Virus record (IMG/VR): IMGVR_UViG_3300009481_002868 | Coordinates: 1 to 45,715 of that record | Length of the DNA stretch: 45,715 bases | Direction: 5' to 3' (one strand) | From: a virus | Shown: positions 1-45,715 of the stretch, piece after piece | Layout: each line of letters begins with the position of its first letter | Numbering within the stretch: position 1 is the first letter of the stretch | Translations under genes and position numbers: made by a program | The notes under the pieces: generated by a model | Told to the model about the DNA's origin: nothing | Seen by the model: the letters and a program-made list of their open reading frames with translations, nothing else | Database searches by the model: none

Positions 1-61
1 AGATACATCCCTTAATCATACCGTGTTAAATACTTTAATAAATTTTTTCATTGTATTTCCT

Positions 62-239
62 TAAAAGACGCCCCACTTCTGTTGCCGGGCAGGGGCCTCC
101 CCGAGTAACTACGCTGCTAGAGCATAATCCTCAGATGCAAAGTTATCGTTTGCAATTATAGTTTTCTTGCGGTTAAGGTCGCTTGCGCACCTGTCTCTCG
201 GCTTTCCTATTATCTACCAGTCGATCCTATTTCGGCCCC
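62..239 (-). ncRNA. ssrA: tmRNA coding piece (permuted, two-piece ssrA)
   Basis: This is the mRNA-like half of a trans-translation RNA that rescues stalled ribosomes. The 5' end GGGGCCG at 239-233 pairs with CGGCTCC of the acceptor piece (446-452), giving a 7-bp acceptor stem with G3.U70, the alanine identity pair. A tag frame at 153-109 follows. Downstream of the tag is a GC-rich stretch containing GGCAACAGAAG, which I recall as typical of the 3' part of alphaproteobacterial coding pieces; the 3' end near 62 is an estimate. In permuted ssrA genes the acceptor piece is transcribed first, then an intervening sequence, then the coding piece, and that order is seen here. No promoter of its own is visible; transcription probably comes from 1003-1031. 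Confidence 0.93.
109..153 (-). other. tmRNA proteolysis-tag reading frame
   Basis: The resume codon GCA at 153-151 opens a frame encoding ANDNFASEDYALAA followed by TAG at 111-109. The ANDN start and the ALAA end match bacterial SsrA tags that are recognised by ClpXP-type proteases and SspB-like adaptors. The ANDN start is typical of alphaproteobacteria, unlike the marine picocyanobacterial tags I recall. The preceding A-rich stretch is the usual context of a resume codon. Confidence 0.93.
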
Positions 240-240
240 A

Positions 241-429
241 TCATAAAGATACAGAATTTAAAGGTTTACATACATAATTGACAGTATCCCAATCACCATC
301 TGCGGGTATTTCAGAATATTCTACAAGCATTGTGTCACATTCTGTTTTTGTTTTAAACCATTGTATGTCTTGATCAACACAAACTGATCCTGTGCAAACG
401 GTTAGTAATATATGCCAAATAATTTCCAT
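241..429 (-). CDS. Small secreted two-cysteine protein encoded inside the tmRNA intervening sequence
   Basis: This 62-residue protein has a hydrophobic N-terminus (residues 3-17) followed by WF..KTEC and a C-terminal Cys. It resembles the products of 14763-14948 and 41397-41636, which share a hydrophobic N-terminus, an aromatic-F-x-EC motif and a later Cys. AAGGAT lies just upstream of the ATG, so it looks genuinely translated. The gene lies wholly between the CCA end of the tmRNA acceptor piece (442) and G1 of the coding piece (239). The TGA stop (243-241) is one base short of G1. Function is unknown; an exported or periplasmic location is inferred from the hydrophobic start. Confidence 0.75.
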   Translation of the reverse strand: MEIIWHILLTVCTGSVCVDQDIQWFKTKTECDTMLVEYSEIPADGDWDTVNYVCKPLNSVSL

Positions 430-441
430 TTTATATCCTTA

Positions 442-508
442 TGGTGGAGCCGTCGGGTACTGCCCCCGAGTCCTGTGCAGTTTTCGGTCTGCGTCATAAA
501 GACGCTGT
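442..508 (-). ncRNA. ssrA: tmRNA acceptor piece
   Basis: This is the tRNA-like 3' half of the permuted tmRNA. Read on the minus strand it has a hairpin GCGTC-tttat-GACGC, then AGACCGAAAACTGCACAGGA, then a T-arm-like stem-loop TCGGG-GGCAGTA-CCCGA (469-453), then acceptor strand CGGCTCC, discriminator A and an encoded CCA (444-442). All seven acceptor-stem positions pair with the coding piece. The 7-base T-loop lacks the canonical TTCGA, which I recall is normal for two-piece tmRNAs. It starts immediately after the stop codon of the gene at 511-720, so it is probably cut from that transcript. Confidence 0.92.
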
Positions 509-510
509 AA

Positions 511-720
511 TCAATTACTGTATTCACTGTAATTACTTTGTAGAGAAGCTAATTTATCTTCAGCAGTTGCTAATTTAGATAATTCATGATTTACTGCTTC
601 TACAAGATCAGGATGTTCTCCAATTCCTGCAGGATTTTCTATGTAAACTTGAATATTTGCTTTTGCTTTTGAAATTTCAGCTTCATATTGTAGTCTTAAG
701 GCTTGAAATATCATTTCCAT
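511..720 (-). CDS. Small coiled-coil phage protein, conserved hypothetical
   Basis: This 69-residue protein is rich in Ala, Glu and Lys and has an IGEHPDL motif at about residues 33-39. I recall closely similar small proteins (EAKANI...NPxGIGEHPD...) in T4-like cyanophages and pelagiphages, always without known function. The sequence predicts two helices around the GIGEHP turn. It lies directly upstream of the tmRNA acceptor piece and downstream of 730-978, in the transcript from 1003-1031. The stop codon is within a few bases of the RNA, so processing of the RNA may trim this message. Confidence 0.8.
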   Translation of the reverse strand: MEMIFQALRLQYEAEISKAKANIQVYIENPAGIGEHPDLVEAVNHELSKLATAEDKLASLQSNYSEYSN

Positions 721-729
721 GTGTTTCCT

Positions 730-978
730 CTATTTAAATACTTCTTCACTCATTTCAGATTCTTTAACTTCCCCCTCTAAAGTATTCCAGTTAAAAATTC
801 TAAAGTTGTCTGCTTCTAAGTCCCACACTAATTCCATTCCAGAGGGGTATTTTATTTCCGAGCCTACTCCTTGAATATTTTTAGAAATAAAATCTTCTGG
901 TAATTCCGTAAGTTTACTGAACACCATCATTCGGGACTCTCCTGATTTTTTCTTAAAAGATGCTTTGTAAATTTTCAT
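730..978 (-). CDS. WYL_2/DUF2693-like Sm-fold phage protein
   Basis: This 82-residue protein has a pattern of K-K-x-G-x-x-R, V-F-x-K-L, L-P-E-D-F, then G-x-E-L-V-W-D-L and F-R-x-F-N-W. It matches my memory of the DUF2693 (WYL_2, Sm-like SH3 barrel) proteins common in T4-like marine phages, whose role is unknown but may be nucleic-acid binding. AAAGGA precedes the ATG. It is the first gene after the promoter at 1003-1031 and so heads the unit that ends in the tmRNA. Confidence 0.7.
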   Translation of the reverse strand: MKIYKASFKKKSGESRMMVFSKLTELPEDFISKNIQGVGSEIKYPSGMELVWDLEADNFRIFNWNTLEGEVKESEMSEEVFK

Positions 979-1002
979 TATTATATAATCCTTTCAATTT
1001 TA

Positions 1003-1031
1003 ATTATATAATATTATCCACAAATAGTCAA
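1003..1031 (-). promoter_or_regulatory. Sigma70-type promoter for the tmRNA unit
   Basis: On the minus strand, TTGACT (1031-1026) and TATAAT (1008-1003) are separated by exactly 17 bases. The predicted start is near 996, leaving a short leader with AAAGGA before the ATG at 978. The -35 box overlaps the end of the bS21 gene. It would transcribe 730-978, 511-720 and the whole permuted tmRNA. Confidence 0.7.
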
Positions 1032-1309
1032 GAAGCTTTATGTTTTTTACGGTAATTATGCTGTTGCTTTTTTTGTTTTTTATTAAACATTCGTTGCCTA
1101 GCTTCTATCTTTTCTCTTAACTCTTCTGCTTTTTTCTGTCGTTTCTTTTCTCTAATTATAGCAACAGAATGAGCTTCCCGTTTCTTATCTCCTTTTGATT
1201 TGAAATAATGGCGAGATTGTAACTCTTTATAAAACCCTTCGTCTTGAAGTTTTTTATTTAGTAATTTATATGCTTTGACAACGTTGTTGTTCTTAACGTA
1301 AATTTTCAT
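1028..1309 (-). CDS. rpsU: Ribosomal protein bS21 homologue
   Basis: This 93-residue, very basic protein begins with the bS21 signature: V-K-N-N-x-V-x-K-A, K-K-L-Q-x-E-G, K-E-L-Q-x-R-x-x-F-x-K, then a Lys/Arg-rich helix. Cellular bS21 (about 55-70 residues) is an exchangeable small-subunit protein near the anti-Shine-Dalgarno region. Phage copies are known in marine phages and may replace the host protein to favour viral mRNAs. This copy has a C-terminal basic extension of about 25 residues. AGGAGA precedes the ATG, which lies 17 bases inside the end of the epimerase gene. It is encoded next to a tmRNA, so two translation-related genes sit together. Confidence 0.9.
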   Translation of the reverse strand: MKIYVKNNNVVKAYKLLNKKLQDEGFYKELQSRHYFKSKGDKKREAHSVAIIREKKRQKKAEELREKIEARQRMFNKKQKKQQHNYRKKHKAS

Positions 1310-2240
1310 GTTCTCCTATATAATCCATTACAGATTCTTCGTATGTTAAATAATCTAATTTCCAATTGAAAATCTCCTTAATTTTATTATTATCTAATTT
1401 TCCTCTTTGTTTTCCTGTAGGTCCTAATTTACTTTTTGTTTCAATATCCATCTTCAATAAACTTTTTGCGTATTTTTTTATTACGTCTTTATCTCTATTA
1501 TAACCAGAACTTACGTTATAAGTTCCTGGCCTTAAATTGTCCACTATCTTTTCCATAAGAACAACAAAATCTTTTATATACAAACAATCTGCTTCTTCTA
1601 TATTAATAGGTCTACTAGCTTTAAATTGTCTTTCTATATTCATAGTTATAGGAAAACTACCGTCTCCCATTCCATACACATGCATTGGTCTTAAAATTAC
1701 GTCTTTATTATTATCAAGAAGTTCTTCTGCTTTTCTTTTACATTCTCCGTACCAGTCTACAGGATTTAAAGGATGGTCTTCTGTAATTTTTCCCTCCCAA
1801 GTCCCATAAACCATAGAACTAGACATTTGTATTATTGGACACTCAAATATTCTTTTAATATTTTGTAGTCCTATCACAGTAGAATCGCGAGTAAACTCTT
1901 CTAAATACTGGCTTAGTATAGCTTCACACAATCCCCCACAATTAATAATTAAATCAGGCTTTAAAGATTCTAAATTAGCATCTATGAAGTTATTAAAAGT
2001 CCATTTATTTACGCAACGCACTTTGCTAATAAGTTTTTGTCTATAAGAATATGCTATAAGTCTATGTTGTTTTTCTAATTCTGAAACAGGTTGTAACCCT
2101 TTAGCACCTCTGTGTATCATAGAAAACCCAGGATATGTTTTAGACCATCCATCAATTATTGTAATATTATGTTTTAATGATAACCTATTAACAATATGAC
2201 TTCCAATAAACCCTTTTCCTCCTACAACAATAATATTCAT
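1293..2240 (-). CDS. NAD-dependent sugar epimerase/dehydratase (extended SDR)
   Basis: The 315-residue protein has the Rossmann nucleotide motif GGKGFIG at residues 7-13, a Ser cluster near 140-142 and Y164-x3-K168, the SDR catalytic pair. Length and order fit GalE/RfbB-like enzymes acting on nucleotide sugars. It overlaps the aminotransferase gene upstream (2240) by one base and bS21 downstream. With the aminotransferase and the two PP-loop enzymes it probably builds or modifies an unusual sugar. Substrate cannot be told from sequence. Residues 31-90 look divergent from standard members. Confidence 0.88.
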   Translation of the reverse strand: MNIIVVGGKGFIGSHIVNRLSLKHNITIIDGWSKTYPGFSMIHRGAKGLQPVSELEKQHRLIAYSYRQKLISKVRCVNKWTFNNFIDANLESLKPDLIINCGGLCEAILSQYLEEFTRDSTVIGLQNIKRIFECPIIQMSSSMVYGTWEGKITEDHPLNPVDWYGECKRKAEELLDNNKDVILRPMHVYGMGDGSFPITMNIERQFKASRPINIEEADCLYIKDFVVLMEKIVDNLRPGTYNVSSGYNRDKDVIKKYAKSLLKMDIETKSKLGPTGKQRGKLDNNKIKEIFNWKLDYLTYEESVMDYIGEHENLR

Positions 2241-3340
2241 TAATTAAGAGCCTTTTTTATTGTTTCTAATTCCCATTCTTCCATATAATGATGACTCGGA
2301 ATATGTACAATAGAGTTAACAAATTTTTCTGTCTGAGGACATTTATCTTCGTTTGGATTTACCCATTCAAATTGTGTTAAAGGCTGTTTAAACATTATTC
2401 TAGCTAAACATCCAGCATCGTGTAATTTTTTTAGAACGTTATCTACCTCATTACGACTGACAGACATAGTGTATCTTTCCCAAATATAATTATCTCCTGC
2501 TATGTTTGTATATGGGAGATTATCCAGATAGAAAGAAGCAATCTGTCTTCGACGCTTTCGATAGTTGTATTGCTCATAAAGTTCTATTTCTTTTAACAGT
2601 ACTGCGCACGAAGTCATGTCTAAAAAAGATTTTGTTCCTACTCTAACTATAGAGTGATCTTTTGCGGTTCCATGAGCTTGTATTTGATATATTATATTAT
2701 ACAAATCATTATCATGAGTAGCCAACCCACCACCAGACCCTAAACATCCCGGTCCTTTAGTAAAATCAAAACTATAACAGGTAATATCAGCTAAACTACC
2801 TGGGACATATTCATATGGCTCCCCCATGTAAAAAGAAGGAGCCGCATCTTCGATTATCGCTATATTTTTTTCTTTACAAGTTTTCCATATTTTTTTAGTA
2901 TTTGCAACTGTTCCAAAATTATGTACTACTATTACTGCTTTTATTTGTCCCCACTGTTCTTTTTCAAGACCCTCAATAGCCTTGTCCATGTCCATATTTC
3001 CTGTTTCATCACAATCAACAAACCTAACTTGTCTTCCCATAAAAACTGGAGCGTTTGCAAACGCTCTCCAACCATATGCAGGAACTAAAATAGAGTCTCC
3101 AAAATTAGTTAAAGTGCTGACCGCAATTTGTAGAGAGTCAGTACAGCAATCAGTAAATGTCCAATAAGGAATACCAGATAGATTTGCACATTTATTAGCT
3201 AATTCTAGTTGTACTCCTCTAATTTCTCTTCCATCTTCTGCTTGATAAGGATCGTCCATTGTATCAGCAATGGCTCTCAAATAATCTATTTTGTGTTTTT
3301 CCACTCTTTTTTTATGTGGAATAAAAGCAATTTTTTTCAT
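2240..3340 (-). CDS. DegT/DnrJ/EryC1-type PLP aminotransferase
   Basis: This 366-residue protein has the family's PLP features: IIEDAAPSF (162-170, with D165 for the pyridine nitrogen), then FDFTKGPG with K195 as the Schiff-base lysine, followed by a Gly-rich GSGGG. Such enzymes put an amino group on keto-sugars bound to nucleotides, using glutamate or glutamine. It overlaps the PP-loop gene upstream by ATGA and is followed by the epimerase, so the three are probably translationally coupled. A second, clearly different DegT-type gene lies at 41633-42745. Confidence 0.9.
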   Translation of the reverse strand: MKKIAFIPHKKRVEKHKIDYLRAIADTMDDPYQAEDGREIRGVQLELANKCANLSGIPYWTFTDCCTDSLQIAVSTLTNFGDSILVPAYGWRAFANAPVFMGRQVRFVDCDETGNMDMDKAIEGLEKEQWGQIKAVIVVHNFGTVANTKKIWKTCKEKNIAIIEDAAPSFYMGEPYEYVPGSLADITCYSFDFTKGPGCLGSGGGLATHDNDLYNIIYQIQAHGTAKDHSIVRVGTKSFLDMTSCAVLLKEIELYEQYNYRKRRRQIASFYLDNLPYTNIAGDNYIWERYTMSVSRNEVDNVLKKLHDAGCLARIMFKQPLTQFEWVNPNEDKCPQTEKFVNSIVHIPSHHYMEEWELETIKKALN

Positions 3341-4494
3341 GCTAATAATTTTCTTAACATTTCTACATCTTTTCCAGAAAAGCTGTCTTTGTTACGCCAA
3401 AATCTACCATCATTTAAAATTAACTTTAAAGAGTTAGGATGTCTTATAGCATCTGTCTCGTCACTAATATTAGGTAAAGATTTAGCTTTTATTTTGTTGT
3501 CTCTATAATCAGCATCTTTAGTAAAGTTATATATGAATTCTTTTCCAGTCCTTTTATAATCTTCTATTTTTTTAAGTCTAACTCCTTTTGCCCGATAGCT
3601 CATAGACCACATATCCATTTCTGAGTTATCAAAAAAACTTTTAAATTTTTTACCAACATCGGGGCTTTGCGCGTGTAAGATATGTAATCTTTTAGTAACC
3701 CAATCATACTTATTAACAAAGGACGCCCACCAAAAATAATCATTTATTGTTGGATTCAATACGGGACATTTTTTTATAAAATTGTATAACGTTTCTTCTC
3801 TTTCTGCTTTGGTGCCTAACCCAGATAAATTAACTGCAAATTTGTTGCCGAGAACCTCTCCTTGGGAATTAAACTTTCTTTTTGAATTCCATTTTTCTTC
3901 ATCCCAGCTAAGAATATTTTCCCAAGGTTGAAAATTTTCTTCCATACTCATATTCAAAACCCAGTCAGAGCCAAAAGTTTGGTCTCCTGCTTCTCCTGTA
4001 ACAATAATACTATCAGTATAAGAATTTAAAAGAGAAAAAATCTCTTTTCTTTCAACAGGTTTGTCGTAACTTTTAATATATTTTTCATAAAATAAAGGAT
4101 ACTCCTCAATAGAATGATTAGTATATATAAAATTTAAAGAAGCACTATCTGGTTTAGTTAATAACATTGCCACAGCAACTATCGTACTATCAATTCCCCC
4201 ACTCCAAGCAACTTTTATAGGTTTATCTAACTTCCATAGATTTTCTGCTGTTTCTGTACAGACATCAAAATAACTTTTATTCCAACTACTATCATAATTT
4301 TGTATGGCTCTAAATGATCTAGGTAACTTATTATTATCACCTAGTCTATTTACTGCTTGGCACCCCATCGACACACTGAAAAATATTTGTTCTTTAGTGT
4401 AAAAATTCTTTCTCTTAACGTGGAGAGGTATATTAGGATTAATTTTCCAATCAGGAGACTCAACATTTATATAATATATTTTTGGTTCTGACAT
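3337..4494 (-). CDS. Asparagine-synthetase-like PP-loop ATPase, copy B
   Basis: The 385-residue protein has the ATP-pyrophosphatase P-loop SGGIDS at 98-103 and a later VTGEAGDQTFGSD motif, as in the synthetase domain of asparagine synthase B. The N-terminal glutaminase domain is absent: the first 90 residues contain no Cys2 nucleophile. The enzyme would adenylate a carboxylate or similar group and transfer an amine from free ammonia or a partner. It is a clear paralogue of the neighbouring gene at 4494-5660; most of the length aligns without large gaps. Start and stop overlap both neighbours. Confidence 0.8.
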   Translation of the reverse strand: MSEPKIYYINVESPDWKINPNIPLHVKRKNFYTKEQIFFSVSMGCQAVNRLGDNNKLPRSFRAIQNYDSSWNKSYFDVCTETAENLWKLDKPIKVAWSGGIDSTIVAVAMLLTKPDSASLNFIYTNHSIEEYPLFYEKYIKSYDKPVERKEIFSLLNSYTDSIIVTGEAGDQTFGSDWVLNMSMEENFQPWENILSWDEEKWNSKRKFNSQGEVLGNKFAVNLSGLGTKAEREETLYNFIKKCPVLNPTINDYFWWASFVNKYDWVTKRLHILHAQSPDVGKKFKSFFDNSEMDMWSMSYRAKGVRLKKIEDYKRTGKEFIYNFTKDADYRDNKIKAKSLPNISDETDAIRHPNSLKLILNDGRFWRNKDSFSGKDVEMLRKLLA

Positions 4495-5660
4495 TAAGGT
4501 GTTAACAACTTTTTTAACATTTCTGTGTCTTTTTCAGAAAAACTATCTCTGTCTCGCCAAAATCTGCCATCACTTAAAACTAATTTTAAAGAGTTGGTAG
4601 AATGTTGTAAATCTTGATTCCTAACATGAATCATAGACGCATATTTTACTTTGTTGTCTCTATAATCAGTATCTTTAGTAAAATTACATATAAATTCTTT
4701 TCCAGCCATTTTATAGTCTTTTTTACTTTTACTCTTATTAAGTCCTTTTACTCGTCTGTCCATAGACCACATCTCAAATTCTGGATTATCAAAAAAACTT
4801 TTAAACTTTTCACCAATATCTGGGTTTTGCGCGTGTAAGATATGGAATCTTTTATTAACCCAATCATATTTATTAACAAAGACTGTCCACCAAAAAAAAT
4901 CTTCTAGCACTGGATTTGATACGGGACATTTTCTCATAAAAGTATGTAGTGTTTCTGTTCTTTCTGCTTTAGTTCCTAATCTAGATAAGTTAATCCAATA
5001 TAATTCAGTCAGTCCGTGTTTTCGAAACCACTTGTTATTTCGATCTCTATTCCATCTTTCTTCATCCCAGTTAAGAACATTTTCCCAAGGTTGTGAGCTT
5101 TCTGAAAGATCCATATTCATAATCCAGTCAGAGCCAAAAGTTTGATCTCCTGCTTCTCCTGTAACGATAATGCTATCAGGATAGGAGTTTAAAAGATCGA
5201 AAAGGTTTTCTTTCTCAAAAGGTTTATTATAATCCTTAATATACTTTTCATAAAATAAAGGATATTCATCAATAGCAGATTGGCTATATATAAAAGTTAA
5301 ATCAGCATCAGTAGGTTTAGTAAGTATCAGTGCCACAGCAACTATCGTACTATCAATTCCGCCGCTCCATGCAACTTTTATGGGCTTATCTAACTTCCAT
5401 AGATTTTCTGCTGTTTCTATAGCTATGTCAAAAAAATTTTTATCCCAACTACTGTCATAATTTTGTATAGGCCTATAAGATATGGGTAATTTATTATTAT
5501 CTCCTAATCTATTTACTGGTTGCAAACATCTTGTAGCTTCCCAGAAAAATATTTGTTCTTTAGAATAAAATCTCCTTTGAACAGTATATTTTGGTATACT
5601 TGGATTAATTTTCCAACCAGAAGACGCAAAATTTAGATAGTATATTTTTGGCTCTGGCAT
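4494..5660 (-). CDS. Asparagine-synthetase-like PP-loop ATPase, copy A
   Basis: This 388-residue paralogue of the gene at 3337-4494 carries SGGIDS at 99-104 and the same GEAGDQTFGSD block. The frame is open to 5687, but I place the start at 5660 because MPEPKIYYLN then aligns with MSEPKIYYIN of the paralogue and the stop/start overlap is TAATG, the same arrangement as at 4494. Conserved N-terminal motifs shared by the two copies (NRLGDNNKLP, IQNYDSSW) do not belong to asparagine synthase and may define substrate or partner binding. Role unknown; an amide-forming step in the sugar or peptide pathway of this operon is inferred. Confidence 0.8.
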   Translation of the reverse strand: MPEPKIYYLNFASSGWKINPSIPKYTVQRRFYSKEQIFFWEATRCLQPVNRLGDNNKLPISYRPIQNYDSSWDKNFFDIAIETAENLWKLDKPIKVAWSGGIDSTIVAVALILTKPTDADLTFIYSQSAIDEYPLFYEKYIKDYNKPFEKENLFDLLNSYPDSIIVTGEAGDQTFGSDWIMNMDLSESSQPWENVLNWDEERWNRDRNNKWFRKHGLTELYWINLSRLGTKAERTETLHTFMRKCPVSNPVLEDFFWWTVFVNKYDWVNKRFHILHAQNPDIGEKFKSFFDNPEFEMWSMDRRVKGLNKSKSKKDYKMAGKEFICNFTKDTDYRDNKVKYASMIHVRNQDLQHSTNSLKLVLSDGRFWRDRDSFSEKDTEMLKKLLTP

Positions 5661-5923
5661 TAAGTCCAACCGTGATCGTCTATCCACTTTTGGTAATCAG
5701 ATAAAAAACATTTTCCTTGTTTTACTTCTAGCTTTACTTCATTCTTTATAAGTACAAAAGTTGGAAATGTTTTAATTCCATATCTAGTCGCTATTTCTCC
5801 TTCATTAGATTGAGCTTCTACGTCCACAGAATATAAACTGTTTAATTGTCCTACAACATCTTTCACATGATCTTCCATGGAAATTCCGTCAACATTGTAA
5901 ATTCCTACGATTTTGTTTGCCAT
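5660..5923 (-). CDS. Thioredoxin-fold protein lacking CxxC
   Basis: The 87-residue protein keeps the second half of a thioredoxin fold: a helix, then YGIKTFPTFVLIKN with the cis-proline (P54) followed by a strand and C-terminal helix. The active-site CxxC that should follow the first strand is absent (the region reads YNVDGISMED), and the only Cys is C72. It is therefore unlikely to be a redox enzyme and may act as a binding or subunit protein. It overlaps 5905-6105 upstream and is coupled by TAATG to the PP-loop gene, which may be its partner. Confidence 0.75.
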   Translation of the reverse strand: MANKIVGIYNVDGISMEDHVKDVVGQLNSLYSVDVEAQSNEGEIATRYGIKTFPTFVLIKNEVKLEVKQGKCFLSDYQKWIDDHGWT

Positions 5924-6105
5924 TGTTGTATGTCCTTTATTACCATAGAAAGTTGTTCTTCTATAGCTTTGATTCTTTCTTCCATTTCTTTCATGTTGTC
6001 ATTCAAGTAATTAATATCACCACCTAAATCATTAGCAGCATCCTTAATAGTTTCGTGAATCACTCGCACTTCTTCTTTTAAATCTTTTGGTGTTACATAA
6101 TACAT
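5905..6105 (-). CDS. Small coiled-coil protein, first gene of the minus operon
   Basis: This 66-residue protein has a continuous predicted heptad pattern from about residue 10 to 60 (I, L, M, I at a/d positions), with no enzyme motif. It is the first gene after the promoter at 6113-6141. The -10 box ends 7 bases before the ATG and no Shine-Dalgarno sequence is present, so the mRNA would be nearly or completely leaderless. Function unknown. Confidence 0.7.
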   Translation of the reverse strand: MYYVTPKDLKEEVRVIHETIKDAANDLGGDINYLNDNMKEMEERIKAIEEQLSMVIKDIQQWQTKS

Positions 6106-6112
6106 AAAATAT

Positions 6113-6141
6113 AGTATAAACTCTTATGCAAAAATTGTCAA
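6113..6141 (-). promoter_or_regulatory. Consensus sigma70-type promoter for the minus-strand operon
   Basis: TTGACA (6141-6136) and TATACT (6118-6113) are separated by 17 bases on the minus strand. The -35 box is a perfect consensus. The predicted start lies at 6106-6105, at the ATG of the first gene, so the transcript would be leaderless. A divergent promoter lies at 6180-6208. Confidence 0.8.
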
Positions 6142-6179
6142 CTATTTTCTCACTACAACCATAAAAGGCTATTTTTTTC

Positions 6180-6208
6180 TTGCAAAACGAGGTAATTTCC
6201 TCTATAAT
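6180..6208 (+). promoter_or_regulatory. Sigma70-type promoter, plus strand
   Basis: TTGCAA (6180-6185), a 17-base spacer and a perfect TATAAT (6203-6208). The start would be near 6215, with AAAGGAG at 6225-6231 just before the ATG at 6237. It faces away from 6113-6141, making a compact divergent control region of about 130 bases. Confidence 0.75.
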
Positions 6209-6236
6209 AAGTTATGTTGTCAAAAAAGGAGTAATT

Positions 6237-6431
6237 ATGACACAATATGCAGAAGCAAAAGAATATTTTAAATACCTAGCAAATTTAGGTGTGGACGAAG
6301 CAAAATATACATTACGAGTATATCGTAAGTTAAAAAATAGACGAGGGGATTTTCTGGCAGCTCGTTTTATTTTAGAAGTGTACCAGAAAATGAATGAAGA
6401 CTTAGAGAAAAGGATAAAAAATGGCAGCTAG
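6237..6431 (+). CDS. Small helical protein, unknown
   Basis: This 64-residue protein is predicted mostly helical, with many Tyr, Arg and Lys residues. The frame is open upstream to 6180, but that start would lie inside the -35 box of the promoter, so the ATG at 6237 behind AAAGGAG is chosen. No family recognised. Its end overlaps the next gene by 11 bases, which suggests coupling. As first gene behind a strong host-type promoter it may be expressed early. Confidence 0.7.
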   Translation: MTQYAEAKEYFKYLANLGVDEAKYTLRVYRKLKNRRGDFLAARFILEVYQKMNEDLEKRIKNGS

Positions 6432-6780
6432 AAACAAAAGAGCTACACGCGCTCCTACAATAGGTTATGGTTTTTGGGATGAGCGACAAACTATTAGAGA
6501 ATGTCAAAATTTAGTACGTTGGAACGCTCCACTAGCTATACAATTTATGGAACACGCTGCAGGACTAGTTTGTAATATGAGTTCTATAGTTATTAGAGAA
6601 TATAATAAATCAGTAAAATCCATGAATGAATATTTAGACATTTTAGAGCGTCAACGATATTACAACAAACAAGAGGTATGGGGATCTTTAACTCCTACTC
6701 GACTTGAAGAATTGTTTGAACCCTTAGACGATTATTCTTTGTATGAGACTGCCTCCCAAATTAATGAAAATTTAGATTGA
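6421..6780 (+). CDS. Hypothetical protein (119 aa)
   Basis: A helical protein with a basic N-terminus (residues 1-10), an ECQNLVRWN stretch and a C-terminal half rich in Glu and Leu. No signal peptide, membrane segment or catalytic motif is visible. It is coupled to the small gene upstream by an 11-base overlap. Function unknown. Confidence 0.65.
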   Translation: MAARNKRATRAPTIGYGFWDERQTIRECQNLVRWNAPLAIQFMEHAAGLVCNMSSIVIREYNKSVKSMNEYLDILERQRYYNKQEVWGSLTPTRLEELFEPLDDYSLYETASQINENLD

Positions 6781-6805
6781 CAGTTTGAAAATTTTCTGCT
6801 AATTT
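6777..6805 (+). promoter_or_regulatory. Possible promoter before 6807/6837
   Basis: A perfect TTGACA (6777-6782) lies 17 bases before TAATTT (6800-6805), a weak -10 box. If used, the transcript would begin near 6812, after the first ATG at 6807, which would favour the internal ATG at 6837 as start of the next gene. Confidence 0.35.
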
Positions 6806-6806
6806 A

Positions 6807-7193
6807 ATGGTTGAACAAAAAATCGAAAAAAGAGAAATGAAATTGAAATTTGATTCAAAGAATCCTTACAGGAATTTAATTAAGAACCTTCGAAGACTGG
6901 TTCTAGCAAAAACAGATATGGAATATGAGTTCTCAGTTCTTGAAACGTATGCTCAGACGCAGTGCTCTACGTCCCATATATATTCACACCCTTCCATAAA
7001 GTTTTTTAATATTGACGCTAAAACTGCGTCTGCAAAAAAGAACCAAAAGGATTTTGAAATAAATCCGTGGGAAGAGGTAAGAACGGAGTTCTTACGCGCC
7101 ATGACTTGCGACCGTAGGGAGCGATATGAGATTATATCTAAAAGTCTAGCGTGGTTTTATTATACTCCAAGGACAGAAGATTGGATAAGTTAA
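6807..7193 (+). CDS. Hypothetical protein (128 aa, or 118 aa from 6837)
   Basis: A basic N-terminal region is followed by mixed helix and strand, ending in a conserved-looking WFYYTPRTEDW. No Shine-Dalgarno sequence precedes the ATG at 6807; the internal ATG at 6837 follows AAAGAGA and fits the promoter at 6777-6805 better. No family recognised. Its 3' end overlaps the glycosyltransferase frame by up to 43 bases, so the two are probably translated together. Confidence 0.55.
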   Translation: MVEQKIEKREMKLKFDSKNPYRNLIKNLRRLVLAKTDMEYEFSVLETYAQTQCSTSHIYSHPSIKFFNIDAKTASAKKNQKDFEINPWEEVRTEFLRAMTCDRRERYEIISKSLAWFYYTPRTEDWIS

Positions 7194-8053
7194 AAAATTT
7201 ATTACCACTTGATCCATTTGTAAATAATGATGGGATTCCTTTTAATATTTTAGTCTATCAAAACTATGGTATTGGGGATATGGTACAATATTTAAGATAC
7301 ATTCCTATCTTTAGAAAAAGTTTTGAAGGAAAATTAGGATTACTTATTAAAGGTAATTTCTATGAGCCTTGGGTACAGGTTGCAGCAGAGCCGCCTAGCC
7401 TAAAATGGATAATTACAAGTAATTATGGAAGTTATTTAGATGAAGTAATTATTGACGGCTGGAACAGTGTTTCTTCAGAATACAACTATAAAGTCGAGTT
7501 TATGGAACTTATAACACACTGTGGAAGAGGAATTATTCCTCCTGATATGTGGAAGAAGTATACTAAGTATCCTTTAACAGAACCCATAAATGTGGGTTAT
7601 TGTTTAGCAGGATCAAAAGGACATCCAAACGACAAACACAGATCAATAGAAAAAATACATTTTTCAAAATTTATAAATACTTTTAAAGATAAAGTAAATT
7701 TTATAGATTTATCTCAAGAGAACTTACAAAATCAATTTAGTATTGTCAACATAGAAGATACAATCTCTATAATACAATCATTAGATTTAGTAATAACCGT
7801 AGATACACTAATTGCACATCTAGCCGGTTACAATAATATACCTATATTCTTACTACACGGAAATGTTAATGATGACAGGTGGTATAAATATAATAAAGAA
7901 TGGTACAACAATGTAACTCATTTTTATCGAGGGAAAACTAATGAATGGGGAAATCTTATTAACACTAATCTTACAGAAACTTTTTCAGATTGGTGGGAGA
8001 ACTACATTGACAAGACGACCAAAAAACTTAGTGAAAGCGAAAAAAGAAATTAA
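7151..8053 (+). CDS. GT9/heptosyltransferase-like glycosyltransferase
   Basis: Up to 300 residues. The N-terminal part has NYGIGDMVQYLRYIP, the GxGD motif of GT9-type (GT-B fold) transferases. The C-terminal part has LDLVITVDTLIAHLAG followed by IPIFLLHG, the nucleotide-sugar binding block seen in heptosyltransferases and TPR-linked glycosyltransferases. It probably adds a sugar to a host or virion glycan. The start is uncertain: the upstream ATG lies within the previous gene and a TTG near 7183 is an alternative. Acceptor and donor are unknown. Confidence 0.72.
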   Translation: MVLLYSKDRRLDKLKNLLPLDPFVNNDGIPFNILVYQNYGIGDMVQYLRYIPIFRKSFEGKLGLLIKGNFYEPWVQVAAEPPSLKWIITSNYGSYLDEVIIDGWNSVSSEYNYKVEFMELITHCGRGIIPPDMWKKYTKYPLTEPINVGYCLAGSKGHPNDKHRSIEKIHFSKFINTFKDKVNFIDLSQENLQNQFSIVNIEDTISIIQSLDLVITVDTLIAHLAGYNNIPIFLLHGNVNDDRWYKYNKEWYNNVTHFYRGKTNEWGNLINTNLTETFSDWWENYIDKTTKKLSESEKRN

Positions 8054-8408
8054 GGGTATATTACAAGATACTCCTCTTGATGTTGTTAACGAATATGAAG
8101 ATTATGTACTAGAATCAGGGATATGGGAATTAACAATGCCCAGAGTTCACGGCCCTGCTAAAGGGTCTAGAAGAATAGGTTCTGCTAATATGTTATTAGC
8201 TAATTCTATTATAATGGAATATTTTAATTTACATAATCAAGGATTGTCCCACGAAGATAAGTCAGAAGTATCTTTACAAATATTCAAAAGTATTATAGAA
8301 TTATTGGAAGATGAAAAAACTATTCGACAGGTTCCAGAAACCATTCGAGAAACATTTACACTAATAGAAGGAAACAATGAGCGAACAACAACCTCAGATC
8401 GACGTTGA
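8007..8408 (+). CDS. Hypothetical protein (133 aa)
   Basis: The frame is open from 7941, but that would overlap the glycosyltransferase by 113 bases. A TTG at 8007 preceded by GGGAGA at 7994-7999 gives a basic start (MTRRPKNLVK) and is preferred. The protein has a Gly/Arg-rich turn (HGPAKGSRRIGS, about residues 47-58) and helices after it. No family recognised. It overlaps the DsbA-like gene by 32 bases. Confidence 0.6.
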   Translation: MTRRPKNLVKAKKEIKGILQDTPLDVVNEYEDYVLESGIWELTMPRVHGPAKGSRRIGSANMLLANSIIMEYFNLHNQGLSHEDKSEVSLQIFKSIIELLEDEKTIRQVPETIRETFTLIEGNNERTTTSDRR

Positions 8409-8628
8409 TACAAGTGATTTAAAAGACAAACTAGAAAGTTTTGTGGATAATCTCACTAGGATTGATGTAGCTAGAGAAGCTAATAACGAGATCATTAAAG
8501 ATATTAAAAATATGGGAATTAACCCAACAATGGCTAGAAAAGCCGCAAAAATATTACACGAACAAAATAAAGAAGAAGTAGACGCAGCCCACGATGAATT
8601 AATGGGTCTTGTGGATATGGTCAACTAA
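8377..8628 (+). CDS. DsbA-like small DNA-binding protein
   Basis: An 83-residue acidic helical protein. Its central block N-N-E-I-I-K-D-I-K-N and the downstream pattern (hydrophobic-R-K/R-x-A-x-I-L-H-x-x-N-K-E-E-V) recall T4 DsbA, a double-stranded-DNA binding protein linked to late promoters. T4 DsbA has about 89 residues, so length agrees. Identification rests on remembered pattern, not a search. Its 3' end overlaps the convergent SGNH gene by 30 bases. Confidence 0.5.
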   Translation: MSEQQPQIDVDTSDLKDKLESFVDNLTRIDVAREANNEIIKDIKNMGINPTMARKAAKILHEQNKEEVDAAHDELMGLVDMVN

Positions 8629-9246
8629 TAAATTGGCTAGTTCTTTATGTAAATTTGGCCCCGCGTGAGAACCGTCTGGGGCCATTTCTTTGCTTTTTAA
8701 AGAGTCTAAAGGAAAGTTAATAAAATTATTAGTTACTTGTTCTAAATCATCTTGCAAATGATTAAACATATTAATATGTATTTGATTACAAGTAATAATA
8801 GAAGATTGCAAAGCAACAGCAGATTTCCAAATACGACGAACTACAGACTCTTCAGAATAATATAACATACCAGCAGCGTGCCAAGCTGCATAGTGTTCTG
8901 GAGTTTTTCTTTTGTTATCTAGTAGTTGCTCACTTAAAACCCAATTTTTATATAATTTTTTATTACGTTCTACCCAATTAGCTACTATAAATCCTTGCCA
9001 GAACCCTGTTCTTTTATCTCGAACTTGCCAACGGTATTCGCTGGTATGTCCTATAATAACTATATCAGGAGATGAGGCGATAGCTTTTTCAACTTGTTCA
9101 GTAATGAGAAATTCAGAAGCACCGCTTTGTGAAAGATTAATACAATCTACATCAAAGTGTTCTGCTACCAAATAAGGATAAGCTTGCTTTTTATCAGCAA
9201 GTCCCTCCCCTAATGTGTAGCTATCTCCACAGAATATTATTTTCAT
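8599..9246 (-). CDS. SGNH/GDSL-fold hydrolase
   Basis: A 215-residue protein with block I FCGDSYTLGEGL (nucleophile Ser in GDSYT) near the N-terminus and block V DGSHAGPNLH (Asp-x-x-His) near the C-terminus. SGNH enzymes are esterases, often deacetylating or acylating sugars. I start at the ATG at 9246 rather than 9273 because the GDS strand then begins at residue 2, as usual. TATAAT on the minus strand ends 6 bases before that ATG, so it may also be nearly leaderless. It is the only minus-strand gene between 6237 and 45227. Confidence 0.78.
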   Translation of the reverse strand: MKIIFCGDSYTLGEGLADKKQAYPYLVAEHFDVDCINLSQSGASEFLITEQVEKAIASSPDIVIIGHTSEYRWQVRDKRTGFWQGFIVANWVERNKKLYKNWVLSEQLLDNKRKTPEHYAAWHAAGMLYYSEESVVRRIWKSAVALQSSIITCNQIHINMFNHLQDDLEQVTNNFINFPLDSLKSKEMAPDGSHAGPNLHKELANLLVDHIHKTH

Positions 9247-9262
9247 TTTTAAATTATACACT

Positions 9263-9871
9263 ATGATTAACACAGATACAAATAAAATTTTACTTATAGG
9301 TAATAGTTACTCTTTAGCTTCTTTGTGGGCTGAAAAACCTTGGCCGTGGCAGCTTGGGTTAAGTAATAGCATAGAAGATATGGGAGCTACATTAGATTAC
9401 CAAGCTGATGCTATTATTAATGAACCTAAAGAAAATTATGAATACGTTATTTGGTTAGTTGGACACCATTTAAGAGCAGACCCAAGAGCCAACAAAGAAT
9501 TTTTACTCCCCTATCCGTGGGCAACAGGAGATGTTTGGGGAGATTTAACTAGAAAACTATGGTTTAAAAAATTCACTAGGTTAAGGTGGTACAAAAGAAT
9601 AGCTTTGTTAAGTGTTTATTCTGTATTACATCATGTACCTCAAGATAAGTTAATGTTAGTACCTGTTTACCATCCTAATATTTTAGAAAATAAACTACTT
9701 AAAGATAACCCATCTATATGGTGGAATTACTTGTATAAGTATAGAGAATCTGACCCTGATGGGACTGGACACCCTAATCAAAATGGTCACAATAAAATTG
9801 CACTATCATTTCAAAAGGAGATTTATGACAGGTGGAAGATTTCATTGACCCTACGTGGGCCTTCTGTATAA
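9263..9871 (+). CDS. SGNH-like protein with GNS block I
   Basis: A 202-residue protein starting 16 bases from the divergent SGNH gene. Block I reads LLIGNSYSLAS (GNS in place of GDS). The C-terminal DGTGHPNQNGH supplies the Asp and His of block V. Trp-rich segments lie between them. It may be a hydrolase or acyltransferase acting on a sugar. It shares almost no sequence with its divergent neighbour beyond the blocks. No clear Shine-Dalgarno sequence is present. Confidence 0.65.
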   Translation: MINTDTNKILLIGNSYSLASLWAEKPWPWQLGLSNSIEDMGATLDYQADAIINEPKENYEYVIWLVGHHLRADPRANKEFLLPYPWATGDVWGDLTRKLWFKKFTRLRWYKRIALLSVYSVLHHVPQDKLMLVPVYHPNILENKLLKDNPSIWWNYLYKYRESDPDGTGHPNQNGHNKIALSFQKEIYDRWKISLTLRGPSV

Positions 9872-10428
9872 GAAAAGATTTTAATAAATCAATCGCTGAT
9901 TCAGCAGATAAAATAATTGAAAGAGCCGAATCTTCTGTGCAATGGTATGGAAACCAATGGGTTTCAAAATTTTTACCAACAGGAGTTTGTATATTACTAA
10001 AACCAGGAGATGGTTATGATTGGCATTTTGATAACTTAGATTATACTAATGGAATTGTAAATGTTCCTAGGCCTGATAGATATTGGACAGAAGTTATATA
10101 TCTAAACGAAGGTACACCTTTAGAAATAGGTAGTTGGAACCCAGAGTCTAGTAGAGTTTATGAAACAGATTTTAGTGCGCCTGTTCCAAAAGATATAATT
10201 GCAACTATATACCCTAAACCCGGAAAAATAGTTAGATTTCCATGTTACATGGTTCATAGAATTAAACCTCCCGTAATTAATAGGCGTTGGACAATTACTA
10301 CTTTTGTTAGTAGTATTCGATATAAAAGTCTTTCTAAAAAAGATTTGTCCGATGGGTTTAAGAAATACTTTGCACAAGACCCAAAAATATTGTATAATAT
10401 AAAAAATATGAAAGGAAACAAACAATAA
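9832..10428 (+). CDS. 2-oxoglutarate/Fe(II)-dependent oxygenase
   Basis: A 198-residue protein on the double-stranded beta-helix pattern: WHFD (H65, D67) is the first half of the iron facial triad, H142 in MVHRIKPP the third ligand, and R151/R152 binds 2-oxoglutarate. Such phage enzymes hydroxylate protein side chains, sugars or bases. The start is GTG at 9832. AAAGGAG lies at 9814-9820, and a 7-codon ATG frame (9825-9848) sits between the ribosome-binding site and the GTG. It overlaps the SGNH gene by 40 bases. Confidence 0.85.
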   Translation: MEDFIDPTWAFCIRKDFNKSIADSADKIIERAESSVQWYGNQWVSKFLPTGVCILLKPGDGYDWHFDNLDYTNGIVNVPRPDRYWTEVIYLNEGTPLEIGSWNPESSRVYETDFSAPVPKDIIATIYPKPGKIVRFPCYMVHRIKPPVINRRWTITTFVSSIRYKSLSKKDLSDGFKKYFAQDPKILYNIKNMKGNKQ

Positions 10429-10655
10429 TGGATGTATATACACATACTTTAATAGCTGTAGGCTGCGTTGCCGCAGCTTTTTACGCAGGACTTTATTTTA
10501 ATAAACGATCTATCGTTAATAATATTGTAACACATTTACTGGAAACCCTAGAAAGAGATGGGTTCATAAAAACTATTATAGACAAAGACGGGGACGTAAC
10601 AATGATTCCCATATCAGAAATTGAAAGGGGTGCAAGAAATGACAAGCCCGTATGA
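10428..10655 (+). CDS. Small single-pass membrane protein
   Basis: A 75-residue protein with one N-terminal membrane segment (about residues 7-25) and a cytoplasmic-looking tail containing DKDGDVTMIPISEIE. AAAGGAAA precedes the ATG and the start overlaps the oxygenase stop (TAATG). Function unknown. Confidence 0.7.
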   Translation: MDVYTHTLIAVGCVAAAFYAGLYFNKRSIVNNIVTHLLETLERDGFIKTIIDKDGDVTMIPISEIERGARNDKPV

Positions 10656-10866
10656 GTGGGGAAGGAAAAACGAAAGAGAACAGCTGGGACAACTAATTAA
10701 GTCTGTAGTTGAAAAACGTGATGTCGAAACACTAGCAAAATGGTATCAAACGTTAGGAAAAGCCTTAGAAATTGTAAAAGAAGACGGCAGATATTCGAGA
10801 GAAGGATTACACCAACTAGATTCTCTTGAAAAAGGAATAAAATATCTAATAACGGAGGTAAAGTAG
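10639..10866 (+). CDS. Small helical protein (75 aa)
   Basis: The frame is open from TTG at 10621, but the ATG at 10639 behind AAAGGGG is the better start (MTSPYEWGRKNERE). The sequence is helical with many charged residues; no family recognised. The stop overlaps the GTG start of the DNA glycosylase, so the two are coupled. Confidence 0.7.
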   Translation: MTSPYEWGRKNEREQLGQLIKSVVEKRDVETLAKWYQTLGKALEIVKEDGRYSREGLHQLDSLEKGIKYLITEVK

Positions 10867-11747
10867 TGCCAGAAGGACCAGAATGTACAATCGTTGCTGA
10901 TCAGTTAGACACTGAAGCTAGAGGTTGGTCATTAACAAACGTTGAATTATTGACAGGAAGATACACGAAAAAAGAGCCTGTTGGGTTTTCTGAATTTATG
11001 GATGATCTAGGAAAAGACGGTAAATATATTCATTCAGTTTCAAATAAAGGTAAATTTATTTATTGGTTATTAGAAGGTGGAGTTATTTTTAGTACTCTAG
11101 GAATGAGTGGTACTTATAAAACTGAAGATAACAAATATGCTAGAGTAAAATTTGACATTAGAGATAATGTTCCTGGTAGGATAAACCCAACTAAAAGTCT
11201 TTATTATTCAGATATGAGAAACTTTGGAACTTTAAAATTTATCTCAAAAAATCCTCAACAAGAATTAGACAAAAAACTAGCTACAATAGGGCCAGATATG
11301 CTAAATAATCCATGTAAGTTAGAAACATGGTTAGATATATGTGAAAAACGTAAAAATAATTCTTTAGTAAAATTTTTAATGGAACAAAAAAATATATCTG
11401 GAGTTGGGAATATTTATAAATCTGAAAGTCTTTTTCTTGCAGAACTTGCTCCACACAGAAAAGTAGGTGATTGTAGTGAAGAAGAAAAGATACGTTTATA
11501 TGAGGCTGTTATAGCAATATTGCGCACTGCTTATGAAGCTGGAGGAGCGACGATAAGAAATTATTCTGATTTACATAATAATTATGGCAAATATATTTCT
11601 TTTCCCTCAAAAGCTACAGAAATGATGAAAGAAAGAATTGGAGTAATGGTATATTCTCAAACAAGAGATCCTCACGGAAATCCTATAGAAAAGTGTACGT
11701 TAGATGATAATAGGACAACCCATTGGTCCCCAATTGTGCAAAAATAA
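10866..11747 (+). CDS. Formamidopyrimidine-DNA glycosylase/endonuclease VIII family
   Basis: A 293-residue base-excision repair enzyme. The mature N-terminus PEGPE carries the catalytic Pro and Glu, and the helix-two-turn-helix reads QKNISGVGNIYKSE (about 173-186). The C-terminus (VYSQTRDPHGNPIEK...RTTHWSP) aligns with the zinc-finger region but lacks the four cysteines, as in zincless Fpg/Nei proteins. It would excise oxidised bases and nick the strand, useful for a surface-ocean phage. Start codon is GTG, overlapping the previous stop. Confidence 0.92.
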   Translation: MPEGPECTIVADQLDTEARGWSLTNVELLTGRYTKKEPVGFSEFMDDLGKDGKYIHSVSNKGKFIYWLLEGGVIFSTLGMSGTYKTEDNKYARVKFDIRDNVPGRINPTKSLYYSDMRNFGTLKFISKNPQQELDKKLATIGPDMLNNPCKLETWLDICEKRKNNSLVKFLMEQKNISGVGNIYKSESLFLAELAPHRKVGDCSEEEKIRLYEAVIAILRTAYEAGGATIRNYSDLHNNYGKYISFPSKATEMMKERIGVMVYSQTRDPHGNPIEKCTLDDNRTTHWSPIVQK

Positions 11748-11748
11748 T

Positions 11749-11777
11749 TTGCCAAAAAGCTAAAACTATAGTATTAT
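11749..11777 (+). promoter_or_regulatory. Sigma70-type promoter of hsp20
   Basis: TTGCCA (11749-11754), a 17-base spacer and TATTAT (11772-11777). The start would be near 11784, giving a leader of about 78 bases that holds two stem-loops. It begins immediately after the glycosylase stop codon. Confidence 0.65.
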
Positions 11778-11781
11778 ATAT

Positions 11782-11826
11782 TAATAGTAAAAAACTATTA
11801 TTGACTTGCCTCAAATGAGGGAGTCA
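11782..11826 (+). promoter_or_regulatory. Stem-loops in the hsp20 leader
   Basis: The first stem pairs 11782-11788 with 11794-11800 (7 bp, A5 loop). The second is TGACT-tg-CCTC-aaat-GAGG-g-AGTCA (11802-11826). There is no T-run, so these are not terminators, and the ribosome-binding site (AAAAGGAG, ending about 11852) is not within either stem. They may stabilise the message or respond to temperature. Confidence 0.5.
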
Positions 11827-11861
11827 CGTAATCTTGCTTAAATTGAAAAGGAGAAAATAAA

Positions 11862-12308
11862 ATGGTTACACACTTACACAAACAAATGAATTTATTTAAC
11901 GATGTCAACAAACTCACCCCGTATGCGGTAGGTTTTGACAGAGTATTCGACATGTTAGGTAGATATGCTACAGACACGGCAACATCTACTGGAGGATTTC
12001 CTCCCTATAATATTAGGAAGGAAGGACAGTTCGGTCATGTTATTGAAATGGCTCTTGCTGGTTTTAATAAGAAAGACATTGAGGTAGAAGTTAGTGACGG
12101 TACTCTTACTATTCGTTCCATTAAGGAAAATAGTAAAGACGAAGAAACAGTTTATCGAGGTATATCTTATCGTAAGTTTGAGCGTAAATTCACTCTTGCA
12201 GACGATATTGTCGTTAAGCGAGCTTTCTTGGAAGACGGTATGCTTGAGGTAACACTTGAGAGAGTAGTCCCAGAAGAGAAAAAGCCTCACCTTATTGAAG
12301 TACTGTAA
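11862..12308 (+). CDS. hsp20: Small heat-shock protein, Hsp20/IbpA type
   Basis: A 148-residue ATP-independent chaperone. The alpha-crystallin domain runs from about residue 48 to 140: PPYNI..., hydrophobic EMALAGF, then DGTLTIRS and RGISYRKFERKFTLAD, ending in LEVTLER, with a C-terminal HLIEVL in place of the usual I-x-I tail. Hsp20 is common in T4-like marine phages and is thought to help virion protein folding. Here it is a single-gene unit with its own promoter (11749-11777) and terminator (12328-12373). Confidence 0.93.
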   Translation: MVTHLHKQMNLFNDVNKLTPYAVGFDRVFDMLGRYATDTATSTGGFPPYNIRKEGQFGHVIEMALAGFNKKDIEVEVSDGTLTIRSIKENSKDEETVYRGISYRKFERKFTLADDIVVKRAFLEDGMLEVTLERVVPEEKKPHLIEVL

Positions 12309-12327
12309 GGTCAAATAGTTAATAGTA

Positions 12328-12373
12328 GGATGAGAGAGGCGATCCAATCGGTTGCTTTTCTCATCCTTTTTTT
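12328..12373 (+). terminator. Intrinsic terminator after hsp20
   Basis: GGATGAGA (12328-12335) pairs perfectly with TCTCATCC (12359-12366), followed by seven T residues (12367-12373). The ATG of the carbamoyltransferase begins at the next base, 12374, so that gene must depend on read-through or on a promoter I cannot see. Confidence 0.88.
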
Positions 12374-13771
12374 ATGGAAAAAATCATGTTTTTAGGAATT
12401 AGTGCATTACATCACGATAGCGCTGTATGCTTAGTAGATGGACAAAAAATATTATTCGCTTCTGGAGAGGAACGGTTCTCTCGAGTTAAAAATGACTCAC
12501 GCTGGCCTACTAGGGCAATAGACCACGTGATTAAACATTACGGTACTCCTACAGACGCGGTATTTTATGATGAATTGAATTTTAGGAAAAGATATGAAAT
12601 TAAAAGAAAACTTCGAAAAGTTGGCATTAATAACCACTGGTTTGTGCCCCACCATAATAGCCACGCTTATAGTGCTATTATTACTGCTCCTTGGGCATGT
12701 GATACACCCTGTGGGGTTATGGTTGTTGACACTATAGGAGGTAAAAAAGCTACTAGTTTAGGTTATTGGGACGGTAAAAATTTACAATGGCTTAAGACAT
12801 TTCCATATCCAAATAGTTTAGGATTGTTTTATAGTTCTATTACAAGACTAATAGGATTTAATTCTAACGTAGACGAGTCTAAAACTATGAGTGCAGCCGC
12901 TTTTGGTACTCCTAAGTGGCAAGAATATATGGAAAAATATCTTATTGATATAGAAAAAGATAATTATACTTGTTTAAAAGATTTTGAACGTGGATTAGGT
13001 TATGGAGTACTTGATTGGGACATTGCTTCAAGCGCTCAAGCAGTTTTAGAAAAAATATTGATTAATTTAGCTAACTGGCTACAAAAAGAAACAGGATGCA
13101 CTAAGCTTGCCTATGCAGGTGGTGTAGCTTTAAATTGTGTTGCAAACACTAAAATATTACAAAATACTAATTTTGATCAAGTATGGGTACAACCCGCCGC
13201 AGGAGATGCTGGGGGAGCAATGGGAAGTGCTTTACAATTTGTACCTGCTAAGTGGGAAAATGCGTATTTAGGGTATGACGCTGGGGACACGTTAGATCCT
13301 GTTGAAGTAGCCTTAAAATTAATAAGAGGACATATAGTTCCCGTTGTTAGAGGTAAAGCTGAGTGGGGACCTAGAGCTTTAGGTAATAGAAGTTTTTTAG
13401 CTATACCTAGTAAAATAAATTCAATAAGATTACATGATATAAAAGGTAGACAAAACGATAGGTGGAGGCCGTGGGCGCCAATATGTCTTTCTTCTGTTGC
13501 CAAAGATAATTTTGATATAGTACAACCGTCTTACGAAATGATGTTTGTTGCATATTCAAAAAATAGGAAATGGTTTCCATACCCTGATAAAACCGCTAGA
13601 CTACAGGTTGTTGATAGTACAAACAATAAATGGTTATCAGAAGTTTTAAAAATAACTACAGAAAATGGACATCCAATTTTAATTAACACGAGTTTAAATG
13701 CAAAAGGCAAACCTATTGTAAATACACACGAAGATTTTACCAAGGAGGTAAATTATGAAAAATACATTTAA
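12374..13771 (+). CDS. O-carbamoyltransferase (NodU/CmcH/TobZ family)
   Basis: This 465-residue enzyme transfers carbamoyl from carbamoyl phosphate to a hydroxyl, usually on a sugar. It has the N-terminal Kae1-like domain with ALHHDSA near residue 12 and HHNSHAYSA (metal-binding histidines), then GGVALNC, EWGPRALGNRS and a C-terminal YrdC-like part with INTSLNAKGKPIVNT. Cellular members are often about 550-600 residues; this one is shorter, mainly at the C-terminus. A start at the second ATG (12386) is possible. It is preceded directly by a terminator and overlaps the next gene by 17 bases. Confidence 0.9.
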   Translation: MEKIMFLGISALHHDSAVCLVDGQKILFASGEERFSRVKNDSRWPTRAIDHVIKHYGTPTDAVFYDELNFRKRYEIKRKLRKVGINNHWFVPHHNSHAYSAIITAPWACDTPCGVMVVDTIGGKKATSLGYWDGKNLQWLKTFPYPNSLGLFYSSITRLIGFNSNVDESKTMSAAAFGTPKWQEYMEKYLIDIEKDNYTCLKDFERGLGYGVLDWDIASSAQAVLEKILINLANWLQKETGCTKLAYAGGVALNCVANTKILQNTNFDQVWVQPAAGDAGGAMGSALQFVPAKWENAYLGYDAGDTLDPVEVALKLIRGHIVPVVRGKAEWGPRALGNRSFLAIPSKINSIRLHDIKGRQNDRWRPWAPICLSSVAKDNFDIVQPSYEMMFVAYSKNRKWFPYPDKTARLQVVDSTNNKWLSEVLKITTENGHPILINTSLNAKGKPIVNTHEDFTKEVNYEKYI

Positions 13772-14195
13772 AATGCTACTGTGCGCCTCTATTTTATTTG
13801 GTTGCGCAGCCGCACCAACTGTGGCAGAAAATATTGACCACAACAAAGAAAGACCCGCAGACGGTCAAGAAGTAAAACCTACAGACAGAATTTATCCTGG
13901 TCAGGTTATTACGACTACTAAACCACTCGCGTGCGGAGAACTTGGATCGGTACTAACAAGTATTAGTAATGATTTCCAAGAAGAACCAATAATAACCGCT
14001 AAACAGCCTATTAGATTAGTTGATGGAACCGTAATTGAAACTATGATTATGATACTTTTTAATCAAAAAACTAAATCTTACACAATACTTGAAACATTAC
14101 CACAAAATGAGGGAGTGATATGTGTTTTAGCTAGTGGAAAAATAGATACTATCACTTTACCTGTTTGGAGTGGTAAAACAGGACTATCTTTATAA
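13755..14195 (+). CDS. Probable secreted lipoprotein (146 aa)
   Basis: The N-terminus is a lipoprotein-like signal: KNTFK, a hydrophobic core and the lipobox ILFGC (Cys at about 17). The mature part has a two-Cys arrangement (LACGELG and VICVLASG) and beta-rich character. AAGGAGG sits inside the end of the carbamoyltransferase gene. It precedes a cell-wall hydrolase, which suggests a role in the host envelope. No family recognised. Confidence 0.68.
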   Translation: MKNTFKMLLCASILFGCAAAPTVAENIDHNKERPADGQEVKPTDRIYPGQVITTTKPLACGELGSVLTSISNDFQEEPIITAKQPIRLVDGTVIETMIMILFNQKTKSYTILETLPQNEGVICVLASGKIDTITLPVWSGKTGLSL

Positions 14196-14196
14196 C

Positions 14197-14763
14197 ATGG
14201 AGATAACTTTACCTGCGTTTATATTTATGATTAATATAATTGGATCTACTTTTTCTAATGACATATCTTCAAAAGAACTTTATTGCCTAGCCGCTAATTC
14301 TTATTTTGAATCAAGAGGAGAATCTTTTGATGGTAAGATTGCAGTTGCTCAGGTGGTAATGAACAGAGTAAAATCTAAACACTATCCTAATACAATATGT
14401 GAAGTTGTTCAACAAGGACCTATTAGAGAGAGTTGGAAAACTAGAAAAATTACAGGGTTACCAGAAGAAGAGAGGATATATTACCCAATTAAAAATAGAT
14501 GTCAATTTAGTTGGTATTGTGATGGCGCATCTGATATAATTCCTATAAATAGAAAAAGTGGTGAAGTAAATACAATAACTACTGCTATGTGGAGAGATTG
14601 TGTGTTTGCTGCAGTTTTAGTATCTACTAATAAAGTTAAATCTTTAGTTGGACCGTCTACTCATTACTATGCTTACAAAAAAGTTACTCCTAATTGGCCT
14701 TCTTTGTCTGAGTATACTGTTGTAGATAACCATAGGTTTATGTATAAGAAAGGAAATTATTAA
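14197..14763 (+). CDS. SleB-type cell-wall hydrolase (Hydrolase_2)
   Basis: A 188-residue protein with an N-terminal hydrophobic signal (residues 5-20) then the Hydrolase_2 pattern: LYCLAANSYFESRGES with the catalytic Glu, GKIAVAQVVMNRV, YPNTICEVVQQ, and CQFSWYCDG. These are lytic transglycosylase-like or amidase-like enzymes acting on peptidoglycan. The ATG at 14197 follows the previous stop by one base; an upstream GTG at 14170 is less likely. Export would place it in the periplasm, so it may assist lysis or entry. Confidence 0.85.
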   Translation: MEITLPAFIFMINIIGSTFSNDISSKELYCLAANSYFESRGESFDGKIAVAQVVMNRVKSKHYPNTICEVVQQGPIRESWKTRKITGLPEEERIYYPIKNRCQFSWYCDGASDIIPINRKSGEVNTITTAMWRDCVFAAVLVSTNKVKSLVGPSTHYYAYKKVTPNWPSLSEYTVVDNHRFMYKKGNY

Positions 14764-14948
14764 TGACTGAAATACTATTAATATTATGGTTTAGTGGATT
14801 CAATATGACTATTAGTAACGACATGTATAAGTTTTCTTCATTACAAGAATGTAATGAGAAAAAAATAATTATTGCAAAAGATTATGGAGCAAACAGCGCT
14901 ACTTGCTTTAAAGGAGACATCCTTGAAGATAGGTTAGAAAACACATGA
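14763..14948 (+). CDS. Small secreted two-cysteine protein
   Basis: A 61-residue protein with a hydrophobic start (residues 4-14), then YKFSSLQEC and a second Cys in ATCFKG. The same layout occurs in the tmRNA-nested gene (241-429) and at 41397-41636, so three members of one small family seem to be scattered through the window. Start and stop overlap both neighbours (TAATG, ATGA). Function unknown; export is inferred. Confidence 0.65.
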   Translation: MTEILLILWFSGFNMTISNDMYKFSSLQECNEKKIIIAKDYGANSATCFKGDILEDRLENT

Positions 14949-15613
14949 TTGATTATTCAAAAACTAAAAACATTGAAGCAGAAACCCTAAAAACAGGCAG
15001 AACCTACTTTACCCCTGACGGAAATTTTCCTAGTATTACTACTTTATTAGGTAAAACTTCTGAAAATCAAGTATGGCTACAAAAGTGGAGAGAAAAAGTA
15101 GGAGAAGAGGAAGCCGACAGAATATCTAAAGAGGCAACAGATAGAGGAACTTTAGTTCATGAGTATGCTGAAAAATATTTTAACGGTGAAGATATTAAAC
15201 CAGATTTAATGAAAGAAAAGCCTGATGTCAGAGATATGACATATAATTTAATAAAAGCAGGAGAAAAAGGGATAGAAGAAGTATGGGCGCAAGAAATTGC
15301 TCTTTGGAGTCCTTCATTAAAATACGCTGGAAGAGTAGACTTAGTAGGTTTGTGGAAAGGTATCCCTACAATTGTTGACTTTAAAACCTCTAAAAAGAAG
15401 AAAAACGTAAAACAGATTAAAGATTATTATGTTCAGTGTGCTGCCTATGCTTATGCGCACAACGAATTGTTTGATACAAATATTAAACAAATTGTTATTT
15501 TAATAACTGTCCAAGACTCAGGACCCCAGATATTTACGGGCAATGCTTTAAATTATATTCCAGACTTAAAATATAGAGTGAACAAGTATAATGAATTATT
15601 ACGAAGAGGTTAA
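14945..15613 (+). CDS. PD-(D/E)XK exonuclease
   Basis: A 222-residue nuclease with RGTLVHEYAEKYF (helix with His and Glu), YAGRVDLVG (first Asp), IVDFKTSKK (the D/E-x-K motif) and YYVQCAAYAYA (Q-x3-Y), in the order of Cas4/RecB/MGME1-like exonucleases. Such genes are frequent in marine myoviruses and probably act in recombination or host-DNA degradation. It lacks the four iron-sulfur cysteines of Cas4. Confidence 0.88.
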   Translation: MIDYSKTKNIEAETLKTGRTYFTPDGNFPSITTLLGKTSENQVWLQKWREKVGEEEADRISKEATDRGTLVHEYAEKYFNGEDIKPDLMKEKPDVRDMTYNLIKAGEKGIEEVWAQEIALWSPSLKYAGRVDLVGLWKGIPTIVDFKTSKKKKNVKQIKDYYVQCAAYAYAHNELFDTNIKQIVILITVQDSGPQIFTGNALNYIPDLKYRVNKYNELLRRG

Positions 15614-16049
15614 GTTACCTCGCTTTAATAAAAATAGTTTTTATAGTGAGTTATCAAAACTCCAACCTTTGATGCAAGATAGAACTTCTCGCGCTAAAGG
15701 GTGGAAAAGTCTAGATTTAGTACTAGATAGTAAAAATAAAAGAATTTTAAAAACTTGTACTGTTGTAGAAGAGTGGTTGAATAAATTAAATAATCATAAG
15801 TTTAGTACTGTATATGTAGCAATACTAGAATCAAAAGGATATATAGATTGGCATGTAGACCAAAAACGTGCTACAATGTCTAAAGCTGTTAATTTATATA
15901 TAAAAACAGACGAAGATAGTTTCATAGAATTTAACGATAAGTTTATTTGGAAACCCGAAGAAGGAAAAGCCTATAAATTTAGGGCTGATATTAAGCATAG
16001 AGTTATAAATGGATCAAAAAATTTAAGAATGGTTATTAATTTATGGTAG
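15591..16049 (+). CDS. 2OG-Fe(II) oxygenase, Asp/Asn hydroxylase-like
   Basis: A 152-residue double-stranded beta-helix protein with iron ligands H88 and D90 (IDWHVD) and H136 (IKHRVING), and R146 for 2-oxoglutarate. It is small for the family and resembles the core of aspartyl/asparaginyl beta-hydroxylases. It overlaps the exonuclease by 23 bases and the PP-loop gene by 7, so it may work with the latter. Confidence 0.82.
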   Translation: MNYYEEVKLPRFNKNSFYSELSKLQPLMQDRTSRAKGWKSLDLVLDSKNKRILKTCTVVEEWLNKLNNHKFSTVYVAILESKGYIDWHVDQKRATMSKAVNLYIKTDEDSFIEFNDKFIWKPEEGKAYKFRADIKHRVINGSKNLRMVINLW

Positions 16050-17113
16050 AATTTGATCAACTAACAAAGAATCACTACATATTAAGCAAGAAATCTAACA
16101 CAAAATACTTTACAAAATTGGGACTATTAAATAGTTCAGAAAACTATAATGATTTACTATTAGTTACCCAAGACGGGCAATGGGATACTTTTAGTTGGGA
16201 AACAGAACCTACAGAATCTTTTTCTGAATTACTATATGAGCGTTGCAGGCAACTTAGAGATAAGTATGGATGGTTAATTTTATATTACAGTGGAGGAAGC
16301 GACTCCGAAACTGTTTTACAATCTTTTATAAACTCAGGAGTACATTTAGATGAAGTTGTGTTGAACGTGTTTAAAATAAATGATAGTGACCCACCATTAA
16401 AAGATGTGGAACTAGCTATAAATAAGTTAAAAAAATATTCTTTACAAATTCCAAAAACAAAAATGACTATTAATAATCTTTCTAGAGACGTATTTTTAAA
16501 TTTTAATAAAAAACAACTTTGGATTGATTCTTCTTTTAATGGGACTCTTGGCAATTTTAGAAGAATGACTTTACCTGTATTACAAGAATTAGGGCAAAAA
16601 GTGGTATTACCAAATACTAGAATAGGACATATATTTGCGGAAACTAAACCACATTTAAGAAAAGAAGATGATGGTTATTACGCTGTATGGGGTACTAATA
16701 TAGGTGTTGGTCAATGGTCTGAGTGGTTTTTTACAACTCTTGATCTACCTAACTTACATTTAAAACAATGTCATATGGTAAAAAATTATTTTAAATTAAA
16801 TAATCCGAAAGAAAAAGTTATTATAGAACTCGGAAAAGTTAGGGATCAGATAATAAGTGCTTGTAGAAACACGTTTGACAATAGTTATCAACCACCAAAA
16901 ACAACTGGGTTATTACAAGATTATATAAACACTTATTCAGAAGATGGATTAGTAATTAAACATTTAAAAACTTACGACCCAGAACTTTATGATATCTATA
17001 CTAATGCAACTGTAAAAGAAATGTTGTCTGGTGTAAGAAATCATAGTTTATATGATCGGTCTAGGGGTGAATTAAGAAAAGTTAAAACAGAAAGGTTCTA
17101 TTTAGGAACATAG
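16043..17113 (+). CDS. PP-loop ATPase, third and divergent copy
   Basis: A 356-residue protein with LYYSGGSDSE (SGGSDS at 83-88), the ATP-pyrophosphatase loop. It lacks the NRLGDNNKLP and GEAGDQTFGSD blocks of the two minus-strand paralogues, so it is a separate subfamily. The rest is alpha/beta with no recognised domain. It probably adenylates a substrate for amide, thiol or similar transfer. Directly preceded by an oxygenase, hinting at a two-step modification. Confidence 0.72.
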   Translation: MVEFDQLTKNHYILSKKSNTKYFTKLGLLNSSENYNDLLLVTQDGQWDTFSWETEPTESFSELLYERCRQLRDKYGWLILYYSGGSDSETVLQSFINSGVHLDEVVLNVFKINDSDPPLKDVELAINKLKKYSLQIPKTKMTINNLSRDVFLNFNKKQLWIDSSFNGTLGNFRRMTLPVLQELGQKVVLPNTRIGHIFAETKPHLRKEDDGYYAVWGTNIGVGQWSEWFFTTLDLPNLHLKQCHMVKNYFKLNNPKEKVIIELGKVRDQIISACRNTFDNSYQPPKTTGLLQDYINTYSEDGLVIKHLKTYDPELYDIYTNATVKEMLSGVRNHSLYDRSRGELRKVKTERFYLGT

Positions 17114-17120
17114 AGGGAAA

Positions 17121-17567
17121 ATGAAAAATTTTAATGAAAAATACTTGAGAAGTTTAGCAAAAGTTATTACAATGAGAGTTATATTTACTTTTGTACATAT
17201 TATAAATACATTTATCGTGACAGGTAGTTTATTAATGGGAGTAAAAGTAGCAGGACTAGCATTTTTTATAAATCCTATTTTATATTGGTTACACGAACGA
17301 GGATGGAATATTTGGCAATGGGGACGGTTTAACGACGATAAACGTAATTTTAAAGAAGGAAACTGGAGAAGCCTCGGCAAAGATGTAACATGGCGCGTGG
17401 TGATTACAGGATCAAATTTCTTTTTACCTTATTTTGTAACAGGTAGTTTGAAATATGGATTAACAATTATGAGTTTAGCAACTTTAGTTAATATGACTAT
17501 TTATTTCTGCCACGAAAGGTTGTGGAATTTATTTGGATGGGGAAGAGAATTTAAAAATGAAAATTAA
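17121..17567 (+). CDS. Membrane protein with two DUF2061 repeats
   Basis: A 148-residue protein with two similar halves, each reading R-S-L-x-K-x-x-T-x-R-V then hydrophobic segments and ending L-x-E-R-x-W-N-x-x-x-W-G-R. The second repeat begins near residue 83. This is the DUF2061 pattern (two short membrane segments per copy), here as a tandem duplication. Function of DUF2061 is unknown; cyanophages carry relatives. Confidence 0.85.
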   Translation: MKNFNEKYLRSLAKVITMRVIFTFVHIINTFIVTGSLLMGVKVAGLAFFINPILYWLHERGWNIWQWGRFNDDKRNFKEGNWRSLGKDVTWRVVITGSNFFLPYFVTGSLKYGLTIMSLATLVNMTIYFCHERLWNLFGWGREFKNEN

Positions 17568-17679
17568 AGAATGGTGGGAAGATTTTATATTTGAAATTCG
17601 TTTTTACATAAAAAAAAGAAAATTAAAAAAATTAGATCCTTTTGTATATAGAGTGACGGATGACGACAAGACGAATTAA
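17557..17679 (+). CDS. Small basic protein (40 aa)
   Basis: An ATG frame overlapping the DUF2061 gene by 11 bases and the next small gene by 20. It encodes a Trp- and Lys-rich peptide (MKIKEWWEDF...) ending TDDDKTN. No family recognised. Overlapping starts and stops on both sides support translation, but the short length limits certainty. Confidence 0.5.
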   Translation: MKIKEWWEDFIFEIRFYIKKRKLKKLDPFVYRVTDDDKTN

Positions 17680-17836
17680 TAGAAAACTAGAGTTGTTTTT
17701 ACGAAAGCAAGAACTTACGAGAACTGAGTATAAGTTTCTCGTGGGGTGTTTAGATTTCCAACAAAAAATTCCTCAGTTGACAAACAGACAATGGGATGTT
17801 ATCATTAAGATGAAGGAAAAATATTCTAATGGGTAG
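17660..17836 (+). CDS. Small basic protein (58 aa)
   Basis: Begins MTTRRINRKLE, predicted helical, with C30 and a QWDVIIKMKEKY end. It overlaps both small neighbours. The promoter at 17777-17805 lies inside its 3' half. Function unknown. Confidence 0.55.
   Translation: MTTRRINRKLELFLRKQELTRTEYKFLVGCLDFQQKIPQLTNRQWDVIIKMKEKYSNG
17777..17805 (+). promoter_or_regulatory. Sigma70-type promoter for the lysis cassette
   Basis: Perfect TTGACA (17777-17782), 17 bases, then TATCAT (17800-17805). The start would be near 17812, just upstream of the small gene at 17829 and the lysozyme/spanin genes. It lies within coding sequence, which weakens it a little. Confidence 0.5.
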
Positions 17837-17975
17837 AAAATCATTTAAAGAAGCTGCTAAAGTTTCAAAAGTTTACACAACAGAAGAAGTGCTAGAGCTT
17901 CTTAAAAAAAATGAGCAGTTTACTGTTACCCTTAAAAATAAAAAAAAGAAAGGTGAAAACAACAATGGACATTGA
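17829..17975 (+). CDS. Small basic protein before lysozyme (48 aa)
   Basis: Starts MGRKSFKEAAKVSKVYTTEE and ends in a Lys-rich tail. The segment VYTTEEVLELLKKNEQFTV looks like a short helix-turn. It overlaps the lysozyme start by 11 bases, as expected for a coupled pair. No family recognised. Confidence 0.55.
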   Translation: MGRKSFKEAAKVSKVYTTEEVLELLKKNEQFTVTLKNKKKKGENNNGH

Positions 17976-18408
17976 TAGATTAAGAAAACAACTAGAAATT
18001 GATGAGGGAGTTAAGTATGAGATATATCTGGACCACCTTAACTATCCTACATTTGGGATTGGTCATCTTGTTATTGACACTGATCCCGAACACGGGCAAG
18101 AAGTCGGAACCGCTGTCTCTGAAGATAGAGTCGCTGAAGCCTTCGAATCAGATCTCGAAGGAGTCATGTCAGACTGCAGGATCTTATACCCAGACATTGA
18201 TGATTTGCCAGAAGAAACTCAACAAATAATTGCAAACATGATGTTTAATTTGGGCAGACCCCGTCTTAGTAAATTTAAAGGTATGAAACGGGGGGTAGAC
18301 GCTAGAGATTGGAACGTAGCTGCAGATGAAATGGTAGACTCTGCGTGGTACCGTCAAGTTCCTAATAGAGCGGAGCGATTAGTTGCTAGAATGAGAGCAC
18401 TCGCTTAG
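17965..18408 (+). CDS. e: T4-type lysozyme (GH24 endolysin)
   Basis: A 147-residue muramidase with the T4 triad E14, D23, T29 in IDEG...YLDHLNYPTFGIGH; the spacing (9 and 6) equals that of T4 lysozyme (E11, D20, T26). It hydrolyses the MurNAc-GlcNAc bond of host peptidoglycan at lysis. There is no signal peptide, so a holin is presumably encoded elsewhere. The ATG at 17965 behind AAAGGTG is preferred to an upstream ATG at 17911 because the fold begins there. It is followed by a spanin pair. Confidence 0.93.
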   Translation: MDIDRLRKQLEIDEGVKYEIYLDHLNYPTFGIGHLVIDTDPEHGQEVGTAVSEDRVAEAFESDLEGVMSDCRILYPDIDDLPEETQQIIANMMFNLGRPRLSKFKGMKRGVDARDWNVAADEMVDSAWYRQVPNRAERLVARMRALA

Positions 18409-18435
18409 TTACTTTGTGACTAAAGGAGATGATAA

Positions 18436-18921
18436 ATGGGATTGAAGTTAGCAGGAGTTATGATGATTATTATGGGGGTTGTAGGAGGCATTTTTTACTG
18501 GTATTACACAGATACACAGGAAAAAATGGCTATCATGCATGAGAATAACGCAAAATTAGAAACAGCAATGCAAACTCAAAAACAAGCTATTGACCAGTAT
18601 CAAAAAGATATAAAATTAGTAACAGCTTCAAAACTAGAAGTAGAAGAACAATTTGCAAAATCTAGAGAGTCAGTACAAGAGTTAAAAAATAAATTCAATA
18701 AAGTTAGTAAATTACTAGGAGCAAGAGATTTAGGTAAAATGGGTGCCGCCAAACCTAGGTCTATTCAACGTATTGTTAATAAAGGCAGTAAAGACGTATT
18801 AAGATGTTTTGAAATTGCTAGTGGTAAACCGCTGACGGAGAAGGAAAAAGATGCGATCAAACCAAGTCAAATCAATAAACAGTGTCCTAATTTGGCCAAC
18901 CCTAATCATATTAAGCCTTAG
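18436..18921 (+). CDS. i-spanin-like inner-membrane protein
   Basis: A 161-residue type II membrane protein: one N-terminal segment (about residues 5-24) followed by a long coiled coil (27-95) and a C-terminal part with two Cys. This is the i-spanin (Rz) layout. It follows lysozyme and overlaps by 71 bases the lipoprotein gene at 18851, the usual nested Rz/Rz1 arrangement. It would span the periplasm and fuse membranes at lysis. Confidence 0.75.
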   Translation: MGLKLAGVMMIIMGVVGGIFYWYYTDTQEKMAIMHENNAKLETAMQTQKQAIDQYQKDIKLVTASKLEVEEQFAKSRESVQELKNKFNKVSKLLGARDLGKMGAAKPRSIQRIVNKGSKDVLRCFEIASGKPLTEKEKDAIKPSQINKQCPNLANPNHIKP

Positions 18922-19366
18922 CTTATCGGCTTGTGGAACTCCGGTTAAAAAAATAGAAGTATTAAGTACTCCATTAGAAAGAGTACCTCTTAATCTTCCT
19001 AAAGTAGATGAACTTAATTTAGATACGGTAGATTGGATACTTGTTACTCCAGAAAATGCTGAAAAAGTGTGGAAAGATTTAGAGAAAAAGAAATTTGATA
19101 TTGTGTTATTCGGACTCACAGATCGTGGATATGAGGACCTTAGTGTAAATATAGCAAAAATTAAACAAATGGTTATACAACAAAAATCAGTAATTGCAGC
19201 GTATAAGAAATATTACGAAAGTCAGACTGAAGAAATAGAGAAACAACAAAAAGCAGTTGAAGAAAAGAAAAAAGAAGCTGCACTTGAAAATGAAAAAGCT
19301 GAAGAAGAAAATAAAAAAGGTTTTCTTAATAAATTAAACTCAAATGTGAAAGGTATATTCAAATAG
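18851..19366 (+). CDS. o-spanin-like outer-membrane lipoprotein
   Basis: A 171-residue protein with a signal segment and lipobox SLSACG (Cys at about 28), Pro/Leu-rich mature start and a C-terminal coiled coil rich in Lys and Glu (about 110-155). It overlaps the i-spanin gene in another frame. The start at 18851 lies inside the i-spanin gene. It is larger than lambda Rz1, so it might instead be another envelope lipoprotein. Confidence 0.68.
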   Translation: MRSNQVKSINSVLIWPTLIILSLSLSACGTPVKKIEVLSTPLERVPLNLPKVDELNLDTVDWILVTPENAEKVWKDLEKKKFDIVLFGLTDRGYEDLSVNIAKIKQMVIQQKSVIAAYKKYYESQTEEIEKQQKAVEEKKKEAALENEKAEEENKKGFLNKLNSNVKGIFK

Positions 19367-19384
19367 AGTAAGGGATTAAATATC

Positions 19385-19408
19385 TATAGTAACTAATTAG
19401 TTACTATA
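19385..19408 (+). promoter_or_regulatory. Perfect 24-base palindrome before 19417
   Basis: TATAGTAACTAA (19385-19396) is followed directly by its exact reverse complement. The SD AAGGAG overlaps its 3' edge and the ATG is 8 bases further on. It could be an operator or a hairpin controlling translation. Confidence 0.5.
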
Positions 19409-19416
19409 AGGAGAAT

Positions 19417-19947
19417 ATGATGAAAAAGTTATTAGTGGGTTTAGTGTTATGTGGGGTAATTATAGGTTACCCTACTTTGCTTTCTGCTGAGACTAACACG
19501 GTGTCTTCAACAGTAGTAACAGACAAAGCACCTCCAACCGCCAGTGCGCCAAGCGTAGTAATAAATAATAATGACGTATGTAAATCAGCAGCAAGTGCTG
19601 CAATACAAACACAAATTCTAGGTCTTGCTTCGGGCATTACTATTACTGACGAGAATTGTGAAAGAATTAAACTATCTCGATCTCTTTATTTAATGGGTAT
19701 GAAAGTAGCTGCGGTATCAACCCTCTGCCAAGATGCAAGAGTATTTGATGCAATGTGGATGGCAGGTACCCCTTGCCCATACATGGGGGATATTGGTGAC
19801 GATGCGAGGAAAGGTTGGGAAGAAAATTCTGATGATGTTCCTTCCGCATCTGTTATATTTAAAAAAAAAGCACGGTTGAAAATGGAGAAGGAGACGAAGT
19901 CGGAGGAGAATTCGGTGACCTGGGATACAGAGGGTACGACGGATTAG
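19417..19947 (+). CDS. Secreted conserved phage protein with a probable -1 frameshift extension
   Basis: A 176-residue zero-frame product with a signal peptide (residues 3-24, cut near LLSAE) and Cys-containing motifs NNDVCKSAAS, ENCERIKLS and MAGTPCPYMGDIG. I recall related secreted proteins in T4-like cyanophages, function unknown. At 19861-19870 the sequence is TTT AAA AAA AAA G. After it the zero frame turns into poor Lys/Glu-rich sequence and stops at 19947. The -1 frame continues 72 codons (GEGDEVGGEFGDLGYRGYDG... ending in a hydrophobic GVVGIFFGVPLFF) to the TAA at 20085-20087, giving 223 residues with a C-terminal membrane anchor. Confidence 0.75.
   Translation: MMKKLLVGLVLCGVIIGYPTLLSAETNTVSSTVVTDKAPPTASAPSVVINNNDVCKSAASAAIQTQILGLASGITITDENCERIKLSRSLYLMGMKVAAVSTLCQDARVFDAMWMAGTPCPYMGDIGDDARKGWEENSDDVPSASVIFKKKARLKMEKETKSEENSVTWDTEGTTD
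19861..19870 (+). other. Candidate -1 ribosomal frameshift site (A9G)
   Basis: Nine A residues and a G contain the classic slippery heptamer A AAA AAG. In the zero frame the codons are AAA AAA AAA GCA. A -1 slip gives AGC ACG GTT as the next codons and opens 72 more codons to 20087. A polymerase slippage or a sequencing error in the homopolymer would have the same effect. Confidence 0.55.
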
Positions 19948-21693
19948 ATGATGAGTATGAAGAAACAGATGACTACTCAGATGAAACAGATACGACAAAG
20001 CCGCCAACTACTTTCGGTTGGGTCAACGGGTTGGGTATTATTACTGGTGTTGTTGGTATATTCTTTGGGGTTCCTCTCTTTTTCTAAAGCAGAAGTTGCT
20101 TCTTCCATAACTAATTGTCCTACAGGGGTAACAGGACTTTGTACTCCAGGTGTATTTGAATCATCAACTGAAACCGTAACAGAAACTACAGATACAGATG
20201 CTACTGGTACCACTACCACCACCACAACGACAACAGAAACTACAGAGACAACTATAACTAATGAAGAAACAGGAGATTTACTCACAGACACTAAAGTAAA
20301 TTCTATGGGGCGTAATCAAAAGTTTGGTGGTGATATGACTTCAGACTGGGGAGGGCAAGGTCCAGCAGGTATACGATCTGGTAGTACGTGTGGTGACCTT
20401 GGAACAGATAAGTGTGCAGAATTAACAGGTAGTGGTAATTTTACAAGTACATTAGGTCAAAGCGGTGTTGGTACAACATACAAACAAATTATAGATATGA
20501 CACACTCTTCTATTAACCCTAGTATAGACAGAGGTGGTCAAGTTGCTTGGTCGATACGAGTAGAAAAAAGAGATGCCAGTGATTCTCTTCACTTTAGAGT
20601 AGCAAAAACAGATGGAACTACTGCTGTATTATTAGGATCACAAACTTTATCAGCGGCTGGGGCAGACGTAATAACGAACACCCTGTTTCAAGGTAACTTT
20701 AATTTTAGTGGCGCAATAACTACTAAACTAACAGTAGAGGTTTCTGGTAGAGATATCAATCTTGCTATCGGACCTTTGTTTGATGATGTTACAGTAAACG
20801 TATTATATAATGTGGTCAACACTATAGTAACTGAAACGATTACAACGATTGAACAATTCGTCGCACTTGAAATATTTAATCAAGAAACGATAGATGTAGC
20901 AATCGATATATTTGATAATAATAATGTGGTTCAAAACGACTTAGGGGAGGTTACTTTAGAACCTATAGGACCAGAACCGCAAGGACCAGAGCCGTCTTAT
21001 GAATCGGTAGAGATTGAGATGAACACAGAAATATCAACACCTGATATTAAAGTAGAAATGAAATTACCTGACGCTCCTACTCAAGAAGTGCAAGTAGAAG
21101 TTGCAGAAGTAAGCGCAGAAATAGAAACGGAGATGCAAAATAATAGTCTTAACGATATGGCCAGCGATCAACCCGCCGAGCCTACAGAGTCAGCACAAAA
21201 TACCTCAGACACAGAACCTGAGCCGGAGCCTGAACCTGCTCCTGAACCTACAGAGACGGATGACAGCGATACGCAAGAGCCTTCGTCTTCGACAGATAAG
21301 GATTCAGAACCTGATTCAGAAGCCGAACCAAAGGTAACTAAGTCATCAGACTCTCAAAAACCAAAAGAAATAAAAACTAAACAAAAAGCTAGTAAAGCTA
21401 AACAAAAAGCTAATAAAGCTAAACAAAAAGCTGCTAGTAAGATTGTAAAGAAGATGGGGGACAAAGGAAAGTATGACTCTACAAACCAATTAAAAACATT
21501 AGTTGTTATGCAGGTTTTAGGAAATACAAAAACTTTTTTTGATACCCAAAAAACGATACCCCAACCTACGGGGTTTTTTACAGATAAAAAAATGCCTGAC
21601 TCTCAGTTGCCAGAAAATAATGCGGCTGCGTGGTTATTAATTAAAGGAAATAACCAATTACACGATAAATTAATTGGGAGTCAATATAGATGA
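19948..21693 (+). CDS. Large secreted phage protein with low-complexity segments
   Basis: Up to 581 residues; ATG 19981 (570 aa) gives a more normal signal peptide (MKQIRQSRQ..., hydrophobic core to FSKAE). The mature part begins with Thr-rich repeats (about 88-107), then a beta-rich globular domain (about 110-310), an acidic Glu/Pro-rich region with alternating EPEP near 430, KQKA repeats near 475-495 and a C-terminal WLLIKGNNQL. The layout suggests a surface or fibre-like protein. Relatives occur in cyanophages as far as I recall. Its first 46 codons overlap the -1 extension of the previous gene. Confidence 0.72.
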   Translation: MMSMKKQMTTQMKQIRQSRQLLSVGSTGWVLLLVLLVYSLGFLSFSKAEVASSITNCPTGVTGLCTPGVFESSTETVTETTDTDATGTTTTTTTTTETTETTITNEETGDLLTDTKVNSMGRNQKFGGDMTSDWGGQGPAGIRSGSTCGDLGTDKCAELTGSGNFTSTLGQSGVGTTYKQIIDMTHSSINPSIDRGGQVAWSIRVEKRDASDSLHFRVAKTDGTTAVLLGSQTLSAAGADVITNTLFQGNFNFSGAITTKLTVEVSGRDINLAIGPLFDDVTVNVLYNVVNTIVTETITTIEQFVALEIFNQETIDVAIDIFDNNNVVQNDLGEVTLEPIGPEPQGPEPSYESVEIEMNTEISTPDIKVEMKLPDAPTQEVQVEVAEVSAEIETEMQNNSLNDMASDQPAEPTESAQNTSDTEPEPEPEPAPEPTETDDSDTQEPSSSTDKDSEPDSEAEPKVTKSSDSQKPKEIKTKQKASKAKQKANKAKQKAASKIVKKMGDKGKYDSTNQLKTLVVMQVLGNTKTFFDTQKTIPQPTGFFTDKKMPDSQLPENNAAAWLLIKGNNQLHDKLIGSQYR

Positions 21694-21738
21694 AAAACCA
21701 GACCTATGCAAAAGTATTGTGCATTGTAAGGAATAATA

Positions 21739-21810
21739 TTGAAGAGAGAAGAATTTAGAATAAAGATAGCGAGTACATGGTTATTAATGAAAGGAAGTAA
21801 TCAATTATAG
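21739..21810 (+). CDS. Tiny ORF resembling the C-terminus of the upstream gene (possible decayed duplicate)
   Basis: A TTG at 21739 behind TAAGGA opens 23 codons. Its end (TWLLMKGSNQL) copies the upstream protein's WLLIKGNNQL, and the DNA at 21775-21807 is nearly identical to that around 21630-21660. The two copies are about 145 bases apart. It is either a small gene or the remains of a tandem duplication. Confidence 0.35.
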   Translation: MKREEFRIKIASTWLLMKGSNQL

Positions 21811-21818
21811 TATAAATA
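21811..21818 (+). promoter_or_regulatory. TATAAATA, possible T4-type late promoter
   Basis: The exact T4 late -10 octamer TATAAATA lies 12 bases before the ATG at 21831. A start about 13 bases downstream would fall within or past the AGGAG, leaving almost no leader, so the match may be chance in an AT-rich genome. Confidence 0.3.
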
Positions 21819-21830
21819 AGGAGAATACTA

Positions 21831-22364
21831 ATGGCAGAAGTAGAGATTGCTGGAGCAAAAATTAGGGGAGGTAAATTACTATTAATATTACCAATTCTAG
21901 GTACCCTAGGCGGTGGACTTTGGGCAGGCTTTGAGTTCTATAAAGATTATATGAACATGAGAGATAAGATTACAGAGTATTCAGCCCCAGATCTATCAGG
22001 AATTGATAAAAGACTTGCTGTATTACGCGCAGACATGGACGCACTGCAAAAGATTGAACAAGTAATTGAAGACTCTGCAATCGCTACAAGAGATGAAGCC
22101 AGAACAATTAAAGTTGATTTGAAGAGGGAAATTATACGGACGGAAAAATTAGTAGAGTCAGTTGAACGTCGTGTTAAATCTATACAAGACGAAACAAGAG
22201 TTATGATCGACAAAGAGAATGATCGTAACGACAAACTTAGAGAGCGTATTCAAAATAGAATGGATAGCTTAGATGATAGTCTCACAAATAAGTTGAAACA
22301 AATAGAAAAAGACACTGATGAAAGGATTAAGAAAGCCTTAAATAACCCACTATCAAAAATGTAA
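21831..22364 (+). CDS. Membrane-anchored coiled-coil protein (177 aa)
   Basis: MAEVEIAGAKIRGGKL is followed by one membrane segment (about 17-35), a FEFYKDYM stretch and a long charged coiled coil to the end (about 60-170). I recall the same start (EIAG.KI.GGK) in T4-like cyanophage proteins of unknown function. AGGAG precedes the ATG. It begins a tight run of membrane proteins to 24317 that may remodel or decorate the host inner membrane. Confidence 0.75.
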   Translation: MAEVEIAGAKIRGGKLLLILPILGTLGGGLWAGFEFYKDYMNMRDKITEYSAPDLSGIDKRLAVLRADMDALQKIEQVIEDSAIATRDEARTIKVDLKREIIRTEKLVESVERRVKSIQDETRVMIDKENDRNDKLRERIQNRMDSLDDSLTNKLKQIEKDTDERIKKALNNPLSKM

Positions 22365-22377
22365 TGCGGAGGAAGGT

Positions 22378-22848
22378 ATGTTAGACCCAATTACAGCAGT
22401 TGCGACAGCGACATCAACATTTAACCTAATTAAAAAAGGCATTGCATGGGGACAAGATTTAGATAGTATGTCAAAACAACTATCTAAATGGTATGGCGCA
22501 GTATCCGACTTTAATCATGCAGAAAAAGAATTGAAGGAAACTGGAAGTGTTACTAAACTACTAACGAAAGGTAGTATAGAACAAATGGCACTTGATATAA
22601 CAATTAACAAACAAAAGATACTCGAACAAGAAAAAGAGTTAAGAACTTTAATACAATATACTTATGGCCAAAGAGTATATGAAGAAATGATAGAACTAAG
22701 ACGTAAATTAAAAAAACAAAGAGAACAGGAAGTGTATCGCAAAAGAGAATTAAAAAGACAGGCAATAGAATTTGTACTTGTTGTACTTTTAATTTTCTTA
22801 ATTGGATGTTCTACTGTTGGTATTGCATATTTATATCTTAGTAAGTGA
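22378..22848 (+). CDS. Coiled-coil protein with C-terminal membrane anchor (156 aa)
   Basis: Begins MLDPITAVATATSTFNLIKKG, an amphipathic region, then a basic coiled coil (about 80-130) and one C-terminal membrane segment (about 132-153). A tail-anchored topology is therefore likely. GGAGGAAGG precedes the ATG. I recall relatives in marine myoviruses, with no known function. Confidence 0.72.
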   Translation: MLDPITAVATATSTFNLIKKGIAWGQDLDSMSKQLSKWYGAVSDFNHAEKELKETGSVTKLLTKGSIEQMALDITINKQKILEQEKELRTLIQYTYGQRVYEEMIELRRKLKKQREQEVYRKRELKRQAIEFVLVVLLIFLIGCSTVGIAYLYLSK

Positions 22849-22856
22849 GAAAGAAA

Positions 22857-23072
22857 ATGATTAACAATAAACACCCACAAGATGTAGGATTAACATATTG
22901 GAAACACCTCAAGTTTGCTTGGGGAGAGTGTATTAGGTCTTTTTCAATAGCAATTGTAATGTTTATTCATGGAGTAATACCTTGGATATGGGATTGGAAG
23001 TATAATGCGTTTATAGACGGGGCGAAAAAAAGAATTGCTCCACAACACGAAAATAGGAAAGAGAGAAAATAG
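22857..23072 (+). CDS. DUF6356-like membrane protein (71 aa)
   Basis: NNKHPQDVGLTYWKHLKFAW followed by a hydrophobic segment and HGVIPWIWDWKYN is the pattern I associate with DUF6356 (HP..VG.TYW.H...A). The ATG at 22857 is chosen over a GTG at 22845. Function unknown; probably inserted in the inner membrane. Confidence 0.68.
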   Translation: MINNKHPQDVGLTYWKHLKFAWGECIRSFSIAIVMFIHGVIPWIWDWKYNAFIDGAKKRIAPQHENRKERK

Positions 23073-23074
23073 TT

Positions 23075-23320
23075 ATGTGGTTTTGGTTATTGTCTGCTAT
23101 TGCAGGGAGTATAATTGGTAGCGCTACTGACAGCTGGTTTAGAGATACTAAACTTGGTATTTGGTTTTACAATAAAGTGGATCAATTATACACTTGGGCA
23201 AGCGAAAGATATGGAATAAAAATACTAACGGATGAGGAAGAAAGAATGAAAAAATTTCCTCAACTAAATAAAAAATTAATTGATCTTGAAGAAAGGGTTA
23301 AGAAACTTGAAAATGAATAA
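23075..23320 (+). CDS. Small membrane-associated protein (81 aa)
   Basis: A hydrophobic N-terminus (residues 1-17, GSIIGSATDSW) followed by aromatic and charged sequence ending in a short coiled coil (LNKKLIDLEERVKKLENE). It overlaps the SNase gene by 8 bases. Function unknown. Confidence 0.65.
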   Translation: MWFWLLSAIAGSIIGSATDSWFRDTKLGIWFYNKVDQLYTWASERYGIKILTDEEERMKKFPQLNKKLIDLEERVKKLENE

Positions 23321-23741
23321 AATAATAATGGCGTTTATAGTTTTAGTTGCTAGTTGTACCCCAGCTGCAGCTTTTGGGTTAACAATTGAAACGAGAGAAT
23401 ATAGAGATAGAGTTTGTTATGACGGAGATACTTGCTACATTCTTATTCCCGGACTACCAAAAAAATTAGAGAAAATGAGTATCAGAATATTGGGAATAGA
23501 TACTCCAGAAATTCGTGGTGAGTGTGCTAAAGAAAAAGAACTTGCACTAGAAGCAAGAGCTTTTGCTAATAAAGTTTTTAGACAAGCTAAAGATATTAAA
23601 TATAAAAACCTAGCGTGGGGCAAATATGGAGGACGTCTTTTATCAGATGTTTACTTAGACGGCAAACTTTATGCAGATATGATAATAAAAGAAGGGTTAG
23701 CACGGCCCTATGATGGAAAAACTAAAAAAGGTTGGTGCTAA
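23313..23741 (+). CDS. Exported staphylococcal-nuclease-like (SNase) enzyme
   Basis: A 142-residue protein with a signal/lipobox-like N-terminus (VLVASCTPAAAFG), then SNase motifs: VCYDGDTCYI (Asp ligands), RILGIDTPE (R58, E66) and GKYGGRLLSDV (R108), ending IIKEGLARPYDG. These match the catalytic Arg35/Glu43/Arg87 set. It would cut DNA or RNA in the periplasm or outside the cell, perhaps to scavenge nucleotides or block competing DNA. The ATG at 23313 is preferred to 23280 because it starts the signal peptide. Confidence 0.88.
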   Translation: MNKIIMAFIVLVASCTPAAAFGLTIETREYRDRVCYDGDTCYILIPGLPKKLEKMSIRILGIDTPEIRGECAKEKELALEARAFANKVFRQAKDIKYKNLAWGKYGGRLLSDVYLDGKLYADMIIKEGLARPYDGKTKKGWC

Positions 23742-23775
23742 ACGTAACTAAGAGGGGTATGAAAAGGAGATTTTT

Positions 23776-24138
23776 ATGGCTGAAGAAGAAAAAATAGAAA
23801 AAGCTGAAAAAATTACTGTAGATACTGCTCCCCATCTAGATGGTGCAGATGCTAATGGTGATGGTCACATTTCTCAAAAAGAGTTAGAAATGCACCTAAA
23901 ATATAAAAAGAAAGAGTTAGAAGATGAAGATGCAATGAGAGATGCACAACGTAACATGGCGTGGTTTGCTTTAGCAGGGATGTTATTATATCCTTCTTTA
24001 GTAGTATTAGCATATCTTATTAATTTAGATCAAGCAGGCAAGGTGCTGGGAGATATGGCAGCTACCTACTTTGTTTCAGTAGCGGCAATCGTTGCTGCTT
24101 TTTATGGTAAGGAAGCTCTTATCAAAAAATCCAAATAA
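23776..24138 (+). CDS. EF-hand calcium-binding membrane protein (120 aa)
   Basis: A canonical 12-residue EF-hand loop at 25-36 (DANGDGHISQKE: Asp1, Asn3, Asp5, Ser9, Glu12) lies before a charged helix and two membrane segments (about 64-84 and 93-112). It would sense Ca2+ on one side of the membrane. Only one EF-hand is present, whereas most work in pairs, so dimerisation is likely. Similar EF-hand membrane proteins occur in cyanophages to my recollection. AAGGAG precedes the ATG. Confidence 0.8.
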   Translation: MAEEEKIEKAEKITVDTAPHLDGADANGDGHISQKELEMHLKYKKKELEDEDAMRDAQRNMAWFALAGMLLYPSLVVLAYLINLDQAGKVLGDMAATYFVSVAAIVAAFYGKEALIKKSK

Positions 24139-24152
24139 GGAGGTTAATTCAT

Positions 24153-24317
24153 ATGGTAGATTGGATTAAAAATCGAGTTATGGAAAGAACTTCTTGGGAT
24201 GGGGGCGCACTAATTGCGGTCGGTCTTATAGTTCTATTCTTAGGTCCATTTGCGAAATGGGCAGCTTATGCTGCTATTTTGTGGGGTGTTTGGACCATCT
24301 GGAAAAAAGAAGACTAG
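24153..24317 (+). CDS. Small membrane protein (54 aa)
   Basis: ATG behind AAGGAGG encodes MVDWIKNRVMERTSWDGG then one hydrophobic segment (about 20-48) ending WTIWKKED. It is the last gene before the terminator at 24326. Holins can look like this, but one segment and no charge pattern are not enough to call it. Confidence 0.68.
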   Translation: MVDWIKNRVMERTSWDGGALIAVGLIVLFLGPFAKWAAYAAILWGVWTIWKKED

Positions 24318-24325
24318 AGTAGTAA

Positions 24326-24362
24326 AAAAGGTCAGAGAAATGTTTCTCTGACCTTTTATTTA
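24326..24362. terminator. Strong intrinsic terminator, possibly bidirectional
   Basis: A perfect 15-bp stem (24326-24340 with 24343-24357) with a 2-base apex, flanked by A and T runs on both sides. It closes the membrane-protein block. No promoter is visible between it and the lipase gene. Confidence 0.88.
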
Positions 24363-24380
24363 AAAAAGAGAGAGTTACTA

Positions 24381-25121
24381 ATGATAATAAATGATATATC
24401 TTTAAAAAAAGCTCAGTGGTTTGCGGAACTATCCGCCCTAGCATATAAAGATGAAAAAACACAGAAACTATTTTTTACTGGAGAAGGTATAGGAACCCAT
24501 CAATTTATTGACTCTGATGGAACCCAAGTTATGTTGTATACAAAAGATAAAGAGGTAGGTATTATATTTAGAGGCACAGAGCCAACTCAGCTATCAGATA
24601 TTTTGGCTGATTTAGATATTAGGAAAAAGAAAGCTAAAAAAGATGATGGTTATGTACATGCAGGTTTTCAAGAATCTCTAGACGATGTGTGGGAAGCTGT
24701 TAAATTATTTTTAAGTAAAAATGAATATGATAGAATATACTTATCAGGACACTCGTTAGGTGCTGCTATTGCTACTTTAGCTGCTGCTAGATTAGAAAAA
24801 TGTACAGCTGTATACACTTTTGGATCTCCAAGAGTTGGAGGAAGAAAATTCGTCAAAGCAAATAAGTCAATTCTACACTGGCGTTTTATTAATAATAATG
24901 ATATTGTAACAAGAGTTCCAACAGCTCTTAGATGGAAGCATCATGGTTGTAGAGTATATATTGATAGAAAAGGAAATGTAAGTACTATCAGTGGATACAA
25001 ACTTTGGGCTGATTTGTTACTTGGACACCTATCTTCGTGGTGTAAGTTAAAGTTCTTTGATAGTTTCAGTGATCATAGTATTACTAAGTATTACAAGCAT
25101 TTAAGTAATTTTAATAAATAA
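24381..25121 (+). CDS. Class 3 lipase-like esterase
   Basis: A 246-residue alpha/beta hydrolase with GHSLGA (nucleophile S125), NNDIVTRVP (D174) and DHSITKYY (H232), in the spacing of fungal-type lipases, plus FRGTEP (oxyanion region, about 63-68) and YVHAGFQ. Such enzymes hydrolyse triglycerides or phospholipids. No signal peptide, so it would act in the cytosol, possibly on membrane lipids or on a polymer such as polyhydroxyalkanoate. It starts 18 bases after a terminator. Confidence 0.88.
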   Translation: MIINDISLKKAQWFAELSALAYKDEKTQKLFFTGEGIGTHQFIDSDGTQVMLYTKDKEVGIIFRGTEPTQLSDILADLDIRKKKAKKDDGYVHAGFQESLDDVWEAVKLFLSKNEYDRIYLSGHSLGAAIATLAAARLEKCTAVYTFGSPRVGGRKFVKANKSILHWRFINNNDIVTRVPTALRWKHHGCRVYIDRKGNVSTISGYKLWADLLLGHLSSWCKLKFFDSFSDHSITKYYKHLSNFNK

Positions 25122-25126
25122 TAGCC

Positions 25127-25155
25127 TTGCATAATGCCTAATAATTCCCTATAAT
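25127..25155 (+). promoter_or_regulatory. Sigma70-type promoter before 25199
   Basis: TTGCAT (25127-25132), a 17-base spacer and perfect TATAAT (25150-25155). A T4-late-like TATAAATA follows, overlapping, at 25155-25162. The start near 25162 leaves a 37-base leader with AGGAG before the ATG. Confidence 0.75.
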
Positions 25156-25198
25156 ATAAATAATCGAAAACGATAGAACAACTAAATAGGAGAACATA

Positions 25199-25597
25199 AT
25201 GGCACGAAGAAAAGGCGGAAAGTCTAAAGGATATCAGTCTAAAGGACAACGTCGAAACGTAAGCCGTTGGTCGAGAAATGCTAGTAGAGCAGAAAATCGT
25301 GCTAACCCAAGCCCCCAAGCTATAGCCCAAAGGGCTGCTTATCGCAGAACAATTATTACTAGCCCTCACGGAAAAGAGGAGTTAAGACTTAAAGAAAAGT
25401 TTTTAGCAGAAGACTCGGTTGAGAGGCAGTGCTCTGAGTTACTAAAAAGTTTTGGGTCAATAGGACTTACTCGCGCTGGAGCCATACATGCTATTAAAAC
25501 TGACCACGTTTCTCAATTAACTGAGAAATGGAAGTCACGAGCATCACAAAAAGCAAACAAAGATAAAAAGAAAGAAAAAACATATGCCAGCCAATAA
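25199..25597 (+). CDS. Basic hypothetical protein (132 aa)
   Basis: Very basic at both ends (MARRKGGKSKGYQSKGQRR and a Lys-rich tail), with a helical middle (LLKSFGSIGLTRAGAIHAIKTDHVSQL). The basic ends suggest nucleic-acid binding. AGGAG precedes the ATG. It heads the unit from the promoter at 25127-25155. No family recognised. Confidence 0.65.
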   Translation: MARRKGGKSKGYQSKGQRRNVSRWSRNASRAENRANPSPQAIAQRAAYRRTIITSPHGKEELRLKEKFLAEDSVERQCSELLKSFGSIGLTRAGAIHAIKTDHVSQLTEKWKSRASQKANKDKKKEKTYASQ

Positions 25598-25793
25598 AAA
25601 AACACGAGAAATATCTAAAGAAAAGATGCGAGAAGAAATTGCATCAGCAACGGAAGAGTATTTAAGTAAGGGTGGAACTATTACTCGCTATGAGAAGTGG
25701 GGTAAAGTTACTATCTTAAAAAGAAATCTTGATGGAGATATGGTAGCAACTAATTGGTTTGATACCGTAGAAGCGTTCGAGAATTCTAAATGA
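25584..25793 (+). CDS. Hypothetical protein (69 aa)
   Basis: A charged helix (residues 5-30) followed by a likely beta hairpin (TRYEKWGKVTILKRN...). It overlaps both neighbours (14 bases upstream, 4 downstream), suggesting translational coupling. No family recognised. Confidence 0.6.
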   Translation: MPANKKTREISKEKMREEIASATEEYLSKGGTITRYEKWGKVTILKRNLDGDMVATNWFDTVEAFENSK

Positions 25794-26350
25794 TACTAGA
25801 TGCCACAACTAAACAAGCTTGGAATCTATTTGTTTATCAACACGCTAAAGAAATGGAAAAATTCATTCAAACTTGGGATCATAAAGGTTGCAGTCAATTC
25901 ATTTTAGGTAAAATTAAATGTGACTGGAAGCCCTCTAGGAGAAGTTCTAGAGGGGGAATGTATACAGTTGATGGTATTAAGCAGCCCGGAATTAATATTG
26001 CTATGGCTGGATATGTACCTAGGTACGGCGACCCACAAAGATTCTACGAATATAAATCTTTTGACGCAGATAAGTTTATCGGCGGATTTTACACAAATAA
26101 CATGGAACATCCCCTATTAGCGGTGGTGGCTCATGAAGTAGCACACGCTATACAATTTTGGCTTCGATATTATAATTCCACTCCTGTACCCAAACCCCAC
26201 GGAAAAGAATTTAAAAAACACTACGCAAAACTGCGGGCAGTGTTTGTTAACCCTTTGCTTCCTGATCAGGAAGAGATGGGAAGGACTTATCGTGAGTTTA
26301 AGAATATAGTTGTGAGTCAAGAAATAGGAACAACAGTTAGGAGACATTAA
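25790..26350 (+). CDS. SprT-like zinc metalloprotease
   Basis: A 186-residue protein with the zinc motif HEVAH at 115-119 (preceded by LLAVVA) and the third ligand H137 in KPHGKEF, spaced as in SprT/Spartan proteins. Spartan proteases remove DNA-protein crosslinks; bacterial SprT roles are less clear. The C-terminal Cys zinc ribbon of SprT is absent. In a phage it may trim DNA-bound proteins. Confidence 0.75.
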   Translation: MILDATTKQAWNLFVYQHAKEMEKFIQTWDHKGCSQFILGKIKCDWKPSRRSSRGGMYTVDGIKQPGINIAMAGYVPRYGDPQRFYEYKSFDADKFIGGFYTNNMEHPLLAVVAHEVAHAIQFWLRYYNSTPVPKPHGKEFKKHYAKLRAVFVNPLLPDQEEMGRTYREFKNIVVSQEIGTTVRRH

Positions 26351-26503
26351 ATGGATGGATGGTATGAAAGATACCTAGAACTGGTACAAGAAAATGCAAT
26401 TTTAAGAAGAGAAATTCAACAAATGCAAGACTCAATACAGAAATGTTATATTAGAATTGCGGAATTGAGAGAAGAATCAGATGCAAAAAGTAGTAATAGT
26501 TAG
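26351..26503 (+). CDS. Small coiled-coil protein (50 aa)
   Basis: ATG immediately after the SprT-like stop encodes a leucine/glutamate coiled coil (about residues 5-45). Its last 23 bases overlap the start of the next gene, which supports translation. Function unknown. Confidence 0.6.
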   Translation: MDGWYERYLELVQENAILRREIQQMQDSIQKCYIRIAELREESDAKSSNS

Positions 26504-27251
26504 TGGAGGGTTTGACCCTTTACATTCTGGACATCTAACATATTTTAAACACGCTAAACAACTAGGAGATAAACTAGTTGTAGGTATTAACTCAGATAAA
26601 TGGTTACAAAATAAAAAAGGTAAAAACTTTTTACCTTTTGAAGAAAGATTAGCTTTAGTAGAAGCCATCAAAGACGTAGACGAAGCAATAGCTTTTAACG
26701 ATGAGGATGGTTCAGCAGTTAACTTAATTAAAATAGTTTCTTGTAAATATAATAATGATATGATTATCTTTGCCAATGGTGGGGACAGAGATTATGGTAA
26801 TGTTCCAGAGCTTGTATATTATGATGACGACAAACGTATAAAATTTGTGTTTGGAGTGGGTGGAGAAGATAAAAAGAATTCAAGTTCAGACATTTTAAAT
26901 TCTTGGGATTGTAGATCTGTTATTAGGCCTTGGGGTACGTATACCAATATTAACTCAGGAGAAAACTTTAGAGTAAAAGAATTAGTGGTAGCTCCCAATT
27001 CCATGCTAAGTATGCAAAGACACCATCACAGATCAGAGCATTGGGTTGTAGTAGAAGGCAAAATCTTTGTTAATACAATTAACAGTGCCTCTAGTGATTA
27101 TGAAAGAGACAGAGTTTTAGTATCAGGTCAAAGTTGTTATATTAAAAAAGAAGATTGGCATCAAATCGAAAATCCAACAAACACTCCTGCTAAAATAATT
27201 GAGACTTGGATTGGTGATTATTTGGATGAGGATGACATAACTAGAGCATGA
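26481..27251 (+). CDS. Nucleotidylyltransferase-cupin fusion (CTP-transferase + mannose-6-P isomerase-like)
   Basis: A 256-residue two-domain protein. Residues 1-140 are a cytidylyltransferase-like Rossmann domain with GGFDPLHSGH (HxGH at 15-18), as in TagD, RfaE and phosphopantetheine adenylyltransferases. Residues 145-256 are a cupin resembling the type II mannose-6-phosphate isomerase end of ManC: RPWGTY, MQRHHHRSEHWVVVEGK with metal ligands H181/H183/E186, and W-H-Q-I-x-N-P. The pairing would convert a sugar phosphate and activate it to a nucleotide sugar. I do not recall this fusion from bacteria. Confidence 0.8.
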   Translation: MQKVVIVSGGFDPLHSGHLTYFKHAKQLGDKLVVGINSDKWLQNKKGKNFLPFEERLALVEAIKDVDEAIAFNDEDGSAVNLIKIVSCKYNNDMIIFANGGDRDYGNVPELVYYDDDKRIKFVFGVGGEDKKNSSSDILNSWDCRSVIRPWGTYTNINSGENFRVKELVVAPNSMLSMQRHHHRSEHWVVVEGKIFVNTINSASSDYERDRVLVSGQSCYIKKEDWHQIENPTNTPAKIIETWIGDYLDEDDITRA

Positions 27252-28390
27252 TTGACAAAAGTACTTTTTGTACTAGACCTTGGAATGAACTACACATCGA
27301 GGAGGACGGGCACGTTACTCCTTGTTGTGTCATGCCTTCTACTATGGGATTCAGACCTAAAAAAGGTATTAAAAATTATCTAAACTCTCCAGAGTTAGCA
27401 AAACTTAAAGAAGATTTAAAAAACGGAATTAAATCAGAACACTGTAAAACTTGTTGGATGCAAGAAGGGTATGGTACTCACTCTCACAGGAAAACTACTC
27501 TAGCAAAAGGAGAAAAGTTAGATAAGATTGAAGCGATACATGTTAGAAGCACTAATGTGTGTAACTTTAAATGTAGAATTTGTAGCCCAGATTTGAGTTC
27601 TGCTTGGCAAGCAGAAAATAAAAAACACAATTTGTATAAACAAAAGTATTTTCAAAGCTCTATTACAGATATTCACGATAATCTATTGGACGACGACGAG
27701 TATTGTAAAGAATTATTTACTTTGTTAAAAAGTGTTAGGCAAATTAATATGTCTGGTGGAGAGCCTCTAACCTGTAACACAACATTAAAGTTTTTTGAGA
27801 AGTGTAGAGAATATAATATTACTAATACAAATATTGCTATCAACTCAAATCTCTCGAAATTACACTATAAAAATCATTATTGGTTAGATGAGTTTAAAGA
27901 TTTTAGAGTTACTATAACAGTTAGTTGGGATGGTTTTGGAAAACAAATGGAATATCATCGCACTGGGTTGAATTGGAAAAAAAGTTTACAGAATTTCAAA
28001 GAGTCTTTACCTTTCATTTATAATGTAAATTGTGTTTTATCAATTTATAGCATATATTCTATACCTAAGTTAATCCACTTTTGTGATAGAATACAGAAAG
28101 ACTTAGAGATTAATTTGATAGCCGGAAAAGGGGGCATAATGTGTGTACAAACACTACCCGAACATGAAAAGGATAAAATTAAAAAACATTATGAGAATAG
28201 TTTTTCTGAAAGACCCGATTTAAAAGAGATTGCTTGGGACAAAGTAATCAATCCTTTATATAAAGAAAGCGGAAAAGAATATTTAAACACTGCGTTCAAA
28301 CAGTATAATCAAATTTTAGACAAACAAAGAGGGACAAGCTTTGTAGAAACTTTTCCAGAATTAAAAAACTGGTGGGAGTCAATTGCATGA
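27248..28390 (+). CDS. Radical SAM enzyme with SPASM/twitch-like cysteines
   Basis: A 380-residue protein with the radical SAM cluster motif CNFKCRIC (C105, C109, C112) and SGGEPL as the SAM-binding GGE. An N-terminal module has CTRPW..LHIEEDGHVTPCC and CKTCW (C8, C26, C27, C66, C69), which looks like a SPASM or twitch auxiliary cluster region placed before the core. Such enzymes modify peptides or sugars. It is coupled by ATGA overlaps to both neighbours, the fusion gene and an SGNH gene. Confidence 0.85.
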   Translation: MIDKSTFCTRPWNELHIEEDGHVTPCCVMPSTMGFRPKKGIKNYLNSPELAKLKEDLKNGIKSEHCKTCWMQEGYGTHSHRKTTLAKGEKLDKIEAIHVRSTNVCNFKCRICSPDLSSAWQAENKKHNLYKQKYFQSSITDIHDNLLDDDEYCKELFTLLKSVRQINMSGGEPLTCNTTLKFFEKCREYNITNTNIAINSNLSKLHYKNHYWLDEFKDFRVTITVSWDGFGKQMEYHRTGLNWKKSLQNFKESLPFIYNVNCVLSIYSIYSIPKLIHFCDRIQKDLEINLIAGKGGIMCVQTLPEHEKDKIKKHYENSFSERPDLKEIAWDKVINPLYKESGKEYLNTAFKQYNQILDKQRGTSFVETFPELKNWWESIA

Positions 28391-29136
28391 GAACACACTT
28401 ATTTGCCAACGGTTGCTCTCACACAGCGGGCGGAGAAATAGAAGAAAAATATCAAAACTGTTGTCACGAAAAAGCGTGGCCTAAACACTTAGCCGACTCT
28501 TTAAATATGGATTGGACAAATTTTGCAATATCTGGAGGCTCGGCAGAAAGAGTTGTTCGTACAACTATGTACTGGTTTGGTAAAAACCCAAAAAGAATGA
28601 AAGATACTTTTGCAATTATTGGTTGGCCTCCTCCTTGGAGATCAGAAATCCGTCTTGATCGCAGATGTAACTATAACCAACCAGAACACTTATTTGAATC
28701 AGATAATCATTGGTATCAGTTAAATGTAGGAATTGAAGAGACAATTAAAGAACACTCTGAAAGTTTAAAAATTAAAGATTTTTATAAACTTTATAAGCTA
28801 AAATTTGCTCTTGAAACAAAAGAAGAAGTAATCACTAGGTTTTATCTTAGTCTTATTTCTCTACAGAGTTATTTTAAAACATTTAAAATTCCTTACATAA
28901 TGTTTAATACTGCTTCAGATTTCTACATTAACGACAACTCTTTACATTATTTTAGACAGGTGGACCAAAAACCGTTTATAGATATAAAAATGCTGGAGTG
29001 GCTTCATGGTAAATACGAAATAGCAGAACACTCAGTTTGCGAACATTATGGAGAAGACGCTCACATGGGGTGGGCAAGATTTTTAGCCAGTTATCTACGA
29101 GGGGGAAGTTTTGATGATAAGAAATTTTACTCTTGA
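28387..29136 (+). CDS. SGNH-like phage protein (GCSHT block I)
   Basis: A 249-residue protein beginning FANGCSHTAGGE, a phage variant of the SGNH block I, then ISGGSAERVV (block II) and, near the end, EDAHMGWARF (Asp-x-His). I have seen this type as DUF6071-like in marine phages. The start at 28387 (ATGA overlap) is preferred to 28372. It lies behind the radical SAM gene and may release or add an acyl group. Confidence 0.7.
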   Translation: MRTHLFANGCSHTAGGEIEEKYQNCCHEKAWPKHLADSLNMDWTNFAISGGSAERVVRTTMYWFGKNPKRMKDTFAIIGWPPPWRSEIRLDRRCNYNQPEHLFESDNHWYQLNVGIEETIKEHSESLKIKDFYKLYKLKFALETKEEVITRFYLSLISLQSYFKTFKIPYIMFNTASDFYINDNSLHYFRQVDQKPFIDIKMLEWLHGKYEIAEHSVCEHYGEDAHMGWARFLASYLRGGSFDDKKFYS

Positions 29137-29162
29137 CAAGGTGGATTATTTTAAGCTATAAT
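29133..29162 (+). promoter_or_regulatory. Consensus sigma70-type promoter for the structured leader RNA
   Basis: Perfect TTGACA (29133-29138) and perfect TATAAT (29157-29162), spacer 18. It is among the strongest promoters in the window. The start would be near 29169, about 227 bases before the next start codon. The -35 overlaps the SGNH stop codon. Confidence 0.82.
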
Positions 29163-29168
29163 ATATAT

Positions 29169-29381
29169 GTTGATCAACCGGAGATACTTTGTATCCGTGA
29201 CCATACAAAGTCGGGCCGTCGCCCGCTTTACAACAGTAAAGTTAAGAAAAAGTTTCTATGCTTAGTAGTAAATGATTAGGGCATGTATACACAAATGTAC
29301 AAGTGTATTGTTGTCAAAATCAGACACATTTATATAAGAAACTATTCAATAGGAGAGGAACTTCGGTTCCTCTCCCGTTTT
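29169..29381 (+). ncRNA. Structured leader RNA, possible riboswitch/attenuator or sRNA
   Basis: Between a consensus promoter and a UUCG terminator lie several exact stems: ACTTTGTAT/ATACAAAGT (29186-29194 with 29203-29211), CGGGC/GCCCG (29212-29225), CTTTAC/GTAAAG (29226-29241), and ATACAC/GTGTAT (29287-29308). An alternative pairing CGGA(ga)TAC/GTATCCG would exclude the first stem. The last hairpin is followed by TTTT and then the ribosome-binding site of 29396. This layout suits transcription attenuation of the next two genes. No known riboswitch class recognised. Confidence 0.6.
29352..29381 (+). terminator. UUCG-tetraloop terminator upstream of 29396
   Basis: GGAGAGGAAC (29352-29361), loop TTCG and the exact complement GTTCCTCTCC (29366-29375), then CG and TTTT. 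The U-run is short, which fits a conditional terminator. AAGGAGAG for the next gene lies just after it. Confidence 0.7.
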
Positions 29382-29395
29382 CAAGGAGAGCGAAT

Positions 29396-29680
29396 ATGCC
29401 TATAAAAAAGACCATTATTGGAGAAGGCACAGATTGGCCATTTGTAAAACAAAAATCTTGGTTTGCAGGTGGAGATTTCAACGACACTAATTTATCAAAA
29501 AGCGAAGTAACAGCTAACACAGAGACAGGTTTCACTGTGGTTAAATATTTTGCAGATGCCGATGCCTATGCTGCGTGGAATACTACTAATTCTACCTTTC
29601 TACAAGCAATCAATACAATGCGAACTGCAAATAGTATTACTACTACTTTTTCATCAGAGGACATAGATACGATTCCCTAA
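29396..29680 (+). CDS. Hypothetical protein (94 aa) under the structured leader
   Basis: Begins MPIKKTIIGEGTDWPFVKQKSW and has a beta-like middle with a Thr/Asn-rich C-terminus. AAGGAGAG precedes the ATG; the frame extends upstream into the terminator hairpin but has no reason to start there. The stop overlaps the oxygenase start. It may be the substrate or partner of that oxygenase. No family recognised. Confidence 0.65.
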   Translation: MPIKKTIIGEGTDWPFVKQKSWFAGGDFNDTNLSKSEVTANTETGFTVVKYFADADAYAAWNTTNSTFLQAINTMRTANSITTTFSSEDIDTIP

Positions 29681-30348
29681 TGCGCAACTGGTTTAACTGG
29701 CAATTAAAAAATCAAGTAGAAAATCCTGACTGGCCTACTGAACAGCTACCTGTAGCCAACCTAAGTGAAAGCTTAGGCTGGTTTAATGCTTTTATCCTAG
29801 ACGGATATCAAAACAAAACTTTAGAATATTATTATGAAAATGTATTTTATAGGCAAGATTGGTGTGATAAAGCTAGCTCCACTACAGACGGTGCAGTAGA
29901 TGCAGATACTCTTAGCAGCTGGATGCACGATCCCGAATTATCAACTCTGATGGACAATCAAGGAGTTGAATATATCTTAAACTTTCCAGAAGAAGTTACA
30001 AACAAGCTAAACAAACAACTATCATCAAGCTTAAATCTGATAGAAGACTCTATCAACATACGAATTCACATACAAAGACCGGGACAATTCTTTGCTATAC
30101 ATTTTGATAGAAATAAATATGGAAACTATGATACAAGCCGACCAGCTCACGATTTGAAGAGTCATATCTTTTTAGTCTTTTTGAATGACCAATCACTAGG
30201 ACAAGTGTTTCAGCTAGGCCACTCGCAAATTCGTTGGCAAGAAGGTGATGTATTTACTTGGGAACAGACAGACATGCCGCACGGAAGTGCGAACTTTGGA
30301 TTAGAGAACAGATATGCAATGATTCTCACAGGATTTGCAAAAGCATAA
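29680..30348 (+). CDS. 2OG-Fe(II) oxygenase, aspartyl hydroxylase-like
   Basis: A 222-residue protein. Iron ligands H141 and D143 (AIHFD) and H201 (MPHGSAN), with R211 for 2-oxoglutarate, lie in a beta-helix pattern (RIHIQRPGQFFAIH, HIFLVFLND, GDVFTW). The spacing resembles aspartyl/asparaginyl beta-hydroxylases. It is controlled together with the 94-residue gene by the leader RNA at 29169-29381. Confidence 0.82.
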   Translation: MRNWFNWQLKNQVENPDWPTEQLPVANLSESLGWFNAFILDGYQNKTLEYYYENVFYRQDWCDKASSTTDGAVDADTLSSWMHDPELSTLMDNQGVEYILNFPEEVTNKLNKQLSSSLNLIEDSINIRIHIQRPGQFFAIHFDRNKYGNYDTSRPAHDLKSHIFLVFLNDQSLGQVFQLGHSQIRWQEGDVFTWEQTDMPHGSANFGLENRYAMILTGFAKA

Positions 30349-30365
30349 ATTTGAAAAATTTAACA

Positions 30366-30394
30366 TTGCGCGAAGTCGAAATTTGTGCTACTAT
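30366..30394 (+). promoter_or_regulatory. Probable promoter of the GGA-loop RNA
   Basis: TTGCGC (30366-30371), a 17-base spacer and TACTAT (30389-30394), a weaker match (4 of 6 in each box). The start would be near 30401. No protein frame follows until 30642. Confidence 0.45.
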
Positions 30395-30400
30395 TATTGC

Positions 30401-30595
30401 ATAGCTTGTGAACAACGTTAACACGGAGTGTGAACAGCTGGGGAACATGGGGAAACACTTTGAACATTTTCATTAGGCGCTGTCTCGGAGAGACACAACG
30501 TTTATTATTTTTTAGTGGGCCTCTTTGTGCCTATGTTTTGGGAGCAACCAACAGTTCAACGAAGTTGAATTTCTGTTGACACGCTCCCTTTTTTT
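30401..30595 (+). ncRNA. Candidate small RNA with GGA-loop hairpins
   Basis: This gene-free stretch has a promoter-like start and a strong terminator (30540-30595). Inside are two hairpins with identical GGA triloops: GTTAACAC-GGA-GTGTGAAC (30417-30435, one mismatch) and TGTCTC-GGA-GAGACA (30481-30495). The sequence GAACA occurs four times between 30409 and 30466. Hairpins presenting GGA are the binding sites of CsrA/RsmA proteins, so an RsmY/CsrB-like decoy is possible. No protein frame of useful length is present. Confidence 0.5.
30540..30595 (+). terminator. Nested intrinsic terminator
   Basis: Three stacked stems: GGGAGC/GCTCCC, CAACAG/CTGTTG and TTCAAC/GTTGAA closing a GAA loop, followed by seven T residues (30589-30595). 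It ends the candidate RNA and separates it from the symporter gene. Confidence 0.88.
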
Positions 30596-30641
30596 ATGTT
30601 AAACTTGGCATATAATTCGTGTAAAAGAAAGGTTATAAAAT

Positions 30642-32009
30642 ATGTATGAATTAATGTTAATCTTTATTTACACTATTGTTTTATGGGCATTTGCTTATAA
30701 ATACACTAGTCTAAGTAAAGATACAAATACATTCCTAGTTTCAAATAGAAGCGTGGGAATACTTGTAGGGGGTATGAGTGTCGGAATGACGTGGACATGG
30801 GCACCCGCCCTTTTTATCAGCTCTACTAAAGCATATACTCAAGGAATTCCAGGACTATTCTGGTTTTGTTTTTGTAATGGACTTTGTTTAGTCCTATTTG
30901 GGTATTTTGCACAGAAGCTGAGAGAAAGATGTCCAGAAGGATTTACTCTTAGTGGCTATATTAAAGACGCGGTAAGTAGCCGTGTAAGTAAATTTTATTG
31001 GGGAGAACTAGGGTATCTTACTATTAGTGCTTTTACCATTCAACTTCTTGCTGGGGGCTGGATTATGAACGCCATGACCGGCATAGATTTTACACTAATT
31101 ACTATTATAATGGCAGCAATTGCTCTTAGTTATAGTTTGTTTAGCGGAATTAGAGGATCAATCATAACAGACGCAGTACAGTATATATTTACTGCCGTCA
31201 CTTGTTTAATCTTAGTCCCTTGGGCTATCTCTGAAGGAGGTGGTTGGGAAACTGTCGCTAAAGGAGCAACAGGAACGCTGTTTGACCTAGATGTGTTTTT
31301 GACTTTTGGTATTGCTGCTAGTATCGGCTTTCTTGCTGGTCCTTTTGGTGATCAAATGTTTTATCAAAGAGCATTTAGTATTAAAAAGAATAAAATCTTC
31401 AAAGCGTTTACTCTTGGTTGGGTTTTATTCTTAGTTATTCCTATTACTATGGGATCGTTAGGATTTGTCGCTACAGGGTTGGGAATGGAAGTTCCTGCAA
31501 AACTGGTAAACTATGAAGTTATTAAAACACTTCTTCCTGCATGGGCGGTATACCCGTTCTTATTTGCTATTATGTGTGGACTCCTATCTACTTGTGATTC
31601 CGCTTGTTGTGCGGTTAGTGGTTTAGCTTCTAAAGATTGGTTTCCAACATCAGAAGTTACTGGTGCTAGATTAGGGATGGTTGCTCTTGCTACTATTTCA
31701 GTTGTACTAGCAAACATGCCCGGAGTAACAATCGTTGGATTATTCTTATTCCACTCTTGTTTGAGAGCAAGCACTCTCTTGCCAACTATTCAAGCAATTT
31801 CATATAAAGACATTCACGAACCTTCAATGTTCTGGGGTCTTATCTTATCTGTTGCTATCGGTCTTCCATTCTTCTGTTATGGTATGTGGTTTGGCGGAGG
31901 CGGTTTGTTTACCGCTGCTGGAGCAATTTTAACTATAGCAATTGGGGGCGGTATGACTTATGTAGGCAGGAAATACATAGGTAACAAAGTTGTCTCTCAA
32001 GCGTCTTGA
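30642..32009 (+). CDS. Sodium:solute symporter (SSS) family transporter
   Basis: A 455-residue membrane protein with about 12-13 hydrophobic segments. The start (SLSKDTNTFLVSNRSVGILVGGMSVGMTWTW) is the SSS core entry, where small residues line the Na+ site, and GPFGDQMFYQRAF, the SSS signature-like region (about 230-242), follows. Related cell proteins import urea, proline or organic acids with sodium. The substrate is unknown. Very few phages encode full transporters. AAAGG precedes the ATG; TATAAT at 30611-30616 may be a -10 box without a clear -35. Confidence 0.88.
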   Translation: MYELMLIFIYTIVLWAFAYKYTSLSKDTNTFLVSNRSVGILVGGMSVGMTWTWAPALFISSTKAYTQGIPGLFWFCFCNGLCLVLFGYFAQKLRERCPEGFTLSGYIKDAVSSRVSKFYWGELGYLTISAFTIQLLAGGWIMNAMTGIDFTLITIIMAAIALSYSLFSGIRGSIITDAVQYIFTAVTCLILVPWAISEGGGWETVAKGATGTLFDLDVFLTFGIAASIGFLAGPFGDQMFYQRAFSIKKNKIFKAFTLGWVLFLVIPITMGSLGFVATGLGMEVPAKLVNYEVIKTLLPAWAVYPFLFAIMCGLLSTCDSACCAVSGLASKDWFPTSEVTGARLGMVALATISVVLANMPGVTIVGLFLFHSCLRASTLLPTIQAISYKDIHEPSMFWGLILSVAIGLPFFCYGMWFGGGGLFTAAGAILTIAIGGGMTYVGRKYIGNKVVSQAS

Positions 32010-32658
32010 ACTACCAGACTATCCTAGTATACCTTTTGTATTTAATGCAGAAACAGGTAAAAATAAAACGATAGTCGTTTACGGCGATTCATTTGCTGAA
32101 GCAGCAATGCAACATCAAACGGATATAACTAATCCGGTAAACTCAGAGGCAGATAACACAATTCATTCGTGGATGTGGTATCTCGCCTCTTTTTTACGTT
32201 CTGAGGTCGTTACTTATGGTGTGTCAGGGGCAGGAGAAGCCCTTATTTACGATATTTTTAAAAGGACTCAAGATGTGCCTAGAGATGCAACAATAATATA
32301 CCACTCTCATCCTACTAGAACAGATTCTATTTCTGGTAAAAATCTAGGTATATTAAGATCAGCTAATTTTAGAGAGTGGGATAGTATTATTCCTAATCCT
32401 ACAGTTCATTTATATTGGGAAGATGGGTTGTATAAATTTAAAAAAGGTAAATCTTTTAAAACAACCTATCACATTACACACGCTAATAATGTACCTCCTA
32501 ATGAATTATGGAGAAGTAATTTACCGAACGAAGTAGAAATAGATGCTCGTTACAAGTATTTTGGGACTAATCATGTAAATGTGAAAGGTAATCTATTGTT
32601 AGGAATCATGTTAACTAAGTATTTTAAGGAAGAATTAAAATGGAACGCGGTTTTTTAA
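31990..32658 (+). CDS. SGNH-like protein (GDSFAE block I)
   Basis: A 222-residue protein with VVYGDSFAEAAM near residue 30 and a C-terminal GTNHVNVKGN that would supply the His. The start is TTG at 31990, overlapping the symporter by 20 bases, with a weak AGGTAAC before it; no later start keeps block I. Fourth SGNH-type protein in the window, again very different from the others. Substrate unknown. Confidence 0.65.
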   Translation: MSLKRLELPDYPSIPFVFNAETGKNKTIVVYGDSFAEAAMQHQTDITNPVNSEADNTIHSWMWYLASFLRSEVVTYGVSGAGEALIYDIFKRTQDVPRDATIIYHSHPTRTDSISGKNLGILRSANFREWDSIIPNPTVHLYWEDGLYKFKKGKSFKTTYHITHANNVPPNELWRSNLPNEVEIDARYKYFGTNHVNVKGNLLLGIMLTKYFKEELKWNAVF

Positions 32659-33467
32659 ATAAAGATATCATATGTGCCCCCATGACTAGGGTTAGTGATG
32701 CTGATTTAGCTATAGCAATAGATAAAGCAGGAGGAGTAGGAAGTATTTCTTCTGCAGGATTTAGTAACTCTTGGCTAAAAAAAGAATTATCTAAGTTTAC
32801 CAAAGAAAGAAAGCACAATAATGTAGTAGTGTCTCTTTCAGATAATATACGAGAACCTGAGTGCCAAAACATAATTAGGATATTTAAACCAAAATATGTA
32901 GTATTATTAGATGAAGAAACTAAATATGATAAACATATTAGAAGTTCACTACTTAACTTAGGGGTTAGAGTAATCATTAGAATAAGTACTCTTAGCGGAG
33001 TAGAAACTTTTCCCCCACCTGATTACTACACAATAAAAGGTATTGACAGTGCAGGACGTTTTAATAAAGACTTGCCTATTTTAGATTTATTAAAATTATT
33101 CAAAGATAGATACCCAGATTTTCCTGTTATCTGTACTGGGGGGTTGTATACAAAAGAAGCAATACAGGAGTGTTTTAATCACGGAGCTTCGGCTATAGAA
33201 GTAGGAACTCCTTTTGCTATTAGTGAAGAGTCTAATATTGATATAAAAACTAAGATGTCTATAATAACTAAACCTTCTGTTAAGATAATGGATAACTCAG
33301 GGTATGAAAGAAGAGTTCATAGTCCTAATTCCCAATACAATCTTGGAGAAGGAGTCTCTGGAAACTTAGATGCCGGACACGTCTATATAGGAAGCAAAAT
33401 TAATGAGCTACCTAAAAAAATAAGATTTGTACAAGAAATAATGAATGATTTGTTGCCTATAGGTTAA
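32640..33467 (+). CDS. Nitronate monooxygenase/2-nitropropane dioxygenase-like flavoprotein
   Basis: A 275-residue TIM-barrel with the family's FMN-binding parts: DIICAPMTRVSDADLAIAIDKAGGVGSIS at the start and VICTGGLYTKEAIQECFNHGASAIEVGTPF near 170-200. Members oxidise nitronates or act as trans-enoyl reductases (FabK). It is shorter than the usual 310-350 residues, so peripheral elements are missing. Overlaps the SGNH gene by 19 bases. Confidence 0.75.
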   Translation: MERGFLNKDIICAPMTRVSDADLAIAIDKAGGVGSISSAGFSNSWLKKELSKFTKERKHNNVVVSLSDNIREPECQNIIRIFKPKYVVLLDEETKYDKHIRSSLLNLGVRVIIRISTLSGVETFPPPDYYTIKGIDSAGRFNKDLPILDLLKLFKDRYPDFPVICTGGLYTKEAIQECFNHGASAIEVGTPFAISEESNIDIKTKMSIITKPSVKIMDNSGYERRVHSPNSQYNLGEGVSGNLDAGHVYIGSKINELPKKIRFVQEIMNDLLPIG

Positions 33468-33481
33468 ATTTATTATATAAT
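33453..33481 (+). promoter_or_regulatory. Sigma70-type promoter before 33508
   Basis: TTGCCT (33453-33458), a 17-base spacer and perfect TATAAT (33476-33481). It overlaps the 3' end of the flavoprotein gene and would start transcription near 33488, with AAAAGGA ahead of the ATG. Confidence 0.7.
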
Positions 33482-33507
33482 AAATATAATTAGAAAAGGA
33501 ATTAAAC

Positions 33508-33774
33508 ATGACAGAAAACAAAGAGTCGGGTGGTTACAATCCGACAGTAATTCCATTTCAAAAGGACGAAATAACTAGTAATGTCATTAGTGTAGCATTT
33601 GACTCCTCTAGTAATTTTATTGTTTTGGAGGGAAATTTATCAGACGGGTGGGAAGCTTATGGAATTTTTTCTACTTTTGAAGATGCAGCAGCTTATGCTG
33701 ATACACTACACGAAATGGCGTGGATAATGGAGTTAAAAAGTGCAGAAACACCTAAAAAACCTAACCTTGCTTAA
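33508..33774 (+). CDS. Hypothetical protein (88 aa)
   Basis: A beta-rich start (VIPFQKDEITSNVISVAFDSSSNFIVLEG) then a helix (FEDAAAYADTLHEMAWIMELK). The sequence suggests a small alpha/beta domain. It is the first gene of a new unit. No family recognised. Confidence 0.65.
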   Translation: MTENKESGGYNPTVIPFQKDEITSNVISVAFDSSSNFIVLEGNLSDGWEAYGIFSTFEDAAAYADTLHEMAWIMELKSAETPKKPNLA

Positions 33775-34006
33775 CAAAGATGTAAATTTTTATGTTCCTT
33801 CTGCAGCAGCAGATAGTATAGTTGAGTTAGGAAGGGTTATTAAAAATAACCAAGAGGACTTAGTTGTTCGCAGTTACGTGGACGGAGAAAAGTACAATAT
33901 CTATGTTTCAGATATTGTTGGCTTTAAAAATAAAGGAATAAACAAAATATGGCAAATTCAAATTTCAATCCGAAAAAACATATCAACGCTGTTCAAGAAG
34001 AAATAA
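33740..34006 (+). CDS. Hypothetical protein (88 aa)
   Basis: Starts with GTG at 33740 inside the previous gene (35-base overlap). Contains VNFYVPSAAADSIVELGRVI and a likely beta hairpin (VRSYVDGEKYNIYVSDIVGFKNK), a small SH3-like pattern. The last 58 bases overlap the next gene in another frame. No family recognised. Confidence 0.5.
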   Translation: MQKHLKNLTLLNKDVNFYVPSAAADSIVELGRVIKNNQEDLVVRSYVDGEKYNIYVSDIVGFKNKGINKIWQIQISIRKNISTLFKKK

Positions 34007-34248
34007 TTGAAATTCTAGAAGAATATGGTAACACTGAAAAAGAGCGCATGGCAGTAGCTTCAGCTTTTTTAGGAGTGGTTATCCCTATGTATGAAGATTC
34101 TTTAGGAACTGAGAGGACTGCTGTTATGATGTACAAAGTAGCAGATGAACTAGCTGTGAGAGTTCCTAGCAAAGTTACTATACCTACTACAAATTTTTCT
34201 TCTAGAAAATTTAGACAAAAATCTAGTAACAAAAAAAGAAAAACATGA
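33949..34248 (+). CDS. Hypothetical protein (99 aa)
   Basis: Helical N-terminal two thirds (HINAVQEEIIEILEEYGNTEKERMAVASAFLGVVIPMY) and a basic, Lys-rich tail. The ATG is inside the previous gene. The stop overlaps the WbqC-like start (ATGA). No family recognised. Confidence 0.6.
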   Translation: MANSNFNPKKHINAVQEEIIEILEEYGNTEKERMAVASAFLGVVIPMYEDSLGTERTAVMMYKVADELAVRVPSKVTIPTTNFSSRKFRQKSSNKKRKT

Positions 34249-34919
34249 AGATAGGAATTATGCAACCCTATGTATTTCCATACCTAGGGTATTTTCAGTT
34301 GTACAATGCAGTAGACTTGTTTATATCTTTAGAGGATGTAAATTATATTAAAAAAGGTTGGATTAATCGTAATAAAATTATGGTGAACGACAAGCCTAGT
34401 TACATTACTTTTCCAGTTAAAAATGCGAGTCAAAACAGACTTATTAATCAGCACTATATAGATTGGAGAGGTAATTGGCCTGAGAAAATGTTAAAAACAA
34501 TTAAACATTCTTATGGCAGAGAAACTTATTTTGATGAAGTATATCCAGTAATAGAAGATCTTTTTAGGAGACAGGGAGAAGATTGTATAGCCGCTTTTGC
34601 TATGGTAGCTCTAACACACTTAGGTGATTTATTAGGAATTAAAACAGAAACTCAATGGTCTTTGCGATATGCAAAAGATGGACTAAAAGGACAAGACCGT
34701 TTGATAGATATTTGTAAACAATCAGGGGCAACTACTTATGTAAATGCTATTGGGGGTATGGAAATGTATGACCAAGAATCTTTTGGTGATATAGATTTAC
34801 GATTTATACAAAGATTAGACGAAGAAAATAATTTATCAATTATTGATATTTTAATGAGAAGAGGTTGGGATGAAACCTCTAAATTATTAAATCAATATGA
34901 GTTAATAGAAGGAAAGTGA
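34245..34919 (+). CDS. WbqC-like protein
   Basis: A 224-residue protein beginning MKIGIMQPYVFPYLGYFQL, the signature of the WbqC family, followed by LEDVNYIKKGWINRNKI and later GATTYVNAIGG. WbqC members occur in O-antigen and surface-polysaccharide clusters and are thought to modify amino sugars, though their chemistry is poorly known. It fits the glycan theme of the window. Confidence 0.9.
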   Translation: MKIGIMQPYVFPYLGYFQLYNAVDLFISLEDVNYIKKGWINRNKIMVNDKPSYITFPVKNASQNRLINQHYIDWRGNWPEKMLKTIKHSYGRETYFDEVYPVIEDLFRRQGEDCIAAFAMVALTHLGDLLGIKTETQWSLRYAKDGLKGQDRLIDICKQSGATTYVNAIGGMEMYDQESFGDIDLRFIQRLDEENNLSIIDILMRRGWDETSKLLNQYELIEGK

Positions 34920-34921
34920 GA

Positions 34922-35599
34922 ATGTACGGAAAAGAATATGAAAAAGCAAAAGAAGCCTTAGAAGGAAAACGAGATGACGTATATCCAATAAGAGAAGACG
35001 TACCCGCTGATCTTTGGGGTAAACCTGTAGCTAAAGATCCAGACAAATGGGCGGTGGATGCTTCAGTAAACAAAAATGAAGCATTATCAAAAGTAGGAGA
35101 TTATGAGGATAGTAATCCTCGTTTTCACATGGCTACAGGTGCTGGGTATGATGATTTTCATCCAAACCTAGCTAAAGAAAAAGACGAGGCTATTGATTTG
35201 AGTTATGAAAAAGCAACTTCTAGATACCCAGAAGAACTAACTGTGCTAGGAAAATATGAAGAACGTGAAATGCAAGCAAATAAGCAAAGTGATAATGTTG
35301 ATTTAAAATACACAGGATATGTTCCTGACTATAAATTTAACGAAGCAGATATTCTAGATGAAATACAAGACTATATTGATGCTACATATGAAGGACACTA
35401 TAACAGAAATAAGTTTCAAGCAACAGAGTTTATTTTAGATTCAGGGCATGGGACAGGTTTTTGTGTAGGAAATATAATGAAGTATGCACAGAGATATGGT
35501 AAAAAAGGAACCCATAGTGACGCAAGAAAAGACTTGCTTAAAATAGTTCATTATGCTATAATAGCTTTACATAATCATGATGAAGAAAATGGATACTAG
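34922..35599 (+). CDS. DUF3310-containing protein
   Basis: A 225-residue protein. The C-terminal 75 residues (EATYEGHYN..KFQ..., then CVGNIMKYAQRYGKKG, ARKDLLKIVHYAI) match DUF3310, the domain of T7 gp1.7-like nucleotide kinases; many phages have it. The N-terminal 130 residues are charged and low in recognisable motifs. Starts at the ATG at 34922 behind AAGGAAAG. It overlaps the serine hydroxymethyltransferase gene by 23 bases, linking it to nucleotide supply. Confidence 0.75.
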   Translation: MYGKEYEKAKEALEGKRDDVYPIREDVPADLWGKPVAKDPDKWAVDASVNKNEALSKVGDYEDSNPRFHMATGAGYDDFHPNLAKEKDEAIDLSYEKATSRYPEELTVLGKYEEREMQANKQSDNVDLKYTGYVPDYKFNEADILDEIQDYIDATYEGHYNRNKFQATEFILDSGHGTGFCVGNIMKYAQRYGKKGTHSDARKDLLKIVHYAIIALHNHDEENGY

Positions 35600-36731
35600 A
35601 ATACAAAATATTTTAGGTCGAGAGATAGACCGACAAGAAAATACTATTGAACTTATTGCAAGTGAGAACTTCGCAAGCGAAGCAGTAATGCAGCTTGCAG
35701 GTAGTGTATTTACAAACAAGTATGCAGAAGGATATCCTGGTAAAAGATACTACAATGGTTGTGAGCATATGGACTCTATAGAGCAGCTTGCTATAGACCA
35801 GTTAAAAGAGATATATGGTTGTGAGTTTGCAAATGTACAGCCTCATTGTGGTGCAAATGCTAATACAGCAATATACCTCGCGTTTCTTAAGCCCGGAGAT
35901 AAAATACTTGGAATGGACCTTGCTAGTGGTGGACACTTAAGCCACGGCGCTCCTGTAAATATATCAGGAAAAGTATACGAAGCACACCATTATGGTGTCG
36001 ATGAAAAAGGTTGGTTAGATTATTCTGCAATAATGGCACAGGCAAAAGAAGTAAAACCTAAGATGATCATAGCAGGTGCTAGTGCATATCCTAGAGCAAT
36101 AGATTTTAATATGTTTAGAGATATAGCAGACTCAGTAGGAGCCTACTTATTAGTTGATATGGCACACTACTCAGGACTTATTGCTGGTAATGCTTACCCA
36201 AGTCCTTTGTATTATGCAGACTTTGTAACAAGCACAACACACAAAACATTAAGAGGCCCAAGAGGTGGAATAATTCTATGGAATAATAAAGACTATACCA
36301 AAAAGATTAATAGCGCAATATTCCCCGGCACTCAAGGAGGTCCTTTGATGAATATTATTGCCGCAAAAGCTCAGGCTTTTATTGAGGCAAATACTAATGA
36401 ATTTAAAGAATACTCACAACAGATTGTTTTTAATGCAAAAGCAATGGCAAAAGTATTTAAAGAAAGAGACTTTAAATTACTAACAGACGGAACTGATAGT
36501 CATATATTGTTATTGGATTTAAGTGATAGCGAGTGGTCAGGTAAAGAAGCCGCAAACTTACTAGAGGCAAACGGTATTACGGTAAACAAAAACGGAGTGC
36601 CAAACGACCCAAGATCATTTGTAGAAACAAGTGGTATTAGAATAGGCACTGCTGCAGAAACAAGCAGGGGATTATTAGAAGAAGACTTTAGAGAGATTGC
36701 TAATAAAATATGTAATCTATTAAAAGGATGA
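35577..36731 (+). CDS. glyA: Serine hydroxymethyltransferase
   Basis: A 384-residue PLP enzyme that moves a one-carbon unit from serine to tetrahydrofolate, giving glycine and 5,10-methylene-THF. Conserved blocks are IELIASENFASE near the start, NKYAEGYPGKRYYNGCE, VDMAHYSGLIAG and STTHKTLRGPRGG with the Schiff-base lysine K223, then R near SGIRIGT. Cellular GlyA is about 415 residues, so this is slightly short. It would feed thymidylate synthesis during phage replication. Confidence 0.95.
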   Translation: MMKKMDTRIQNILGREIDRQENTIELIASENFASEAVMQLAGSVFTNKYAEGYPGKRYYNGCEHMDSIEQLAIDQLKEIYGCEFANVQPHCGANANTAIYLAFLKPGDKILGMDLASGGHLSHGAPVNISGKVYEAHHYGVDEKGWLDYSAIMAQAKEVKPKMIIAGASAYPRAIDFNMFRDIADSVGAYLLVDMAHYSGLIAGNAYPSPLYYADFVTSTTHKTLRGPRGGIILWNNKDYTKKINSAIFPGTQGGPLMNIIAAKAQAFIEANTNEFKEYSQQIVFNAKAMAKVFKERDFKLLTDGTDSHILLLDLSDSEWSGKEAANLLEANGITVNKNGVPNDPRSFVETSGIRIGTAAETSRGLLEEDFREIANKICNLLKG

Positions 36732-36737
36732 TGTATA

Positions 36738-37046
36738 ATGACTTGTAGACAAAAAAGAGTTAAGAAGACCCTTGATATTACAGAAATACAACCCGATAAA
36801 AGAGTTTGGGAATACGATGGTGATGGAACTAAGATTTATAAATTAGATCAAGGTTATCCACAAAAAACACATTATCCAAGAGATGATGACGATTTTATAG
36901 GAGTTTATCATCCTGTTCCTAGTGAAGCACCTGAGCATTGGAGAAAAGCACACTATGCAAATCTTGCTATGGAAAGGGCGCAAGACCCTTGGTTCAAAGA
37001 ATATTGGAAAAGAGTAAGAGATTATTGTAAAAGGCAGTTAACTTAA
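36738..37046 (+). CDS. Hypothetical protein (102 aa)
   Basis: Contains TRKCRQ-like basic start, then Asp/Tyr-rich sequence (WEYDGDGTKIYKLD) and a helix with Trp and Arg (EHWRKAHYANLAMERAQDPW). AAAAGGATG precedes the ATG. It overlaps the next gene's start by one base. No family recognised. Confidence 0.6.
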   Translation: MTCRQKRVKKTLDITEIQPDKRVWEYDGDGTKIYKLDQGYPQKTHYPRDDDDFIGVYHPVPSEAPEHWRKAHYANLAMERAQDPWFKEYWKRVRDYCKRQLT

Positions 37047-37297
37047 TGGAAGATGACAAACTTATAGAGTTACAAAAAGACCTCTACACAGTAATTGAAA
37101 AATATATACTACCAGACGATGACATGCAGTCTTTGTTGTTAACCTCTGGAGTATTATTAAAAACAGCAATACAGTTGTATACTGTAGGGCTAGTAGATGA
37201 TAGAGAGGTAGAAAAAATATTAGAATTTGCTAAAGAAAGCATACAACCTCTAAGAGAAACAACAACAGAAATGATAGGCGAAAGGACCCTACACTAA
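37046..37297 (+). CDS. Small helical protein (83 aa)
   Basis: Acidic, with a likely three-helix pattern and TAIQLYTVGLVDDREVEKILEFAKE. No signal or membrane segment. Function unknown; its place ahead of the sugar acetyltransferase says only that the two are co-transcribed. Confidence 0.6.
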   Translation: MEDDKLIELQKDLYTVIEKYILPDDDMQSLLLTSGVLLKTAIQLYTVGLVDDREVEKILEFAKESIQPLRETTTEMIGERTLH

Positions 37298-37298
37298 A

Positions 37299-37955
37299 AT
37301 GGCAAAAGTAGTAATATTTGGGACTAAAGATACTGCGCAGCTAGCAAACTATTATATAGAGAGGGATACAGAACATGAAGTAGTAGCTTTTACTGTTCAT
37401 CATACTGTAATTCCCAATGGTGCGTTATTTTGTGGTAAACCTGTAGTTCCTTGGGAAGAAGTTGAAAATGCTTATACCCCAAGAGAAAATAAATTGTTTG
37501 TTCCCATGACGGGAAGAGAGATGAACAAAATTAGAGAAAAACTGTACTGGGAAGGTAAAACAAAAGGGTATGAATATATTTCTTATGTTAGTCCTCATGC
37601 AAGTGTTTGTGATAATGAAATAGGAGAAAACTGTTTTATTCAAGAAGATAATACTTTACAACCTTTTACTAAAATAGGCAATAATGTGGTTATGTGGGCA
37701 GGTAATCATATTGGGCATCATGGGATAATTCGTGATCACGTTTTCTTTACCAGCCACGTAGTTCTTAGTGGTCATTGTGATGTTGGAGCTTTTAGCTGGT
37801 TTGGAGTCAATTCAACTATTAGAGACGGACTCACAATCGGAGAAGGAACCTTTGTAGCAGCGGGAGCTTTAGTTACAAAAAATACTACTCAATGGAGAGG
37901 GCAACTAGGTGCTCCTTCAAGAGAGTTTAAAGATTCTTTGGAGTTAAATCCTTGA
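37299..37955 (+). CDS. Left-handed beta-helix (NeuD/PglD-like) acyltransferase
   Basis: A 218-residue protein with an N-terminal Rossmann-like part (VVIFGTKDTAQLANYY) and a C-terminal hexapeptide-repeat region (VSPHASVCDNEIGENCFIQEDNTLQPF... VMWAGNHIGHHGIIRDHVFF, SGHCDVGAFSWFGVNSTIRDG). The catalytic His is in GHHG. Such enzymes acetylate or acylate amino sugars. It begins the glycan cluster. Confidence 0.88.
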   Translation: MAKVVIFGTKDTAQLANYYIERDTEHEVVAFTVHHTVIPNGALFCGKPVVPWEEVENAYTPRENKLFVPMTGREMNKIREKLYWEGKTKGYEYISYVSPHASVCDNEIGENCFIQEDNTLQPFTKIGNNVVMWAGNHIGHHGIIRDHVFFTSHVVLSGHCDVGAFSWFGVNSTIRDGLTIGEGTFVAAGALVTKNTTQWRGQLGAPSREFKDSLELNP

Positions 37956-38866
37956 GTTGGAAACCCGTAACTATAATACAAACAGCGGAGGGTAAAAATC
38001 AATGTCCAGTAGTGGATACTAATAACGAAGGATTTTGGAGAATATATTATTCTCACAGAGATGAAAACAAATACAGCCATACTTCTTACATAGATGTAGA
38101 AGCAGGTAAGCCTGAGAAACTCATTCAAAAAAGCCAAACACCTGTTTTATCTCCTGGAAAAGCTGGAGAAGTTGACACTTCTGGTGCGATGGCTACTTCA
38201 ATTCTCACAATGAATGATAGTTTAAAATATATGTATTACATTGGGTGGACACAAAGAAAAGACGTTCCATATTATAATACCACTTGTTTAGCTGTGTCAG
38301 AAGATGGAAACACTTGGAACAAGGTTGGTCCTATTTTATCTCCTTGTATACATGATTCGGGGTATTCTGGTACATTTTATCCTATATTAAACAAGTCAAA
38401 AACAGAATATACAGCTTTATATCTGTCGTGTTTTGAGTGGATAGACGGAGATCCTAGATATAATTTAAAAAGAGCTATATCAAAAGATGGAGTTAATTGG
38501 ACTAAGACATTAGATGTTGCTATAGATATTACACCAGAAGAAGGTGGTGTTTCTCAAGCATCTATTCTCTATAACTCTATGCAAGGAGTGTATCAACTGT
38601 GGTATTCAGTTAGAGATAAATATGACTTCAGAACAAACCCTAAACACTCTTACAGAATTAGATACGCTGAATCTCTTGATTTGATTAATTGGACTAAAGT
38701 ACAAGATAGCATATATGACATAAATCCTGGCTTACAAAATTTTATAGATTTTGATGAAGTAATGTGTGCATATCCTTGTGTAGTTAAACATGAAGATACA
38801 CTATTTATGTTTTATAATGGTAACGGGTTCGGTAATACAGGAATAGGAGTTCTTAGATGGGAATAG
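37952..38866 (+). CDS. Five-bladed beta-propeller sugar-active protein (GH32/43/130-like fold)
   Basis: A 304-residue protein made of repeated blades with W-K/T-x-V-G or YYIGW, KYMYYIGWTQRKD, SEDGNTWNKVGPILSPC, SKDGVNWTK and LINWTKVQDS, typical of five-bladed glycosidase-type propellers. The start is TTG at 37952, overlapping the previous stop. The catalytic acids cannot be named by eye. It may cut or bind a glycan in the pathway. I recall such proteins next to sugar genes in marine phages. Confidence 0.75.
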   Translation: MSWKPVTIIQTAEGKNQCPVVDTNNEGFWRIYYSHRDENKYSHTSYIDVEAGKPEKLIQKSQTPVLSPGKAGEVDTSGAMATSILTMNDSLKYMYYIGWTQRKDVPYYNTTCLAVSEDGNTWNKVGPILSPCIHDSGYSGTFYPILNKSKTEYTALYLSCFEWIDGDPRYNLKRAISKDGVNWTKTLDVAIDITPEEGGVSQASILYNSMQGVYQLWYSVRDKYDFRTNPKHSYRIRYAESLDLINWTKVQDSIYDINPGLQNFIDFDEVMCAYPCVVKHEDTLFMFYNGNGFGNTGIGVLRWE

Positions 38867-39645
38867 TTTTAGATAGTATTAATAGGGCTGATAAGTCTGA
38901 AATTTTTAAAAATAATGGATTTATAGTAGAAAGAGACTTTTTGGACAAAAACTATCTTCTAGAAATGTTAGAAGTAATGCAAAAAGTATTCTCTATTCAA
39001 ATTGAAGAATTATTGCCGTTTCAAGAAAATCTAGATGATGGTATGAAAGCATTATTTCATCAAGATTATAGAGTATTTAAAAATTGTGGAAAACAAGTTC
39101 AACATTTAGTTGATGTTTGGAAGTTAGGGGTCTCTCACACTCTTTTAACTTATCTTACAAAAGTGTGTGAAATGCGTTTTCCAAATATTTGTACTAGACC
39201 TGTGGTTATGTTTAATAATAGAAGTTTAGCTACAAATGATGTATATCACACAGTTCCGTTTCATCAAGATGCTAAATCTATGGATGGATCAGATAACGCA
39301 GTTGTTGTTTGGATTCCACTACAACAAACTAATCATAATTTAGGACCCTTACAAGTTATTCCTTCAAGCCATAAAAGAGGTGTTATTGCTGATGAAATTG
39401 ATGATTTTGGTTTCGGATATGTAAATCCAGATTTATATGATGATGACGATATTTTAAATTTACCTTGTTCTTTAGGTGATGTTATATTTTTTGATTCTAA
39501 ACTAATACACGGGTCAGGGATAAACCAATCTACCCACACTAGGTGGTCTTGTCAATTTAGATATAACGACTTATTAGATACTTCTTTTATTAAAAAAGGG
39601 TATCCAAACCCCTATTTATATAAACCAGTGAAAGATGATTACTAA
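38857..39645 (+). CDS. PhyH-family 2OG-Fe(II) oxygenase
   Basis: A 262-residue phytanoyl-CoA dioxygenase-like enzyme. Ligands are H136 and D138 (VPFHQDAKS) and H218 (KLIHGSGIN), with R229 for 2-oxoglutarate, and a typical GDVIFFDSKL strand. PhyH enzymes in sugar clusters hydroxylate or oxidise sugars or halogenate. It is coupled to the propeller protein upstream (10-base overlap) and the glycosyltransferase-like gene downstream (TAATG). Confidence 0.9.
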   Translation: MGIVLDSINRADKSEIFKNNGFIVERDFLDKNYLLEMLEVMQKVFSIQIEELLPFQENLDDGMKALFHQDYRVFKNCGKQVQHLVDVWKLGVSHTLLTYLTKVCEMRFPNICTRPVVMFNNRSLATNDVYHTVPFHQDAKSMDGSDNAVVVWIPLQQTNHNLGPLQVIPSSHKRGVIADEIDDFGFGYVNPDLYDDDDILNLPCSLGDVIFFDSKLIHGSGINQSTHTRWSCQFRYNDLLDTSFIKKGYPNPYLYKPVKDDY

Positions 39646-40439
39646 TGGAAAAACCAATTCAAGTTTATTTTAGAACAGTAGAAAGACAAAAACCTAACAT
39701 GATAGGAAGACCTGAGTGGTTTTCTTATGAAAAGTGTTGGGATAATTTACTTAGGACAGTTAATTCTGAGTTAGTGGATATAAATGTAATTATAGATACA
39801 GAAAAAGAAAGAAATAATGCCTTAACGAATGAAATGGCTCATAGAGTAGAAATGATTAACTCTAAAGAAAGATTAGATTCTTTACTAAAAGATTACAACG
39901 ACGAAAACATATCTCCTGTATTTTATAAAGACAGAGACCCCGAAACAGGTAAAGAATATGAAAAACGAGAAGAACCCCCTGACAGAGAAAAAGCATCTGG
40001 ACAAATTCTTTATGAGGTTATACAAGAAGATAACTTATCTGATAATCAAATAGTTTATATTATTGAAGATGATTATTTACACCTGCCCCAATGGGGAGAA
40101 ATTATTATGGATTTCTATCAAAAACATGGAGGGTTACATTATATATCTTTATATGATCATGGAGACAAATATACACAAAGATACTCTGGACTAGTTTCTA
40201 ATATATTTTTATCTGGAGCTATGCATTGGAGAACTATTCCTTCTACTTGTGGAACATGGGCGGCCCCTGCTTTAGCACTAAAAGAAGATTATGATATACA
40301 TCATGGTAGATTAGGAGATCATAATAAATGGATGAAGTTACAAGAGAAAAATAGAGCAATAGTAAGTTGTATCCCAGGTAGGGCAACACACTGTATGGAG
40401 GGATTTACCTCTCCTTTTATTGATTGGAGCGTTGTATGA
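39645..40439 (+). CDS. Glycosyltransferase-like protein (GT-A type, tentative)
   Basis: A 264-residue protein with IVYIIEDDYLHLPQWGE near residues 135-150, an acidic D-D motif as in metal-dependent GT-A transferases, then HYISLYDHGDKY and SSTCGTWAAPALAL. The insert of charged residues (about 60-115) is unusual. It probably transfers the sugar built by the next two genes. It is coupled to its neighbours by TAATG and ATGA overlaps. Confidence 0.6.
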   Translation: MEKPIQVYFRTVERQKPNMIGRPEWFSYEKCWDNLLRTVNSELVDINVIIDTEKERNNALTNEMAHRVEMINSKERLDSLLKDYNDENISPVFYKDRDPETGKEYEKREEPPDREKASGQILYEVIQEDNLSDNQIVYIIEDDYLHLPQWGEIIMDFYQKHGGLHYISLYDHGDKYTQRYSGLVSNIFLSGAMHWRTIPSTCGTWAAPALALKEDYDIHHGRLGDHNKWMKLQEKNRAIVSCIPGRATHCMEGFTSPFIDWSVV

Positions 40440-41404
40440 AGATACTAATTACTGGAGGTGCTGGTTTTATAGGATCTCATTTAGTAGACTATTTTGTAGA
40501 TAACTATCCTCAATATGAAGTCATAGTTTTGGACAATATGAGCTATGCTGCTAACTTTGATAATATTAAACATCACCTTGAAAATAAACGTATTAATTTT
40601 ATTCTTGGAGATGTAGCTAATTATAGTTTGTATTCAAAAATACTGCCGGGAGTTAACTTAGTTATACATACAGCTGCTGAAAGTCATGTGGATAATTCTT
40701 TTTTTGACCCTTGGAGATTTGTAAAAACTAATGTAGAGGGTACACAACTATTATTACAAGCTTGTAAAGAATTTGGTATTGATAAAATAATTCATTTTAG
40801 TACTGATGAAGTGTATGGTGATACAGAGAATATTGCTTTTACAGAAGAATCTGCTTTGAATCCTACCAATCCATATTCTGCTTCAAAAGCTGCAGCAGAT
40901 ATGATTATTGCTTCATATAGAAAGTCTTTTAATTTAGATATTTCTGTAGTTAGGCCTAACAACGTGTTTGGTACTAGGCAACATTGGGAAAAATTAATCC
41001 CAACTTGTGTTTTACATTTAAAACAAGATAAAAAAATTCCTATACATGGAAATGGTAGTAATAAAAGATCGTATCTATATATAGAAGATCTATGTAAAGC
41101 TATTGATATCATAAGAACTTCTGGAGGGGTTAACTCGACTTTTAATATTGGTTGTAATTTTGAATATAAGGTAACAGATGTGGCTAAGATAATGTGTGAA
41201 GCAGCTAAAGTAGATTACGCAGATAATATAGAATTTGTAAAAGACAGAGCTTATAACGACACTAGATATCTTATTTCTCTTGCTAAATTAGCAAAACTAG
41301 GTTGGAGAGCAGAAACTAAATTAGAACACTGCCAACACCTATTGTTTGATTGGTATTATAAACAACGCGCTCCTTTTGCACATGGATGGTTTAAAAATGA
41401 TTAA
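40436..41404 (+). CDS. rfbB: dTDP-glucose 4,6-dehydratase-like enzyme
   Basis: A 322-residue extended SDR: GGAGFIG at 7-13, HTAAESHVDNS, FSTDEVYGD (122-128) and YSASK with Y147/K151, exactly the RfbB/RmlB order. It makes a 4-keto-6-deoxy sugar nucleotide. The start at 40436 (ATGA overlap) is preferred to 40424. Together with the aminotransferase at 41633 it would give a 4- or 3-amino-dideoxy sugar. No glucose-1-phosphate thymidylyltransferase is seen in the window. Confidence 0.9.
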   Translation: MKILITGGAGFIGSHLVDYFVDNYPQYEVIVLDNMSYAANFDNIKHHLENKRINFILGDVANYSLYSKILPGVNLVIHTAAESHVDNSFFDPWRFVKTNVEGTQLLLQACKEFGIDKIIHFSTDEVYGDTENIAFTEESALNPTNPYSASKAAADMIIASYRKSFNLDISVVRPNNVFGTRQHWEKLIPTCVLHLKQDKKIPIHGNGSNKRSYLYIEDLCKAIDIIRTSGGVNSTFNIGCNFEYKVTDVAKIMCEAAKVDYADNIEFVKDRAYNDTRYLISLAKLAKLGWRAETKLEHCQHLLFDWYYKQRAPFAHGWFKND

Positions 41405-41636
41405 AATTTTAGTAGTAGCTATTATGTCAACAATGACTCCTTTAGAAGATGATACTTATGTATTTACAGAACCTTATTTTGAATCTGTACCAGAGTGTAT
41501 TGCATATATTAACTTAAATATTGCTCATATTAATACGCACTTAGAAAGTAAATTTGGAAGTGAAAGACCATTAAAGAACCTTTATTGTGTACCAGAAAAA
41601 AACTTAAAAAAATATCTTGAAGAAATAACTATATGA
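41397..41636 (+). CDS. Small secreted two-cysteine protein
   Basis: A 79-residue protein with a hydrophobic start (MIKILVVAIMSTM), then YFESVPECIAYIN and a later LYCVPEKN. The pattern (hydrophobic start, aromatic-x-E-C, second Cys) is shared with the tmRNA-nested protein and 14763-14948. It overlaps both neighbours. Function unknown. Confidence 0.6.
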   Translation: MIKILVVAIMSTMTPLEDDTYVFTEPYFESVPECIAYINLNIAHINTHLESKFGSERPLKNLYCVPEKNLKKYLEEITI

Positions 41637-42745
41637 CATTACCTTTTGTAAAATGTGATTATCCATCTAACGATGGATTTATGGGTGAGTTTAAGAAAAT
41701 ATTAGAAGGAGGGCCTTGGACTAATAACGGCTCTTACTTACAACTATTTGAAAAAGAATTAGAAAAATTACTAGATACTAATGTAGCTGTATTTAATAAT
41801 GGAGAGACAGCTTTATTTGCTATGTTATCTTCATTAGGAATTAAAGATAAGTATATAATTGTACCAAGTTACACTTTTGTTGGAACTGTTGCAGCTATTA
41901 TATGGTCTGGTAATTATCCCTTATTTTGTGATATTAAATCTACAACATATCCACTGATAAATCCTGCAAGAGTGCAAGATTTATTAGAAGAAGATATAGC
42001 TTGTTATAAAAATATAGGAGCAATACTAGGTGTAGATTTGTATGGACTTCCTTGCGATTATGCTGCACTAAATAAATTAGGATTTGAATTTAGAGTTCCT
42101 GTCTTAATTGATTCAGCGCAATCGTTTGGAACATTCTTAAAAGGTAAATTAGTCGGTAGCCAGTGTGAAGCACACACTTTTAGTTTTCATACTACTAAAG
42201 CATTTCATACTTTAGAAGGAGGAGCAATCGCTTCTCCAGATGAATACTTAATAGAAAAAGTGAAACGAATAAGAAATTTTGGTATTAACCCTCATAATAG
42301 AACTGAGTGTTCAGAAGTCGGTCTTAATGGTAAGATGAATGAGGTACAGGCTTTAATAGGGGTGCATAAAATACAAGATGCTAGAGCAACTTTTACTCGT
42401 AAAAAAGAGTTATTTTCTTATTATTTAGGTCAATTAAAACATCACAATATCAATACTTTAACGCCCCCTAAATATTCAAACCCTATGATGAATTTTATAC
42501 CGATATTCGTAAATAATAGAGATGAATTGTATGAAAATTTAATAGAACAAGGGATTACAGTAACTAAGTATTGGGACGTACCTGTTCATCGTATGTCAGC
42601 ATATGAAGATTTTTGTCCAAGAGGATTAGAATTACCAGTAACCGATAAAGTAGCAAAAAAAGCATTAGCGTTACCTTTTTATAATACAATGAGAAAAAAA
42701 GATATAGATTACATAGTGGAGAAAATATATGGAACTGTTGTTTAG
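41633..42745 (+). CDS. DegT/DnrJ/EryC1-type sugar aminotransferase
   Basis: A 370-residue PLP enzyme: VLIDSAQSFG with D160, FSFHTTKAFHTLEGGAI with the Schiff-base lysine K189, and RIRNFGINPH, all typical of the family (VioA/DesI/FdtB). It acts after the dTDP-glucose dehydratase at 40436 to add an amino group to the keto sugar. Only about a quarter identical by eye to the copy at 2240-3340, so the two belong to different pathways. Confidence 0.9.
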   Translation: MTLPFVKCDYPSNDGFMGEFKKILEGGPWTNNGSYLQLFEKELEKLLDTNVAVFNNGETALFAMLSSLGIKDKYIIVPSYTFVGTVAAIIWSGNYPLFCDIKSTTYPLINPARVQDLLEEDIACYKNIGAILGVDLYGLPCDYAALNKLGFEFRVPVLIDSAQSFGTFLKGKLVGSQCEAHTFSFHTTKAFHTLEGGAIASPDEYLIEKVKRIRNFGINPHNRTECSEVGLNGKMNEVQALIGVHKIQDARATFTRKKELFSYYLGQLKHHNINTLTPPKYSNPMMNFIPIFVNNRDELYENLIEQGITVTKYWDVPVHRMSAYEDFCPRGLELPVTDKVAKKALALPFYNTMRKKDIDYIVEKIYGTVV

Positions 42746-42836
42746 TATCGTCGTCGCGATTTTTTTGTTCGTAGTGTTCATTTTACCTATTGGACTTTTC
42801 GCGAGCCGTGTTACGAGAAACCTATTCGATGACTAG
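42729..42836 (+). CDS. Small membrane peptide (35 aa)
   Basis: ATG at 42729 inside the aminotransferase end encodes MELLFSIVVAIFLFVVFILP and then GLFASRVTRNLFDD: one membrane segment and a basic tail. Its base composition (many CG pairs) differs from nearby genes. Function unknown. Confidence 0.5.
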   Translation: MELLFSIVVAIFLFVVFILPIGLFASRVTRNLFDD

Positions 42837-42903
42837 GTATGCAAAAAGTGCATAGCTGTTATGAAACGAACATTGTTATTTTGCAATGCAACAAAAATGC
42901 AAC

Positions 42904-42932
42904 TGGACAGGTGGAGTCTTTTGTGGTATAAT
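42904..42932 (+). promoter_or_regulatory. Sigma70-type promoter before 43000
   Basis: TGGACA (42904-42909), a 17-base spacer and perfect TATAAT (42927-42932). The start would be near 42939. The leader folds into a stem-loop (42940-42946 with 42966-42972, inner CAAC/GTTG) and ends with AAAAGGAG before the ATG. Confidence 0.7.
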
Positions 42933-42999
42933 CTATTTAACAATAAGACTTCAACTTTTGTTGTTTTATTGTAAAATTTTAAAAGGAGAATTAAATAGA

Positions 43000-43218
43000 A
43001 TGAATACACGAATAGATTGTCGAGGGCATAGTTTTGATATAGCCCCTGTTGCGGAACGAATGTGGGCTAATGTTTCTAAGGTTTTTACCAAGCTTGGACA
43101 TTACTTTGCAGTAGTCGGACAAAAGAGAGCTAATAGTGAATTAAGAAGAATGGGCTATTTGAATAAAGATGGTAGCTTTAATGAAGTTAAATTTGGTTTT
43201 CATAGGTGGGGTGCGTAA
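43000..43218 (+). CDS. Small basic protein (72 aa)
   Basis: MNTRIDCRGHSFDIAPVAERMW, helical, then a basic RRMGYLNKDG and EVKFGFHRWGA. The start at 43000 behind AAAAGGAG fits the promoter at 42904-42932; an open frame upstream to 42886 is not used. Stop overlaps the next gene (TAATG). No family recognised. Confidence 0.65.
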   Translation: MNTRIDCRGHSFDIAPVAERMWANVSKVFTKLGHYFAVVGQKRANSELRRMGYLNKDGSFNEVKFGFHRWGA

Positions 43219-43364
43219 TGATTTTTGATAGATTACTTAACCGCCTAAGAAATTGTTACCTAATGAATGAGATTGCAACTTCTATGTCAGACATTAGACC
43301 AATGACGGACAAACAAAAAGCAAAAATCATACAACTTTTATCACACAAACGATTTATCAGTTAA
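43218..43364 (+). CDS. Small helical protein (48 aa)
   Basis: Directly coupled to the previous gene by TAATG. Encodes MIFDRLLNRLRNCYLMNEIA then PMTDKQKAKIIQLLSHKR, a likely two-helix protein. Function unknown. Confidence 0.55.
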   Translation: MIFDRLLNRLRNCYLMNEIATSMSDIRPMTDKQKAKIIQLLSHKRFIS

Positions 43365-43386
43365 AAAATAAATATTAAGACTTACG

Positions 43387-44304
43387 ATGCCCGCCATAAA
43401 CTACGATTTTACAAAATTTCCAATATACAAAAACATAAAAATCGAAGATACAATTATTCCCACAACAGATGATGCTGCGTGGGAATTCTTTTCTTCGGAC
43501 AGATGGCTATACAATAAATTAGATTTAGCAGAAATAAATGGTATTCCTTGTGGACCTGCTGGTATATATCCTACAGAATATCCTGTTATAGTTAGGCCTA
43601 TAATTAACTTAATGGGTGGAGGATACGGGAGTAGAAAAGTTAATAACGATGAAGAGTTAGAAAAATATTTGCTCCCAGGTTATTTTTGGATGAAATGGTT
43701 AAATGGTAAACATCTGTCGTATGATATAATTGTAAAAGACGGCAACCCAGTCTGGATAGAAATCTTTGAAGGTCATGAATTACGAGATGGAATGTTTGAC
43801 TATTGGGAAACTATTTCTTCAGAGGTACCAAGTAGTCAAATTTCTAATATAATAAATTGGACAACTAGTCATCTTCCTGAGTATACTGGATGTCTGTGCT
43901 GCGAAACAATCGACAATAAAATGATTGAAGCGCATCTACGTATGGGCGATATTGATAGGTTTATGAATTTAAAACTTATGCAAAATATTGTTAATATATA
44001 TAGAGGAAAAGAATGGCGATATGAGGAAGAACATAAAAAGTTCTTCCTTTTTGCTCTCTTTGCCCCGCACAGCCAAGACATAGTTTTTCCTTCTAAAATA
44101 CTTAGAGAAGTAAAACATGAAGCAACTTTTTTTCAAATAGACGAGACAGACGAAGCTAACCCTCCGTCTGGAAAAAGAATCGCTGTTCTTGGCTCCTATG
44201 ATAAAGAATTGTGTATCTCTCTGAGAAATCTTCTTATAGACAGTGCGCAACCACCTATTGTAGATGAGTATGTTGCAACTCTTCTAGGGCGTAAAATTAT
44301 TTAG
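43387..44304 (+). CDS. ATP-grasp-like protein (tentative)
   Basis: A 305-residue protein with YPVIVRPIINLMGGGYGSRKV (lysine/Gly-rich loop), FWMKWLNGKHLSYDIIV and a later MIEAHLRMGD that resembles the metal-binding glutamate and Asn/Arg of ATP-grasp ligases. The fold would join a carboxylate to an amine. The resemblance is by eye only. It starts a new unit after a short gap and has no clear Shine-Dalgarno sequence. Confidence 0.45.
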   Translation: MPAINYDFTKFPIYKNIKIEDTIIPTTDDAAWEFFSSDRWLYNKLDLAEINGIPCGPAGIYPTEYPVIVRPIINLMGGGYGSRKVNNDEELEKYLLPGYFWMKWLNGKHLSYDIIVKDGNPVWIEIFEGHELRDGMFDYWETISSEVPSSQISNIINWTTSHLPEYTGCLCCETIDNKMIEAHLRMGDIDRFMNLKLMQNIVNIYRGKEWRYEEEHKKFFLFALFAPHSQDIVFPSKILREVKHEATFFQIDETDEANPPSGKRIAVLGSYDKELCISLRNLLIDSAQPPIVDEYVATLLGRKII

Positions 44305-44307
44305 CTC

Positions 44308-44336
44308 TTGTCAAAACGTAAAACTTTTGGTAATAT
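44308..44336 (+). promoter_or_regulatory. Possible promoter before 44374
   Basis: TTGTCA (44308-44313), a 17-base spacer and TAATAT (44331-44336), a weaker -10 box. The start would be near 44343, with AGGAGA (44361-44366) before the ATG at 44374. Confidence 0.45.
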
Positions 44337-44373
44337 ATTAAATAAGTTGAACAATATACGAGGAGAAATGTAT

Positions 44374-44601
44374 ATGACGGTCTTAACCGATTCGCCGCGC
44401 AAGTCCAAACCAACTATAGATTATAGGCATTATGCTAAACAAAGAATGGCAATGAGAAAAAATCTACATTGGCCTACACATTGTTGGGATGGAACTAAAC
44501 TGCGCAAACTGCATCTTCGAGATTACTTAAAGTTTTTTAAAATTTTAATTCTTGAAGGCGCCGAAGGGATTAAAAATCCTAAAAAAGAATGGAAGAGATA
44601 A
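44374..44601 (+). CDS. Small basic protein (75 aa)
   Basis: The ATG at 44374 lies 7 bases after AGGAGA; another at 44368 is too close to it and an upstream frame from 44308 lies over the promoter. Encodes MTVLTDSPRKSKPTIDYRHY and a His/Trp-rich middle (KNLHWPTHCWDGTKLRKLHLRDYLKFF). No family recognised. Confidence 0.6.
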   Translation: MTVLTDSPRKSKPTIDYRHYAKQRMAMRKNLHWPTHCWDGTKLRKLHLRDYLKFFKILILEGAEGIKNPKKEWKR

Positions 44602-44828
44602 TGAATGAAATTTCTATCCAAATAGAAAAGGCACTTGATAAGGGTAAAAAAGGCTACTCTGTAGTTGATTATACCATGTATCAGGTGCCTTCTTCTTCTA
44701 GAAATATGGTTGAACAAATCTATAAACAAAAAATAGAGGATATGGTTTATGCAAGAAACACATACAATAAACGAAGAGCAGCTAAGACAAGCACTCGCTC
44801 AGTATCTGTACGATCAAGAACAAACTGA
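44601..44828 (+). CDS. Small basic protein (75 aa)
   Basis: Coupled by TAATG. Starts MNEISIQIEKALDKGKKGYS and ends in a Ser/Arg-rich tail (TSTRSVSVRSRTN), suggesting nucleic-acid contact. The 3' third overlaps the next small gene in another frame. No family recognised. Confidence 0.55.
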   Translation: MNEISIQIEKALDKGKKGYSVVDYTMYQVPSSSRNMVEQIYKQKIEDMVYARNTYNKRRAAKTSTRSVSVRSRTN

Positions 44829-44913
44829 AATAACTGATGGAACTATGGAAATCACTATATTTGATGATAATTCATTGGAAATTACTTTATATGATGATGT
44901 ACAGGTTCACTAA
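44749..44913 (+). CDS. Small acidic protein (54 aa)
   Basis: ATG behind AGAGGA inside the previous gene. Encodes MQETHTINEEQLRQALAQYL then two similar halves, TMEITIFDDNS and SLEITLYDDVQ, a short internal repeat. The stop overlaps the next start (TAATG). No family recognised. Confidence 0.6.
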   Translation: MQETHTINEEQLRQALAQYLYDQEQTEITDGTMEITIFDDNSLEITLYDDVQVH

Positions 44914-45227
44914 TGAGTACTTATGTAGTATCCGAATCAAATGTTAAAGACACTTGGCAAATCGCTAAATTTAGTGATTATAAAGATGCTGATTCGGTTT
45001 TTAATGTTAGCAAAAGAGGACGAACGTATCATTGTGATTGTCCAGGGTTTTGGAGACAAAAAGATAAATCCGAACACAAGCATATTAGAATTGTAAAGTT
45101 TTGGAAAGAGGAGTTAGAACAACCTACGGGTATGGCTCTTTGGTTTGAAGACGAAGAGATTGAATACAATCAATTTATAAAGAGCAATTCTTTTTTGGAA
45201 GAATTTTTTCTCTTGCCGAATGGTTAA
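44913..45227 (+). CDS. SWIM-like zinc-binding protein (104 aa)
   Basis: The middle reads RTYHCDCPGFWRQ...KSEHKHIRIVKFW, the SWIM pattern C-x-C-x(n)-C-x-H with the third Cys replaced by His (C41, C43, H55, H57), so zinc binding is still possible. SWIM domains bind DNA or proteins. The protein ends in a Leu/Phe-rich tail. It is the last gene before a large structured RNA. Confidence 0.65.
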   Translation: MSTYVVSESNVKDTWQIAKFSDYKDADSVFNVSKRGRTYHCDCPGFWRQKDKSEHKHIRIVKFWKEELEQPTGMALWFEDEEIEYNQFIKSNSFLEEFFLLPNG

Positions 45228-45241
45228 ATTTTCGGTATTAT
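45213..45241 (+). promoter_or_regulatory. Sigma70-type promoter of the pseudoknot RNA
   Basis: TTGCCG (45213-45218), a 17-base spacer and TATTAT (45236-45241). The -35 box overlaps the end of the SWIM-like gene. The start near 45248 coincides with the first base-paired stem of the RNA. Confidence 0.65.
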
Positions 45242-45248
45242 ATAAAAA

Positions 45249-45520
45249 TGTTGAGCGATAAAGTTCAGCACAACCAACAACTAAACACTTCTAGATGAGA
45301 TATTGAATCACTGCTTGGAAGTGTTTATGAAGACGGAAGACGAGTCAGTCGACCTCTTGCTCCGACCCAGTGAGGTCGGCAACGAGTATCCTAGTCGGAG
45401 AGCACTCGGTCAATACTCGTCTTCCACTCTGTCGAACCTCCGAGACATTAAAACAGGAGTCCTATTAGAAAGATTATACTTTCGTGAATAGGCGTTGGGT
45501 CATTTATCACGTTAGATGAC
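45249..45520 (+). ncRNA. Large structured RNA with an H-type pseudoknot
   Basis: A chain of stems fills this gene-free stretch: 45249-45256/45263-45270; 45282-45291/45318-45327 (10 bp); 45335-45345/45415-45425 (11 bp, perfect); within it 45348-45356/45372-45380 and 45360-45366/45394-45400, which interleave as a pseudoknot; 45426-45432/45453-45460; 45461-45472/45479-45492; 45499-45503/45516-45520. The stems abut, and GC content rises well above the surroundings. A reading frame at 45303-45491 is judged a by-product. The 3' end is not defined; no terminator is visible before 45610. No known class recognised. Confidence 0.72.
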
Positions 45521-45619
45521 AGGTTAGAGTTACCCCCAGGGATTCATTTGAAATGATAGAGCACACCGATGTTCCTGATTTCATTGAACATAATCCTTCC
45601 TAAAAAACTCATTTTATTC
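45521..45619. other. Gene-free stretch after the pseudoknot RNA
   Basis: No open frame with a ribosome-binding site and no terminator. It contains a short TCATTT/AAATGA inverted repeat near 45544 and ends in AT-rich sequence. It may be the 3' part of the RNA at 45249-45520 or simple spacer. Confidence 0.4.
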
Positions 45620-45648
45620 TTGCTAAGAAGTTATTTTTTAGCTATAAT
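45620..45648 (+). promoter_or_regulatory. Sigma70-type promoter at the window edge
   Basis: TTGCTA (45620-45625), a 17-base spacer and perfect TATAAT (45643-45648). A transcript would begin near 45655, and its first 60 bases lie in the window, ending in the hairpin-forming CGTCG...CGACG. What it encodes is beyond the edge. Confidence 0.7.
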
Positions 45649-45715
45649 GAATATAGAAATTGAGGAAAGAAACAAACAGAGAAACAAAAGCCTCAGAACG
45701 TCGTATATCGCGACG

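Follow-up and report, generated by a model that had tools for sequence, protein, structure and literature searches.

A structured, promoter-driven RNA unit ahead of a 94-residue protein gene in a fragment assigned to a T4-like marine phage

T4-like phages of marine bacteria are abundant, and few of their noncoding RNAs have been described. Phage T4 encodes RNA C and RNA D, small stable RNAs of unassigned role, in its tRNA cluster. Marine T4-like cyanophages carry the structured noncoding RNAs CfrI, PhotoRC-II and wcaG (PMC9964418), and in the marine myophage Melnitz a unit of glutamine riboswitch and two-piece tmRNA, the latter already known for marine phages, stands behind an early promoter (PMC9004378). 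T4-type phages also possess PeSL (promoter-early stem-loop) cassettes (Arbiol 2010; Comeau 2014), which, as they are summarised in PMC4503421 and PMC3950731, place an early-type promoter and a terminator-like stem in one intergenic gap at sites of gene gain and loss. The unit analysed here shares with PeSL, so far as those summaries describe them, the promoter and stem in one gap and its setting in a T4-like phage, but some 185 nt of folded RNA separate its promoter from its stem. It is not repeated within the record, itself only part of a genome, and a related genome holds further promoters of similar kind. Like the Melnitz unit it is a structured RNA that follows an early promoter, and the two marine T4-like phages are of related kinds, whereas its leader has no Rfam riboswitch match and the tmRNA of the record lies elsewhere (66-551, minus strand). 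The cyanophage RNAs are likewise structured and noncoding, yet our RNA has no Rfam match to them and its gene context differs. RNA C and RNA D are, by description, also small phage RNAs, although their place is in a tRNA cluster.

The DNA analysed, hereafter the window, is the whole of IMG/VR virus record IMGVR_UViG_3300009481_002868, a single fragment of 45,715 bases. Its gene content points to a T4-like marine phage, since the phage Hsp20 is most like that of pelagimyophage Mosig and of other T4-like marine phages, and the tmRNA is of the permuted, two-piece, alphaproteobacterial type that is also present in a relative (G015). This tmRNA was the sole Rfam match in the window at both gathering and relaxed thresholds. 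At the locus of interest a DUF6071-like gene (28372-29136) is followed on the plus strand by the promoter, the folded stretch of about 185 nt, a stem capped by UUCG and the gene for a 94-residue protein (29396-29680). Searches of Pfam and PHROG with this protein gave no match, and its structure prediction (pLDDT 46) was too low to use. Then come an oxygenase-like gene with weak similarity to the 2OG-Fe(II) family (29680-30348, plus strand), a second noncoding gap (30349-30641) and a sodium:solute symporter-like gene (30642-32009; PF00474, PHROG 20720). In those contigs of other T4-like marine phages that were read, the symporter-like gene adjoins the terminase gene.

The promoter (29133-29162, plus strand) is of the sigma70 type and matches the consensus at 12 of 12 positions, with TTGACA at 29133-29138, an 18-nt spacer and TATAAT at 29157-29162; the -35 element overlaps the stop codon of the DUF6071-like gene. 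A window-wide scan found no other perfect site. The preliminary description was right about the promoter, as it was in placing four exact hairpins after the promoter. By our own estimate from base composition about 0.1 such promoters are expected per window, so that a perfect match is not very rare in DNA this rich in AT. Transcription is predicted to start near 29169. A second good promoter for the 94-residue gene was looked for and not found.

Minimum free energy folding gives a structured RNA from 29169 to 29350 on the plus strand. Exact repeat search identified H1, a hairpin of 9 bp with loop CCGUGACC (29186-29194/29203-29211), and H3, of 6 bp (CUUUAC-AACA-GUAAAG; 29226-29231/29236-29241); between them, stem listing and folding gave H2, of 5 bp (CGGGC-CGUC-GCCCG; 29212-29216/29221-29225). 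The UUCG stem is the fourth exact hairpin. Folding adds a long irregular hairpin, P4, that the preliminary description lacked (29251-29343, with AGUUUCU at 29251-29257 and AGAAACU at 29337-29343 forming its base), and the minimum free energy fold can be closed at its ends by pairing of the 5' GUUGA with UCAAU (29346-29350). The stretch 29169-29399 has a stability z-score of -5.7, none of 200 shuffles being as stable; the score is -4.5 for the stretch up to the last base of the T run, -3.2 after removal of the terminal stem and -2.25 for H1 to H3 by themselves. The leader fold as a whole therefore exceeds chance, and H1 to H3 alone are suggestive. No strong coding potential was found in 29169-29351. 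Of the two hairpins for which mutually exclusive alternatives had been proposed, only H1 has an overlapping one, and this is weaker by 1.6 kcal/mol (-5.8 against -7.4 kcal/mol).

The terminal stem-loop (29352-29381, plus strand) consists of 10 bp capped by UUCG (arms 29352-29361/29366-29375) followed by CGTTTT, and occurs once in the window. Its position ahead of the ribosome-binding site is as first described, while its status as a terminator is borderline by score: our own implementation of the d'Aubenton-Carafa formula gives -6.4, and -5.8 for what we take to be the sequence of E. coli rrnB T1. In stability the stem equals those of known terminators, and the T run is short and begins two bases 3' of it (CGTTTTC), because of which a large part of the RNA may be no more than mRNA leader. 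We regard the element as a probable intrinsic terminator of borderline quality. Opening the stem would cost 11-17.5 kcal/mol in a thermodynamic model that leaves co-transcriptional folding aside, and its best competitor is a long-range pairing of the RNA 5' end with the 3' arm. The Shine-Dalgarno sequence AAGGAGAG (29383-29390, plus strand) lies partly inside a hairpin of -5.5 kcal/mol.

With the window gene at 14945-15613 as query, close relatives were found, and one of them, IMGVR_UViG_3300021957_004744 (G014), is the sole syntenic relative recovered. Its gene order is a radical-SAM gene, a DUF6071-like gene, a gap, a homologue of the 94-residue protein (53% identity) and the counterpart of the 30349-30641 gap; no oxygenase homologue was found in the record, including between the 94-residue gene and the next noncoding element. 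The first gap holds a promoter, TTGCCC-17-TATCAT, a leader of different sequence and similar stability (z -3.8), and, directly before the ribosome-binding site, a stem of 9-10 bp at the matching position, where the T tract is weak too. Since G014 lacks the oxygenase and retains the leader, the leader is, on gene order, tied to the 94-residue gene and not to the oxygenase.

Conservation between the two leaders is uneven. Terminal stem and Shine-Dalgarno sequence are clearly alike (0/1000 shuffles align as well), the long-hairpin region shows a weak likeness (11/1000), and the whole leaders, aligned locally, have no significant similarity (124/1000), because of which a figure of 70.5% from a global, gap-tolerant alignment was set aside. 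A consensus fold of the long hairpin was equalled by one of 300 column shuffles; nearly all its pairs are unchanged, with one altered on both sides and two on one side. The long hairpin is thus probably common to both phages, to judge from these alignments, and the 5' region with H1 to H3 shows no recognisable conservation. Covariance models of H1 to H3 and of the long hairpin scored above noise on the window itself only, and missed the syntenic leader. As a lead only, in both phages YGUGAC occupies the loop of an AU-rich hairpin (H1 in the window), and the loop in G014, which carries CUGUGAC, is complementary to a GUCACAG downstream. The preliminary description had made its proposal depend on conservation of the hairpins upstream of homologous genes; in the one syntenic relative the layout persists, as probably does the long hairpin, and the other hairpins show no recognisable conservation.

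Wider searches recovered little. A BLASTN search of phage records with the leader returned chance-level pieces only, and DNA-pattern scans of IMG/VR gave no match and then four chance matches in unrelated contexts. Single-protein queries of IMG/VR with the oxygenase, the 94-residue protein and the upstream gene gave no matches; an alignment search with the 94-residue protein returned G014 alone from IMG/VR and nothing from GTDB genomes. An SSF transporter query yielded 13 contigs, and the leader is absent from those that were read.

The leader unit is thus a real, structured, promoter-driven RNA unit, and its best explanation, to which we give a probability of roughly 0.48, is a phage-encoded structured small RNA gene with read-through into the 94-residue gene. 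The preliminary description had offered a free-standing sRNA as an equal alternative to a riboswitch, and its interpretation is partly supported. Host sigma70 RNA polymerase would start at the promoter, whose sequence is evident; the RNA, of about 210 nt, is computed to fold into H1 to H3 and the long hairpin; transcription would mostly halt at the UUCG stem; and the released RNA might act in trans or on the mRNAs of the phage itself. Polymerase reading through would yield mRNA for the 94-residue protein and, in the window phage and not in G014, for the oxygenase. The unit has the attributes of a free-standing small RNA, namely its own promoter, no strong open reading frame, a stable fold and a borderline terminator, all packed into a compact genome; the syntenic site repeats the layout with a promoter of its own, and the terminal stem, being so costly to open, has little of the look of a switch. 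The lineage has further noncoding units behind sigma70 promoters, to a wider set of which this one may belong. Against a small RNA gene stand the short, displaced T run, the 5' part without recognisable conservation, the single syntenic relative, the lack of any other good promoter for the 94-residue gene among those found and, as for a cis-acting element, the position of the leader before that gene in both phages.

These last features suit a cis-acting leader that needs no ligand and no free RNA and affects mRNA stability, partial attenuation or translation of the 94-residue gene, the last because the Shine-Dalgarno sequence is partly paired within a weak hairpin that directly follows the UUCG stem. 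The T tract, weak in both phages, fits this too, and we consider such a leader a serious possibility, if one we would bet against; the other noncoding units of the lineage are not bound to one downstream gene, and the UUCG stem is as firm as those of established terminators. The same gap could instead be a boundary cassette of the PeSL type, in which promoter and stem alone matter, for transcription boundaries and module exchange, and the RNA between them has no function. Promoter and stem do share one gap between gene modules, and between the same two noncoding elements the window has the oxygenase and G014 does not, a gain or loss of that gene next to the unit; the window, however, holds a single UUCG stem and a single perfect promoter with no repeat, and in both phages the intervening RNA folds more stably than chance would give, which makes this reading distinctly unlikely.

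Least probable, indeed very improbable, is the other proposal of the preliminary description, a metabolite riboswitch or attenuator for the oxygenase with 2-oxoglutarate, iron or an amino acid as its ligand. A terminator-like stem does lie in a leader ahead of a gene, H1 has its weaker alternative, and glutamine riboswitches occur in marine phages (PMC9004378). The comparison with Rfam that it had called for, run on both leaders, matched no riboswitch family; the best candidate, preQ1-II, scored 16.9 bits where 47 is the cut-off. The aptamer is expected to be the best-conserved portion of a riboswitch, and here the models built on the window miss even the syntenic leader, the one relative available; no competitive antiterminator was found. 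An H1 alternative weaker by 1.6 kcal/mol and a stem costing 11-17.5 kcal/mol to open do not amount to an attenuator-like balance under the thermodynamic model. The ligands had been guessed from the oxygenase, and these guesses lose their basis because G014 keeps promoter, leader and 94-residue gene without it. A 2-oxoglutarate or iron riboswitch is not supported.

A stronger candidate for an RNA gene than the leader unit is the second gap (30349-30641, plus strand), which has a promoter-like TTGCGC-17-TACTAT with an extended -10-like element and, in the window, a strong terminator carrying 7 T. Positions 30354-30533 match G014 at 75% over about 180 nt (counterpart at L042 5626-5804), with long stretches invariant. 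The gene downstream differs between the phages, being the transporter in the window and an unrelated ORF in G014, as a free-standing RNA gene would predict. An exact pattern of the conserved core found no match in GTDB genomes; other contigs share the 16 bases 30388-30403, a chance match that falls inside their terminase gene.

G014 also has a 2.5-kb block without convincing ORFs (33041-35553; L042 18042-20000, L046), in which at least seven tandem promoters of a single style, with consensus ~ACTTTNTTCTTGCTAAGAAGTTANTTTTTAGCTATAATATATAAAG, stand 120-800 nt apart from the next unit or the end, these stretches too being free of convincing ORFs. The leader promoter is of the same style, sharing 18 of 19 bases with G014:33846-33864, and the right end of the window (45211-45715) is the start of a matching tandem block. 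The tested portion of the block has no match in Rfam or in phage records, and z-scores of its units are mixed (-0.8 to -4.4), two of six coding controls also reaching about -2.3. A speculative and rather unlikely reading joins the leader unit, the 30349-30641 element and this block, with its seven or more promoter-RNA units, into a large set of structured RNAs that are driven by sigma70 and act in trans in an uncultured marine T4-like lineage. The literature searched contains no description of a phage noncoding-RNA programme of this kind. If the RNAs are real and independently made, they would give a phage of marine bacteria an early RNA programme of considerable size; if the unit is a mere leader, it would still mark a conserved transcription unit for the 94-residue protein.

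Two further observations concern the remainder of the window. ARAGORN called a tRNA-Pyl at 18919-19014 on the minus strand, which is probably false: it runs antisense to a coding region, and no Rfam tRNA model matches it. At 35577-36731 there is a serine hydroxymethyltransferase-like phage gene, the homologue of which in G014 sits in a different gene order.
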